NCBI GenBank assembly: GCA_950295325.1
Contig: OX485805.1
Span: 11,160,501 to 11,224,500, forward strand
Length of the DNA stretch: 64,000 nucleotides
Direction of reading: 5' to 3'
Origin: Polytrichum commune
Taxonomy: Eukaryota; Streptophyta; Polytrichopsida; Polytrichales; Polytrichaceae
Shown here one piece after another: positions 1-64,000 of this stretch. The notes under the pieces are model-generated. The model saw only the letters and a list, made by a program, of their open reading frames with translations, was not told the origin of the DNA and made no database searches. A program made the position numbers and the translations under genes. How positions within the stretch are numbered: position 1 is the stretch's first letter; each line of letters begins with the position of its first letter.

Positions 1-40
1 GAGAGACTGTAGTGGGGTAACGTGTGCCATGAGGCGACGG

Positions 41-545
41 GCTGAAATCGGCCCCAACCCTTTTACACCTAGAGGCCGGGCCGATTCGTGGTGTAAGAGG
101 CTTGAGATCCTCACTTGTGATTGGCCAAAAGGTTGAAATCGGTCCCAACCCCTTTACACCTAGAGGCCGGGCCGATTCGTTGTGTAAGAGGCTTGAGATC
201 CTCACTTGTGATTGGCCAAAAGGTTGAAATCGGTCCCAACCCTTTTACACCTAGAGGCCGGGCCGATTCGTGGTGTACGAGGCTTGAGATCCTCACTTGT
301 GATTGGCCAAAAGGTTGAAATCGGTCCCAACCCCTTTACACCTAGAGGCCGGGCCGATTCGTTGTGTAAGAGGCTTGAGATCCTCACTTGTGATTGGCCA
401 AAAGGTTGAAATCGGTCCCAACCCCTTTACACCTAGAGGCCGGGCCGATTCGTTGTGTAAGAGGCTTGAGATCCTCACTTGTGATTGGCCAAAAGGTTGA
501 AATCGGTCCCAACCCTTTTACACCCAGAGGCCGGGCCGATTTGGT
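41..545. repeat. 91-bp tandem repeat array, about 5.5 copies
   Basis: A 91-bp unit is repeated head to tail with very few differences. The same words recur at 91-bp spacing, for example the one around positions 121, 212, 303, 394 and 485. Each unit holds a segment reading tttacacctagaggccgggcc and a segment reading cttgtgattggccaaaagg. Overlapping short open frames on both strands repeat with the unit and are by-products of it. The array may begin before the window. It has no unique spacers, so it is not a CRISPR array. It looks like a minisatellite or the subterminal array of a transposon. Confidence 0.9.
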
Positions 546-1180
546 GGTATGAATCTTTTAATCAAAAAATGTATGGTCTGACACGGCCCGAGCTCGTTGA
601 ATTGGGTGCACCCAAAATGGAGGGCCAGTTCTTGGCCTCGGGGCCAATGTCACATTTCAGTTAAAAAAACTTAAAATAAAATAAAATATGATTTTTTCAA
701 CGAACTATATCCATTGGATTATGTGGAAATATGAACGGCTCTATGCTAGATTATGCTAGATCCGTTGGATTATGCTAGATTTATTGAATCAGCCTATCTT
801 CTTGGCCCTAAGGCCTTTTACATATGGGAAAATTGGCCCCCATTATAATCTTATTAGAATGTGTAGTTGAGGCCGGCCTCCAACCCAAAAGGGGTTGGAA
901 TTTCATGCAATTGGCCTCAAGGGGAATTGGCCCAGCCTCTAGGTGTAAAGCGGCCCTTGCTATGCATTGGGAGATGACCTAACTCACATCTGAAAAATCG
1001 ATTTCTACTTCATTTTTTTCCCACTGATTGCTTATTTCTTGAAAAGCATGTGAAGTTGTTGAGATTGATTATAAGTAAGAAGTTTGTTGACACCTGATGT
1101 GTGCTCTAGCTACTGATATATTGTGTGATGTCTTGGGGAGCATGGGCATAGGTGAGGACTTCTACTGCAAAGTGCTACAC
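546..1180. other. AT-rich spacer without a recognisable gene
   Basis: It holds no supported coding region. Words such as ttatgctagat and ccgttggattatg recur around 710-785, as in degenerate short repeats. The inverted repeat core at 929-957 lies within it. Confidence 0.5.
929..957. repeat. inverted copy of the core of the 91-bp unit
   Basis: The stretch ggcccagcctctaggtgtaa is close to the reverse complement of the ttacacctagaggccgggcc core found in every 91-bp unit at 41-545. The array and this site therefore form an inverted arrangement about 0.9 kb wide, as in the ends of a DNA transposon. No target-site duplication could be shown, because the left side lies near the window edge. Confidence 0.5.
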
Positions 1181-1560
1181 ACAATTTGAAGAGATGCTAA
1201 CACCTATCAAGAATCCTATGAGAGGTTTTACGGGAACATTCTTTTGATAGTCGATCATCGTACGTGGTTTTGAGTACATGAAATAATGGCTCTCTGAATC
1301 TTAAACAATTTGAAGAGATGCTAACTCCTATCAAGAATCCTATGAGAGGTTTTATGGGAACAGTCCTTTGATAGTCGGTCATTGTATGCAGTTTTGAGTA
1401 AGCGAAGTAATGGCTCTCTAAATCTTAAACAATATGAAGAGATGCTAACTCCTATCAAGAATCCTATGAGAGGTTTTACGGGAACATTCTTTTGATAGTC
1501 GGTCATCGTATGCGGTTTTGAGTACATGAGAATAATACTCTCTGAATCTTCATAAGTGCA
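1180..1560. repeat. 124-bp tandem repeat, three copies
   Basis: The word gagatgctaac recurs at about 1191, 1315 and 1439, a period of 124 bp. Each unit continues with cctatcaagaatcctatgag and a segment reading ttttgatagtcg. The copies differ at scattered positions. The open frames here simply follow the repeat, so no gene is called. Confidence 0.85.
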
Positions 1561-2189
1561 GAAATACTCCCAACCAGTCGCTGCTACAGTCCATCTCATG
1601 GACTCACAAAAAACATTGACGATCCTGGAGTACGAGGTTGGTTTGAGAGGTCCTATGTGGGCTTTCCTACACCTCCTGTTCATTGACGGTGTTAATTTCC
1701 TTTAATTTGCTAGTAAGCGGTGAGACTGTTTGTGAGAATGAGATCCGCCAGAATTGCACTGATGTTGAGGACTATGGAGTGTTTATCTCCGCATAATAGC
1801 AATTAGGCTTACTGCTTCTGCTTGCCCTTGTGAATCCAGGTTGGGATAAACTGATGACACTGATGATACTGAATGGAGTGGTTGGCGGTTCCATTCCCAG
1901 TTGTCAAATCTTTTGTCATTTTGACAGAATAACTAGCCAGGTGGCCACGGGCTTCTTGTGTTCCAAAATAAAATGAAATAAAATATGTTGAGCTCTAATT
2001 ATTGACCTAGTAAATATGGGATTTCCTTTGATAGATAGAAATTGTGAAGCAAGTATATTGTTTACTGACACATTATTTGGACCCGTCATTGATGGGATGT
2101 ATGTTGTCAATTAAAACTTACCTAATATGATTCTAAATAGAGATGACATGTCCTATTTAGACATGTAAAGGATCATGACAATATCATAT

Positions 2190-2191
<2 letters not shown>
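1561..2191. other. spacer without a recognisable gene
   Basis: No coding region, RNA gene or clear mobile-element end was recognised between the 124-bp repeats and the CT microsatellite. Confidence 0.4.

Positions 2192-2222
<31 letters not shown>
2192..2222. repeat. (CT)n microsatellite
   Basis: An uninterrupted run of about 15 CT dinucleotides. On the minus strand it produces an artificial Arg-Glu run. Confidence 0.97.
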
Positions 2223-2224
<2 letters not shown>

Positions 2225-2424
2225 GTATAAAATGACTATTGTTAACGATTGAAAAGGGAATTTCAATGCATAAAAATATGCATTCCATGTGCAAATTGTA
2301 GTGTCGGAAGCTATCAACAATTGGGACCTTACCAATATCTTGGTCACATTTTTGTGAACCTAGACTCCCACCCAATATCCAAACATTCAAATAGTGTGTT
2401 GAAATCAATCTACACCCACTGCAA

Positions 2425-2502
2425 ATCATTCTCAAACACATGCATCAATGCTCTAGTTAAAGATTGTCGTTCTCAAACATGTGCATCAATGCTCTAGTTG
2501 AA
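2425..2502. repeat. short tandem duplication, about 40-bp unit
   Basis: The word gcatcaatgctctagtt occurs twice about 40 bp apart, each time preceded by ctcaaaca. It is a local duplication in otherwise anonymous AT-rich DNA. Confidence 0.7.
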
Positions 2503-3059
2503 GGACCAATTGTTTGTCACAACTCCCACAAGCTCAAGTAGACACATAACCTCATTGTAGGTGTATGATGGGTGTGAATGAACTTGTCATTGTCGTAATC
2601 TACCTTGCATATAAACCTGAACACGTAACAAACGTGTTTGTGGGACATTATATGCAACAAACATATGGTGGTTACTAGTCATAATGTCACTGGAAAGTAA
2701 ATAAAGCCTCTCAACATTGCATTGGAAACATGGTAAAGGCACTTGTTGTGCTTGAAAAATGATATGAATGAATCATATCACAATACACAAACAATGAAAT
2801 AAAGTGACTTTCTTACTTAGACGCCTATAACCGTGAGAATTTCTTCATGTTTCCACTCATTGCTCACAATATACTGCTCACAACTCATATGTTACCGCTC
2901 GTTGCTTGTCACACACATCTTAGATTCCCTCGTAGATGACCCAAAACCTTATGAGAGTCTAATATTATGGCGGTGGACATTCTCAAAAATAATATGTAGG
3001 TTTTTGTGCAAGATTGTAGGGTGTTGGTTTGGATGGGGTATTGGCCTTAGCATGCTCTA

Positions 3060-3240
3060 CCTTATAAGTTTGCAATTAATTCATCTCAAATCTGGCTCAC
3101 TATGTCACCTTGGGATCATTGTAGCCAAATTTATTGTCAAACCAACTAAGAAAAGCAACCTTTAGGTTGTAGACCATTTTAGGGCGTTTTGTTGGAGGAA
3201 TGAGAGGTGTGCTCGTTTGCAATAATTTCTCTCATCCTTC
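3060..3240. repeat. dispersed repeat, copy 1 (partner at 9345-9510)
   Basis: The order of words aagtttgcaattaattca, caaaccaactaagaaaagca, gggcgttttgttgga and aatgagag is repeated with substitutions at 9345-9510. This marks a dispersed repeat of about 170 bp. The family is not identified and no coding capacity is seen. Confidence 0.6.
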
Positions 3241-3299
3241 AACCTATCCAAAGCTGAAAACCCTTATGTATCCTTTTAGTTATAACGCCATAACAAGTA

Positions 3300-3650
3300 G
3301 TAAACTAAATATTGTATTTAGTGTCACCAACTTTTTCTTTTTGTCTTGCTCAATACTAATAGTAAACCGACCGTGTAGTGTCACCAACACTAAATGTAAA
3401 CCTAATAATATTTGTCATTTCATCTAACAAATTCTACATTATAGATTTATAATGTTGCAATTATTGTCACTAACTACACTAGACATGATATTTGGTGTCA
3501 CCAATTCTAATTGTCTTGCTCAACACTAATTGTAAACCACAGTATAGTGTCACCAACACTCAATGTTAACCCAACATTATTTGTCATCCCTTGTAAATTC
3601 TTTGGGGGATTATAGATTTACAATGTTGCAATGACTGTCACTTACCAAGT
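3300..3650. repeat. diverged tandem repeat with period about 170 bp
   Basis: Two units share the word order gtcttgctcaa, actaat.gtaaacc, gtgtcaccaacact and tatagattta.aatgttgcaat. They begin near 3345 and 3518. The same words appear in the short tandem repeat near 46200-46350, so this belongs to a dispersed family. Confidence 0.7.
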
Positions 3651-4642
3651 GATTATTCATCCAAATTTCAATCACCCATAACAATATTTCATCACAAGCT
3701 GCTGACAAGAGAAGGTAGGGTTTTGGCCAATGGATGAACTCATCCATCATCCATGACAATATTTGTCAGCTTTTTCATAAGAAGTGGCATCCAAAAAGTT
3801 ACCATAGTGACATCAAATACCATATGACACTAAATACCATATTTAGTGTAGTGATTTTTCATCCAAACTACAATCATCCATGACAATAATTCATTGCATG
3901 AATGGTAGGATGCAAAATACACCAAGCGTGGATTGATTGGCAACATTTATATACTTATTCATAAGAAATGTCATATGAAAAGCTACCAAAATGACATCGA
4001 ATACCATATGACACTAAATACAATATTTGGTGAAGAGATCTTGAATCACAATAGCGTGATTTGGTTGACATCAATCATCTATAGTAACCACAAACTTCGG
4101 GATGATTTACACCAAGACCATAGTGAGGGACCACATACCTTAACTTATGGCCACCAAAGGCCCCGTCACTCACTTGCTCGCTCCTCGAACTTGACACAAC
4201 ACGGCCCTCAAAAAACATGAAAAACTTGTGGACACTTTCCAAAGGGACAACTATGACACATTCGATAGCGTTTTCGTACACGATTCAAACATGATTGGCC
4301 TTGATAATGAAACGATGTCGAGCTAAATCCAAATCGGCGCCAAAAAGCCGTGCCCAAAGGCCTATTTCCATTTAGAGGTCGGATAAGTGTGTCCGAGATG
4401 TTACATCGGATGTTCTTTGGATCCGCTTTTTTGTCATTAATTCAGAGTTTATTATGAAATAAAGTTGTGAAGTACAACATTTGTTTTTGACTATGTCCAT
4501 ATGTCACTACAGTTGGAACATCAAGCATATCATTAGTCTCTATTAAATCATTTAGAAACCTATAGTTTTTTTTGTAAAGAAGCCATGTTTTCAACATGTA
4601 TTAAGTTTTTGTTTCATGGACTCAAATTGTGAGTTGCAGAAC
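3651..4642. other. AT-rich spacer with degenerate short repeats
   Basis: The words ataccatatgacactaaatac and catccatgacaat recur between about 3760 and 4030, showing old local duplication. No gene was recognised. Confidence 0.4.
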
Positions 4643-4938
4643 TAGGGGCGTCGTCAAGCCTACTCTAGGTCCGAAGGGCCCACCTGAAAGCCTAGGTCAT
4701 ATATTGAGCCTACATAAGCCTATATTGGGCAAGTGGAAGTAGGAACCAGCCCCGGCCCTCGGGAGAGACTCGAATTCCTTTGTAATACAATATACTCTTG
4801 AAAACGGGTTCAACAAGACGTTCTAAGTCCCAATAAGTGCACTTGATATAATGGAGTTTACCAAAAGAAATATGCACTAGATAAAATTTGATTTCCTGAG
4901 CAGGCCTACCCTGAAAATTCAGGTTGGCGACGCCCCTG
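4643..4938. mobile_element. hAT-type MITE, 296 bp
   Basis: The left end reads taggggcgtcgtcaa. The right end, read on the other strand, gives caggggcgtcgccaa, an imperfect terminal inverted repeat of the hAT type. Outside the ends are 8-bp target-site duplications, tgcagaac at 4635-4642 and tgcataac at 4939-4946, which match at 7 of 8 bases. There is no transposase coding capacity, so this is a non-autonomous element. Open frames across it are by-products. Confidence 0.82.
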
Positions 4939-4949
4939 TGCATAACATG

Positions 4950-7253
4950 ACGAAGCCTAAATAAGGAAATAATGGAAAGAGTCTCATTAGCTTTAACATT
5001 GTAGCATAGTTTTGAGCATAATAAATTGTTACTCTTAAATGCATTTGAGATCATATATGACCGTAATGTTCACTTGGAGAGGGTTTTTGAGGTTCAAAAA
5101 AACTGAAATTGCTAAGTTGCCTTATAGAAGTTGCATGTTCTTTAACATATCATCTTCACATGTTTAATTGTGATTTGAAAAAACTACAAAGACATGACAT
5201 TTTTTCTCCAAAATTTTAATGTGGACCCTTAAAGACCGTTTCATCCCCTTTCAAAGGTAAATGAGAAGCACCAAAGAACATTGAATATTTCCCCCTTTCA
5301 AAGGTTTGATACACCTTGAAAGGGCACGGGTTTGCACTTATTTTTTAACCTAATAATTAACTCATTATGATTTAATATTACAGTTCACCCACATACCCCC
5401 ATCATGATTGGACAAAGATCCAAGTGAAATATCCTTAAGAATACGCGCAATAACAAAATCACAAAGATCCTAGTCCCCCTGAAGAATTCGGCCAACTAAA
5501 ATATATGGATATCGGACCCTAACACAAAGATTTGTTTGATCACTCGCGAATGCCAATCTAATACTCTTGAAATAAATATGAAAATCTATGGCTAATACCT
5601 ACCCAACTAGAGAACCAAAATCCTCAATATTTTACAAGAAACATCATAACACTCTTGTACGCGCCACTGCCCTAGACATAGAATTTAGTGTGGTCCACAC
5701 TATTCATCATCGACCTTATTAATTGTCTTGCAATCATTAGGTGATAACTAAAGAAGGTGTCACATGAGACTTAGTGCTACATGACAAGTCATGAAGACCA
5801 CTCTATTACAACACGGCCCATCAATTTTGATGCCAAACTGAAACATATGTCTAGGAGATGTTTACTATACATACAGAAACCATTTTTACCATTTTGTCTC
5901 AAGATTATTCTTATAAATAATTTACTACTACATCATTTAGTTCAATAATGTGGATAATCGATGGAGTGTTTTCCATTAGTTTTCAAATGCTTAAAATCAA
6001 GGTGAAGCATGTTGTAATGCAAAATTTTATAAAATCACAACTCTTTGATGCATAGCATGGCTTGGGATGAATTGCATATTAATGAATGTGCAACAATGAT
6101 GGAAACGACATATGGATATGATATTAGAATTGATTGACTTTATAACACATCTTATTTGAGACACAAAATATTTCATGTCAATTGGTTTGGTGCGATGCAC
6201 ATTGATGATAACAAAGATGTCAAATGATACACATACAAGATTTTAAACATTTGTTGACTTCATAATACACCATATTTTGAGCACCTCAATAACTTGTGTA
6301 CTACACACGGGCCTCCATCCACTCTTTTGTGGCTAGAAGTTATTGTTGATTTTATAAATATTGTGGTTCATATCGGTATAAAGTAATGAAACGTTTGAAT
6401 TAGTGTGGACTACACTATTTGAAATTGATGGTTCATGAATGCTTTAGTTCGTTTGTGAAAAAAAAAACAATAAGAATACACAACACTAGAAACTATGAAC
6501 AACATTGTAGTAACATTATGATGTTTCCATGGACTTTGTTTCAAGTGAGATCTTCATGCCTCAAACAATATGTGTTGCATAAACACCAGTCAATATTGTT
6601 GCAATGGCAAAGTAGAAAGCTAATGAGCGAGTAATTGCAAGTTGTTTGTAAGTTCTCATGATGGCCATATATGTCATATAATGTAAGAGGCCCTATTGTG
6701 GGCACTTCCAACTCTACAAACAATTTTGGTTGTTTGGACTTGGATAAAAATGGGTGTTGATTATTTGGCCAACAATTGCAAATCACAAAGATCATCATTT
6801 CAAGTTTTAGATATAAAGCTGAAGACTTGCAAAACTTGTAAAATGTCAAAAGTGAAGATTCTCTAGAAGTTCATCTAAAGTGATCACATAGACTCTTCCA
6901 ATTGCGGTCTTACCTGTTGATATTAATGGTGTCTATATTTTGAGCACACAATCCAATCATATTGTGACACACATCTTCTTAGTGTTCATTTTTAACTACA
7001 AGCTTTCCTATATACCACTCAAATTTAGATGTCCTATTAAGGATAGTGACCTTGTAAAGCCCATACACTTTGTGACTCAAATGTGTTTGATGTAGTGTGG
7101 GAACAATGTATGATTTTGGAATGGCACCCCAAGAGAAGTTGTGAACATGATACTTGCAAAATGTCCAACACCCATAGAGAAAAGAATGGTGATGAGTTTT
7201 TATCAACATATAAAAAACACCCCATTGCCAACAACCATGTTAGAATGCGTATC
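4950..7253. other. 2.3-kb AT-rich region without a recognisable gene
   Basis: Short open frames are present on both strands, but none shows a familiar domain, a sensible start context or splice structure. I see no RNA gene and no paired element ends. Confidence 0.4.
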
Positions 7254-7261
7254 CTAATGGG

Positions 7262-8374
7262 CAGGGGTGTTTTTTCACAAGGTCCCTAACATGTCTAGGG
7301 ACATGTTCATAAAAAAAAAACATTTCCAATGGACGGGTTCTTAGACAATGAACTGGTTTTGGGACGTGTCAAATTCACTTTGGACGGGTTCTAAAAATAA
7401 CATTTTTTTAATTTTAAAAAATGGTACAAATACCAATTACGTTATGTCATATATGACATGTGAATATAAGCATAATGCAATCAAACCACTAATACCCAAT
7501 CAAACTATCAATCTTGAAGTGCTTGATTCACCTGCATACATTAATTCATCAACCACAAAATTTAGAACCTTTTTAACATAATGTCAAAGATTACAATTGA
7601 AGGTAAACTTAGTAATTGAATAAGAATTAGTATATATAAACATGTTAAAAGGTTTAAAAATAAAGAGCTACTTACCCTTCAAAGAAGTGGATGAATTCTC
7701 CTATCCTTCATGTTTCTCCAAACAAGCATCACTGCATTCCAATCGATGTTTTCAACTGGAATATTTGCACATGAAATGCGCATCAAAGCATCCAAAGTTT
7801 CCAACTTCAAACAGGTACGTAGATGATTTTTGATTAGGTTTTGTTTAGAAAAACCCCTCTCACGTATGGCAGTGCTCACTGGAATCACTAGATTATAGTT
7901 CAAGATTGCAGGAGGAGATTGTTCCAGCGGCACTCTCCAACTTCTTGAATTCGAGTTAGTTTCAAATGAACCGGTTGAGTTTGAGTGACTGAGTCTAGTT
8001 CAGTTTCTCTGAACTAGTCTGTGGACAAACAAACAAAATGGGGCAGTGGCAGGCTGGCAAATTGGTAATTATAATAGAAAAAGCAGAAATGAACGAAGAT
8101 AGTAAGATACTATTGTTTCCAAGTGGCAAGTGCACCAATCACATGCCGACATCTTTTGGGTTATCTTTATCGATTTGTTTTTTCCTTTAACCTTTTCATG
8201 GACGGGTTGGTTTAGAAATTACCGGTTTTGGGACGGGTTGTTTTTCCTTCAACCTTTCCATGGACGGGTTGGTTTAGAAATTACCGGTTTTGGGACGGGT
8301 TGCAATTTTTTTTGCCTTTCAATTCGAGGTTTTGGGACGTGGACGGGTAAAAACTTTGTGAAAAAACAGCCCTG
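7262..8374 (-). mobile_element. hAT transposon, 1113 bp, with transposase remnant
   Basis: The ends form a terminal inverted repeat. The left end reads caggggtgttttttcacaa and the right end, on the opposite strand, reads cagggctgttttttcacaaa. A perfect 8-bp target-site duplication, ctaatggg, lies at 7254-7261 and 8375-8382. Subterminal words tggacgggtt and ttttgggacg occur near both ends (7331-7395 and 8199-8347), the right side holding two near-identical copies about 60 bp apart. The minus strand keeps a hAT C-terminal dimerisation segment at about 7679-7933. The rest of the transposase is gone, so the element is a deletion derivative. Confidence 0.9.
7679..7933 (-). pseudogene. hAT transposase C-terminal dimerisation domain, remnant
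   Basis: The 84-residue frame contains the pattern IPVSTAIRERGFSKQNLIK followed by LRTCLKLETLDALMRIS. That is the signature of the hAT family C-terminal dimerisation domain (Ser, Glu-Arg-Gly-Phe-Ser, then Leu-rich helices). In an intact hAT transposase of roughly 600-800 residues this is the last 80-100 residues. The zinc-finger and catalytic parts that should lie upstream (higher coordinates on this strand) are missing. It sits inside the element bounded by the inverted repeats at 7262 and 8374, on the strand opposite to the numbering. It is not expected to make a working transposase. Confidence 0.85.
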
Positions 8375-8769
8375 CTAATGGGTCGAAGAGGGCAACACTC
8401 ATAAATATAGTGTTGGCAACATCCACATAACTTGCCTATCTTTGTATGAGATATCAAGAGCCTTTTTTCAGTTTAGTATTAATGACCATCACACACAAGC
8501 CTCAAAGCCCTCATGACTCTTTTTAGTTGCATGGTGACATATTTTTCCATAGGCATTGTCATGTTTGTGATAGATAGGTAGACATAAATGTTGGGTTTGA
8601 TACGCAACAAGCATGAATGAAGCCTCTTTGTCCTCATGTTACTCATGGTTGCCTTGAATAAATAAAAATATATATAATTATGAAGCTCTTGTACCATCTC
8701 CACACACTACATGGATTGTGTGGTCTTACTAATGGTTCTCAATTACTCGATGGTTACAAAAATCTATCT

Positions 8770-8821
8770 ACACACACACATATACATACATACACACATA
8801 CATACACACATACATGCATAC
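8770..8821. repeat. (ACATAC)n-like simple repeat
   Basis: Imperfect repeats of cacaca, tacata and acatac. Confidence 0.9.
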
Positions 8822-9067
8822 ATTTCACATGTGAAATATGGAATTAACTATCTTCATATATCATGAATCCATGTAATTCCTTTGGTGAGATTTCTCATGG
8901 GAACAAGTAATTCCATGCAATGTAGTGAGACCTTGATTTTTTCACTAATAAAAAGTTCTTTGACCACATGGGTTCAGTCACTAGATGTTGCCAAATGATA
9001 AACACAAACATGTTGCTCACTACGCTTAGGGTTGCATAGACCCAAACACCAGATGGGGTGCACAATG

Positions 9068-9072
<5 letters not shown>

Positions 9073-9099
<27 letters not shown>
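9073..9099. repeat. (AT)n microsatellite
   Basis: An uninterrupted AT dinucleotide run of about 27 bases. Confidence 0.95.
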
Positions 9100-9344
9100 A
9101 TTGCCCATGTCAACAAATCGCCGATCTTCATGGAAAGGTCTCGATTATCTTTGGTTTTAGGATACCTTTTGAGTCTTAAGATCCCACTTGAGAATGTTGC
9201 CTCTAAAAGATCACGGCAAGGGAGTGGAAGAGGCAAACTTTGTTCTCTTTTTGCACACATGCAACATGTTCATCATAATATTTACCTCAAAAGTAGACTT
9301 CATATCTTCAAGCTAGAGGGAATTTCTTGCAAACCTTGCCCCTT

Positions 9345-9510
9345 CTAAGTTTGCGGTTAATTCACCTCACTTGTGCTCCATTAGATTATTTTGGTGTCAA
9401 ATCAACTTTTAAAAAAGCAACCTTCAAACCACATATTAGTTTGGGGCGTTTTTGTTGGATAAATGAGAGTTAGACTTGTATCCAACAATTTGATCTCTTT
9501 CTATCTTCGT
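9345..9510. repeat. dispersed repeat, copy 2 (partner at 3060-3240)
   Basis: It shares the ordered words aagtttgcggttaattca, aaaaagcaacctt, ggggcgtttttgttgga and aatgagag with 3060-3240. Both copies lie in the same orientation. Confidence 0.6.
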
Positions 9511-10871
9511 GTTTGCTTGACTTTTAGAAATCACCACATCATGCTAATCAAATAGGAAGGCTCAATACTTCAAGGCTACGTGATCTCATGAGTAGGAAAC
9601 ATGTGATTCTTGGACATGGTCCTTTTGACACATGGCCATCCAAGTCATCTTTGTCTCCAAATGGTTGATTTCATAGACATTTGACACATACGATGTGGTT
9701 TAGTTTTCGATGGGTCTTAGGTCTTGAAATTTCAAATGGGGCATGTCAACAAGACCTTTGGTAATTCATATTGGTGTTGTCGTGACGAGAAACTACAAAA
9801 CCTTGTTACAAGTGCATGAGAATATCATAAACATTCAACTTTGTAGCCTTCTTCACTTCCAAACCTTCCAAATAAGCAACCTCATACACTCTCCCTCCTC
9901 ACCACAACCTCAATGTGTTTGACAATGCACATGCATGTAAAGGGTACACACACCCATACCCATCACATACGACTCTAAAACCAACATTGTGTACCATAAT
10001 CACATACAATTGGCGGCTTCCAATGTATGACCATGGTATATAACGATGCTTTTGAGTATGCAATCCTTCGTTTTGTATGCTCCAATGTTCTTACTAGCAA
10101 GCTCTCCATAGGTGTCTCCTTGCACCTCTCGAGTGTTAAGACCTCAAAAAAGTTGCAATGCTATCCCTAAAGTGAATCTCCCTGTAACAATGTTCAGCCA
10201 AGTGCACATGTTTAGTTCCCAAGTACGTACAAGTTTCGGGATTATAGGTGTTACAGATTCTAAATCTTTGAGGCTGAGTCTTGTTGTGAAGATAGGGAGG
10301 GAGCACTGATGCTGTCTCTAATAACGCGATGAATCTAGTATGTATTAATCCTCTAGTTTCTCATTTGCCATGGCCACACAAATAACGTTCATCAGCCTGA
10401 CCGCTCTCTCCCGGCTGCAGAAACTAGCTTCTCAAGGCTGCTCAATTCCAAGGAAGAGGTTGACGGTTCGAATCATGGCTGTGAAATCTCCTCTCTACTT
10501 GACGGAAAACTTGTCAAGTGGTCAACTGCCTCGTGTGCTTTGGCACTGGCTGTCGGCCTTCTATCTCGAAAAAAGAAAAAAGAAAAAAGGGGCTGCTGAA
10601 TTCAAGGTCCATAAAACAAACATGTAGGTAAAAACCGGACAAAATTCTGGGAAATATGGACACAAGTTTGTTCAGGAACTGAAAGAATTGCATGTGTAAT
10701 GAGGCTGTCTATCAAGAGCACCAGAAACTGTCTGAATATGAGAACCGGTTACTTGGAATTGTGGGGACTGGAGTTCAGAAGTTTCTTAGGGTTTTCTTGA
10801 GACAATCAGATGCCAGCCATGACATCATATGTTTGTGTTGAATCTCCAGCTCCACCCTTTGCGATTGCTTA
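9511..10871. other. spacer without a recognisable gene
   Basis: Several open frames of 60-85 codons occur. None carries a motif I recognise, and the surroundings show no paired element ends. Confidence 0.4.
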
Positions 10872-11465
10872 GGGCCACTTCACACACAAGGCTGAAGGCC
10901 CCTGACCATGGCAATGTAAGAGCTCTCATTGGTCGAATAGGCGGAGACCGTCCAAGTTCACTTCACACTAGGAGGTGAAGGCCTAAAGGCCCAAAGAAAA
11001 GTTTGTGGATGAAAAGTCTACATGGAATCCTACATGGCACGTTGTGGATAAGGGTGCATCGTCTACTGAAATTTGCGACAGGCTCACCTCCAAGAGGTGG
11101 GCTTGACGAAAACTCCGGGAGACCATGACCTTTTTTTAATATTTTTCCCCCAGCAACACATATTTCAAGACAAATTCCAAAACAGATTCTAGGAGAGATT
11201 CTAGGACACACAAACACCACCAAGTAATTCTCTTAAATTGATAAAGATTGAGACATATTATATTAAACCAAATCCTCCCCTCTTTTTCCGCCAACATAAT
11301 ATGCAATGGTTCCGCAACATGGTCCATTCTCACTTCACACTATGCTTGAGGGCCCTTGACTACATAAAACGGCTTTCCCAACACCCATGGTACAACCTTT
11401 GGATGAGAGTCAAGGGTCCTCACCATTACAAGGTCACGGCTCTTGGCTCATGTGTGAAGTGGCCC
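10872..11465. mobile_element. PIF/Harbinger (Tourist-like) MITE, 594 bp
   Basis: The left end starts gggccacttcacacacaag and the right end ends with catgtgtgaagtggccc, which is its inverse. Both are flanked by TTA (10869-10871 and 11466-11468), the 3-bp target duplication typical of PIF/Harbinger elements. Internal copies of the end motif (cacttcacact at about 10959 and 11330) suggest a composite or partly duplicated structure. It has no transposase. A relative lies at 45465-45931. Confidence 0.82.
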
Positions 11466-12167
11466 TTAAGGTATGCAAGGTGTTACTGTTATTTAGGTAC
11501 TTTTCTTAACCAAACACCTATATTTGATCGGTGTGTGGTGGAGGGAAGGATCCGAGAACAATATCATAAAGACACACCTTTAAATGAGGTTGAACTATAT
11601 TTTCAAACTTGATTAGCTACTCCACACTCAACATTGAACACAACTGGAAAGACCTATTCACTAGTTAAAGAATCAACCAACATACAGACACAGGTAGATC
11701 ACTTAGTGCATTTTAAAAATGATGTGCGGCATAATATAGAGAGGATTAAAATCATTGAAATAAAAATTATAAAGGAATTCCAAATAATGAAGGGGCCATT
11801 TCATGTAGACAATCCCATTATAAGTAAGTTAGATGGACATAAAACGTGGGCCATTATTTTTTTGTAAAATGAATATAGGGGCTGAAGATAAGGATCCTAG
11901 AAGGTATGTTTAGTATGTTATGTAAATAGGTTTAGGACTCACGGGGATGGATGATAATTGGGATTTCTGTATGTCCAAAAATGGCTTAAAAGGAATATAG
12001 AGTACAAAAAATTGCAGTGACTTGGACAATATAAGTAATGAAAGGGTGCAAACAAATGGGCCATTTTTGAAATTTAAGTAATTATAAGGAGGCTTTAATT
12101 CAGCCCTTGAAGGTAAATATCCCCAAAACAAAAAAACCCCCAACTGCACATTGTGCACAAAAATGCC
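11466..12167. other. spacer without a recognisable gene
   Basis: No supported coding region. The minus-strand retrotransposon fragment begins at its right edge. Confidence 0.4.
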
Positions 12168-12760
12168 TTAGAGTAATCTACCCGTGGTAATAACCTTGAC
12201 TTGGTATGGCAATCCTTTGAGATAAACCTGCCAGTCCCGGAACGCGAAAACAATACCTAATAATTCTTTATTGTAAATATCATAATTATGCTCCGCTAGT
12301 GATATTTTTGGACTTCGGTAGGCACAAGGATGTAAATGCACATCTTCTCCATATTGCAATAGAATGCCTCTTGTCGCAGTATTTGAGGTATTAGTTTCAA
12401 CCACAAAAGGTTTTTCAAAATTAGGAAGAATTAACAATGGTGCCTGAATAAAACATGACCGAAGTTCTTTAAAACCTCTTGTGTTGCAGATGTCCATTTA
12501 AATCATTGATCTTGTTGGGTTAATGCCTTAAGTGGTATTGCTATTCTTGAATAATCTTCAATAAAACGGCAATAAAATTTTGCAAACCCTAGGAATGCTT
12601 GGACGTCTTTAATTGTTTTTGGAATAGGCCATTCTTGAATAGCTTTAATTTTATCTTTGCATAGAGAGAAAAAAAGACAGAAAAACTTCAGTTTCCGGAG
12701 GAGACCGACGTGAATTAAGTGTTTGTTCGATCCACCCCCAATCCGATGCCCACAGGACAA
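12168..12760 (-). pseudogene. Ty3/gypsy reverse transcriptase-RNase H fragment
   Basis: Read on the minus strand, the sequence has the RT thumb/connection pattern [20 protein letters not shown] followed by [18 protein letters not shown], typical of Ty3/gypsy Pol. After one in-frame stop (at about 12498-12500) comes an RNase H segment with YRSPKISLAEHNYDIYNKEL and a Trp-Gln-Val-Tyr-Leu-Lys-Gly stretch. The polymerase active site, integrase and LTRs are absent. The frame upstream of KIKAIQ no longer matches Pol, which places a breakpoint near 12665. This family differs from the methyltransferase-bearing element at 23161-32461. It is a truncated relic. Confidence 0.85.
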
Positions 12761-12984
12761 AGGTATGGAAGTAAAGATCTACTCCCCTCTTTCGAGAGTA
12801 AACACTATAGTCACAAGTAACCAGTAACAAGGACCAAAATGGTTAGTGTTTCAGGTATCATTAATACGAGTTTGGTCACCAGGTCCCTAGTTCATTATTG
12901 ATTACTTAAATGAAGTAGCTTTGGTTTTAGTATTTGTTTAGCTTTAACTATGGGGGGTCTAGTGTTTGGGGTAGCGGTTGGTGG

Positions 12985-13365
12985 TTCTCTCTTCTTCTTT
13001 TGTGGAGGAGGATAGACATAGCATATTTTATAGCGATAGTATTGATGTTTTTAAAGGTATTTTTAATGGTAGGCATAGGTATTTTGAAATTATTTTCGAG
13101 TGATTTCATTGATGGAAAGTGTGTAGTGGCTCTAGCGCCTGCAATGATGATAATAAGGGGATCGACTTTCCACCCTCTAGCAACAATGCTAGCGATTAAT
13201 GGTCTGTATTTGTTATTTTTTGCTTCGAGTGTTTATGGTGAGAATCTGTCATTGCAGTATGTGAATTCGATAAATTGTATGGTGAGATTGGGGTCAATGT
13301 CTGTGGGGGGGTCACTTTGGTATGGTAAACCTTTAACACAAAGGATGTCAGGGTTTAGATAAACC
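12985..13365 (-). pseudogene. LINE-type restriction-like endonuclease domain, remnant
   Basis: The minus strand reads as a nearly continuous protein of about 120 residues. It has an N-terminal Pro-Asp motif, then IQFIEFTYCNDRF, KNNKYRPLIASIVARGWKVD, a hydrophobic PLIIIIAGARATTHFPS stretch and a basic helical end. This order (PD, hydrophobic-Glu-x-Thr, then Gly-Trp-x-Val) is like the PD-(D/E)xK endonuclease-like C-terminal domains of some non-LTR retrotransposons seen in algae and early plants. One in-frame TAA (from a likely CAA) interrupts it. The long open frame on the plus strand at 12934-13362 is its antisense shadow. Family assignment is from memory of the motif. Confidence 0.55.
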
Positions 13366-13389
13366 CTATTTTTATGTAAAACCTAATGT

Positions 13390-13530
13390 ATTGTAAGATA
13401 TTAGTATTGATCACAAGACCCACAATTTACGAAGCTCATATAGAGTGAATTTGTGGTACACATATTGAGACTACTCCCCTCTAAAATATTGTTACCCAAT
13501 AAGAGCACCCCTTATGTTTGTGTTTGGTGT
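13390..13530. repeat. dispersed repeat, copy 1 (partner at 19533-19655)
   Basis: The ordered words tgtggtacacatattgagact, cccctctaaaat, ttgttaccc and agagcacccctt match with substitutions at 19533-19655. This marks an old dispersed element of about 140 bp that probably continues on one side. No coding capacity. Confidence 0.65.
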
Positions 13531-16500
13531 ACAATGTGTGAACATGCCCTTAAGAGTACAAATCTATATAGTTGGTGTTCTCGAATAACTTGGTGAACTT
13601 CATGATTGCATTTAAAAAAATCTAAATGAATTAAGTTTCTTGTGTCTCAAGTTTACATAGCGTTGAGACTCCTTAGGTGATCAAAGTATTTACGATGCAT
13701 CAAAACATGAGAGTTGATAATGACTATTTATGGGTGATTTGGAAAGAACTACTACATTGTTATGTGCAACTAGGTTGCCCCACACTAATTTATTGACATT
13801 CCACACTATTTTGAATACTTATTACAACAATATGAAATTCCATAACTATTATTTCACTATGGTTGCTTTACAAAGTCATAGGTTTTCATAATTTGGTTTT
13901 GACCCAAGGTAATTTGCACGGGGAAAGAGGCAACCAATTCACAAAGGCAACCTAATTGCACATACCAATGTAATTTCATTGAAAATATTACTAGTTATGG
14001 ACTTTTATACTTGTACATTATATCCTATATAAAATGATGATAAATGTCTATGTGTCAAGTTTCATTCAATTATGATTTGAGGTGCAGTTTTTTATGAACT
14101 AAGAACATGTAAATCAATTTAAATTGCCTTAGGGACATTGTAGGGTCCAAATTGTGTATAAATCGCATGAATGACTTCTACTAAAGCTTCTTTAGATCTA
14201 TGGTTTTTATGAGAAGTGATGTTTGGACATGGGGACCTATTATATTCAAGGATTTTGTGTTCCTATTGCATTCAATTGGTGGAAAATGTTCGCCAATTGC
14301 ACATGGATCTTTGACATATTTGTGATTTAAAAACAAAATGAATAACTCCTTTAAGAAAAAATGGATTGATGTTATTGATACTTTTGTCACAAGTGAGTAC
14401 ACATGGCATCCATCACCACAAAACATTATGAGTGAAAATGATTTCATTTGTATCCCCATCTACCCTTTGAAAATTTCTCATTTGGACAAACACCCCATAA
14501 TACACCATATGGTCATGGCTCCTTCCTTGCACATGCTACTCCCAAGATGTAGATGCCCCACTCACCTAGATAACCATATATACTATGCATCATGGGTACT
14601 TCCTTACATTAAAAAACAAAAAATCCTTCCCCATTTCTTTTGTCTTTCATACCGACGTAACATCTGATTCTAGTTAAGTACACGTCGAGTTAAGTCTAGT
14701 AGTCAACGTGAACGCGTAGTGTATAACTGAGGTACAAACCATAGACATTGGAGGCACAACATGCACACTAGAGAGTTTATTATTGTGGGCCACAATAATT
14801 TTCTAGAGCCCACGCTAAATCTCATAATCAAAATTAATGTGGGCCACATTAATTTTCAACCCATGCTAAATTTCTAGTAGAAAATTAGTGTTTTCAAATG
14901 TGTTGCATCAATTTGTTTTCCAAGACAATGTTTAGAACACTTGCTGTATAATATTTTCCAACCTAAATGACAAATGTTGCTGATGATAAATTGGTGAATG
15001 ATCTTAATTTAGGACATTTGTTCATCATCGTCATCATCATCATCAAGGTCAATGTAATGCCGATACACAATAAATTCAGATGACACAAAAGATCTGTTGA
15101 CGCAAAAGATATGACGAGGCACGACAAAATGTAGATGTCTTATTGTAACCATCCAAGTGACGCAAGTTGGTGTAACTCATCTCATCTATGTCCCGAGACC
15201 ACTCCATATGTTCACACATCAAGCAACTTCTGCAGAGTTTTCACATATGCCAACAATATATTATGTTATGTCATTGCCATTGTCAAAGCACTATGGTGAA
15301 GAAGTTATTGTAAAATTGACAAACTTGACATGTCTATCTTTAGGTATGTCTTCTTAACCAACCCTCCAAGTGGTAAAATGTCCACCATGTTTTTATGGCC
15401 AGCCTAAATCACAACAATATAATAACGGCTTAATATGATAATTTAATCAAGATAAAACATAATTCACAAGCTACAAATACTACTGCATACGGGTGGGTTT
15501 CCAATACTTATAACGTTGGTAGATACACTAGGTTTCTTGCACGGCTTAAACAAAAATTAGATACATATTTTGATTGATATAAAATGCATTGAACTAATGA
15601 ACGTTGCTGAATTGCTATGAATACAATTTTCTTTTGACATATCCTGCATTTAGGTTTCTAACATTCAATTTTTCAATTTCATAATATTTTTCATGTTGTC
15701 ACCAAAATGGAGATTTATTGCGAGAGAACACCTCTCACTTCTCCCAATTTTACATGGACACGTAGATCTTTCACTATGTACGTTAGCATGTAAGTTGCCA
15801 CATATGCACTTTGTCTCTTGAGTTATAATTCAAGGTGATAATGTGATCTTATGTGGACCTCTTACACCACAAGACAATTTGACATGGAATATGATTAGGT
15901 TATTCATTGTATCACATGTTCCAATCATAATGCTCCTTGGCCTCATCCCATTTAGAAGGTGATTAGATCAAGTATATCACTTTGTATATGGTTGCCCTAG
16001 TTTTAATTAATATCAATTTTTAATATTTTTAATATTTGTATGGTTTAATGTTTGTAGTTGATGCAATTTCTAATATATGCACAAATGATCCTAAATTTCA
16101 ATGATCTCACACATACTTTTTATAAATAGATCTTTCATGTCAATGTCGTTTGCAAGATGTTAAATACAATTCTCTTTCAATAATACACAACAATGTTATT
16201 TTTTGAGGACATGTATTCGCATTGTCAATCTCATCGTTGGCTAAGACCATCTGATGGTTAAGATCATTATCACATTCATCACTTCCACTTTTCTAATCAT
16301 CCACACATCTAACCATTATCAATATGTACCACTTTTCAACAACTCTTAATTCCACATCAACATAACATTGTTTGTGCATATCTTCTCCACATAAATAATA
16401 TTGTAGATTAGACCTCGTTCTACATGAACTTCTCATAATCCACATACATGACATATACTTATTTACAGTTGCCATTGTTCTTATGTATAACATAATGTGA

Positions 16501-16965
16501 TTTGCATGAACTTTGTTCTCATGCGGACTACATTATGGTTTATTCATGCATGACCTCAAATCTTTGTAGGTCCTCATGCCTATATTTAACTCAAATCAAT
16601 GTATTATTCTCTAGACACTATGAAATTTACATTGTTGCATCCCACATGGACTTCCATCTATTTTAATTGGTTTTAAATACTTTCACTCCAACGTCAATAC
16701 CCAATGTTTTAATCAAATGAATCACTACCTACCTGGATATAAATGAAATATTACTGGATATGTAAGAGGCTTTAGGAACCATTGGTTCTTAATGTTGCTC
16801 CACTTTCAATGCAAGGAGGAAACCTACCAAAATTCATAAACTGCATGTATACAAGGACATTAGTGTTCATGCGGTCGGCATTTGAACCTCTTTCTTGACT
16901 CTTATAGATGTGATTCAAACTGCATACAAACATAGCAGGTAATTACTCACCACCCACCTTCTCTT
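13531..16965. other. 3.4-kb AT-rich region without a recognisable gene
   Basis: No domain, splice structure, RNA gene or element end was recognised on either strand. Short CAT-rich sequence occurs near 15025-15045. Confidence 0.4.
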
Positions 16966-17340
16966 TCATGTTGTATTTTGCCACACATTCAATCCAGAAG
17001 TGTAAATCACATACTTAAGCATGAAATTTAGAAACTTATTGCTTATTCCTCTTCCTCCAAGTTTGCCAAATTCGTGTAGTTGCCCTTCTTTAGCTGTGTC
17101 GTGGCTACCTTTATCCCGGCTTTGGAAGCCTTGTTGAAATCTCTGTTTCTCAACTCTTTTACTAGAATCTTCCATGCTTCGGATGCCCATCCATATTTTG
17201 GAGGGGCTACTACTCATGCTCTTTAATGTTTCCTTGCAGTGTTCATTGAATCTCTTATGTTGGATGCCACATCTTTTCAAAAAATCTTTATCATCCATCT
17301 CCAACCATACTCCTTTTGTAGCTTCCCAACATATTGCCAT
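16966..17340 (-). other. open frame of 124 codons, unassigned
   Basis: A 124-residue frame on the minus strand, rich in Lys, Glu, Ser and Gln, with the stretch EHCKETLKSMSSSPSKIW. I recognise no domain. It lies in anonymous transposon-rich DNA with no flanking exon. Composition makes chance or an old transposon fragment more likely than a host gene. Confidence 0.2.
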
Positions 17341-18823
17341 TTTTTATATTGGGCATTGATCTAGCCAATCCAAATGCCAATTAAAAGTCCTTGAAGCCAA
17401 GTCGAAAGTTTGCCCGTGATAGTATTGCCAAAAATTACCCACAGGTTCCTGTAGATAGTTTTTGGGTGTGGGTTCCAATTAAGAAAACCACACAGGGAAG
17501 ACCAAAGTCAGAGTTTTACATCTAGGGATCATTATTAGGTTGATTGATAGATTACACAAGTTATGAAATGAAATTAGTATGACAACCCCAGGGTAGACAT
17601 CTTCTTAGGTGAGTTTTGAGTCCTCTTAGATTGGGGTTTAGGCATTCAAGGTCGCTCAGTGCAGTACATATAATTACTAAGTCACTCCCTTACAACTCAC
17701 TTTTGACATTCTTATCCCTCTTATTATGGTTTTACAATACAGAGAGTTACGGCTCAACCATAGTCTTTTAAGTGAGCAATAGTCTCCTGCACCCAAGGCC
17801 AAGGCACCTTGTTTTAGTCCTTAGTCTCTTCCTTAGGTAGCTACATGTATAAGAATGTTAGTAAATGACATGCAATGGTTTGGGTGTTATAATAGAAATC
17901 AACAATGGCCGGTCCAAATTTCCAACCATCAGATGGCAATCCGACTGTAATTTTAATCTTTTGGCAATTAGCCGATGGACCAGAAAATGTCCCGGAAATG
18001 TAGCCGATTCTTCTTGTGAGTTACTGGATTTCAGCCGGAAGCATCCAGAGCGTTATTTGTCTGGGGCATTTGATGATGCACTTGAGGAAGTACCCTAAAC
18101 CTTAAACTTTTTGAATTATGCAACCTTTCCATGACCAAATCCAATTGCTTCTATGAAGAATTGGGGGACCCTTGGCCTTCAAGTGGTGAAGGCATTGCTA
18201 GGTTCAATTCCTGCCAAGGATATTAACTCTTCAAATTTAAAGTTTTGAACATGCCTTTCTTTTCACTTATTCACGATTTTGTACTAAGAAATGATTTCTA
18301 ATAACTTTTCATACATTTTTTAAACAATTAGTGCCGATATGAATTCCATTTAATCGGATATTGGCCAATGAAAATATAGGCAATTAGCCAATTGATTTTA
18401 CAAAAGACCGGCTGTTGCCGATGTAAATTGGAAAAAATCCGACCCTTCGTAGCAAGTTAGCAACTACCGACAATTAGTCACTAAGGCTTCAAAAACTTCC
18501 CGACCTCTGGTTGGGGCATCACATGGTTATATTATGAGGGCCCACAAGAACGAATGCACAGTGCTTAACAATGTTATGTTGGAGTCGTAGTACTTTTGCA
18601 GTACTTTTTTCCGTCCTATGTTTCAAACCCCTTGCTTGTGCTGACAATGCTCAACATCCACATCAGATTCTGTTGGGTCCCCGCAATGAGAATATGACAC
18701 GTGTTGGATAGTGCTGGTGCGGTCTTAGGTGAGGAAAGCCAAGTCAACCCTCATGTCACATGCACATGCGTGGTAGGTAGCATATCTACCGATCTGGGCA
18801 TAGGGAAAGAAAATGGGAAGCAT

Positions 18824-18826
18824 GGA

Positions 18827-18858
<32 letters not shown>

Positions 18859-18859
18859 A
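18824..18859. repeat. (AAAG)n microsatellite
   Basis: About nine uninterrupted units of the tetranucleotide gaaa. Confidence 0.95.
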
Positions 18860-19113
18860 TACTTAAGAGGTCCCTTTGTGGAGAAGGGGAGTCAACATCC
18901 TTGACATCGTCCATGCGGGTGACCTGGGAGATCCACGTAAATTGAATAAAAATATGTTGTTTGGAGTTATGGAAATCTTATGGTAAAGCAAATGATGTAA
19001 GCTCTTCTGGATGTAAAGCTTGTTCTCTAGTTTGACAAAATTTGGATTAAAAGTGCCGCACATGAAGAGTATTGTTGATTAAATTTTGTAATCCAAAAGA
19101 TTGAACCAAATTG

Positions 19114-19131
19114 ATGTGTGTGTGTGTGTGT
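19114..19131. repeat. (GT)n microsatellite
   Basis: A GT/TG dinucleotide run of about nine units. Confidence 0.9.
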
Positions 19132-19371
19132 TGATCGGCTTTGTGTTAAGTGGTAGTTGAGACCATTGTATATTTGTTCATTGGATATTTTGTAGTCCCA
19201 TGTTGTTTCAAGACCCCCTTGCTCCACTTATTTTTGACTTCTCATTTGTTGCAACTTGGATGGTTACTACTTCTCTAATCAATGATACCTGATTCTCACA
19301 ATGGGTGTGCCTGGTTTAGCCTACGAGCTAGACCCACGCATTAGGCCCAACAACTATTGAACCATTGGCGC

Positions 19372-19389
19372 GGGGGGGGGGGGGGGGGG
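19372..19389. repeat. 18-base poly(G) run
   Basis: An uninterrupted run of 18 G. Its exact length is uncertain in any assembly. Confidence 0.9.
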
Positions 19390-19532
19390 TCAGGAAGCCC
19401 CTCCCTTTAGGAGTGGCTTTGGTATAGTGTGACCCAGTTTTCAACTCCTTCACAAGAAGAGCAACTGTGAATACCACATAATCTTTGACCAAATAGAATT
19501 TGAACGTCAACTATTTCTATGTAGAACCTACG

Positions 19533-19655
19533 TATTATAAATGATTAGAATTATCATTGGACCGACTTTTATGAAACTCCTATAGACCGAACGTGTGGGA
19601 CACATAACGAGACTATCCCCTCTAAATAATGTTACCCTATTTAGCACCCCTTTTG
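19533..19655. repeat. dispersed repeat, copy 2 (partner at 13390-13530)
   Basis: It shares the word order gtgggacacataacgagact, cccctctaaat, atgttaccc and tagcacccctt with 13390-13530, in the same orientation. It ends just upstream of the AIM24 leader. Confidence 0.65.
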
Positions 19656-20233
19656 TGATCAAGCTCGCACCTGTTGCAAGTTTTCAGTGTAGATCCGGAG
19701 GAGGGGAGAAAATCACAGAAAGAAATGAGAAGGGAAAGAAGAGCCGCAAAGGAAAGCGTCAGTCTAACGGAGAGTGAGCTTCGTTTTCGCCGTTTGCAGT
19801 GTCATCGGCTACGTACTTTGTCGATGGATCTTCCGCTCGTGGCCTTCACCACTATACTTTCCACCTAAATCGCGTCGCAGCGCTCTTGTGACGCGCCAAA
19901 TCCTTTCAAGGACGGTGGGTTAAGTTAGTCAACTCTGAACCTTCGCTCGGAAGCTCACCATAAACCAACTCCATCGACAATTGAGTGCAGCTCATTTGCA
20001 GCTAAGGGGGCTCAAGCGATTTCAGCTCAAACGAAGGCAAATCCTGGGTTTAATTCCAGCAGCAGGAGAGAATTTTGGGTGTAGATTAATCAGACGTCGA
20101 CAGCCTGATCGGTGCCTGGAGTGCGGTTTGGCTTTGCGGTTTCGAGGAGGTAAGGAGGAGCTGGAATTGGCGTATCTAGGGAACGGAAAAAGGTTTCTAG
20201 CGTTGCAGCTTTGTTGGAATTGTTTTTGGAGCT

Positions 20234-20974
20234 ATGGCGTACTCTGTTAGCCAGTTTGTGGCGGAAACGCGAGACGAGCAAGCAGCACAAGGGGCTGCGT
20301 TCGAGGTGGAGAAGGATTGTTTCTTGCAAGTGAACCTAGGGACGCCGAGCGGCACGGGCAGCATCTTGAACCAGGTATGGATCAAGACAGGCTCCATGGT
20401 AGCCTATCAGGGCGACGTGAAGTTCGAACGCGAAGGCATCATGGACCACGGGTTCGGCAACATGGTAAAGAAGCACCTAACAGGGGAAGGCGTAACACTG
20501 ACACGCGCAAGCACCAAAGGCAGGGCGCAGCTCTACCTCGCAGACGCAGGCAAGCGAGTGACGATCCTTTACCTTCAAGGCGAATCAATTGTGGTGAACG
20601 GCGATGATTTGTTAGCGTTCGAGCCAACCGTCACGCACAAGATCACGATGATGAGGAAGATGTCGGCCATTGTGTCTGGCGGCTTGTACAATGTCAAGCT
20701 CAAAGGGCAAGGGTTTGTGGCCATCCTAACACACGGGAAAGCTCTTACCCTCATAGTGGCCCCCAATTACCCGCCTGTGTACACCGATCCACAGGCAACT
20801 GTGGCTTGGTCTGGGGACCTCGTTCCGGATTTCAAGACAGACGTGGGGTTGAAAACTTTAATTGGTCGGGGGAGTGGCGAGTCCTTCCAGATGAAGTTCG
20901 ATGGCAACCGAGGTGTCTCGGGGTTTGTTGTGATTCAACCTTCCGAAGAACTCAATACCACTGCATCATCGTAA
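20234..20974 (+). CDS. AIM24: AIM24-family protein
   Basis: This 246-residue, single-exon frame matches the AIM24 family (named from a yeast mitochondrial biogenesis protein, with bacterial relatives), a beta-rich fold whose biochemical activity is not established. The expected family order is visible: an N-terminal strand with Gln-Val-Asn-Leu, then WIKTGSMVAYQGDVKFER, a Gly-rich LTGEGVTLTRASTKGRAQLY block, the FEPTVTH and SGGLYNVKLKGQGFVAI segments, and a C-terminal Gly-Arg-Gly-Ser-Gly-Glu-Ser-Phe-Gln loop. The length is normal for the family. The ATG has a G at -3 and at +4, and no upstream in-frame start or obvious organelle presequence is seen, so location in the cell is left open. GC content is much higher than in the flanking DNA. 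A copia element sits about 280 bp after the stop, and the 3' region is duplicated at 36.45-36.88 kb. No disruption is seen. Confidence 0.9.
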   Translation: MAYSVSQFVAETRDEQAAQGAAFEVEKDCFLQVNLGTPSGTGSILNQVWIKTGSMVAYQGDVKFEREGIMDHGFGNMVKKHLTGEGVTLTRASTKGRAQLYLADAGKRVTILYLQGESIVVNGDDLLAFEPTVTHKITMMRKMSAIVSGGLYNVKLKGQGFVAILTHGKALTLIVAPNYPPVYTDPQATVAWSGDLVPDFKTDVGLKTLIGRGSGESFQMKFDGNRGVSGFVVIQPSEELNTTASS

Positions 20975-21257
20975 CTTTCATCTCCGATGCCTCCTTCTTT
21001 ACATTGTATATAGGTCAAGAACTTGCCTGGACTCGCCTTAATAGAGTAATGGCAATGTGTGTCTGAACTCAAGCCATTGCATTGCAATGTATCCTGTGCT
21101 GCTGTCCTCCATACCATACCATGTGCGCATTGCGTTGACAGGGAACTAACATCTGTTTGTTGCAAAATTCGTCGCAGAGTTGGGTCTGCAGGCGTCGGAG
21201 TAGTCGCATAGTTTCCCCACATCTATTACAGGGCGCTTATTCTTTTTATGCCTGTTG
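20930..21257 (+). repeat. AIM24 3' region, first copy of a split tandem duplication
   Basis: The last codons and 3' flank of AIM24 share an ordered series of words with about 36455-36765. Examples are tgcatcatcgtaac, tgcctcctt.tttacattgt, tggcaatgtg, ctgaactcaa, atctgtttgttgcaaaatt and gtcgcagagttggg. The unit continued originally into the sequence now found at 36336-36448, but the copia element was inserted at 21258. Confidence 0.85.
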
Positions 21258-21466
21258 TGTTCGACATACATATAAGTATGTAGTTCAGTACTCCCTAAGT
21301 ACTCCTATGTATAAGTAGAAGTCGTATACAAGGAAAGAAAGATATGACTGTGCACATCTATTAGTCATGACTATTCACAATATATAAGAGGAGATGAATC
21401 TCAACATGATTCAATTAAAATCATGTATTCAACATGCGTTCTTGTCTCCCTCATACAATACTCACA
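21258..21466 (+). repeat. 5' LTR of the copia element
   Basis: A 209-bp LTR starting TGTTCGACAT and ending CTCACA. It is followed at once by the primer-binding site tggtatcaaagc, which resembles the complement of the initiator methionine tRNA end used by many copia elements. Confidence 0.9.
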
Positions 21467-21903
21467 TGGTATCAAAGCGATTAGTTTTTTTCACATGGTC
21501 GAGAGTTCTGGGAGGAGATTGTGTTGTAAGTATTATGTGCTGTAATTATTGCGGTAAGCATGTGTGCCGTTGGTGAACAAAGATCGACTTGGAAACAACA
21601 CAAAGCATGCTCGAATTCCCACTCTCTCGGTGGAAAAAAACCATGCTCGAAATCCCACTCGATGAATCACGTGCTTGAAATGCACATGATTCATTTGCTG
21701 AAACTACGGTTTGGTACAACAATCTCTCTTGCCTTATATAGGCAAGACGCACTTAGAATTTGATGCCGCAATGGCCACCATTTGAAACATAATTTGGTAA
21801 TTTCCACATTCAACTAAATCACATAAAGGATTGGAGAAATGATTATTCTGGATCATTAAATGAAATCATGAAAATCAAATTCTTGATTTGTCAACAATAA
21901 ATA

Positions 21904-23160
21904 TGGCAAGCCAAGGAAAAATAGATATTAGCCATATACCAAAATTTGATGAAACATATTTTTCATATATGGAAGCATAGGTTAACATTATTATTCATAT
22001 CTAAGAAACTTTGTTCAATTGTAAGTGGGGCGGAGGGTAAACCTGTTCAACCCTATGCTACTAAATTTTTGGCCTGGACTGTAGTACTAATTGTTAATGA
22101 AACAGGTAGCATCATGGATTGGGAAGGAAAGGATACTAATCACTATATTCAGTAATTGGAGATTTTTTCATGATTTTGGGACTATTTAAGGACATGGTTT
22201 TCAAATAAAAACAAGAAAAACACAAAAATATACTCATTGTGACTTCATAACGTGATTTGCATGGGCAACACTAACCAATTTGGCACAAATACATGTCATC
22301 AAAATGAGGATATTGGACCACATAGTAAACCATTTGCATTTATTTTGGGACTTTCCAAAGTTTCCAATTAACGAATATAGTGATACTATCACATTAACAA
22401 TTATAACCAATTGCTTAGATAATAATGTTGTCTCACACATTCAATCCAAGTTAACTGTTAACCTCAAACGAGGCTTGGCAAGAATTCATAAGGATTTTTT
22501 GATTCCCATGATGATGTCACCAAAATGTATCTAAAAGACAATATTTATAATTTGAAATTGAAAGAGGAAGAAAGTACGGTTAGACATATTCACACATTTT
22601 GTTCAATGTGTGAACAATTAGCTGCCACATGTGCAACATTGTCCGATGACGATGCGGTGCTCCACTTGATGAGGAGCATCCCTCATATCGGAATTTCATT
22701 TCTTCCATGAGAAGACAACCTAGCTTAACCTTACAAACCCTAATCACATATTTACTACAGGATGAGACTCTTAATAAGAGCATAAATGCTATGGCAGATA
22801 GCACGTCCGCCCTATACATAGGTAAAAGATCTTATGTTCTGAAAGGAAAAATACAAAAACATTGGCCAACAATCATCTAGAGGAAGGGGAAAATGCCCAC
22901 TACTTCCTCGAAGTTTCATAATAATAATTTTAGGCCTAACATGAAAAAGAAACAAATTCGGTGTTTCAAGTGTAAGAAACTTGGTCATGGCATTAGAGAA
23001 TGTCAAGTAAGAATTGGAAAAGATAAGGCGATTGCAATTCAATCCAATGTGGTCATGAAAACCCCTAAATTATATGTAGTTGCATTAGAAGAAGGGAGTG
23101 ATGACTATGGTATTTAGATACCGGATCAATGAATCACATGTCTTATGACATTACCTCCTT
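21904..23160 (+). pseudogene. copia Gag and start of protease, decayed
   Basis: Gag probably starts with the ATG at 21904 (MASQGKIDISHIPKFDE) and soon hits a stop. Further pieces in several frames carry helical Gag segments (EEESTVRHIHTFCSMCEQLA, 22570-22690) and a zinc knuckle CFKCKKLGHGIREC (about 22962-23003, pattern CX2CX4HX4C). The protease active-site motif Asp-Thr-Gly-Ser lies at about 23117-23128. The frame is cut at 23160 in a Thr-Ser-Phe-Val stretch and resumes at 32466. These domains package RNA and process the polyprotein in an active element; here frameshifts and stops have destroyed them. Confidence 0.85.
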
Positions 23161-23266
23161 TGTCGTGTAAATAACGATCATGTGTCACTGCAGCTCGAGT
23201 ACCAACCACCACTAACAAACAACACTAAAATATAGCAAAGTCACACATAAACAACACACCTCGACA
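23161..23266 (-). repeat. putative 3' LTR (or LTR remnant) of the gypsy element
   Basis: On the minus strand this 106-bp block starts TGTCGAGGTG right after a purine tract and ends TTACACGACA at the insertion boundary, as a 3' LTR should. It is very short for a gypsy LTR, and no copy of it was found near 30.6-32.5 kb, so it may be internally deleted or highly diverged. Confidence 0.45.
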
Positions 23267-23595
23267 TGCCCCCTCTCAGCTGACTATGGAGTCCCGCCAA
23301 GCAGCTAGGACCAACGCCAATCTAAAGGGCATGGATAATAAAAGATTGCTCCGCAACTAACTAGTGTGGTAAACGTTATTCCAAGGAACTGTAGGCTGGG
23401 TGCAAGGTGAGCCCCATCTTTAATCGCCTCTGATGTTTGGCCATCAGATCCCAAAGAATTAAATTCACCGCCTCATGTTGATTGCGTATCTAAGCCATAA
23501 CTCCTCATTTTCCATTTGGGCAGACACAAGATGATGAAAACCACACAGGATCATTGAGTACGATTGGTGGAAGCACCAAGTACCGAAGATCCTCG

Positions 23596-23730
23596 ACAGC
23601 GAGGACAACTCCACTGTCCAGATGGTAGAGAAGTCAAGGGTGGCCTCAAGTATGCCATGTGCCAATCGCGTTGACACTGATCACACAAGAGCATAGTAGC
23701 CGCTCATTTCTTCTCTCCACACACAAAACA
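23596..23730 (-). pseudogene. PHD zinc finger at the C-terminus of gypsy Pol
   Basis: After the integrase C-terminal region the frame shows a PHD finger. It has CFVC (first Cys codon at 23728-23730), an 11-residue gap containing an in-frame TGA (23704-23706), then LLCDQC, then a His four residues on, and finally PSGQWSCPRC (last Cys codon 23596-23598). The Cys that should follow the His is Tyr (TAC at 23650-23652), one G-to-A step from TGC. The Leu-Arg-Pro-Pro-Leu motif and the Trp before the last Cys pair are present. PHD fingers of this type usually read histone H3 tails, so this could play the targeting part that chromodomains play in chromoviruses. That role is inference. Confidence 0.85.
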
Positions 23731-26527
23731 TGGAAGACCCTCTGGCACAACGGCCAGTTCATGATGAACTGTACCCTCAATAGGTAGATGACATGGAGCA
23801 CAATTTTTGGAATGTTCGCGACATTCCCTGCCATCCTTGCCTTCCAACAACAACAAACCACTCGGCAACACCTCCTTCACCCGAAGGATAGTGCGCCCCG
23901 CCCTGACATCCAATGTCGTAGGCGCCTCACGTTGAAGATAGACATAATCCCTCTGCCGGAATCTCCGCAACTGAGGTCACGTTTAGATTTAGATTTAGAC
24001 TCGGGAGAATAGGCTCACGTCCATACAATAACTGATACGGGCTGTAGGATGCCAAAGAGGCCTGCCTACTAAATCGATAGCCTATAGCAATCCAAGGCAA
24101 CATAAGGTCCCAATCCCGGTGGCTTCCCCGAGGTAATCCATACTTCCTCAAGCCACGCTTAGTTGTCTGAACAACCCGTTCAGCCAAGCCATCTGCCTCC
24201 GGATGATTCCGAGAGGTGGTACGGTGATCTATGAGTGCCTTAGTGCACAACTCCTCAAAAACACCAAGGAACTCCCTCCTTTGGTCTGTCAACACCTCAG
24301 CCGGTGCTCCAAAACGTGCTAACACATGATCCAAAAAGGCGGCCGCGGCCAACTCTGCCGAGTTTTGGGGTAGAGCAACAAGCTCAATCCACTTGCTAAA
24401 ATGGTCCACCATCACCAAAACGTACTTTGCTCCACGTGGTGTAACCACCAACAGCCCTGCAAAGTCCAGCGACCAACGGTAGCCCAATCCCATAATAGGT
24501 AAGGGCTGTAACTGAGGTGATAAGGTGTTAAAGCTAGACTTGACCCGGTCACAAACTTCACACCTCCCGACATAGGCAGCCACCTGCTGATACATGCCAG
24601 TCCACCAATATTGGCCACGTAACATCGAATGTGTCCTGCGTATGCCAAAATGGCCAAGTTCCTCGTGCACTTGTCGCACCAAGGAGGCCCTCTGATCCGG
24701 CCTAGGAACAATACGCCTTGTGCCATCCGGCCACAATCGAAATAACAAACTGTTCTCCCAACGGAACCTTGTTACTCGATGTCCAATCCAATCCCTTTCC
24801 ATTGCCGAAATAGACAAAAGAAAAGTACCCTGTTGAAGCTTATGCAATACGGGAAGATCCTCCCATATATCCGCAATAGCTTGAGGCCGATCGGTCTCAT
24901 TATCCAAGCCCTGTATCGGAATCACAACAGATGCACTAGAAAATAAAGTGAGGTAGGCAGCCGCGTGCCAACCTGGAACCGCCTCTCGATCATAATCTCC
25001 ATACCACCTGGCCCCAGTCAAGTCCTCATCTGAAGGACTTGGATTGCATGAGAGTCCATTTGCATCCATGTTGGTAATCCCAACACGGTGTACCACCTCA
25101 AAGTCATATTCCTGGAGTAACAAAGCCCACATAGCAAGCTTGCCAATAAGCTTATCCGACTCCTTGAGCCACCGTAACGGCTGATGGTCAGTTACTAAAG
25201 TAAAGTGTTGACCATAAAGATACGGCCGAAAATGGGCAATAGCCCATACCGCCACCAATGTTTCTCCCTCGTATGATGAATAATTAGCCTCCGCCGTGTT
25301 ATTGCTTCGCGAAGCGTAAGCAACAACATACTTCCGGCCAAAATCATCCTTCTAAGTGAGAACTGCTCCCAAACCCAATGAACTCCAATCCGTATGCAAT
25401 TGGAAAGATTTGGAGACATTTGGACGTCGAAGCACTGGAGCCGTACCCAGTTTCTGCTTCAATGTCTCAAACGCCTGTTGTTGCTCACGACCCCAAGTCC
25501 ACGGTTGGTCCTTGCTCGTGAGAATGGTGAGAGGCTTGGCGATCAAGCTAAAGTTCTTGACGAATCGCCGATACTAATTCGCCAAGCCCAAGAAAGCACG
25601 AAGTCTCGGCACATCAACCGGTGCCGGAATCTTCTGCAAAGCGTCCACCTTAGCTTGTTGTACCCCAAGACCTCCTGGAACAATCATATGCCTTAGATAT
25701 GCCAGCCAGTCATAGAAAAACTTACATTTGCCGTGGTGCAAGCGCAATCCCCACCGCTGCAACCGTTCAAAAACGGCTTGCAGACGCCTCACATGCTCAT
25801 GTGGTGTTGTGCTGAAGATGATCACATCGTCTATGTAATACTGAGCAAAGGGCAAGCCAGAGAGAACCTGATTCATCATCCGCTGAAACTCAGCGGGTGC
25901 ATTCTTCAGGCCAAATGGAAGAAACTTCCAATGATAAAGTTGATATTTCCCATCTTGATCAACTACCCAAAATGCGGTCTTCACCCGATCTCCCGTAAGT
26001 AATGGAAGTTGGTGATATCCGGATCTCAAGTCCAAGGTGCTAAAGACCCGAGAAAATCCGATGACATCGAACAACTCCTCCGGGATCGGCATGGGATACC
26101 GATCCGATTTGGTCTTCTGATTAACTGGACGGTAATCCCCACACATCCGCTTCTCCGTCCAATTGCCAAAGATATCCTTCTTCGATGACATAACTGTAGC
26201 ACAAGCATATTCCCCGTTGGAAAGTTCGATTAACCCTGATGCCAAGAGCTCTCGGCAACGAGCCTGAACGCCAATCCGCTCGGAAACACTGAGCCTGTAA
26301 GGTCTCCGAAAAATGGGATGGTCGTCCTCCAAGTGAATGTGGATGGGTTTTCCTTTATAACCTTCAAGATCCTGAAGGCTAAAAACAAAACATTTACGGT
26401 ACGAGCGAATAAATGCTCGTACCTTCCGGGCCTCAGCACTAGTGAGACAAGGGCCTAATTCAAGTGGCCAATCATCAAACTCTGTGGTCTCCCTTTCCAC
26501 TAGAAGAGAGCCACCTGGTGCTGGCAC
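23731..26527 (-). pseudogene. gypsy RT, RNase H and integrase, decayed
   Basis: RT occupies about 25574-26527. It has the SGLIELSNGEYACATVMSSKKD block, MCGDYRPVNQKTKSDRYPMP, the catalytic YIDDVIIF and FLGLAN. RNase H follows in the same frame (25000-25550), with LHTDWSSLGLGAVLT and LVTDHQPLRWLKES. Integrase lies at about 23927-24900, with a zinc-binding HEELGHFGIRRTHSML ... CEVC, the catalytic WSLDFAG and VLTDQRREF, and NHPEADGLAERVV. In-frame TAG codons stand at 25574-25576 and 25352-25354. A frameshift near 23930-23970 separates the integrase from its C-terminal tail (about 23731-23960), which ends in NCAPCHLP just before the PHD finger. This enzyme set copies and inserts an element's cDNA; the copy is dead. 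Confidence 0.92.
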
Positions 26528-26539
26528 GGACTCTAACTG

Positions 26540-26860
26540 CTAATGAGAGGAGGGGGCATTAACCATGCCCCCAACCTCCGTGCTAGCAATAGAGTCCATC
26601 CCCTCTTCATCACCACCAATATGTGATGATGAAGCCACCACCGGAGGTGAAGAAGCCAAAGCAGTATAAACTCGTTGAGCTTGGAGCTCCTCCATTACCT
26701 GCTGCTTGAATCGAAAGATTCGTTCGGCTTCTCCAACCCTGACATCAATTCCCTCCTTCATGGATGTGGACCGTTGTGCCCCCTGACCAGAATCCTCTGC
26801 CCCCAGAGACAATAACTGGTCACCATGATGCCGTTGCAATGCAAGGCATAAACTAACAGT
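26540..26860 (-). pseudogene. linker between methyltransferase and RT, gypsy element
   Basis: About 100 residues in the same frame as RT. They are acidic and Ser/Ala-rich, with a helical segment GEAERIFRFKQQVMEELQAQ that could form a coiled coil. An in-frame TAG at 26540-26542 separates it from the RT start region. No catalytic motif is seen. It probably joins the methyltransferase to RT in the polyprotein. Confidence 0.6.
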
Positions 26861-27790
26861 CCACACCATGCTATGGAGATCCATGGCTTGGCCCAATACG
26901 AAGCGTCGTTGGCCCTCAGAAAGGCCAGGAGCTGCGGTGGTACTAGTGCGGAAGCCCATGGCACGATCTCGTTTATATCGGCCAAGGGTTCGGTGTGGGT
27001 TTTGGTGTTAGCATCCCACACCATACCTGGCCCCTGATCGCGGAAGGCGAATGATTGTGGAAACGTCATAAAGGTGGGAAAGGCCCTCCGTGGTGCCCCC
27101 ACTTTGTTGACTAATGCCTATGGGGGTAAATCATCTCGAACAACCGGCAAAGAGGTCCGGTTTGGATCCAAGATGTGATCAAAAGGTGGAGTTACTGTAG
27201 AAATTGTTGCGGCCAAAGTAGATGACGGTGTGAGGTTGGTCTAAATCCACCGAGGCCGGTGGGCATAAGAACCAATGCTCGCAGCATCCACAAAAATGGG
27301 ATCTCCAAGGTGTTGATGAACATAATGATCGCTTTCCAATACCTTGTCCCGAGAGTCTCCCAACAATGGTACATTCTCGAAGATATACCTTGGCGGGGTA
27401 TGTTGGTGGGAAAACCACCACTGTATGAGGCGGATGAGGTCCCAAAATAGACTAGACCTGGGATCCTCTAGACCTCGGCCGGCTCCAGCATGTGAATGGC
27501 CCTGGCATGGTCATCCTGCAATTACCATATCCACCGGACCCAAGTGTCGTAAGTCGGCCTCACTGATGAGTGTAACATCACGAGGGAGACGTGAAAAACA
27601 CCCACGAATGGCAGTTGGAGGTAACTGCTGGGGGTACAATACCATCAATTGGTGAAGATGGTGACGAGCCACACGGGTGGACACTTGAGAGTTGTCCACA
27701 TAGACATACCGTCTAACCGTGAGGCCAGCCTCCAATACGGCCGCTAAGCTTGTGCCGATGCCCCCAAACAGTTCCACCAAAGTAATCCCC
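26861..27790 (-). pseudogene. C5 cytosine DNA methyltransferase domain in gypsy Pol
   Basis: The domain follows the protease without a break. Motif I is ITLVELFGGIGTSLAAVLEAG (from about 27786), with an acidic VYVDNS after it. Motif IV is GPVDMVIAG-stop-PCQGHS; the catalytic Cys is in PC, and the TGA at 27511-27513 replaces an expected Trp. Then come GRGLEDPRSSLFWDLIRLIQ, motif VI FENV (about 27370) and a motif VIII-like VDAASIGSYAHRPRWI, with a TAG at 27241-27243 at a likely Trp. A further TAG stands at 27118-27120. After a frameshift near 26960 comes MGFRTSTTAAPGLSEGQRRF and LGQAMD, matching motifs IX-X. FENV plus the Asp-Ala...His-Arg-x-Arg-x-Trp pattern is closest to DNMT3-type enzymes. 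An intact version would methylate cytosine in DNA, perhaps the element's own cDNA. Confidence 0.88.
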
Positions 27791-30615
27791 GCGTCTGGCG
27801 ACTGCCATAAAATGGGATGTGCCAATGCCGAGAGGACACCCGGTATGACCGGTGTCCTAGGACTGAGAGAGTGAACAATATCCTCGCACCTCCGAAATAG
27901 CTCGGCGGAATCACGCCAAGGAGGAAGGGGATCCTTGGGTTGGCGCACCAATGCACCCTTAGGTGCCATATCCCGTTGATCGTCTGTACTCCCCATGAAT
28001 GCCAATGACTCCTCCAACAATGCGGAACCATAAGGCAATGTGTCCACCATAGCACCACATCCAAAAACCATAGATAATGGTACTATGGTTGCGGCCGCCG
28101 CGAAAGCCACGGGAATAAGTTCCTTGCGGCCATCCCCAGCCGACCAACCTGGTCGGATCCACGCCTTCTCAGTCCAGTTGGCCAAACCAAAACCAAGAGG
28201 GTAAAATGCTTGCTGACCAACTAAAATGTCATAGTTGGTCGCATCCGTCACCGCACACCTAAGAAGAAGAGGTGCGGGTGAATCTCCATGCTTCACTCGG
28301 AAACTAAGCTGTAATGGCTCCCGAGTATAACACATGGCCCACTCCACGTGACCAATGGATGTGACAATGGTGAATGGACAGGGAGCCAAATCCTCGGCCG
28401 TCAACCTCAACTCTTGGGCAAACCTCTTGCCGATCATAACTGGCTGTGCCTTTGAATCCATCATCACACAACGGGGAGCAACCCGAGTAGCCTTGCTCCC
28501 AGTGCGACTGACCACCAAAATTCTGGTATCATTCACCATACGCACAACGCCGGGTCGAATGCCGCGGCGCTCGCGGACAGGTCTAGCAGCGACATCAGAC
28601 AGATAGGCTGCACCCGCGGATACTGGTGAATCATAAGACGTGGTCGGTGCCTTGTCATTTGAGGCGTGTGCGTCAAAAGACGCAATGGTCTCTGCCGCAA
28701 GTCTCGCTCGCCGTTTGGCCACACCCTCAGGATCTTCAGAAGCAGGGATGTCCGTAGTGGCTTGAGCCACGGTCAGAGAAGGTAAGGATGCCTTCCCTTC
28801 CAAAATCCTACCTGCTAAGTAAAAAACCTTAGCAGGTTGGAACTCTGGCGATGACCACTCCATGGCCGTGAACAAAGGTGTGTGCAACACTTTGGATGCC
28901 AACGTGTGCGCCACATCGGTCGCTGAATGTGAAACTTCATCGTTCGGATGACGACCACTGACAGATTGGACGACATCGGCCAATCCAAAAGATAATGGTA
29001 GTTGTGCCTGAACAATTTGGTCCGCGGGCGTATTGTCCCGAGCTCGCGAGCTTGCCACATATTCATTTGTGGTCGAAGGTATGGATTGTGACACGGCTTG
29101 AGCACGTGTCACGGCCGCGGAACTCACCACCTCGCCCGAGGCTCCGAACATATAGTAATCTGGAGTGGAAGAACTAACCTGAGCTCCGGAGGAAGACGGT
29201 GAGGCCAAGATTTGGCCGGATGACACCAAGCTTTGGAACCTCTCCTTCATAGCTCCAATCTTCGCCTCCAACGTCTTCTCCCGGTCGGAAGAAGGATGTT
29301 TCTCAGGATGGAGAGCAAAGCAGTTCTCTACCGCGTGATTGTTCCGCCCACAATGGGAAGACTTCAACTGCTTGGGTAACTGATTACCCGTCGTCCCCTT
29401 CGCCGAGCCCTTAGCGGGAACAAATGGTTTCCGCTTCGGAGTAGTGACGGTCTGGGCTTGCCTTTGCTTCGAAGGACAGTCCTTCTTAGCATGGCCGGCC
29501 TGGCCACAAGACCAACAATACATGGTCTTGTCTACCTCGGCCTCCGCCAATCCTGCAGCCGCAACCGGAACTCTTCGGGATTTGCTAGAATCTACTAGTA
29601 GGGATACCAAATCAGTGGCGTCGTGCTGACACAATGCACGATCACACTGCTCCACAATGGCGAATGCCTCTGCGAGTGTCGCCCGACTACCATAATCCAT
29701 GATGATCATGGGCAACGCCAAGTCAAGGAGGCGTTTGTCAATCTTGGACAAAAATACCTTCATCAATTGACTTTCCGCAAACACACCTCCAGATTCTCTG
29801 GCAAACCTCGCCAACCTCGTATACATGGTACGAGGTGTATCGTCATTTTTCCGTCTAAAATCTTGTGTCCGCTGCATCTGGTCCCGACGGAAACCTCTGT
29901 ACTCCTCATGTAGATGCAGCTCAAATGCCCGCAACGGCTCAAAAACTGGCGGAGCCCCCAAAGAGGCTAAAGCCACCTGGGTAGCCTGGGCATAACGGGA
30001 GAGTGGAAGAATGGGGCTCGACGTACTCGCCACAGCGGGAGCAGAATCCTTATCCTTGGGTTCACCAGAAGAAGCTCCCTCCACGTCCACCACAAATACT
30101 CCCTCCGGCACCTCCGATTTAACCTCAGGGACGGCCATGAAACTGGAAGCTGCGCCTTCTTTCAATGCGGATACCAACTCAACCCGAGTCTCCCAGTACC
30201 GCTCCACCTGGCGCAGCTCCATTCAATGAGCCTCCGTCCACTGCTCATAAGTTTGGAGAGCTTCATGCTCCAAATGCTGAGGCAGAAGCTCGAACGCATA
30301 CCAATCGTTAAAATTGGTATTGCATTGGCGTTTCTCTCGCATCCACGTACGAAACCGGATTTTCCAGTCTTGCAGAGAAATGGTCCCTCCTCGACCGGAA
30401 AACCGGTCCCGTATCCCTCCCCTAGTCTCCTCCTCCATATCGTCAAAGGTTCCCACCCACAGGACGTGAGACCGAGTAATAGTCCCCCACGCCGAAGTAG
30501 GCTGAAAAACCTCGTTGGGTGCTACCACTGGTTCAACGTCCGAGAGATCCGAGGGATGACCTTCCGATGCTCCTGGGGACGGAGAACGATAGTGTTGAGT
30601 ACGAGTTGTAACCAT
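27791..30615 (-). pseudogene. gypsy Gag and protease, decayed
   Basis: Gag starts at the ATG ending at 30615 (MVTTRTQHYRSPSP). An in-frame TGA at 30223-30225 is followed directly by the same frame. The capsid-like part includes FELHLHEEYRGFRRDQMQRT and MYTRLARFARESGG. A zinc knuckle CWSCGQAGHAKKDC lies near 29530-29490, followed by a second, partial His/Cys cluster (SSHCGRNNHAVENC). The protease region (about 28100-28540) has MMDSKAQPVMIGKRF, where the usual Asp-Ser/Thr-Gly catalytic triplet reads Asp-Ser-Lys, and NYDILVGQQAFYPLG further on. The frame runs straight into the methyltransferase. The Lys for Gly change would be inactivating unless the family differs. Confidence 0.88.
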
Positions 30616-32461
30616 AAACCCACAATGGGATGGTCACCCAATCAACAACCCAAATGAATTAGTATCCAGGTACAAAGAAAAAAAAAAGTCAAATGCAACC
30701 TACACCTGCAACCACCACCAAAACTTATGGTCTGCTGGTCATTAACCCAGCCTCACCACAAGTGAAAACAAGCACTGCCCACTTGGTGCACAAACAAAGG
30801 TCCCGTCGGTCATTAATCCGACCTCACCTCCACATTACCCTATCACAATCTAGGACTATACAAAATGGGGCAGTACTAGAACACTTCAGCACTACAGCCT
30901 GCCACAGGGGAAGGTACCAAAACAAAATACAAGAAACAATGCAAGAACAGCACTGGATCCTCTTCCCCAAAACAACATTCAAGCAAAAATTGAAAATGAC
31001 CGCAACCAACTGGCACCCGCCTGCAGTTGGTGGTCAAAATGAAGAGTCCCTATTGCTTAAGAAAAAAAAAATGCTACCTATGCACATCTCTCATCTTCCC
31101 ACTACAACCTAAGAATCCCTCCTCACAAGAATGCCGGGAATATGTGTTGACAAACACAATTCGACCCTAATAATAATTTATTTTAGGCCGAACGGAATTC
31201 CATATGCCACCCAATTTCCAATGACACACCTCATAAATTTCGTGCAACACAATCTCTAAAAGCAATCCCAAACACCTTAATATTTCATAAGAAATTTGGT
31301 TTCATCTTGTATTCATGATTAATGAAAACAAGAAATTGACCCCTTAGAGAGAAAAGAAAAATGAGAAGTTGAAGGAAAACATAAATTAATAAATTAATGT
31401 AATTAAAAATAATGCCTTAATTAATTTAAAATAAAAATAAAAATAAAAATAAGACGGATTGTCACTACGTAACCGGTTGGAATTGCACACACCCGGGTCT
31501 CAACCGCTTACGCCCAAAGAATCTCCCCGATCCACGTATTAGTTATGTGGGGGGGGGGGGGAATTAATTAACCCCAGCTGAGGGAGGGAGTTAATCAATT
31601 AAATAAACCTAGCTGCAGGCAGCCAGGTACAAGCAAGCCGGCAAGTACAGGTAGCAGCAGGCAGGTACAGATAAGCAGTAGGCAGTATAGGCAAGCAGCC
31701 GGCACATACAGATAAACAGCCACCGAGGGCCGGCAGGTGCCACAGGCGGCCTTCTACACAGGGGCCTGTGCAGACAGCAGAGGGAGGCAGGCCGCCTTTT
31801 TTTTTTTTTTTTTTTTTTTTTTTGGGTCACAACTGTGATCCCCTTTGAGGATCAAAAATGCCCCTACAACTCTCACTTCACAAAATCATGCTTGTGAAAA
31901 ACTCATGACAAGAAATTTCGTGTAGTATTTAGAGATTTCTCACCACAATTCAAAGTGATGTGTAAACTTCACAAGCACACCTCTTTCTTCTTGTTTCTCC
32001 GCTAATCCGCGATGTTTGTCATTCTCCACTCCAAAATTCCGCAACCACTTGTCCTCACATTTTTTCTTGAATGTTGGAGCTCAAAATTTGAAGAAAAGAG
32101 AAGGAATCATGTACATTCTTGCCAAGTGAGAAGGAAGAGAGTAGAACATTCATAATAGCTCTAAATCTCTCTTCAAATGCATACAACTAGTCAAGCTATC
32201 TCTCACTCCACCAAGGGAGAATCCAAGAGTGTAAGTAAGGGAAGAAGATTTCAAGATTTATTGCAAAATCATGCAATCTACACCTCACACAAGCTCTCTC
32301 CACACACTAACTCACAAGACTTGACTTGGCAAGAATGCCAAGCCAAGGAGGAGGTTCCTCACTTAGGAGCCTTCCTCTCCACATCTAGATTCATTCATCC
32401 AAATCTAGATGAATGAAATCCAACGGATAAGGTGCGGCCGTCGACGCCGCATACCGTGACA
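30616..32461 (-). other. gypsy 5' untranslated region and putative 5' LTR, unresolved
   Basis: This 1.8-kb noncoding block lies between Gag and the high-coordinate insertion end. On the minus strand the outer end starts TGTCACGGTATG at 32461 and contains an AATAAA-type signal (ttgcaataaatc, near 32265), as expected of an LTR. No matching copy exists at the other end of the element, and I could not place the LTR inner border or the primer-binding site. It also holds a run of 27 T (31797-31823), a poly(G) run near 31549-31561 and GCAGGTACA-rich simple sequence at 31615-31740. Confidence 0.5.
31615..31823. repeat. CAGGTACAR-rich simple sequence and 27-base poly(T)
   Basis: Degenerate repeats of caggtaca and gcaagc occupy 31615-31740. 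They are followed by a T run at 31797-31823. Confidence 0.8.
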
Positions 32462-35400
32462 CCTTTGTTACCTATAAAAAATGGGACAAGGTGATGATAC
32501 CACACATGCAATTGTTGGTTAAGGCGATGCATGTATTTCACTTAATGATGGCCAAGTTAGAGAGATAAGCAATTTGCTACATGTGCCAGACATCCAGAAA
32601 ACCTATTCTCAGCCAAACAATTTTGATATTGCGGGTGGCAAAATTTTCATTAAAGATGGTAATTGCATTCTCCGCAATTCTAGTGGTCTGGTGATAGCCA
32701 AATGCACACTAGGAACAAATTTGTATAAACTTGGTATGACCCATAGACAAAAGGAAAACAATCCCATTAGCCAAAATATATCCAGTCTCAATTTGGCCAG
32801 CCTTTGGCACAAAACATTGGGTCACATTAATAAAAGATGCTCGGGGGGGCCACTGTGTTAAAAAGTTAAGGATATAGGTGCGAACAACCACTATTTTATA
32901 GGGAAGTATTACTTTCAATTTTTTTTTTTTCACATGCTATCATTATGTAAATTTCTACTTTGGGTCAATAGAAAAATGGCTTGCATTACTTATAATTTCA
33001 AATTACCTATTATTCCATACCCTACTGTACTTTAAAGATGTCCAGTGCCATTTTTGATACCCTATATTATTCTTAAGCCCAATTATAAATTTTTGCTCCC
33101 ATGTTTTTAAAATACCCTATCATTTGTTTGCACGTATATTGCTACTCCAACCAATGACTATCCCCCCCCCCCCAAGAAAAGATGTCTATATGAAGTTCAA
33201 AGTGCATCTAAGGGGATAGGTCGTTTTGATGCAAGTGCTTTGTCATTATGTCCATGGTGTTTGAAAGGGAATCAACACCGAGAGAAATTCCCTAAAGTAG
33301 ATGCTACAAGAGCACAAGAACTTTTGGAGATACTTCATAGTGACATTTGTGGCCCCCTGTGGACTTCACTTTTTCCAGGATGCACTCACTTTCTAACATT
33401 CATTGCTGACAAGTCTTACTATACAAAAGTTTATCTTCTCACATACAAATCCAAAGTTGTACAAAAAATTTCAAGAATATAAAATTGAAATGGAAAACCA
33501 GATTAGGAAGAAGATCAAAGTTTTGAAATGTGATAATGGGGGTGAGTCCAAAACCATAAATTATAATTTGTTTTGTCAAACTCATGGAATCAGATGCCAA
33601 TTCACTACACCCTATACCCTACAACTAAATGGAGTTAGTGAAAGGAAAAATCAAACCCTTTAGGAGCAATCTTAGCCATGCTCTTTGGTTCTGAATTGCC
33701 AAATCGATATTGGAGTGAAGCAATCCAAACTGCTAATTATATACAAAACAAGGCCCTTACTAAAGCCTTGAGTAACAACGCAACTCCTTTTGAAGAACGG
33801 TTTGGGATTCCACCTCAACATTGGAATACCAAATCTTGTGGGAGTATTAATCAACCCACCCAATCAACAATCAATCATGTCACAAGGTAACCCTTACAAA
33901 GGAGATTGTAGATTTAAATCACACTATTCTTGAAGAATTTTCAAGGTTAGGTGTTCATGATGAAGATACTAACTTAAATCATGAGGCTCCAAATACAAGT
34001 CAACCAAGGCAAAGTTCAATTGCACATCTACGAAGTCATTTAAGGAAAAATCCACAACCCCATTCACGTCCCCAACGAGAAACTAGAAAACTTACAAACT
34101 TCATTGAAACTATAGAAGGTCGTAAAATACCACGAGCTTTAATTTATCATAGTTGTATCATTATTGAGCTTAATACTTACAAATATTGGGCCTAATGCCT
34201 ACCATTGGGCCTAATGCCCACCATTGGGACGAAGCCAACCAATATGAGTTGAATTCACTTAAGGAAAATGATACATGGACCATGTTAGTTCCTTTGCTGA
34301 GTGAACATAAGTCCATCATTTGCAAATGGATCTTCAAAATTAAAACAAAGTTGATGGCAATGTAGCTAAGTATAAGGCATGTCTAGTTGCTCGCGGATTT
34401 GGCCAAATCTATGGTGTGGACTATGAAGGGACCTACTCCCCTATTGCCAAAATCACCTCAATTTGGGTCTTACTAGCTGTAGCTACCCAATTTGATCTTG
34501 CAATTCATGAGTTTAATATCAAGACTAGTTTCTACATGGTTTCTTAGAAGCATAAATTCATTTGGAATTACATGAGGGTCTGAAAGAATGGGGCAACAAT
34601 GATTTGGTCCGTAAGTTACTTAAGGCATTATATGGTCTACATCAGTCTTCACGGGCTTGGTACTACAAACTAAACACCTAGTTAGTCGCACAAAGTTTCC
34701 TACACACAAATGTTGACTCGAATATCTATATTAAGACTTACAAAGACTCCACTTTCATTATCGTAGTTGTTTATGTAGATGACTGCATTGTTATAAGTCA
34801 ACACCTCCATTTTTTTATATGAATTGAAACGTACTTTGGGAAAAGAGTTTGAAATGATCTATGTCTTGGTATACAAATCATCCGTAATCGAGCTAAAGGA
34901 TGGATGATGTTACGCCAAGAAAAATATTTGAGAGGATTTTACATTGATTTGACAAGGAGAATTGCTATCCCATTGCTACCCCAATGGAAGCTAGTTACAC
35001 GTTGTCCCAACTTCATCTCTTTCAACAAGATGGAATCGACCAATTTTCCAATATTATGCCATATCCTCATGTTGTTGGATGCCTTATGCATGCCATCATG
35101 CAAACAAAACCCTATTCTGCATTCTTTGTGTGCAACTTAGCCCAACATTTATCTAAATTTGACTCCACTAATTGGGAAAGTGTTGAAAGATTGCTGAGGT
35201 ATATTAATGGCACCTTCTTTTTTGGAATAAAATACTGCAAGAATCCCAATGGTTGTATCTTGCTAGGCTACTCCAATGCAGATTGAGTTGGTGACAAGGA
35301 TACCCGACGACCAACATTAGGTTATTATTATCTACTTGTTGGCACTATAGTGTCTTGGGCGAGCAAGAAACAAATACATGTGGCATTATCCAGTACCAAA

Positions 35401-35560
35401 TCAGAATACATGACTTTATTCAAAGCCACTACCAAAGCCACCTCGCTATGTTGTTTACTTCAAGACCTAGGCTTCCCTCAACTCCAACTGGCTTCAATAT
35501 ATATAGATAATCAAAGCGCTATTGCCTTAATTGCTAACTCCAAGTTCCATTCTTGAGGTA
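32462..35560 (+). pseudogene. copia Pol (protease end, integrase, RT, RNase H), decayed
   Basis: The protease resumes with Tyr-Lys-Lys-Trp-Asp-Lys at about 32470 and runs to LNDGQVREISNLLHVPDIQK. The GAG-pre-integrase motif LWHKTLGHINKR lies at about 32805-32840, where a MITE interrupts it. Integrase continues with CPWCLKGNQHREKFP (33250), ILHSDICGPLW, KCDNGGES (33525) and NGVSERKNQTL (33630). RT traces include VARGFGQIYGVDYEGTYSPI (34390-34450) and VVVYVDDCIVIS (34765-34800). RNase H has TIVSWASKKQIHVALSSTKS and IYIDNQSAIALIANSKFHS (35350-35556). Stops and frameshifts occur throughout and parts between integrase and RT are lost. Confidence 0.9.
32840..33176. mobile_element. 337-bp MITE inside the copia integrase
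   Basis: A perfect 8-bp target-site duplication, aaaagatg, flanks it at 32832-32839 and 33177-33184. The left end reads ctcgggggggcc. The right end on the other strand reads cttgggggggggg, so the ends are short G-rich inverted repeats. The 8-bp duplication suggests the hAT superfamily. Removing the element rejoins the copia integrase reading around INKR. It has no coding capacity. Confidence 0.85.
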
Positions 35561-36122
35561 AACACATTGACACTCAATATCATTTTACACGAGACAAAAT
35601 TTTAAATAAGCACATTACCGTAAAATATGTTTCAACCACGTAAATGGTTGCCAACATTTTTACAGAAAACTTGCCCCATGTACGACATGTAATGTGCATG
35701 TAGGCTCTTGGCCTCCAATCAATATTCCAAATGAAGGCATAACCATAACACACGCCATAACATTGACACAACCACCAATGGAGACAATGACTCCTCTAGA
35801 CACTTCAAGTCTCCAACCTCAAGTATTATTGGCTAAAGTGGGAGCTTTTGCCTCACCTATCCATCTATCATGTCTCACATGTCATTACCATTTATATCCA
35901 CATGGACCTGATCCTTTGGAATGTTAGTAGACATGACAATATGTAGTCTTAGGTTCACGACCTTACAAGTCAATGTCAAAACCAGAAGCATTGCCGAATG
36001 CAAAACTACACTTTGTTTTCACAAAGTTCTCAATGGGCAAAGTTTCATACAAAGAATGATGTTCAAAAAATTGAAAGACAATAATTGAAGAAATTACTTA
36101 GTGACTATTAAACTAGTGGAAG
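35561..36122 (+). other. 3' untranslated part of the copia element
   Basis: It runs from the end of RNase H to the 3' LTR and has no supported gene. It ends with a purine-rich agtggaag at 36115-36122, the likely polypurine tract. Confidence 0.6.
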
Positions 36123-36329
36123 TGTTAGACATATATAAAAGTATGTAGTTCAGTACTCCCTAAGTACTTATATGTATTAGTAGAAGTCATACTTATAGAA
36201 ATGATATGACTATCCACATCCATTAGTCATGACTATTCACAATATATAAGAGGAGATGAACCTCAATATGAATATAGTTAAAGTCATGTATTCAACATGT
36301 GTTCTTGTCTCCCTTATACAATTTTAATA
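36123..36329 (+). repeat. 3' LTR of the copia element
   Basis: A 207-bp LTR starting TGTTAGACAT and ending TTTAATA. Most differences from the 5' LTR are transitions, and the expected CA end is now TA. Confidence 0.9.
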
Positions 36330-36335
36330 CGTTGT

Positions 36336-36881
36336 AACTTGACAAACAATCTCCACTCCAAGATTAGCGCCATGGTGTCCAAGGTTGTCCTTAATTTGCA
36401 TTGTTACGCTACATTTTCTGGTTTGTAATTGCAAATGCAAAGGTTATGTCGAACCAACTGCTCAAAGAATTCAACAGGACAATGCATCATCATAACGTTA
36501 ATGCCTCCTTTACATTGTTATTCAAGAACTTGACTAAATTCACCTTTCCATATTGATGGCAATGTGAGTTTGAACTCAAACCATTGCGGTGTAAAGTATC
36601 ATGTGGTGCTACATTCCATGCCATGACGGAGCGCATTGCGTGGACATGGCACCAAAATCTGTTTGTTGCAAAATTTGTCGCAGAGTTGGGACTTCAGGAT
36701 TTGAAGTAGTCGATTAATCACCCCACATGTATCACAAGGTGTTTTTTTATATTTTTATACACTTAGCAACTTGACAAGCAATCTCTACTCCAAGATCATT
36801 TCCATGGTGTCCAAGACTGTCCCTAATTTTCATTGTTATGCTACATTTTTTTAGTTTGTAATTGCAAATGCAAAGGTCATG
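36336..36881 (+). repeat. second copy of AIM24 3' region flanked by 113-bp direct repeats
   Basis: A 113-bp sequence (aacttgacaaacaatct to caaaggttatg) at 36336-36448 recurs at 36768-36881. Between them, about 36455-36765, is a diverged copy of the AIM24 last codons and 3' flank found at 20930-21257. So the unit [AIM24 3' end plus downstream 113 bp] is tandemly duplicated, and the copia element was later inserted into the first unit. The copy keeps only the last ten or so codons in recognisable form and is not a gene. Confidence 0.85.
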
Positions 36882-38100
36882 ACAGCCATAACTCACTCCC
36901 CTCCACGCATGCCTTCGAGAAACGAGCCACTCCCTCTACAATAAGCTCTTGCTCAGCTGACATTGAAAGTGCAGGTTAGACACAATTATTTGTAAAACAT
37001 AAAATCGGTGCGTTGCAAATAGCACAGAAGTATGGCCAAGTTTTATTCCCTTAGATGCTGAATACTTCTCAACTTAAATAAGTATGTAAAATGGAATGGT
37101 TACTCGATTGTTGTGGCTGCCTCACTTCAAGCTATGATCACTTTCCAAGGAAATCAATGCATTCTGATCCCCCCGCAAAATTGCAGATATCTCCACGTTC
37201 CTCAATTGCAGACACTGAATGTGAGTCTTGCATGGAGTGGGCGATGTAAGGTAGAACTAGATTTAGAAAGTGAGTTCCTCCCTCTGTCTGAACAATGTTA
37301 GGTTTGATATAAGAGTGTTTTGGTACTGAATTGTGATAGGTAGACTTATACAATCTCTTACATGGAATTGGCAATAAGTTAGAATTAGATCTAGAAAGGG
37401 AGCACCTCCCTCTTGTTGAACAATGCTAGGATTGATGCCCGTTTGGCGCAAGAAGTTTTGTAATGAAGTGATAGACTTGCATACCATCTTGCGTCCCATG
37501 TGAAGAATGGGCATCAATACATACTTCACACTTTGCACTGCCAATCTCACTACCCACTTCACAACCACGTAATTTGTATTTTATATCAAGAATCATTGAG
37601 GTTTCTGGAATTCTTCAAGGATCAACATCCGTTAAAGATGCACCTTCATTCATAAGGTGTGTGGGACTTACTATGTGGTCACTCTTCTTAGTAGAGTATC
37701 TAGATTCAATTGGTATATGGTAGTAAATCTTGGCTAGGGATTCGTGGTGTCTACGAAAACTCATCCATTGTGTACGTGAGATGCAATGAATTAAATTCAA
37801 GCATGTAAATGCCTGTTTTATGTGTTTTTACTCCGAAATTTGCTCCGAAGGCCCCAATTTAGTTTAGGAGTGTCTGTAATAGTTGAAATGATACAGCCCT
37901 CAATCTTGTAAAGGACTCGTTTTTACTAGAGCCCCTTGATCCACGATGGACGTGTAGGAAATTCGAAACGCAATGGACACGGAATCGACATAACCACGGA
38001 GACAAGCTTTTAGAAAGTGTTCACCGACTACTTCCATAGGTTTCTCTGTAACGGTTAATGCCTCTAATGCAAGCCTCTGTAATGCCATGGGAATCGACTT
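36882..38100. other. spacer with a 128-bp tandem duplication
   Basis: The words gaa.tagat.tagaaag, cctccctct and gaacaatg.tagg recur 128 bp apart (about 37250 and 37378), giving two copies up to about 37510. A minus-strand frame at 37900-38127 contains QRLALEALTVTEKPMEVVGE and GEHFLKACLRGYVDSVS. That looks protein-like and could be a Gag fragment, but I cannot assign it. Confidence 0.5.
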
Positions 38101-38440
38101 CAAATTCTTGAGACAGTCCTTGACCACCGCGCAAGCTTTTCGAGGGCTTTCCGTGGGGCTAAGCTAGGAATATCATCTTCACAGCTTGTAATTAAGCTGG
38201 AATCCCCACGGCCTCAACACCTTCTCGTAAGCTGAGAGAGAGACAGCGTATGGCGGCCCGCGTTCGTGGTCAGCGATTGGAAAGATGAGAGTGATGAGCT
38301 CCCCGTCCAGCGTAAGGAGATCAGCCATCTTCTCCCCCCACTGCGGCCTTAAAACTTGGCTGCATTGCACAAAAGAACGTGTAATCGAATATCACGTCGA
38401 ACTTGTGTGGCGAATTTATGATGAAAAAAACAATTCCAAG
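38101..38440 (-). pseudogene. truncated HOL methyltransferase pseudogene
   Basis: This segment closely matches the 3' half of the HOL gene at 42338-42680. It encodes the C-terminal part with RPQWGEKMADLLTLDGELIT, PIADHERGPPYAVSLSAYEK and LRPWGFQL. The SAM-binding N-terminal half is absent, and the frame is broken on both sides (for example the Phe-Phe-Cys-Ala-Phe region reads differently, and the end after WGFQL is shifted). Homology stops abruptly near 38101 and 38440, so it arose from a partial duplication of the gene 4 kb away, on the same strand. It cannot make a working enzyme. Confidence 0.9.
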
Positions 38441-41400
38441 AAAAGTCGACATATTCTAAAAGACGGTGCAAGTGATGACAGTGCAAGTAAGTGGTATTGA
38501 ACAAGCGATTGTCTAATTTTAAAAAAAATTGATAAAATTACATTAAATTGATGGTTTTCTACACCCAAAAAAAAGAAAAAAGAAGAAGAAGATTACAACT
38601 TGGTTGTGCAACTTAATTAACCCAACAACCCGGCTATGATACTTAACCCAACAATTTGCCAAAAAGTAAAAGTAACCTCGCTCAAAATGGCTCCTTACTC
38701 GTAAGTATTGTTGTCAAATCTTATGGTCATTTATGTGACCACTATGTGAAAATCAACTCTAACAATGTCAAGTGATTTGATGAGACCTCAAAAGGAGATT
38801 CGACAATCAAGTCTAACATTGAGAGCTTGAATTATATGTTGAATGCAACAAGGATTCATAATATGGTCATGTAATGATTCCATAGATGGTCACATAATGG
38901 AATTTAGAGTTCAGGCAAGTACCGAGGCAAAGCAAACAGGGAGATCCGGTGATTACTGTAAAATCAAGAGAGTAAAATTGGTAAATTGCCGGCTTAATTT
39001 CAGTATTTTAGGCCGTACAACCGAAGGAAAATTTAAGCGTACAGGTAATCAACTGCTTCCGTAAACTTAATGACGGATTTTCATCCCTACCTGTTCAAGA
39101 GTGGGTGGATATTAGCTGCCCCACATCATCTCCCACCGGTTCCTAGTTGGCTCACCTGAGGGTATCTCAGGCTATAACCGGCTCTCACACACCTTGCCTT
39201 GAACCTTCATCCGCCTCTATATGTGGTTTAGGGTTTAGGTATGCGGCTATGGCAACCCCAGAGCAAGACACAGACACCGACACCGACAGATCCACATTTC
39301 CTCGTGCTTGAATCATCAGCCACCGATTTGTTCCATTTTCGCAACTTCCTCGAAGCTTTTGATCGATCGACCGGTTGATCGGGTGATTTGCCAAAGTTCT
39401 GCAAGGAGTTTATTTCTACACTCGAATTTGAAACATCTATGGTGAAGATAACCATTGCGGGATCCGAGACATGAGTGCCACCAGTGGGCGGCAAATGGCG
39501 GTGGTGGTGGGAAGCATCATCAGTGAGAAGTTTGCTCTGGGCTGAAATTCGACTTGGGTTCTAAGGTAGAAATACCATGAGCAGTTAATATAACCACCCT
39601 CTAGCCGTGCACTAGATTGCCGTCATAATGGTGAAGTGCCATTTTTAAAACCGATCATGGTTCGGCGGCCACTTCAATGCGTGTACACTTAGTGTAGCCA
39701 ATGCATGGGAGCCAAGTGTTAATGTACTCATGAGGTAACTGATTTAGACGATGTTTTGTATGGAAATGCGGATTACCGTGTTCAGTGTAAGGAGAATCTA
39801 GTGAACGAGTAGGGGGTTGGACAACTTTCCACTTTGAAAAATTGTAGCATTTTTTGTACAGGGCAGAAAAATATGAAACAACTTACAATCTTTCTTCATG
39901 AATCCTTCTCGTCTATCTTGGAAAATTATCTCATGATTGTCAGACCAGATCTTCAAAGCAAATCACCTCATTTTCACGGGTTATGGTATTTCTACCTTAC
40001 ACCATCACCCACCCCGTGCACCCCCTCCACCGAGTGGCTGCCAAAGAGAGGGTTGTGAATGTCAAGGTCACTGCCACATGTACGAGTTTTCTCTCCAGAT
40101 CTCACAATGTACTCCCCGGCGATGTTTAATTTGTGATGTAGGGCAAACTGCAGGATTACTGTAAATAAGATCGTAAAGCATTCTTAAGTGCATTCTTTTG
40201 GCAAGTCCTTAAGTTGGAGGAGAGTTTGATTTGTCTGAAGTTTTGTAACAATGCTGATCTCACATATATAGCATGTGCTACATGTTAGAATGTTACATAA
40301 GTTGTGTTCAGAAGAATGAATGTTAAAATGTGCCAAATGTAGATCTCATGTATAATAGCATTCTTAAGCATGTGTAGGACGTTCTCTTCTATCCTAGTTT
40401 CAAAGAATGATTCGTAGAAACAAGTGCCTTGATTACATGGATGACTGCCAATAATCCAATGGCAAGTGGGATCAAGCTCTCATTAGTTGACACCTCATTG
40501 TTACGTATCTTCGGGCAAAAGTCTCCTCTCATCTACCTAGATTCAACCTAAAAGGACTTGCCAAAACGAAAATCATCAAGTGTGTACTTTCCAAGATGCT
40601 TCTCAAGGGCGAACACTCACTATAGGAATTAAGGGAGAAGATCGGCAAAATTGGATTGCAACTCAACAACTTGGATCCACAAAAGTGCAAAGTTATTTAT
40701 TACAATTTTGAGATTGTGCACAACATCGAAAGGAGAGGACAAAGGGAATACAATTCTACCTACATAGATGTTTTTCTTCTTAAATAGTATATCTTCCTAA
40801 ATAGATGTTTTTCTTCCTACATATTACATCGTCCAACATAGATGTTTTTCTTTCAACTCACTTGTCTTTGTTTGATAGATGTAAGGTTGCATCAAAAGTA
40901 TCATTCTTTCTTCGTTTGTGAAAATTCCGGCTTCATTTTGGGACCCATATTTATTCCTTCAAAACAAATTTCATTAGTCACCAAGTGTATTTAGACATGC
41001 AAATTTCATGTCATGACATTGTATTGCTTATCAAGTTCTAAGGACATTTGTACAAATATAAGTACGAACATTTGGAAGTTCCTTCTGATTTGCTTGGATC
41101 AGATGTTTGTCAACTCTTTTTAAGTAAAGTTGGTGGTACGATTTCCAATGAGAGGAACTATGATGGGTGTGATCTTGTGGGAAGTTCATGAGCATTGGCA
41201 TGCATTGTTGAATTTGAGGCTAATTCTACTGGTCCAAACTTTGTAAGGGCTCAAAAGAAGCAAATGCACATATGGACAAAATTGGAGAAGCAATGTGGAT
41301 TGGGAGTAGCCGATTTGGGGGACTACTCTTGTGTGGAAAATGATGATCTTATCATCTTAGCTTTGAAGTTGGGATTTCAAGAGGCTCAAGAGATGTGCAC

Positions 41401-42330
41401 CGGATTAGGTACGAAACCCGATGTTGTCACAAATAGTAGTTGGTAGACGGAGCCATGCGTACATGAAGAAAAATTTTGAGGCTCATTTATTTTGGAAGTA
41501 TAGAGAAGGATGAAGTGTGCAATTATGATCACACATTGATTGGTGATTCTAGTGCACAAGGTGATGACAAGGAAAATTATAGTGTTGGAGATCGAAGACA
41601 ATTCAAACATGTGCAAGAATTTTGTCATAAAGATGAAATCGATGTAATCACAAGTTGAAAATGATTTGCATGAAAATGTGGAGTTGCAAAGTGAGCTTCG
41701 ACATGTCTTGGATGTTCTGATTGATGAACATGAAAATGTTGAAATGTCCTCTCAATCTAATGTAAAGTCCATTGTAGCTTATATGTAAAGGTCGGGGAGT
41801 CTAGAATTTTCAAAAGTACACTTGTTAATTTGGGGGATGAAGAAGTCTTCAATGACTTTATAATGAATGCTACGCTTTTAAATTATGCATATGATAGGAG
41901 TTTATTATCAATCAAAAGTATGTATGTATACTTATGTTGATGACTATATATGAATGTCAATACATATTATTATTGATATTTTTATCATTGAAATTGTATG
42001 TGTATTGCTTGATTTTACAACAAAAAACTTGTATATAGGGGGGTTTTAGAGTATATAGGCGAACACACACGGTTCTTGGTTTTTAGTGAAAGGTGCACCC
42101 CGGGCACTATGGCAAACCATCACAACACATAGTTGAAAGTGAAGAACAAATTCTTGAGTAGGAAAATGGAAACACCATGGCCCACAGCAACCGGCCTTAG
42201 AAAGTTCATTTGCGCTCACAGAAGGAAATTACACTTCAGGTTTGACACTTCGAGAATTCAAATCGAGGAACATTACACTTTGACATAGACAGCAACTTAA
42301 AAAATGTATAGGAATTTGAATCGCACCGTG
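38441..42330. other. 3.9-kb region without a supported gene
   Basis: A GC-richer patch at 39150-39560 includes an ATG (39249) in MATPEQDTDTDTDRSTFPRA before a stop. It could be a gene relic or promoter-proximal sequence, but no continuation was found. A plus-strand frame at 41195-41446 (FVRAQKKQMHIWTKLEKQCG) and its neighbour at 41476-41658 look mildly protein-like but match no family I know. Confidence 0.4.
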
Positions 42331-42335
42331 ACAAT

Positions 42336-43354
42336 TCAAGCTCTTGAGACGGCCCTTGCCCATCGCGCGAGTTTTTCTTGGCCTTTCCGTCGGGCCAAGC
42401 TAGGAATATCATCCTCACAGCTTGTAAGTTGGAATCCCCACGGCCTCAACACCTTCTCATAAGCTTCGACAGAGACAGCATATGGTGGCCCGCCTTCGTG
42501 GTCACCGATTGGAAAGATGAGAGTGATGAGCTCCCCGTCCAGCGCAAGGAGCTCTGCCATCTTCTCCGCCCACTGCGGCCTTACACTCGGCGGAAATGCA
42601 CAAAAGAACGTGTAATCAAATATCACATCGAACTTTTGTGGCGGATTGTATGTGAAGAAATCAGCATTCAGAAATTCTACAAACTCAGAGCTGGAACACT
42701 TCGAAGCATGTGCCTTGGCAACCTGGAGAGCCGTTTCCGAAATGTCTAGGCCGACAACTCGCCGATTTGGACTGGCCATGGCCACGACATCATAGCCAGA
42801 GCCGCAGCCGGGAACCAGAACCCTCCCTTCCCGAATTTGATTCTCCTTCACCAATTGAGCAACCACAGGGTTCACCCCCTGTGCATCCCACGGGCTAGTG
42901 CCCTCCTTCCACAACTGCTCCCATGCTGTTTCCATAGGTTGAGCCGCCGTGACTTCGCGTAACCTCGCTTGTAACTTCTGATGAGGTGTTAGCTCGGCAG
43001 CCTTCGTATCCATGTTCGGGAATGGTTCCATGATCCCGTAATTCCAAGATCCTGGCCCTGGTGCTGTGTACGTGCGACCCTGCCACAAGAAACTGAAACA
43101 AAGTCAACCACATAGACAAGGAATGTTATCGACCTGTCCACGTACCTATCATTCCTGAATTCAATTGCGCACTACCAAAATGGCATCGACCTCAAATCAC
43201 CAGACAGAGCGACAATTTCTTCCGCACACTCAGACTCCGAACAACCATGAGATACGACAATTGAACCAATATCACTTCTAGCGAGAATTGAGTATCCGGA
43301 AAGTAAGATTGCAGACAAGAAACGGACACATATGCAGTCACATAAACCAGCCAT
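42336..43354 (-). CDS. HOL: HOL-type SAM-dependent (thiol/halide) methyltransferase
   Basis: The core frame, 42336-43088 (250 residues), matches plant HARMLESS TO OZONE LAYER proteins, which methylate halides and thiocyanate or bisulfide using S-adenosylmethionine. Visible features are WEQLWKEGTSPWDAQGVNP, the SAM motif I VLVPGCGSGYDVVAMASP, VVGLDIS, FDVIFDYTFFCAFPP, PQWAEKMAELLALDGELITL and the C-terminal KGQEKLARWAR. Length fits the family. Upstream, 43177-43354 (minus) is an open frame with a hydrophobic start (FLSAILLSGYSILA). A possible GT-AG intron (donor after TTTTG at about 43177, acceptor tttgtttcag near 43098) would join it in phase, adding a signal-like N-terminus; this exon is inferred only. 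A different upstream frame at 43494-43748 could be another leader. A 3'-half pseudogene lies at 38101-38440. Confidence 0.85.
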
Positions 43355-43792
43355 TTAGCCAAAGTAAAATGACCAGCACCTATCCATTCACCTCAACCCC
43401 TAACTCCACTTGCGCACAACCTAAAAGCCTCATCAACCAAACCTTGCAAGCCATAAAGATCCAGACGCCCTTGGAACTCACGACGAGCGACAATCAAACC
43501 AATACAACTTCCCTCAAACCAATATTTTCTGCAAAACGCCGAGGCTCAAGATTGCAGAATGGCACTGCACCTGTGTTCGGAGAGGCGCAAAATACGACCC
43601 GGTGAAAGAGTGTGTTCGGGTCGCGCTTACAAAGTGCTGCCGCAACATTGCCTTCTTGGCAGAACCCCGAGAGATCTGCTTCCGCTAGAAAGGCTCGGCA
43701 TATACATAGCCTCGGCCGAAGGTCAAGAGGCCGTCGAATTTCCTCCAATCATATTGCAAGAAACCAAGAGTTCGGCCTCTCGACCCTTCACA

Positions 43793-44891
43793 CTATTGTT
43801 CTCCCTCTTTAGAATGACACGTTTGGGAAACACAATAAACGTTGTATTATCGAGGTCTCGTCTTCTCCTTAATATGACAAATAATATGGCGTAAAATTGT
43901 CATACTATCGAGGGAATACAAAAACATAAGTCAAAATGTATACAATGAGTTTAAGTAATATAGATTGTATGAAATAATAACTTATAAGTCCAAACAAATT
44001 CCAGTATTCTCAAGAAGTCTTGAAATAAGAGTTCAAAGATCTTTGGTGGTGCCTACTTAAGTTAGTATTTGTCATCTTATCTAAATTTCATACTAGCTTG
44101 TGAAAACTGATGATTTCATTAACATCAGAATGGAAAGAGTTTTTTTTAATAAGAAATTAGAAAACAATGGTGCACGATGTTTAGCGTCACTAAGCTTTAC
44201 TGCAGGTGGAGCAACATCATCCACATCTACTGAATGTAGGTCAATATTAAGATCACCTTTTGATTTTGGCCTTTGAATTGTTTGTTGAGCTGCAAAATCC
44301 AAGCTTCAAATATATCCCCCTTCATCCAAGTTGTTTTATTTTAGTGCCACCAAACATACTCATGAGGTTGCCACCTTCCGAAACATTGTGGTTGCTTAGA
44401 CATATAAATCACAAGCAACTTCAACTTATTAGTCCCAGTTGAATTAACAGCAAGAGCAAGTGTTACACGGTCCTTCTGTAACTTCCGACCCTCGCCTTCC
44501 CTTGTGCTAATGTTTTATTAGGATGTGCTCTAAAATACAATACAGTCTCATCCATGTTATAAACATCTTCAGGCTCATAATCTGACAAAAGAATAGGAAA
44601 GAGGCGACTCTAACCCTAACCAAGTCTATTATACACTAGTAAACCTAATAATCATTAAGTTCCCAAGTGAAAATGGATGTATTTTAGATGTAAATAACAT
44701 AGATGAGGGGAATTGTAACATTAATTCCCTCTTTAATATGACAAAACAGAGATTTTAAATGTTGTAAAATCAACGGTCGTAGTCGTATAAGAGAGGGAGT
44801 TTTGAACTAAAATTGTTTGGTCTCGCAAAAATGTGTTATAATATCGAGGGTGTTGTATAAACAAGTGTCGTATTAACGAGGTTAAACTGTA
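43793..44891 (-). mobile_element. pogo-like DNA transposon, internally deleted
   Basis: The right end, read on the minus strand, is cagtttaacctcgttaatac next to TA, the usual TA-flanked pogo/Tigger type end. The left end near 43793 carries a related ctccctctttagaatgacac sequence, and the flanks share atcgagg words. Inside, the minus strand keeps DVYNMDETVLYFRAHPNKTL (about 44500-44580) and a C-terminal VDDVAPPAVKLSDAKHRAPL (44093-44302). The middle of the transposase, with the last two catalytic Asp residues, is missing. The element is non-functional. Confidence 0.75.
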
Positions 44892-45464
44892 AGGCCAAAG
44901 TTCAAAAGCTGTCATAATTTTAAATGATTACTTTTTGAAGAAGGCAACGGACTCTCGAAGGAAGTTTGGGTAGGACAGGAATGGAAACCCAAACTATGGT
45001 CGAGAGGCCGTCGGTTTTTTTCATTAAAATTTCAAACATTGACAAGATCTTGGCCGTCAAATTGGAGGGGTTGTTTTGGGCAAGGAATAAAGTGGGATGC
45101 TCCTTTGGGTTTAAACTTTGAACTTGGCCTTTGGAGGCTTCACACTATGGCCATCCAAGTTGAGAGGCCATGGGAGTTCATAGCCAAAGGTTTGGACTTT
45201 GGGCTTGGCCTGTGGAGGCTTCACACTATGCCTAGCCAAAGGCTCCAATTACTATATTTTATTGGCTATTTTCAACCCATTTCTTTGGACCGTCAACAAA
45301 GTTTGGCCACTCAATCCAACGGCCTCTTGACTTGGACAGCCATAATGTTAATTGGCCCTAAAGGGCTCCTCAAAAGGGCACCAACACCTCTGCCCGCCCG
45401 GCTTGGCCCCACAAATGTAATGTTTTTTTAAAGGCCTCTTGCTTGTCCACGAAACCCTTATTGA
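44892..45464. other. spacer with a short direct duplication
   Basis: The word tggaggcttcacactatg occurs at about 45134 and 45212 within similar contexts, a roughly 78-bp diverged tandem duplication. Related gcttcacact words link it to the Tourist-like elements nearby. No gene seen. Confidence 0.5.
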
Positions 45465-45931
45465 GAGCCACTTCACACACGAGCCAAGAGGTGTGACCAT
45501 GAAATTGTGAGAGCCCAAAAGAAAGTGTCCAAAGGCCGTCCCAACACACCTCCAAAATCATGTAGTGTGGTCACGGACCCTCAACCAAATGCCATTTCAA
45601 TGAAATTCCATTCACGCGGGTCCTCACACATGATAAAATAGAATAAATCAACAGTTTGTGAACGTTTGGAGTGACATGATCTCTTGGTTTTGTGTTAGGC
45701 CTACTTCCAAGAGGTGGTTTTTGAAAATTATAGTCCAAGTGACCATGAAACATGATCCATTTGATGCCAAGTAGGAATCCATGTAGACTTTACATCCATC
45801 TTGCATTCACATACTCCATTGGTCCCTCAAGCATAGTGTGAAGAAACTTGGACTGGCTCCGGTAGTTCCACCAATGAGAGTGCTTGAAGTGTAATGGTCA
45901 CGGGCTCTCAGTCTCGTGTGTGAAGTGGCCC
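45465..45931. mobile_element. PIF/Harbinger (Tourist-like) MITE, 467 bp
   Basis: The left end reads gagccacttcacacacgag. The right end reads ctcgtgtgtgaagtggccc, its inverse. A 3-bp TGA flanks both ends (45462-45464 and 45932-45934). It belongs to the same family as 10872-11465, sharing ends and internal words such as gaatcc.tgtagact. It has no coding capacity. Confidence 0.82.
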
Positions 45932-45934
45932 TGA

Positions 45935-47399
45935 GTGCACTCACCTTCCATGTCCAGTATACTGTAGGTATATATACCTTCACTTTCGATTATATAAAAA
46001 AGTAATGGATTGAAATTTCATCTGTCAATTAAGAATCTAATCGACATGAAAGCAAGAAATATGACGGAAATTCCTCATCAATTATGAGTTTACAGCTTTT
46101 GTGACTTACCATTTTGAAATGGCCTTTATCGACTTTCAGTTGAAGTTCAAATCTTAGCCACCTTCACGTTTTGTTTTTGAATTGACTGCACTAAATATGA
46201 TGTTTAGTGTCATCAATTCTAATTGTCTTGCTCAATACTAATTGTAAACCACAGTATAGCGTCATCAATTCTAATTGTCCTGCTCAATACTAATTGTAAA
46301 CCACAGTATAGTGTCACCAACACTAAATGTTAACTCAACATTATTTGTCATTAATTCACAAATGACAAGTGAATTAGCCTAAGATTTTAGGCTTAATTTA
46401 AAAACAACAAAGGCCATTCAAAGGATAAAATGTCACAAAAACTATACCAATGAAGATGTCTATTCATTTTCGTACTCCCAAGTTGAATATATGCTTTTCT
46501 AATGTGTGCTACACTAATAATGGAATCCCTATCAATTTCTTATACAACATGTTCAAGTGAACGTGTGTATATTGGATCTTGAAGAGTATGCATTCAATAT
46601 GGTATATGTGGCCATTGTTTTTTGAATTTGGGTGGGGCTATCGGCCAACCATCTCGGGGCAAGGCGGACAAAGGTGTCAACCCTCTTTTGAGGAGCCTTT
46701 AGTGACCATGCATGGCCTAGGCTTCCGCATCCTAGGCAACCCTTCAAGACTTGAATTGCAACAATAAAAAATAAAAATGTATTTGAATGCGACAATAAAC
46801 ATGTGTAGTAAAAAATGATTTATACCTTTGGGTAAAAACACATCCAGTGTGTTTATTGCATTGGGGTAAAATGCAAGCTAGATTTTTACTACATTCGGCA
46901 ACCTACAGAGTGTTTGCTTTGGCGGTAGTCATTTTTTTGTTTTTTTGTACAACTACTCTCTAGGTTGCCATGCCACCTTGGCAACTAAAAATAGCTTTGG
47001 GCCAAAGCTAGGTCGTGTGCCCAACCCATTTATCCACAATCTAGAGAACAATCATATCGAAATACTTCCACCACTAGAAGGAAGGCCAAACAATTTGACT
47101 TGAAAACGGTAGGGCCCCATGACATTAAAAATTTGTGTCGAAACCAACGAGGATGAATGGTGCTAAGTGATTTTTCTTCCCTATATGGGAGTTGTGTTAC
47201 TTCTTTGTCTTGCAAAAGGTGCATGGAGATTTTCTTATATTTTTGGCTACTCAATAGATCTACATATTATATTATGTTTACTCATTAGATGTAGATTCCA
47301 TGTATACTATTGAATGCACATAGAGGAATGTTCTCTTTTGGTTTAGTTTAGGGTTCTTTTTACAATAGTCTATTTTCCCTCTTTTAGATTGTTATATTT
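45935..47399. other. spacer without a supported gene
   Basis: It contains the 52-bp repeat near 46205-46330 and otherwise anonymous AT-rich DNA. Confidence 0.4.
46205..46335. repeat. 52-bp tandem duplication related to 3300-3650
   Basis: The block catcaattctaattgtc.tgctcaatac recurs with a 52-bp shift (46211 and 46263). The same words occur in the repeat at 3300-3650. Confidence 0.8.
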
Positions 47400-48900
47400 T
47401 GGCTACTTTTCTCCCCCTTCAATTTGACACATTTGGTCGCACAAGAAAGTGTTGTATTACCTAAATGTCATATTCTACATAATACGACATTTTGGCCTCA
47501 ATGTTGTACTATCGAGGTTTTTCAAGAAAATGACCTCTTTCAATGTAAATTGACATTGTATATATACACAAAGAAGATACATAGGTATGAAAGGACATTT
47601 TGTTTAAGAATTGTGCTCACAACGTCATACAATATGGAGTTTAAAAAAAATCCCATGATGATCTACACGCTAAGCAAGTAAGAATTTATTGTCTTCTTTT
47701 GATGTTTGTTGATATTGGAAATTGACACCTTGTTCAATTTATTCATAAAAGATCACATGTTCATCGCAGCTACAATTGAAAGCTTTAAATGATGCTCCAC
47801 TACAAAATTTGATAATAATTGGGCACACTCACAGGCTTCCACATCATTCCCCTCCATAGGCTCTTCATTTAAATCTAAACCCAAATGGATCTCTTTACTC
47901 CGTGCCAAAGCCACCAAGTCAACCATGTTACACTCTGCATCAACAAATTTTCTCTCGTGCCAATTGCACATATACTTCAATAAGCATTTCTTTAATTCCA
48001 AGATACAAAGAGAAATGAGACATGCCAATTCAATTGCTTTTTTTTCATTTTTTCATTCTTTCATTCTCACGTTCACCATCCATGGAAAAATCGGCGCTCT
48101 AGTCTGCAAGCAAAATCTTGGACATCGTGTTGTTTCATATGTTTTGTGAATTCATCTATGTCCACATTTGAGAGCACCACACAATAGCATGCTTTACATT
48201 AGGCATATTTGAATCAAGTCATGATGAGTAGTAGAATAATCAAATTGAGAGAAAACCCATTCCAAGAACTTCTTCTTATATTGAGCTTTGAATGAAGCAA
48301 TTATTCCTTGATCCAAGGATTGTACCACACTTGCAACATTAGGTTGTAAGAAAACAATAGTAATATTGCTCAACTACAAGGTTGAAAAACCAAAGGATTC
48401 ATAACTACCAACATGCTTAAGGGAATGGGTAGCAAAATTGTCCATAATTAGAAGAATCTTCCACTTTTGAGATTTGAAATTATGTACATTGAGGCTCATC
48501 GTCCAACTCTCAAATACATTTTGAGGTCATCCAAGCTGTTTGGTTTGCAAACCACCACATATAGTTTGTTCGGCAACCACCTTCCAAAGTATCTTGGGCA
48601 TAGAGAATTGTAAATAATCATAGATTTCAACTTGTCAGGGCATGTTGTGTTTAGATCAAGAGCAAGAATGAGACGGTCTTTCGGAATTTTGCACTCATAG
48701 ATTCCTTGCACAAGTGTCTTGTTTGGTTGGGCATAATCCAATAAACCAATCTCATCCATATTGTAAACATCATTCATCTAATATTTTTGTGCTTCTATAT
48801 TGGATTGATGGCTAACATAGATGGCCTCAATGAACCACACATGCTTGGCCATTTGTGTCTTATTAGTGTTGGAAAAGGTGCCATAAGGACCCGGCTTTCC
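47400..48900 (-). mobile_element. pogo-like DNA transposon with decayed transposase
   Basis: The low-coordinate end near 47411 has ctcccccttcaatttgacac and atcgagg words shared with the element at 43793-44891. The minus strand encodes a CENP-B/JERKY-like DDE transposase. First Asp in NMDEIGLLDYAQPNKTLVQG (about 48765 downward), second in LLIMDNFATHSLKHVG (about 48450-48400), third in SLDQGIIASFK (about 48310-48270). Stops and frameshifts separate these blocks. The C-terminal region (47753-48028) reads LDLNEEPMEGNDVEA and ends normally. The N-terminal DNA-binding part and the right end of the element were not found. Confidence 0.8.
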
Positions 48901-49372
48901 TACTACACCGTTTATGGTATTTAGTGTCACATGTGTGATAGTGCCACTTACCCTATTTTGAGGTGTATGTTAGGTTATAGTGATGATTAGCAACTTCACC
49001 ATAAGTGTCACCTTATGACACTTGGGATTCAAGTGCGCTTACTAATATCTTGTCATGAGTATGTTCAATAGTGTTATGAGGTGCATGCCTGTCTTACACA
49101 TTGGTCTACAAATTCACTAAAGTGTACACAAACAACACTTGCCATTAGTATGCTCGAGAATATCTTCCTCTTGCATACCAAAGTATAAACACATGACACT
49201 CGCCATTAGTACGCTCAAAAAGTGTCTTCCCCTTGCATACTAAAACACATGACTATTATCTAAAGTATCTCAATGTGCTACTCTGAATGTCATAATACAA
49301 ATATTGTTTTCACCTTTAAAAAATTACTTATGTTGACAAATGATATCATATAGACAATTAGCAAGTGTGACA
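48901..49372. other. spacer with a 61-bp tandem duplication
   Basis: The word gccattagtangctc recurs 61 bp apart (49141 and 49202), with ttgcatac after it. No gene was recognised. Confidence 0.5.
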
Positions 49373-49380
49373 CTTTGAAA

Positions 49381-50060
49381 TGGGGGACGTTAAACTCCCC
49401 CCCCAAAAAAAAAAACTTTTAGGGGAGGTAGATTTGGACAGGGGTAGCCGCCCGTCCAAGAAATCCAGATTTTCTAGACCCAACCAAAAATTGTTGCTCG
49501 CCCGCCCGACTTCGAAAAAATCATTGCCCTTACATTCTTGAAGGCCACTTATCCACAATTCCCATATTGAGTGCACTTCACCTTCAAGGTCCAAAATCCA
49601 ATATATATGTTCACTTCCATTGAGTAAATAAGCAATTGACCGGGATTTCACTTTCAAAGTGAAACCACCAAAAAGGCATGTAATTAACTTGGAAGTAAAA
49701 AATGTTATAGAATCCTCATTAGCACTGAGGTTATAATTTTTGTGACTAACCACTGAAAGGGTCTTTGTCATTCTAAAACTGAACTAAAATTAGTGATTTA
49801 TTTTTATAATATTTTGGTTAATATGTTCTACCTTCACGAAGTTTTCATATGCATTTAAACTAATTAAGTGTGATTGAATGTATCTAGTTCTAATTAATCA
49901 AGATTAATTCTAATTAAGCCCAATTAAATCAGAAAGCATGCTTACTAGATTAATTAAGCCTAATTAATTATAAAATATACTTACGGAATAATTCATAACT
50001 TAATTCACCTCTCGAATCTACCTCCCCCAAAAACTTCGTGGGGGGAGTTTAATGTCCCCC
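49381..50060. mobile_element. 680-bp MITE with long terminal inverted repeats
   Basis: A perfect 8-bp target-site duplication, ctttgaaa, flanks it at 49373-49380 and 50061-50068. The ends form an imperfect inverted repeat of about 55 bp. The left end reads gggggacgttaaactccccc, then a short A run, then ggggaggtagatt. The right end gives the same series on the opposite strand. The interior is AT-rich and has no transposase. The 8-bp duplication suggests hAT, but the long inverted repeat is unusual for that group. Confidence 0.85.
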
Positions 50061-50069
50061 CTTTGAAAC

Positions 50070-52979
50070 CTCTAGGCATCTAGTTTAGGCCCTTCACAAA
50101 TAGTGTATGTGCCACTAGATGCCATAAGTTAAACGGTGCAGTGCACGGAATTGTGACAATCGCTGGCTTTCTCGAGGTTTTAAACATTGCAACAACGTCG
50201 CATCATCATCGAGAAGTTGCATAAGAAATTGTCAACTCCCACCAAAGCATCAAGGAAGGAAAGTATGCATGAATTCATGGAATTCATGACGTTTTGGTCA
50301 AGTCAACGAGTAAAATGTGTTTTTTAAAAACCCGTTCCTATCTACATTTTGCATTGTTAGATCGTGAATCGAGGAAAGGAAATTGTATGGGAAGTTGATA
50401 GCACCAACATCAAAGAAGCGGATCCCACATGGATGATGATGGATGGTGGAGTTTGATGAATTCAAACTAAGAACATATTCTCATCCAAATCTCTCTCCTA
50501 CGCCTTCACTCCCATTGATCATTCTACATAAATGTCAGGCCTGGGTGACATCATGTTCAGCTTCCAAATAAGTGAAAGCCAACTTAGGCATCCATAATCA
50601 TGTCATTGTTTTAATAACCAATGTTAACTCACAACCCTTTCATATGTAGCCTTTTTGATGGATGGAAATGACAAAAGAAATTTTCATATATCAGCCCAAG
50701 TCGAATTTTACCAATCATAAGGCGGAAAAAATTGTGCAATAATTGTTGTGTTTATATGGGGACTGCCTTGATAATGTTTCAATAAAATAAACATAAAAAA
50801 CCATATGTTATGACATTTTAGTATTGGCATTTTAATTCTTAGTTAATTAGTAATTCAAATTTACATGTGTTGGAATCTTAAAAAGTTAGGGGCAAGTTAG
50901 CAAGATATTTAAAGAGTATATCATATATGTTAATATGATTTATGTTAATTTTCCACAATAACATGTGGACATAGTTTATAGTGTAATTCATTTTGTTTTA
51001 ACAACATTATTGTTACACCAACTTAGTCAAGATCACTATATTAAACATTTTGGGACTTTTGGGAGTCCCAAAATTGCAAAAAATGTATACTTTGGCCTAA
51101 TGGAAACATGAGAATGTGTGTTGGGAACGTGCTTGGGTGTATGTGCTTGGAAACATAGGAACATATTTGGGAACATGGGAACATGTTTGGGGACGTGCTC
51201 GTAGGATCGTGTGTAGTTGGTGAGTCATGGATATGGGAACAAGGATTTGTGCACGGGGGGATCACACCCCCTTACATTTTGTAACCACGTGCGATAATGG
51301 GGTATTTTATGGGGGGGTATTTATGCACCTCTCGGTATTTTTTCCCTCCCTATTTGTAGATATAAAGTTGCTTTGACATGTTTTTAAGCACCCTATGTTT
51401 ATTTGTAATTTTTTGGAGAGACCAATTTTTAGCATCATATTTTTTTTTATAAATTGTACAAGTACCAAATAATGAACAGAATACTATAGCATTGCAAAAT
51501 CGACTAGATGAGCAACAAACGTTCCATACCATCTATCTTGTCATTTAATCGGTTTCAATTAGTTATATCAATGCTAAAGCATTCAAAGTACCATTCAAAA
51601 CACAATCAATAACACTTGGAGTTTAGTTAAAAAAATTACCAATGAACATGGAGATGACAAAATGTACAAGCTAACATAGACAAGTTGTAAACATGGATAG
51701 AACAAAACAATAAATATAATCAATTGTCATAAGACATGAAAATTTTGCATAATTATCTACTCCAAAACAAAAGATTGCATTCAATTGAAAAAACTAAATA
51801 CACAAATTGAAAACATTTACTTTAATTGTGTTCACAAACACATTCAACCTTGTACCAAATATTTACAATGTGAAGGGTTAGGATATAACTATGCACCCTC
51901 CAATACATTTCAAGGTACATATCAATATCCTCTCTTATGTCATGATAAGACAAATTTTTTGGAGAGGTTAAACACCAATGATGACAAAGAACTAAAACTA
52001 ATTGTTGGCATGAGGCGGACATACCTCATGAGAGCCGAGCAAGCCAAATGTTTGGCGCGTGTTAAACACCTTGTGTGAATGTTGTGAATGCTATGGAGCA
52101 AAGAAGAAAGCTCCAAAAAATGTGTCTTACCTACCACCTTTGTGTCACGCTTCACCAATGCAAGACCTCCTACCCAAATGCTTCACCACCCTTACACCAC
52201 TATGCTTGTCCAAACCCTAAGCAAACCCAAGGGCCGTTGAGAAGTCACAACATTCCTTCCCCTAAAAAAATCCACAACGTTTCCCTCCAAACTAACGCGT
52301 TTCATTCAAAATTGGACAAAATTACACAATTCTTCATCCAAGTAGTCTAACTCATAATTATTCTATTGATTCTACTACACACATTTGGGGGGATCCAATA
52401 TTTATAATCCTTTTTTTTTCTACTGATTACTAAAATGGAGGAATTATTCACCGCCTTATTTTACATATAAACATGTAGGGGACATATTTCCAAAGCTATG
52501 GTAGATCTAATGAATGTAAAAATTTTACCCTCAATGAATTAAATTGACCTTATTTTTTTATTTCACGTGATTTCTAAAATTCCAATAGTCACCTCCCCGT
52601 GGATTTGTGCTAATACTCACATCCATGTTGGCCTCCATAACATGCATCATGTACACATCTTACATACAATATTGATAATACTCAATATTAGTTTAATATA
52701 CAACATTACACAATACATATGTGGACAAATGCATGACACATCTTTGAGAAGCCTTCCATTAAGGTTGTGTATACACCACACATGGAGGTACATCATGCAA
52801 GTGTTAGAGTTTGAATGTGCATGTAAAGGAAGTGTCAAAGTTTGAACAAAAAATATTTCATTTGTCAATTTTGGCCCACCCCGTCACCTACCAAAAAACA
52901 ACGAGCAAGTTTGTGTCATCTAATTTCGTATGCCTTATGTATTTCCTTGTGTTTGATCATTAGGAAGGGCGTCCACTAG
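50070..52979. other. 2.9-kb AT-rich region without a supported gene
   Basis: Degenerate repeats of gggaacatg and ggaacatgtttggg lie at 51100-51200. A plus-strand frame at 51785-52078 (97 codons) has no recognisable motif. C-rich and G-rich tracts near 51255-51320 hint at further short-element ends, which I could not pair. Confidence 0.4.
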
Positions 52980-55640
52980 CTGGACGTTTGCCGGTTACAT
53001 GTCCATGGCCTCCCTGTTGCGCACTAGAGTCTAAAACGTGAGCCTCAACTACCCTCCGTCCACGCTCTTGTGTTGAACAACGACGAAGATTATATTTGGC
53101 AAATCAAATTTGCTCTGGTGGAATAGTAACCTTTAGGGGTTCAACATCTTGATGTTGTGGTAGAGGCCAAGCTGACAAAATGCAATCGATTGGTTGCCAG
53201 TCAAGAATGGAGTATTTCAAATCACGTTTCCACTTGAACTTGGGGTTTGAGTCTTACCCATTTCATTTCTTTGATAGGCCTTTGGTTGTTGAAGTGAGAG
53301 TGAACCACTGTACAAGAATTTGACGTGGATGTTCTCCCGTGACTGCCAAGTTAGTTGGAGACAAAGCACAACAAACCCAAATGGGTTTATCTATATCTTG
53401 TTATTGGGGACGTAGTATGAGGAAATGCCCCTCATGCACATTATTGGCGATGCGAAAAACAGGTGCAAGACGAAGGTTTGATGACCAACATATTGGTCAT
53501 CCGGTTGGTGCTCTTCCCATAGCTCTCCATTATGCAAGAATGAATGTGCATTTGCTTCAATTATACTCCGTGGCCATAATCCTTCGGACAGTGGCAATCC
53601 AACAATGTTTATATTTGTAAGAGGTGTTTCTAATGCCTCCATCACCCCTATCCAATATTGCAAAATATGCTTGTGTGAACCCATATATCCTCATGTCTTG
53701 TCGTGATCACATATTGATTGCCAATAGTCAATGAGCCCTTGCAAACCCACAAGAACATCTTCCAGTTTGACCATACCTTGAGGTGGTGCAGGAAAGGGGT
53801 CCCCGGATAGAATACATGGCTCCCCTATTATGTTGGATTTCCACATCAATATACCCTCTTTGGGAAACCACTCCTCGTATGTGCTAAGCACTTTGTATTG
53901 CATAACATGCCAACCATCATCTCGGACATAGAATTTGAATTGTTGGGCCTTTGTGTGCTCAATGAGTTTGTCCTTATCATTGGGAATGTTCTCACTAACA
54001 AAAGCCCTCCAGTCGGAAAGTTCATCTATCATATGTGGAATGACATGAACCTTTTCCATATCCATGTACGACTTCATGAGGAGGGGGATAGTGGGGTAAT
54101 CGTGTTCACGTAGGTCCATATTCCATCTTCCAAATGATGCATCGATGTTATGGGTATGACCAAGCAATAGGTAAGACACATGCACCTTTATGAATATTCT
54201 TTTCGCCATGAGCATAGACCAAAATCCCTTTACAAACCTGCACTTGTTGTTCTCTCAACAATTATCAAGCTAAACATGCAGAACATGTGGAAGAAGAATA
54301 GTTGAGATGGGCTCCGTGGTGGAGCTCGTAATCCCTCCAAACATATATCCCTCCTACAAAAAATAACATGATAAAAAGGTGACCGCCCAACACCGTGGAA
54401 AAAACGGCGAGATGATGACATTGGGGATTCCTTCAAATTACGGAGAAGTCTCGCGAATGAACCTACAATATGGTTGCAATCTCCAGGGTACATGTCCAAT
54501 GCATAGTGGGCATATCTTTCATCTCCATGTCCATGAGCCATCATGCATGTTATAGAAAGTAGTAGTGTTGTAAATATATATATCAATATCTTTGTTCTTG
54601 GAAGCAAAACAAAGAGATATAGTTTTGCCATGGTCCATTTTGTCCTGAATGATAGTCAACACCTTTCGGGGGTGTTCAATTGAAAGAACCATTATGCAAT
54701 GGTAAGCATTGCGAGCAGATTTTTGCTACGCTTGGTGCTTCTCCAGTTGTTTCGAAAAACGAATGTAGGCAGTTGAACCTTTCACATGCTGAAAGAATAA
54801 TTGCGGCAAACAAATCATACTTCTCACAATAAGCAAATTTGTTACCAATCCTCTTCTTTATCTAGTGCTTAAAAAAATTATTCCTTATTTTGCTCAGAGT
54901 TGAAGAAAAAAATTGGTTGCAAACTGCATTTGTCATTCACCTACAAATATGCGAGATGCAAAACATTAATGACACCTCTCACAAACATCACTTCAAGAGT
55001 CGGCTTGGTACCATAATAACAAACCATTCATTTTATGTTTACTGATCGACACTTATACCAAGCATATAAGTCAACTATATCATATGCTTACCTCGTTGAT
55101 TGTAATCAAGAATTTCTTCCATTTTGTTTCACGTGGCAACACCGTTTCAGCAACATGTGTATCATTTGGCAAAGCGTGGGCCTTGTGAGACATTATGTCT
55201 ACTTTATCTTTCAATAATATCGAAAGTGTGGCAGTAACTTGCTGGGTGAATATACTATTCCGTTTCATGTTTAGGTTCCCATGGTTGCGTGGATGCATAC
55301 CGCACTTGAATTCTAAACGGTTTCTATAGAATGTCGTTTTTGAGATGGCAAATATGTGTCTTCATGTTTTTTCACATACATTGCGACCACTCAAAGTGAC
55401 AACCTTCCCAGAGACTCCCGGAAGTGTATGTAATTAGCCATGGACCTTGAGTTGTTTAGCATGTTTCATCCTTGTTGAACAAATATAAAACTTGGTTTGC
55501 AACACAAATGTCTCATCCCTGGGAAAGTACCTCATGCACTCGCAATCACAACATAGAATCGAAGAAAGTTGATAAATGCTGATATTATTAAGTATTTGCA
55601 ATTTTTTGGTCAATCGAATATGCAAGGTTATGCATGATGA
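52980..55640 (-). pseudogene. DUF7869-type transposon-associated gene, decayed
   Basis: The minus strand carries a shattered protein in several frames. Its best part, 53691-54215, reads LLLGHTHNIDASFGRWNMDL and IPLLMKSYMDMEKVHVIPHM. That is the Gly-His-Thr-His...Asp-Ile-Asp-Ala pattern of the DUF7869 region, common in transposon-like genes of plants and animals. Just upstream a frame reads LDNC, one or two stops, then NNKCRFVKGFW, matching the usual Gln-Leu-Asp-Asn-Cys start of that domain. Further upstream pieces (54400-55600) include ERYAHYALDMYPGDCNH and WRHIFAISKTTFYRNRLEFK. Downstream, 53391-53684 continues the C-terminal side. It is an old, non-functional copy. Family naming is from motif memory. 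Confidence 0.65.
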
Positions 55641-56526
55641 GACATATGCCTTCTTTCCTTCTTTTCATCGTCTCTCTAGTAATTTGATTTGCACACGTAA
55701 CCTACGTGTGCCTATGAGAAGGTGGTGTGCAAGAATACACCTCTGGTGGAAAACACAAGTAAATGGCCACATTTTCAATGAGAACATCGATCCCATGTCC
55801 ATCACTCGCTCGAGTGGTAACATAATAAAGACACCAATGTTATCTACTCCAGAACATTTGTCTTACACACAATTCATTGGGTTGACATTACAGCAAATTC
55901 ATTTTGCCACATTTTGTTCATTTGCATTTACAAGCATCACTGGAATATTCACCCATTTCTCCCTTTTAAGCCCATTGCATTCTACATCAATATCCTCAAT
56001 GCCAACTTTGGTCTTTTTTTCTTGAACATTGCTTCAGTTAGAGATAATCCTTGCATCGTATAATGATGTGAATACATGTTCAAATCAATAATTCATATCA
56101 CAATATACGGTTACATGACATAGCAATGTATGACAATAAACAAATCACCTCCTTGGCAGTCGCAAATTTTGGATCCATTTGCTCCATTACCCTAAAGACA
56201 AAACGATAGGTAGATTCATTAATCACATGTCAATTATACAAACTAAATAACCATAAAGAAATGTTCCATTGCGAGTTTTGTATTCTGGAAATTGCATTTG
56301 CTCTACTGGAACTCTTCATCTGCCAGACCATAATACACCCACAAGAACGATCCCCATTCCCAAATACATGATCAACTAAATTGACCTTCAAATCCATCTT
56401 CACGTTTATTTATATGTCATCACGGTAAATTCATCATGTTGATTAAGGCAAAATGTAGTGGAACCTCCAAAGGGCATCCCTTGGGCAAAATCCACAATAT
56501 CAGGTGGAAACCCTTAGAGGTTCCAT
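55641..56526. other. spacer without a supported gene
   Basis: A plus-strand frame at 55576-56025 (149 codons) is the longest here. Its sequence lacks any domain I recognise and overlaps the edge of the decayed gene on the other strand, so it is treated as chance. Confidence 0.4.
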
Positions 56527-56529
56527 AAG

Positions 56530-56655
56530 AAGGAAGTGGATCCCCTCTGAGAGGTTCCACTTGATCTTGTGGATCCTTTATGAGAAGTTGCACTAGATCA
56601 AGTGGATCCCCTCTAAGAGGTTTCACTTGATCAAGTGGATCCCCTTTGCATGACA
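56530..56655. repeat. 33-bp tandem repeat with palindromic core
   Basis: The word gtggatcc recurs exactly every 33 bp, at 56536, 56569, 56602 and 56635. Each unit contains an aggttccacttgatc-type arm opposite a gatc.agtggatcc arm, giving hairpin potential. Because 33 is a multiple of three, the minus strand reads as an 11-residue repeat (LRGDPLDQVEP-like). A degenerate further unit lies near 56711-56745. Confidence 0.9.
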
Positions 56656-56659
56656 CCAA

Positions 56660-57586
56660 TGCTAAAAGTATATAGATCCAAATACATATATCTAGAAAAC
56701 TTGGTATACACGGCAAGGAGGTTCCACTCGGTCGAGTGGATCCGCGTGGCACAATACCCTATACACCACCCACGTTTGCAAAGTGAAACTGCCTAGAGGT
56801 GTCCATATAGTTGTACGGATAAGGGAGTGCATACCTAACGGCATGTGCAAAACCTGCACTACATGGACCGGCACCTGAAAGGAGAGAATGTATTATATTA
56901 TGGAATAGGCAATGGCAACAAAGGTAGAGTTTTTTTTAGGAGGGGGGGGGGGGGCAGTGTAAGAGTGAGCGAGAAAAACGAAATTGGAGGTATGGACCTT
57001 ATATAGAAGTCTCAATATGATTTGGTGGGAGATTCCATAGTCAGTCCAATACTGAAAATTTGAAGGTTCCCTCCCTATTGTACAAGGTCCTATCTTGAAA
57101 GACATGTTATTATTTGGCAAGGCGAGGTAATAGAGAATGATTGCTTGGCAAGTTGATGTGCTTCGTAGTTGATGGGAGTACTCTAGATCATGAAACCGAG
57201 TTTACACTCCTATGAATTCATCTTATCAAAGGAGTTTTACTATTTCAATCAATGTGGACTTTAGTAGACTAATGTAGATCATGAATTGTTTGAAGTGAGG
57301 CTCCCCACTTTAGATTTGAAATGCTTAGAATTACAAGGAGCATGTGTGATCAATAAAGGGTGAATGTTCTTAATACCTACCGAGGGGGAGGACAAACCGG
57401 TGGCGGGACCAGTGGATGGAGGGTGAAAGCATTAATTTCTATCGTAGAGCCCATGGATTTTTATTTGAAGCTAACTTAATTCCTAAATGAGGGTAGAAGA
57501 TCCTGAATTAGCGGTGACATGCCATATGAAATATTGCCACCTTCATGAATGTTTACATTTTAATTGTCACTTCCTAATGCACCTTT

Positions 57587-57636
<50 letters not shown>

Positions 57637-58690
57637 CATCCATAAACAATGTAGTGTGATGCATACAATGACCTCATTGGTGCCACATGACAAACAATGA
57701 CTTCACAATACACCCAAATATTTCCTAGGGATTCCGGAATTTTTAAAATCTGGAGTGAAGTGATTCATACACAATATTCATGTATATCAAGATTCTAATA
57801 TGTGCACGAGCTATTGATATTGTGAGATTGAATTGTGGCTAGGAGCATGCAGTTACTATGTACGTGCCAAAATGGACGTACTATTATGGTATTTTTTAAT
57901 TGAACATGTTTATGGTATTATGCTACATTGTTTTGTCTAATTCATGTGTTTTAGCGTTCGGAGTTACGTGTTCCTATAAGTTTTTACTGATGTTATTGTT
58001 TTTACCAACCAAGTTATACTATTATTTGCGGTGTGAATACTAACTACATTAAATATGAAGTATTTTGTACAATATGTATTGATAATTAAGATGTCATAAT
58101 AACTCAAATAGGTTAACTAGTTAGAAACTTTGTAGTTTTTGAAAATATTCTATCTTACTATGGTCATCTATATATTTCAACTCATCTCTTGTATTTTTCT
58201 CTTATTTTTCATTTATTGAAAAATCTATATTTACTTTGCTTTCATCACCTTATATATCAAAAAATCATGATTTAAATCTTATAGTTGAGAAGGCAAGATA
58301 TATAGCTAAATTTTACTTTAAGTAACTAGTTTTAAATCCATTGCTAATGAGATTTGTATCTATTTTACTTATTTTATGATTATTTATCAATATATTTTAT
58401 ATGATTTTTTCATCCCCATCAATTAAACAATGTGTAGTTATAAGGCCATGGACTTAGGATGCTATTGAGGTTTAGACAAAGTTTGACATATAAACACAAA
58501 GAATGTGTATAGGTTTATTCAAAGCATGATGAAATTATGTCAAAGGAGATATGTTATTGCACATGGAAATTCAAAAGTATGAAATTTGAGCCCTCTAGTG
58601 TCTTACAAGCCCAAAAGTGGTTGCAATTATTTTTCATAGTACATTTTGTAAGCTCAAAAATTTAAGTGTTATTATTTCATTTTACACTTT
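56660..58690. other. AT-rich spacer without a supported gene
   Basis: It contains a poly(G) run at about 56941-56954 and a long AT run at 57589-57632. No gene is seen. Confidence 0.45.
57589..57632. repeat. (AT)n microsatellite
   Basis: An uninterrupted TA/AT run of about 44 bases. Confidence 0.97.
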
Positions 58691-58731
58691 GATTTTGCTC
58701 GAGTGCAACTATATATGGCTTTGAGGGTCAA

Positions 58732-58971
58732 GTGGAAATATTTCTCTGTGGCACAAAATCCTTTTATGCATCTTATAATGTAGTTGGAAATGAGGCACAT
58801 TTTGTGTTGGAGTGTCCCCTCTACAACTCTATTAAAGTAGTGCCATGGAGTGTAAAATCTTTCTTCAGATTGGATCATCAGATCGAAATTAGACTCTTAT
58901 CACAAAGAGGCCACTGCAGTCTATCATTGCAAGGAATTAGCTCTTTTTGTCACCATCTTGATGTATGTTGA
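58732..58971 (+). pseudogene. possible LINE RT zinc-binding fragment
   Basis: The frame reads VVGNEAHFVLECPLYNSIK followed by WSVKSFFRL. The His-Phe-x-Leu-x-Cys-Pro-Leu-Tyr pattern is the second half of the Cys/His zinc-binding region that follows reverse transcriptase in many non-LTR retrotransposons. The first Cys pair and the RT itself were not found, so this is a short relic or a chance match. No element ends were seen. Confidence 0.4.
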
Positions 58972-58974
58972 TGT

Positions 58975-61450
58975 ATGTTCAGTCCCATTAGCCTTTTGGC
59001 TTCTCAGACTTTCAAATCAATTTCATTTCATCAAATTCGTTGTTTTAAGGAGGAAATTGTAGCGCAAATTTTTCTCAGGATGAAGGTTTGGGCAGTGAAT
59101 CTATCCTCAAAGCTTGTCAATTACATGTGACTTGATGTGTCCTCGCTTCAAAGTTTCAGTGTTTCAAAGTTCAGTGGAAAATCTGTTTGTTTCACAGTGA
59201 CCTTTTGTGGCCTCAACATCCCAAGGTCCCCAAGGATCTTGATTCTCGTGTGGCAAGTTGTACAGTGCTCGTTGAGCTAGTTCTTGTGATCTGGGTGGGG
59301 AGTAATTCCCTTGACTGGTGATTGCATGATGGTTGGGTTGGAATTCTTCAGTCTGCGATTTCTTGTGCTCATCATTGTTTAGATCATGATCTTGTTGATT
59401 AAAGTTTAGGCTGTGACAAGTATCTAGGTATGAGTCTTACTAAGCGATGTTATCTTTCATAATGTGGGTATTAAATGACAGTGACGATCATTTTTTTAGC
59501 GATAGAGTTTGATCTGGTTGTGGCGATTCACCTGTGATCCTTGCACGGAGACTTATGCGACATGTGAGATGTGGAGGACTCGTAGGTTTTTCAACTAAAA
59601 TGCTCTCCTTGATGAATCTCAATGAGTGTCAAACCCTCTACTGACGGCTTGTATGAGTTTATACAGATGTCTAAGGATCGATCCGTACTTTGTTGAAATT
59701 ACAGTAGAGTAGTGTCAGAGCCCTGACAAAAAGACCAACATTGATTTCAAATACCTTCGTACAACCCTTCGCGTTGATATTCAAAGCTCCACAGAGAAAA
59801 TACTACATTTGTCAACCTCAAGAGTCATCGACGTTTAGATCTCAACCTCAATCTCCTAAGAACAAATCAGACCACACTGAAGGAATTCTCATCGACATGT
59901 CACGAAGACCTTCTCAAACCACAGTCAATGCTCCATCCTTGTTCATTGAACTGGACAGTTCACGGTGAAATAACATTTTCTAGAAAGAAAAATAAATGGG
60001 GAGCCCAGTGAATAGGAAAACATCATTAATACATCATCAAAACATTATATGCCGTTTGTGAACCATGAATCAGTAACAACATGAACCTGCATGGTAGGGC
60101 CAACAGCAGGAGAGAAGGGTGGACGATTAAAATCAAAGCCCCTCCGCATACTGAGACATTCAAGTTCACAAATTTCACCTCTCGCCTCTCACTCACTCCA
60201 CAACATGCCTCTCTCCTCTCGCAAAAGACTCGAGGGCTTGACGCTGGGAGCAGATGGGTAAAGGAGATGAGCACAACTGTGGACTCCACTGGGCATAACT
60301 CAAACGAAGAACCTACTGTTACAGAGTCCACAACCTATGTGTAGGGTCCAACTTTGTCCATTAAGTATATAAACTTCTGTCTGTTTCTTTTGGCCTAAAT
60401 TCTGATCTTGTGTTCTCTTTGTTTCGGGATGGAAGCAAAAGCATGAGCCCTCAACAAATGAAAATACTTGAGTGCCACAATTGCCCAGCCCAATTTGTGT
60501 ATGAAAACCATAAATGTATACAACCCGTACCTGCAATACTAATAAAAAAACCTGAAAGGATTAAAAGTCTATACCCTTGACAACAAAACTCGGAGTCAAC
60601 CTAGTCAAGACTCAACATGAGATCTCATGTGGGAGAGGATAAATGTCCTCTTGTGGTGGTATGACCTTCCACTTATTCTTGAACCCCGTATGTCCTCTTA
60701 GCTACACCAATTATGTATTTAGTGTGGCCACCCCAATAAAAGGAGAGAGAGAGAGAGACTATACGCCAGTGAGTTGATAATCTGAAACTCTCATGCGATT
60801 ACTTTGCCCTGGTTCACTTGATATTGGTTGGCAGGTTTCCGGTGTTTCTTTCTCTTTTGGGATCGGGGGTCTGTGGAGGATTCGTAGTGAACTTCTCATT
60901 CAGAAGGGGCATGGCCGAGAATAATTTGCATATGTAACTGACCTATTTGAAGGAATCACTCATATTCGATCATCATATTTCCAAGACGACTCTGTTCAAA
61001 TGCCTCCAGAAGATTCTGACAGATGCAGGAAACTAAGTAGCCACACTCACGTTAAGCCTGAACTCGATCAGTAGACGCGGCCTCCTTTTGAATCTTCATT
61101 CCTGTATGCACAGGATCCTCTCTGGTTCAATATCCATTCACAAAGGTAGCACTTTGCAAACATTCTACATGTCAAGAAGCTATCTGACACATTTGATCTT
61201 CATTGGTATGTAAGGTATACTGTGGGCCTTATGTGGTCACGAAGCTCGAAACGGACATTCAAGAGGCACGTGTCAAGGACTATGTACAATGTTCTCAATA
61301 AACACCATTCTAGTTGACTCAGTTGCTGATCCAACAGTCTCCGAAAGACGAAGCTCGAAGGCGGTTAAAGTTCCGAAGTTGATCTCCATGGCTATTGTAT
61401 CCTCAGAAAAAGCTGATCAAACACATTCTCTGAAAGATGAATATTGAAGG
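58975..61450. other. spacer downstream of the FAD oxidoreductase gene
   Basis: No gene is supported. Frames at 59741-59968 and 60081-60344 (plus strand) lack motifs. A GA microsatellite lies at 60742-60759. Confidence 0.45.
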
Positions 61451-63454
61451 TTAAGATGCCGAAGGTTGTAGACGGCAGGTCTCAATGTTTTGTTGCAAAT
61501 CGCTGCCGACACATTTGCGACACACAAAGAGACCGAAAGGATCAACGCGGATCTTGGTCGCAAGCAACCTCGCGTAATTCTTCTTCCCCCAAAAGGATTG
61601 CTTCCACCTCGGCTCATCGCTGTCGGCTTCGTTGAGATAAGCCCCCGAGTCCGGGTACGCTTTGTGCAACACATGGACAAACACCTGCTGCGACTTCCGA
61701 GCCGCATCTTCCTCCGCCTGCGTAGAATTCCACGACCACGTACCTATGACATGCCAGATGCCTCGTCGCCATGCGGGCGTTACCGAGGTCACACCATGAG
61801 GATCGGCTCCGCGTACGCCTGGCCCGAGCACCATGAGGCCTTCGATTTCTGCCGTGCCTGACTTGGACATGGCAGACACTAGGGTTTTGGCGAGAGCGTT
61901 AGGGTTTCGTAGAGCGGAGTAAGGGACGATGCGGGAGCCTAGTATGGCCCTTCCCCCGGTGGAGTCCGTCCCCGTTTTGCTTGTTTGGTAGACTAATGCA
62001 TGCCAAGCCTGGAACGAAGGAGTTGTAGATATAAAAGTCGTGACGGTGACGTTGTGGAGCTGTGAGAAAGCTTGTGCTACAGGGGTGAAGGTTTTATTCG
62101 CTGCCTCTTCGGTCTGGGGAGCGAGGAAGAACGCTATAAAGCTAGTGGATCCAAATGTCCAGTATCCTCCCCAGTGTGCTGTGTCGATTGCAACCGTGCT
62201 TCGTGACCACACTGTCAAGATTTCCTCTTGTTGTGCGGTGCTCCACATTGTTCCGGTTGAGGGATACACTACGACGTATGCGAAGACGAGGTGAGATGGA
62301 TTGCGGTGGAGTTTGTAAGTTACTGAGGTGACGATCCCGAAGGTGCCGCCCCCGCCCCCGCGGAGGGCGAAGAAAAGCTCCGGGTCTTTGCTGCATGCAT
62401 TTAGGGTTTGGAGCCTCCCGTCTGCGGTGATGACTTGAATTTCCAGAACGTTGTCCACAGCCAGGCCGAAGGAAGGGCCAAGAGCGCCATGGCCACCTCC
62501 TTGGACGTAACCCCCGGTGGCACAAATGGTGAGCGCCATGCCACCAAGCACGATGTAGTCTGTGTTGTTGAGCTTGTCATAAACCTCGCCCCAATTCACA
62601 CCTCCGACAACGGTGATCGCAGGCACAAAATCAGTATGTTTGCATTTACCACCAGCTGTGGGAAATGTGTAATCGATGGTTATGTTCTTCATCTTGTGCG
62701 TCCAGATGAGGAAGGAGCCCGGTGCCGTGCTCCGGCCCATGTAATCGTGGCCGCTGCTCTTCACCGCAATGCGTAGCTTGTGCTGAGCTGCGAATTTGAC
62801 GGCCTTTTGAATGTCGCCAACGCTTTCGACTTGCAAGCCCAGGACCGCCACACTCCCTTGGCGGCATGGCGAACTCTTAGGGGCCTGGAAGTCGCAACGT
62901 TGCGCGCCTTTGTCTTCCCAGTTGTCCAGCTGCATGCTTCCCGCGTTGTCTGCTCGCATGTAGGCGTCTCCAGAATTGGCCTGGATGAATTCGCACCTTG
63001 TTGCATTGAAGTGCGGGACGTGGCAAGGGTATCCTGATGTTGCAGAAATTTCGAAGTCAATTCATCAGTTCGGACGCCACGACAAAGCACAAACAGGATC
63101 TTTTATCGACACACCCTAAATCTCGATTAAGCCGCTCGATGTGTATCAGCGCAGATTAATGTGGATCACGGCAGTCATGTGAACTTCACATGAAAAGGTG
63201 GAGAATCCCTGTAGATACAAGGTGAGAGAATTTTTATTAAAATTGATCGATGCGTGCATAAGTAACCCACCTGTTGGTTTCGGAGCAATCAATCGACCAC
63301 CGACGGTTTTGTTGAACGCATCCCATTCCGTGTCATTTGGCCAACAGTTGTCCGAAGCCACACAGCGACATTCGTGTAGATTCCCACTTGCAGCTCCAAT
63401 CAGAACTACAAACAAAGTTAAGGCTGAAACCGCTAAAACCTCGATGCTATACAT
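61451..63454 (-). CDS. BBE-like FAD-linked oxidoreductase, secreted
   Basis: Two exons are joined by a 237-bp GT-AG intron. Exon 1 is 63454-63271 (donor AG|GTGGGT) and exon 2 is 63033-61451 (acceptor aacatcag). The joined frame is 588 residues. It starts with a signal peptide (MYSIEVLAVSALTLFVVLIG). Next is the Cys-rich lead CRCVASDNCWPNDTEW, then FNKTVGG. The PCMH-type FAD domain has VKSSGHDYMGRS, whose His is the usual flavin attachment point, and GGYVQGGGHGALGP. The C-terminal BBE motif reads YLNEADSDEPRWKQSFWGKK and NYARLLATKIRVDPFGLF. Such enzymes oxidise alcohols, sugars or alkaloids with O2, giving H2O2; the substrate is unknown. The lead and FAD region look more like fungal secreted oxidases than typical plant BBE proteins. 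The Cys of bicovalent plant BBEs is not at its usual spot. No disruption seen. Confidence 0.88.
63034..63270 (-). other. intron of the FAD oxidoreductase gene
   Basis: 237 bp, starting GTGGGT and ending CAG on the minus strand. It joins Lys-Pro-Thr-Gly to Tyr-Pro-Cys-His in phase 1. The joined reading matches the expected spacing of this enzyme family, which supports the splice. Confidence 0.85.
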
Positions 63455-64000
63455 CTTTGCTGAAGTTACTTCTTCCGAGTGATCAGATCAATTTGCGGTC
63501 TGGTATTGACTCGTCTTGGCACCTAGTAAGTGATTGAAATAACTCAATGTAAATGGACATTCGAACTCTGTAGAGACGAAGAAAGAGGACATGATCATCA
63601 CTTGTTTACACACTTTCAATTCTACGTACATTGATGATATTGTCAGGATCACATAGATTCACCTAAAGGACCAAACCAGAATTATTCAGACCATCCTGAG
63701 CTGAGAGGACTCCTCATCAAAGCTGATCTATCATGTGTATCTTCAGTGTCGATCCAGTCAAATATTATCACAAATTGAACAACTCACAGATCAATGGAAT
63801 ACTAAGCAAGCGTATTATGAATTAAGGTAAGTCTACAACTTGGTGGGCAAGCACCTGCATGCACCGAAAGCGGACTCACACCATGAATCTCCCGTGAGCA
63901 TCTAATCATTAGGAATTGGTTCAAGATCTCGAAAACGAATTGCACTATACATTCACAAAACAACAAGCAATCTCAGGGAACCTTCAGATCTCCATCCGCT
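63455..64000. promoter_or_regulatory. upstream region of the FAD oxidoreductase gene
   Basis: This is the 5' side of the minus-strand gene and presumably holds its promoter and leader. I see no clear TATA box position or other gene in it. Confidence 0.4.

Follow-up and report, generated by a model that had tools for sequence, protein, structure and literature searches.

Within the window, the whole 64,000-nucleotide stretch of Polytrichum commune DNA analysed here, the minus strand encodes at 27789-26819 a DNMT3-class C5-cytosine methyltransferase (MTase) domain that lies between the protease and the reverse transcriptase (RT) of a retrotransposon with a gypsy-type pol region. The element is framed by the target-site duplication AAGG (32462-32465 on the 5′ side, 23157-23160 on the 3′ side) and begins with a 334-bp repeat A (32128-32461, minus strand, as are all element features below; 96.1% identical to A of another copy), which starts with TGTCACGG. 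Directly after A comes a candidate primer-binding site (32113-32127), whose first 14 nucleotides are complementary to a stretch within A (32337-32324), and further downstream the ORF1 region (26540-30633, first Met codon 30615-30613, 89% identical to an open ORF1) encodes Gag, protease and MTase. Two gag zinc knuckles lie within 29320-29517: the first (29517-29476) matches PF00098 at E 0.0022 and 18.5 bits, under the cut-off of 20.8, and the second (29352-29320) was recognized by eye. The retropepsin active-site region is found at 28429-28470, where the DSG of an open copy reads DSK, and in the protease of relatives the Asp_protease_2 match falls under the Pfam cut-off. ORF1 is closed by a conserved in-frame UAG (26540-26542) followed by CAGTTA (26534-26539), which corresponds to the CAR-YYA hexamer of TMV-type readthrough (PMC2754532), and the ORF2 region (23551-26539; 94.6% and 96% identical to open ORF2) continues in the frame in which ORF1 ends. 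It covers the RT (25574-26539; PF00078, E 2.5e-27; YIDD at 25837-25826), RNase H with the integrase zinc finger and DDE core (23927-25351; PF17917, PF17921 and PF00665) and a C-terminal PHD finger region (23551-23736), while a polypurine tract (23267-23277) and a 106-bp repeat B ending in GACA (23161-23266; 96.2% identical to B of another copy) complete the 3′ end. Direct repeats of at least 60 bases were not found around the element in the window because this copy has the A-int-B form, with a single 3′ B, and Rfam and tRNA scans of the window returned no match.

The surroundings hold three single-frame host-like genes, encoding an AIM24 domain (20201-20968, plus strand), a TPMT-like methyltransferase (42342-43103, minus) and an FAD/BBE oxidase (61457-63061, minus), together with a DUF7869 frame (53697-54254, minus) and two tandem arrays (43-541, 5.5 copies of a 91-bp unit with 97% matches; 1181-1550, 3 copies of a 124-bp unit). 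Beside the 5′ end of the element, a weak GAG-pre-integrase match on the plus strand (32523-32858; E 0.0018, under cut-off) is perhaps a copia-like remnant.

The MTase motifs, whose names (I, IV, VI, VIII, IX and X) follow common usage, appear in canonical order, with motif I LFGGIG at 27771-27754, the motif IV Pro-Cys within IAG*PCQG at 27522-27499, FENV at 27381-27370, HRPRW from 27261 and the motif IX-X pieces thereafter. The original prediction of such motifs in order between retropepsin and RT is thereby confirmed by motif positions as well as by Pfam and PDB searches, and its claim that the domain reads on from the protease without a break holds for one part of the domain but not for all of it. 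A 903-aa frame (30222-27511) runs unbroken from gag through protease and motif I to the residue before motif IV, but stops and a frameshift interrupt the MTase itself: a TGA (27513-27511) stands just before Pro-Cys, which together with FENV, HRPRW and motif IX lies in a piece in the same frame after it, two TAGs follow at 27243-27241 and 27120-27118, and past a frameshift near 26974-26971 motif X is found in the frame 27007-26540. The MTase-bearing frame thus continues beyond 26861 to the UAG at 26542-26540, and ORF1 of the window copy holds, besides the frameshift, four in-frame stops before that UAG, the one in gag being TGA 30225-30223. The protease site is altered as well (DSK), ORF2 contains four stops and has suffered a deletion, and the PHD finger is disrupted, a TGA interrupting its frame and one Cys having become Tyr. 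Together these lesions mean that the window copy is dead.

The Pfam check proposed with the prediction returned a PF00145 DNA_methylase match in the window that scores 53 bits (cut-off 22; E 4.5e-14), and DNMT3A entries were the top PDB sequence matches of the window MTase (E 4.1e-10). An AlphaFold model of the MTase domain of an open copy, computed from 18 sequences, reached a pLDDT of 77.4 and a pTM of 0.81, with low confidence at residues 113-126 (the Pro-Cys loop) and 244-264, and in a Foldseek comparison of this model with the PDB the best 50 of 941 matches were all DNMT3A or DNMT3B entries, some of them complexes with DNMT3L (rank 1: E 5e-14, TM 0.77 by target length). By its canonical, non-rearranged motif order and DNMT3-like predicted fold, the domain is a DNMT3-class C5-MTase. 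Two other affiliations were considered and rejected: a bacterial origin, as DNMT3A/B head the PDB lists, where HaeIII follows at 1e-6 (window search) or 0.008 (second PDB search), HhaI at about 1e-4 and chain 3g7u, named only "Cytosine-specific methyltransferase", at about 4e-6 to 6e-6, and the DRM type, as the motif order is not rearranged and DRM2 scores only E 0.077 (window search) or 1.3e-4 (second PDB search), with chain 4onj, named "DNA methyltransferase", at 1.9e-7. Neither an ADD nor a PWWP domain was found in ORF1 by Pfam, and such companion domains are not universal, protist and algal DNMT3s without them being described in the accessible text of PMC12344493. The same source associates DNMT2 and DNMT6 with RNA modification, which, together with the position of the MTase on the Gag side and the zinc knuckles in the same ORF, would fit an enzyme that modifies RNA, such as packaged genomic RNA; the DNMT3-like sequence and predicted fold, and the lack of any chain named DNMT2 among the 49 and 48 PDB matches listed, speak against this reading, to which we assign a low probability.

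To place the element in its genome, 407.8 Mb in 64 contigs were searched, the window lying on contig C3. A search with the MTase piece gave 150 scored matches among 406 first-look candidates and a search with PF00145 gave 123 among 353, mostly at element places; combined, they define at least 211 distinct MTase loci, a few of which may be host genes. Contig C4 carries 70 of the 211 listed loci, 48 of them at about 40-60 Mb, and its density of 1.18 listed loci per Mb compares with 0.32-0.55 on the other six large contigs; the clustered region is perhaps a pericentromere or sex chromosome. We read 20 copies of the window subfamily (subfamily 1), a biased set since they were picked through an MTase match with a long open frame, and five of them combine an ORF1 open as far as the conserved UAG with a complete ORF2 (about 1366 and 1048 codons). 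When A repeats were compared within single copies, five copies gave 99.4-100% identity, which indicates that the family moved recently. The genome holds at least two subfamilies of the MTase element: the second was found by its RT, which is 89-91% identical to that of subfamily 1, and its MTase is 61-63% identical and present in all six copies read.

Of the 26 genome copies analysed, 20 picked by MTase and six by RT alone, every one carries the MTase in this position. Among 133 scored RT matches, 96 have a listed MTase match 0.5-4 kb upstream, and two of the 37 others, which lack one among the matches listed, were read and both carry the domain. We thus met no copy without the MTase, and no relative in this genome lacking the domain at this position, in a check that covered these 26 copies and all but 35 of the 133 RT matches. 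That the domain is no chance neighbour, as had been proposed, is borne out by an identical domain order in all 26 copies, in a related 9285-base contig (L002) and in liverwort and charophyte proteins; on these grounds a nested or chance insertion was rejected, and the probability that chance neighbourhood, nesting or an assembly error explains the locus is practically nil.

Protein searches returned 79 relatives with the window MTase as query and at least 33 with the protease-MTase region of L002, including proteins of Marchantia polymorpha, Calypogeia fissa and Closterium, liverworts being the nearest named relatives among the matches listed; the Klebsormidium protein P0214 was found by RT, among the best 120 of 2905 matches. 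A contig search yielded two relatives, L002 and L003, the latter a 33%-identical stretch in a Bacteroidia MAG. L002 (CADCWO010000201.1) is filed under a Synechococcales cyanobacterium MAG, although it is a plant-type member of the family, in which two long ORFs are open; its contig ends overlap by 127 bases, and an Rfam scan of it gave no match. The relative P0006 is filed under Obscuribacterales, and both records are probably misbinned eukaryotic DNA. Phage records compared with 572 bases of the MTase region gave no match, and viral contigs gave a single relative, a 440-aa bacterial-type MTase.

Across 24 elements, MTase and RT distances correlate (r 0.86, with none of 2000 permutations as high; two of the 24 pairings rest on equal contig size alone), and sequence difference between lineages is about fourfold greater in the MTase than in the RT (62-65% versus 90-91% identity). 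Subfamily 2 groups with L002 by its MTase (97/95) and with subfamily 1 by its RT (SH-aLRT 95), so the ORFs may have been exchanged by recombination; both trees carry long-branch warnings that leave their deep order unsure, and the MTase tree took in element relatives without host DNMT3, DRM, CMT or DNMT1. In 19 proteins with both domains, the MTase precedes the RT in 15 and follows it in four (P0185, P0189, P0211 and P0229), and hence the domain sits at two places in the clade.

The integrase ORF ends in a PHD finger in many of the listed gypsy-clade members, among them L002 (3492-6635), P0113-P0116, P0159 and P0201, the last a Klebsormidium protein without a listed MTase. In L002 the finger is intact (PF00628, E 4.3e-10). 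Chromoviruses carry a chromodomain, of which the PHD finger is possibly the counterpart. We found no description of a PHD finger in a gypsy integrase in the accessible open PMC literature.

Selection was gauged by pooled pairwise dN/dS. In 10 open ORF1s (45 non-independent pairs) it is 0.23 for gag, 0.27 for protease, 0.39 for the spacer, 0.24 for MTase and 0.87 for the 100-aa tail; in eight open ORF2s (28 pairs) it is 0.04 for RT, 0.08 for RNase H, 0.28 for integrase and 0.83 for the PHD finger, the last on few changes. With all 21 copies, the values are 0.23 for MTase, 0.75 for the tail, 0.24 for integrase and 0.38 for PHD; as adding the broken copies leaves the MTase value where it was, this value points to past selection that the copies have in common. 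Synonymous divergence is uneven between segments (dS 0.137 in MTase against 0.018 in integrase), and such strong differences suggest that the copies are mosaic. Between subfamily 1 and L002, bootstrap ranges are 0.07-0.16 for MTase (168 of 300 replicates undefined, dS near saturation), 0.12-0.24 for gag (220 undefined), 0.20-0.76 for the tail (39 undefined) and 0.03-0.16 for PHD (215 undefined), with point values of 0.041 for RT and 0.017 for integrase. As judged from these substitution patterns, the MTase has been under purifying selection within the element. The residues of motifs I, IV and VIII, including Pro-Cys and Arg-x-Arg, are identical in 21 of 21 copies, the motif VI Glu is kept in 20, the integrase triad (D, D, 34 residues, E) in all 21 and each C4HC3 ligand of the PHD finger in 20 or 21. 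DNMT3L is a module kept for its fold, and the faster evolution of the MTase relative to the RT and the low model confidence of the catalytic loop (residues 113-126) could be read as signs of a similar non-enzymatic DNA- or nucleosome-binding role. The constancy of the catalytic residues within the genome, and across 18 relatives in which Pro, Cys, Glu and the first Arg vary little or not at all, argues against it and makes such a role very improbable.

The position of the MTase relative to the UAG bears on how much of it would be made. ORF2 is in the same frame as ORF1 with just the UAG between them, and since this codon is present in 20/20 copies of the window subfamily and 6/6 of the second it does not reflect decay. 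The junction reads TAG CAA TTA in 20/20 subfamily 1 copies, TAG CAG TTA in the window and at a second, partial place in L022, and TAG CAA TCA in 6/6 subfamily 2 copies and in L002, so that UAG-CAR-YYA separates in-frame ORFs in 28/28 junctions; as copies within a subfamily share descent, the independent evidence amounts to three lineages rather than 28 cases. On the two sides of the junction, identity between subfamily 1 and L002 amounts to 34% for the ORF1 tail and 72% for the first 57 residues of ORF2, and the metagenome proteins P0005, P0006, P0007 and P0009 stop at the matching place, as seen in the proteins without their DNA. UAG CAR YYA is essential for TMV readthrough, at about 10% in vivo, according to the accessible text of PMC2754532, and by this analogy the UAG is predicted to be leaky, in which case the MTase should be made at the level of Gag and the RT at about a tenth of it. 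In-frame UAGs between two frames are likewise known from TMV, with CAR-YYA 3′ of the UAG, and from gammaretroviral Gag-UAG-Pol (PMC4178896), and readthrough was proposed earlier for the rice gypsy element RIRE2 (PMC2754532); what differs here is that a DNA methyltransferase lies just upstream of the stop. The prediction that the MTase was part of the polyprotein therefore needs refining: the domain belongs to the element and is translated on from the protease, but it ends ORF1 before the conserved UAG and so stands on the Gag-protease side rather than simply within one Gag-Pol polyprotein. In P0159 (metagenome) and the predicted proteins P0214 (Klebsormidium) and P0111 (Closterium), whose gene models could skip a stop, MTase and RT are joined without a stop, and a Gag-level dosage is thus not general.

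From these observations we infer readthrough, packaging, substrate and benefit as parts of one model, which as a whole we regard as rather probable. ORF1 would yield a Gag-protease-MTase protein closed by the leaky UAG, occasional readthrough of which would add RT, RNase H, integrase and PHD finger; the MTase, produced at Gag level and packaged in the particle, would be cut free by the protease and, before integration or as it proceeds, methylate cytosines in the double-stranded cDNA of its own element, while the PHD finger may recognize histone H3 and in this way direct integration. Most likely, the benefit would be a methyl mark under which newly made DNA passes for silent DNA of the host. 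The enzyme may accordingly be produced in bulk and may act on DNA of the element itself, self-methylation of the cDNA being likely. In yeast, the related Klebsormidium MTase produced no methylation, a result that its authors, in the accessible text, call inconclusive because DNMT3B failed too (PMC5890265).

A trace of methylation was sought in C-to-T changes relative to one open copy (20 comparisons, the three nearest copies having too few changes). In the seven most diverged copies the rates are 0.062-0.088 at CG, 0.052-0.090 at CHG and 0.045-0.076 at CHH, with reverse transitions at 0.048-0.063. CG exceeds CHH in L020 (0.084 versus 0.045) and in the window copy (0.088 versus 0.076), and a clear excess is absent in four of the 20 comparisons (L013, L016, L018 and L019). 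The CG excess being mild and uneven, heavy CG methylation left little trace, and CG decay gives little support to cDNA self-methylation. An MTase with the host genome or old copies as its main target, adding methylation that silences host genes or related copies, limits harm and thereby makes the family tolerable, would accord with the at least 211 MTase loci listed and with the host-directed effects discussed in PMC5890265, as far as accessible. We nevertheless consider it unlikely, as a benefit in cis accounts more readily for selection acting on the MTase within the element; free enzyme from many copies would help all of them alike.

The termini set the family apart from canonical LTR elements. 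Five subfamily 1 copies have the arrangement A(334)-internal-B(107)-GC-A-B and two subfamily 2 copies the arrangement A(about 432)-internal-B(107)-GC-A-B, so that the A...B-A-B pattern holds in 7/7 copies with both ends compared; among the 20 copies, 3′ ends are B-A-B in 15 (one with a short last B), B alone in four and neither in one. Target duplications of 4 bp accompany 9/9 insertions examined (ACCC, GAGA, GATG, TACA, CCAC, AAGG, GAAG, ACTT and ATAC). The B-A junction forms the palindrome GACAGCTGTC (GACA-GC-TGTC) in the 15 of 20 copies with B-A-B, in both subfamily 2 copies and in L002; the latter has a single instance of the pattern GACANNTGTC, and so do 34 of 200 shuffles. The junction GC is missing at the outer element ends. 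With the polypurine tract abutting B and the candidate primer site abutting A, a conventional LTR would be B-A, the A-B join would correspond to a two-LTR-circle junction, and opening of a circle by the integrase at the palindrome would follow. For the A-int-B form, recombination between B repeats is an equally good explanation.

Immediately downstream of A, the sequence forms the complement of a segment within this repeat, over 15 nt in five subfamily 1 copies, 14 in the window, 13 in two subfamily 2 copies (7 with the first A border, 13 with the border at the A-B junction) and 13 in L002, where the border of A is set by the primer-site match itself. Control comparisons in 300 windows of one copy gave at most 11 nt, and the pairing shows compensatory differences across three lineages. 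Tf1/sushi-type LTR retrotransposons are self-priming, with a primer site directly after the 5′ repeat that is complementary to the element's own sequence, and the likeness suggests possible self-priming of the Tf1 type here; the complement differs in lying inside repeat A.

In terms of class, the pol order protease-RT-RNase H-integrase with a DDE integrase is that of Ty3/gypsy, the protease match being under the Pfam cut-off, whereas the two full flanking LTRs of that class are missing, and the A...B-A-B repeats define a gypsy-type pol with split repeats rather than a canonical LTR element. Split direct repeats A-coding-B-A-B and, in several lineages, a methyltransferase are shared with DIRS-1-like elements (PMC5890265, accessible text). 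The present element departs from them in three respects: its Pfam tables list no tyrosine recombinase family, it has a DDE integrase and 4-bp target duplications in place of a recombinase without duplications, and its MTase is of the C5 rather than the N6-adenine type. A search of the open PMC literature listed no paper on split repeats in gypsy elements.

The closest known element is KnitGypsy-Dnmt3 of Klebsormidium nitens (de Mendoza et al. 2018, PMC5890265), which, as far as the accessible text goes, likewise carries a non-rearranged Dnmt3-type domain in a gypsy element under purifying selection and, by a figure legend, has repeats in a DIRS-like arrangement; a Dnmt3-type domain before a gypsy RT and split repeats place the moss element in the same group. 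In P0214 of Klebsormidium, a partial gene model (KFL_009030040), a single predicted protein holds the MTase followed by RT, RNase H and integrase, with identities to our element of 41% in MTase and 42% in RT. In the moss, by contrast, the MTase precedes a UAG-CAR-YYA stop and the genome has at least 211 listed MTase loci, young copies among them, while the charophyte host has fewer copies than Symbiodinium (PMC5890265); a PHD finger, a leaky stop or a self-complementary primer site are not mentioned for KnitGypsy-Dnmt3 in the accessible parts of that source. SymbioDIRS-Dnmt3 and SymbioLINE-Dnmt are further retrotransposon-encoded C5-MTases, the former also combining split repeats with a Dnmt3, and they differ from the present element, with its DDE integrase and 4-bp duplications, in being a tyrosine recombinase element and a LINE, respectively (PMC5890265). 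The attribution of captured dinoflagellate methyltransferases to copia in the original prediction was mistaken, as the primary account describes the elements concerned as LINE and DIRS, with no DNMT in the dinoflagellate Copia (PMC5890265); a later paper does name "LTR Copia and DIRS" and streptophytes (PMC12344493), Copia being in conflict with the earlier account. Such transposons are stated to be absent from land plants such as tracheophytes (PMC6338049), and MTase-bearing gypsy elements in bryophytes were not found described in the accessible open PMC literature, including PMC6453930 and PMC9033089; annotated bryophyte proteins of this kind exist, such as Marchantia hypothetical proteins. 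Beyond the original prediction, the analysis adds an MTase ending ORF1 before UAG-CAR-YYA, the split repeats, the palindrome, the 4-bp target duplications, the PHD-bearing integrase and the candidate self-complementary primer site.

A more specific reading, which we put forward only tentatively and hold to be possible but doubtful, joins the termini with the enzyme: the DDE integrase would open a one- or two-repeat circle at GACA^GC^TGTC, cutting after CA on both strands and leaving as a 2-nt overhang the GC that the outer ends lack, which would yield both A-int-B and A-int-B-A-B insertions, and the Gag-level DNMT3 enzyme would methylate the circle in or after the particle. If true, the MTase would be adapted to a DNA intermediate that is circular and chromatin-like, and this would explain why DNA methylases occur in split-repeat elements with different integration enzymes, namely DIRS, SymbioDIRS, KnitGypsy and the window family. 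Why a genome parasite carries its host's silencing enzyme has been a question since 2018 (PMC5890265). The at least 211 listed MTase loci, the recent insertions and the putative UAG dosage switch make activity, packaging and methylation of the intermediate directly testable, and split repeats, DDE integrase and methylase together offer a concrete hypothesis for the purpose of the enzyme.
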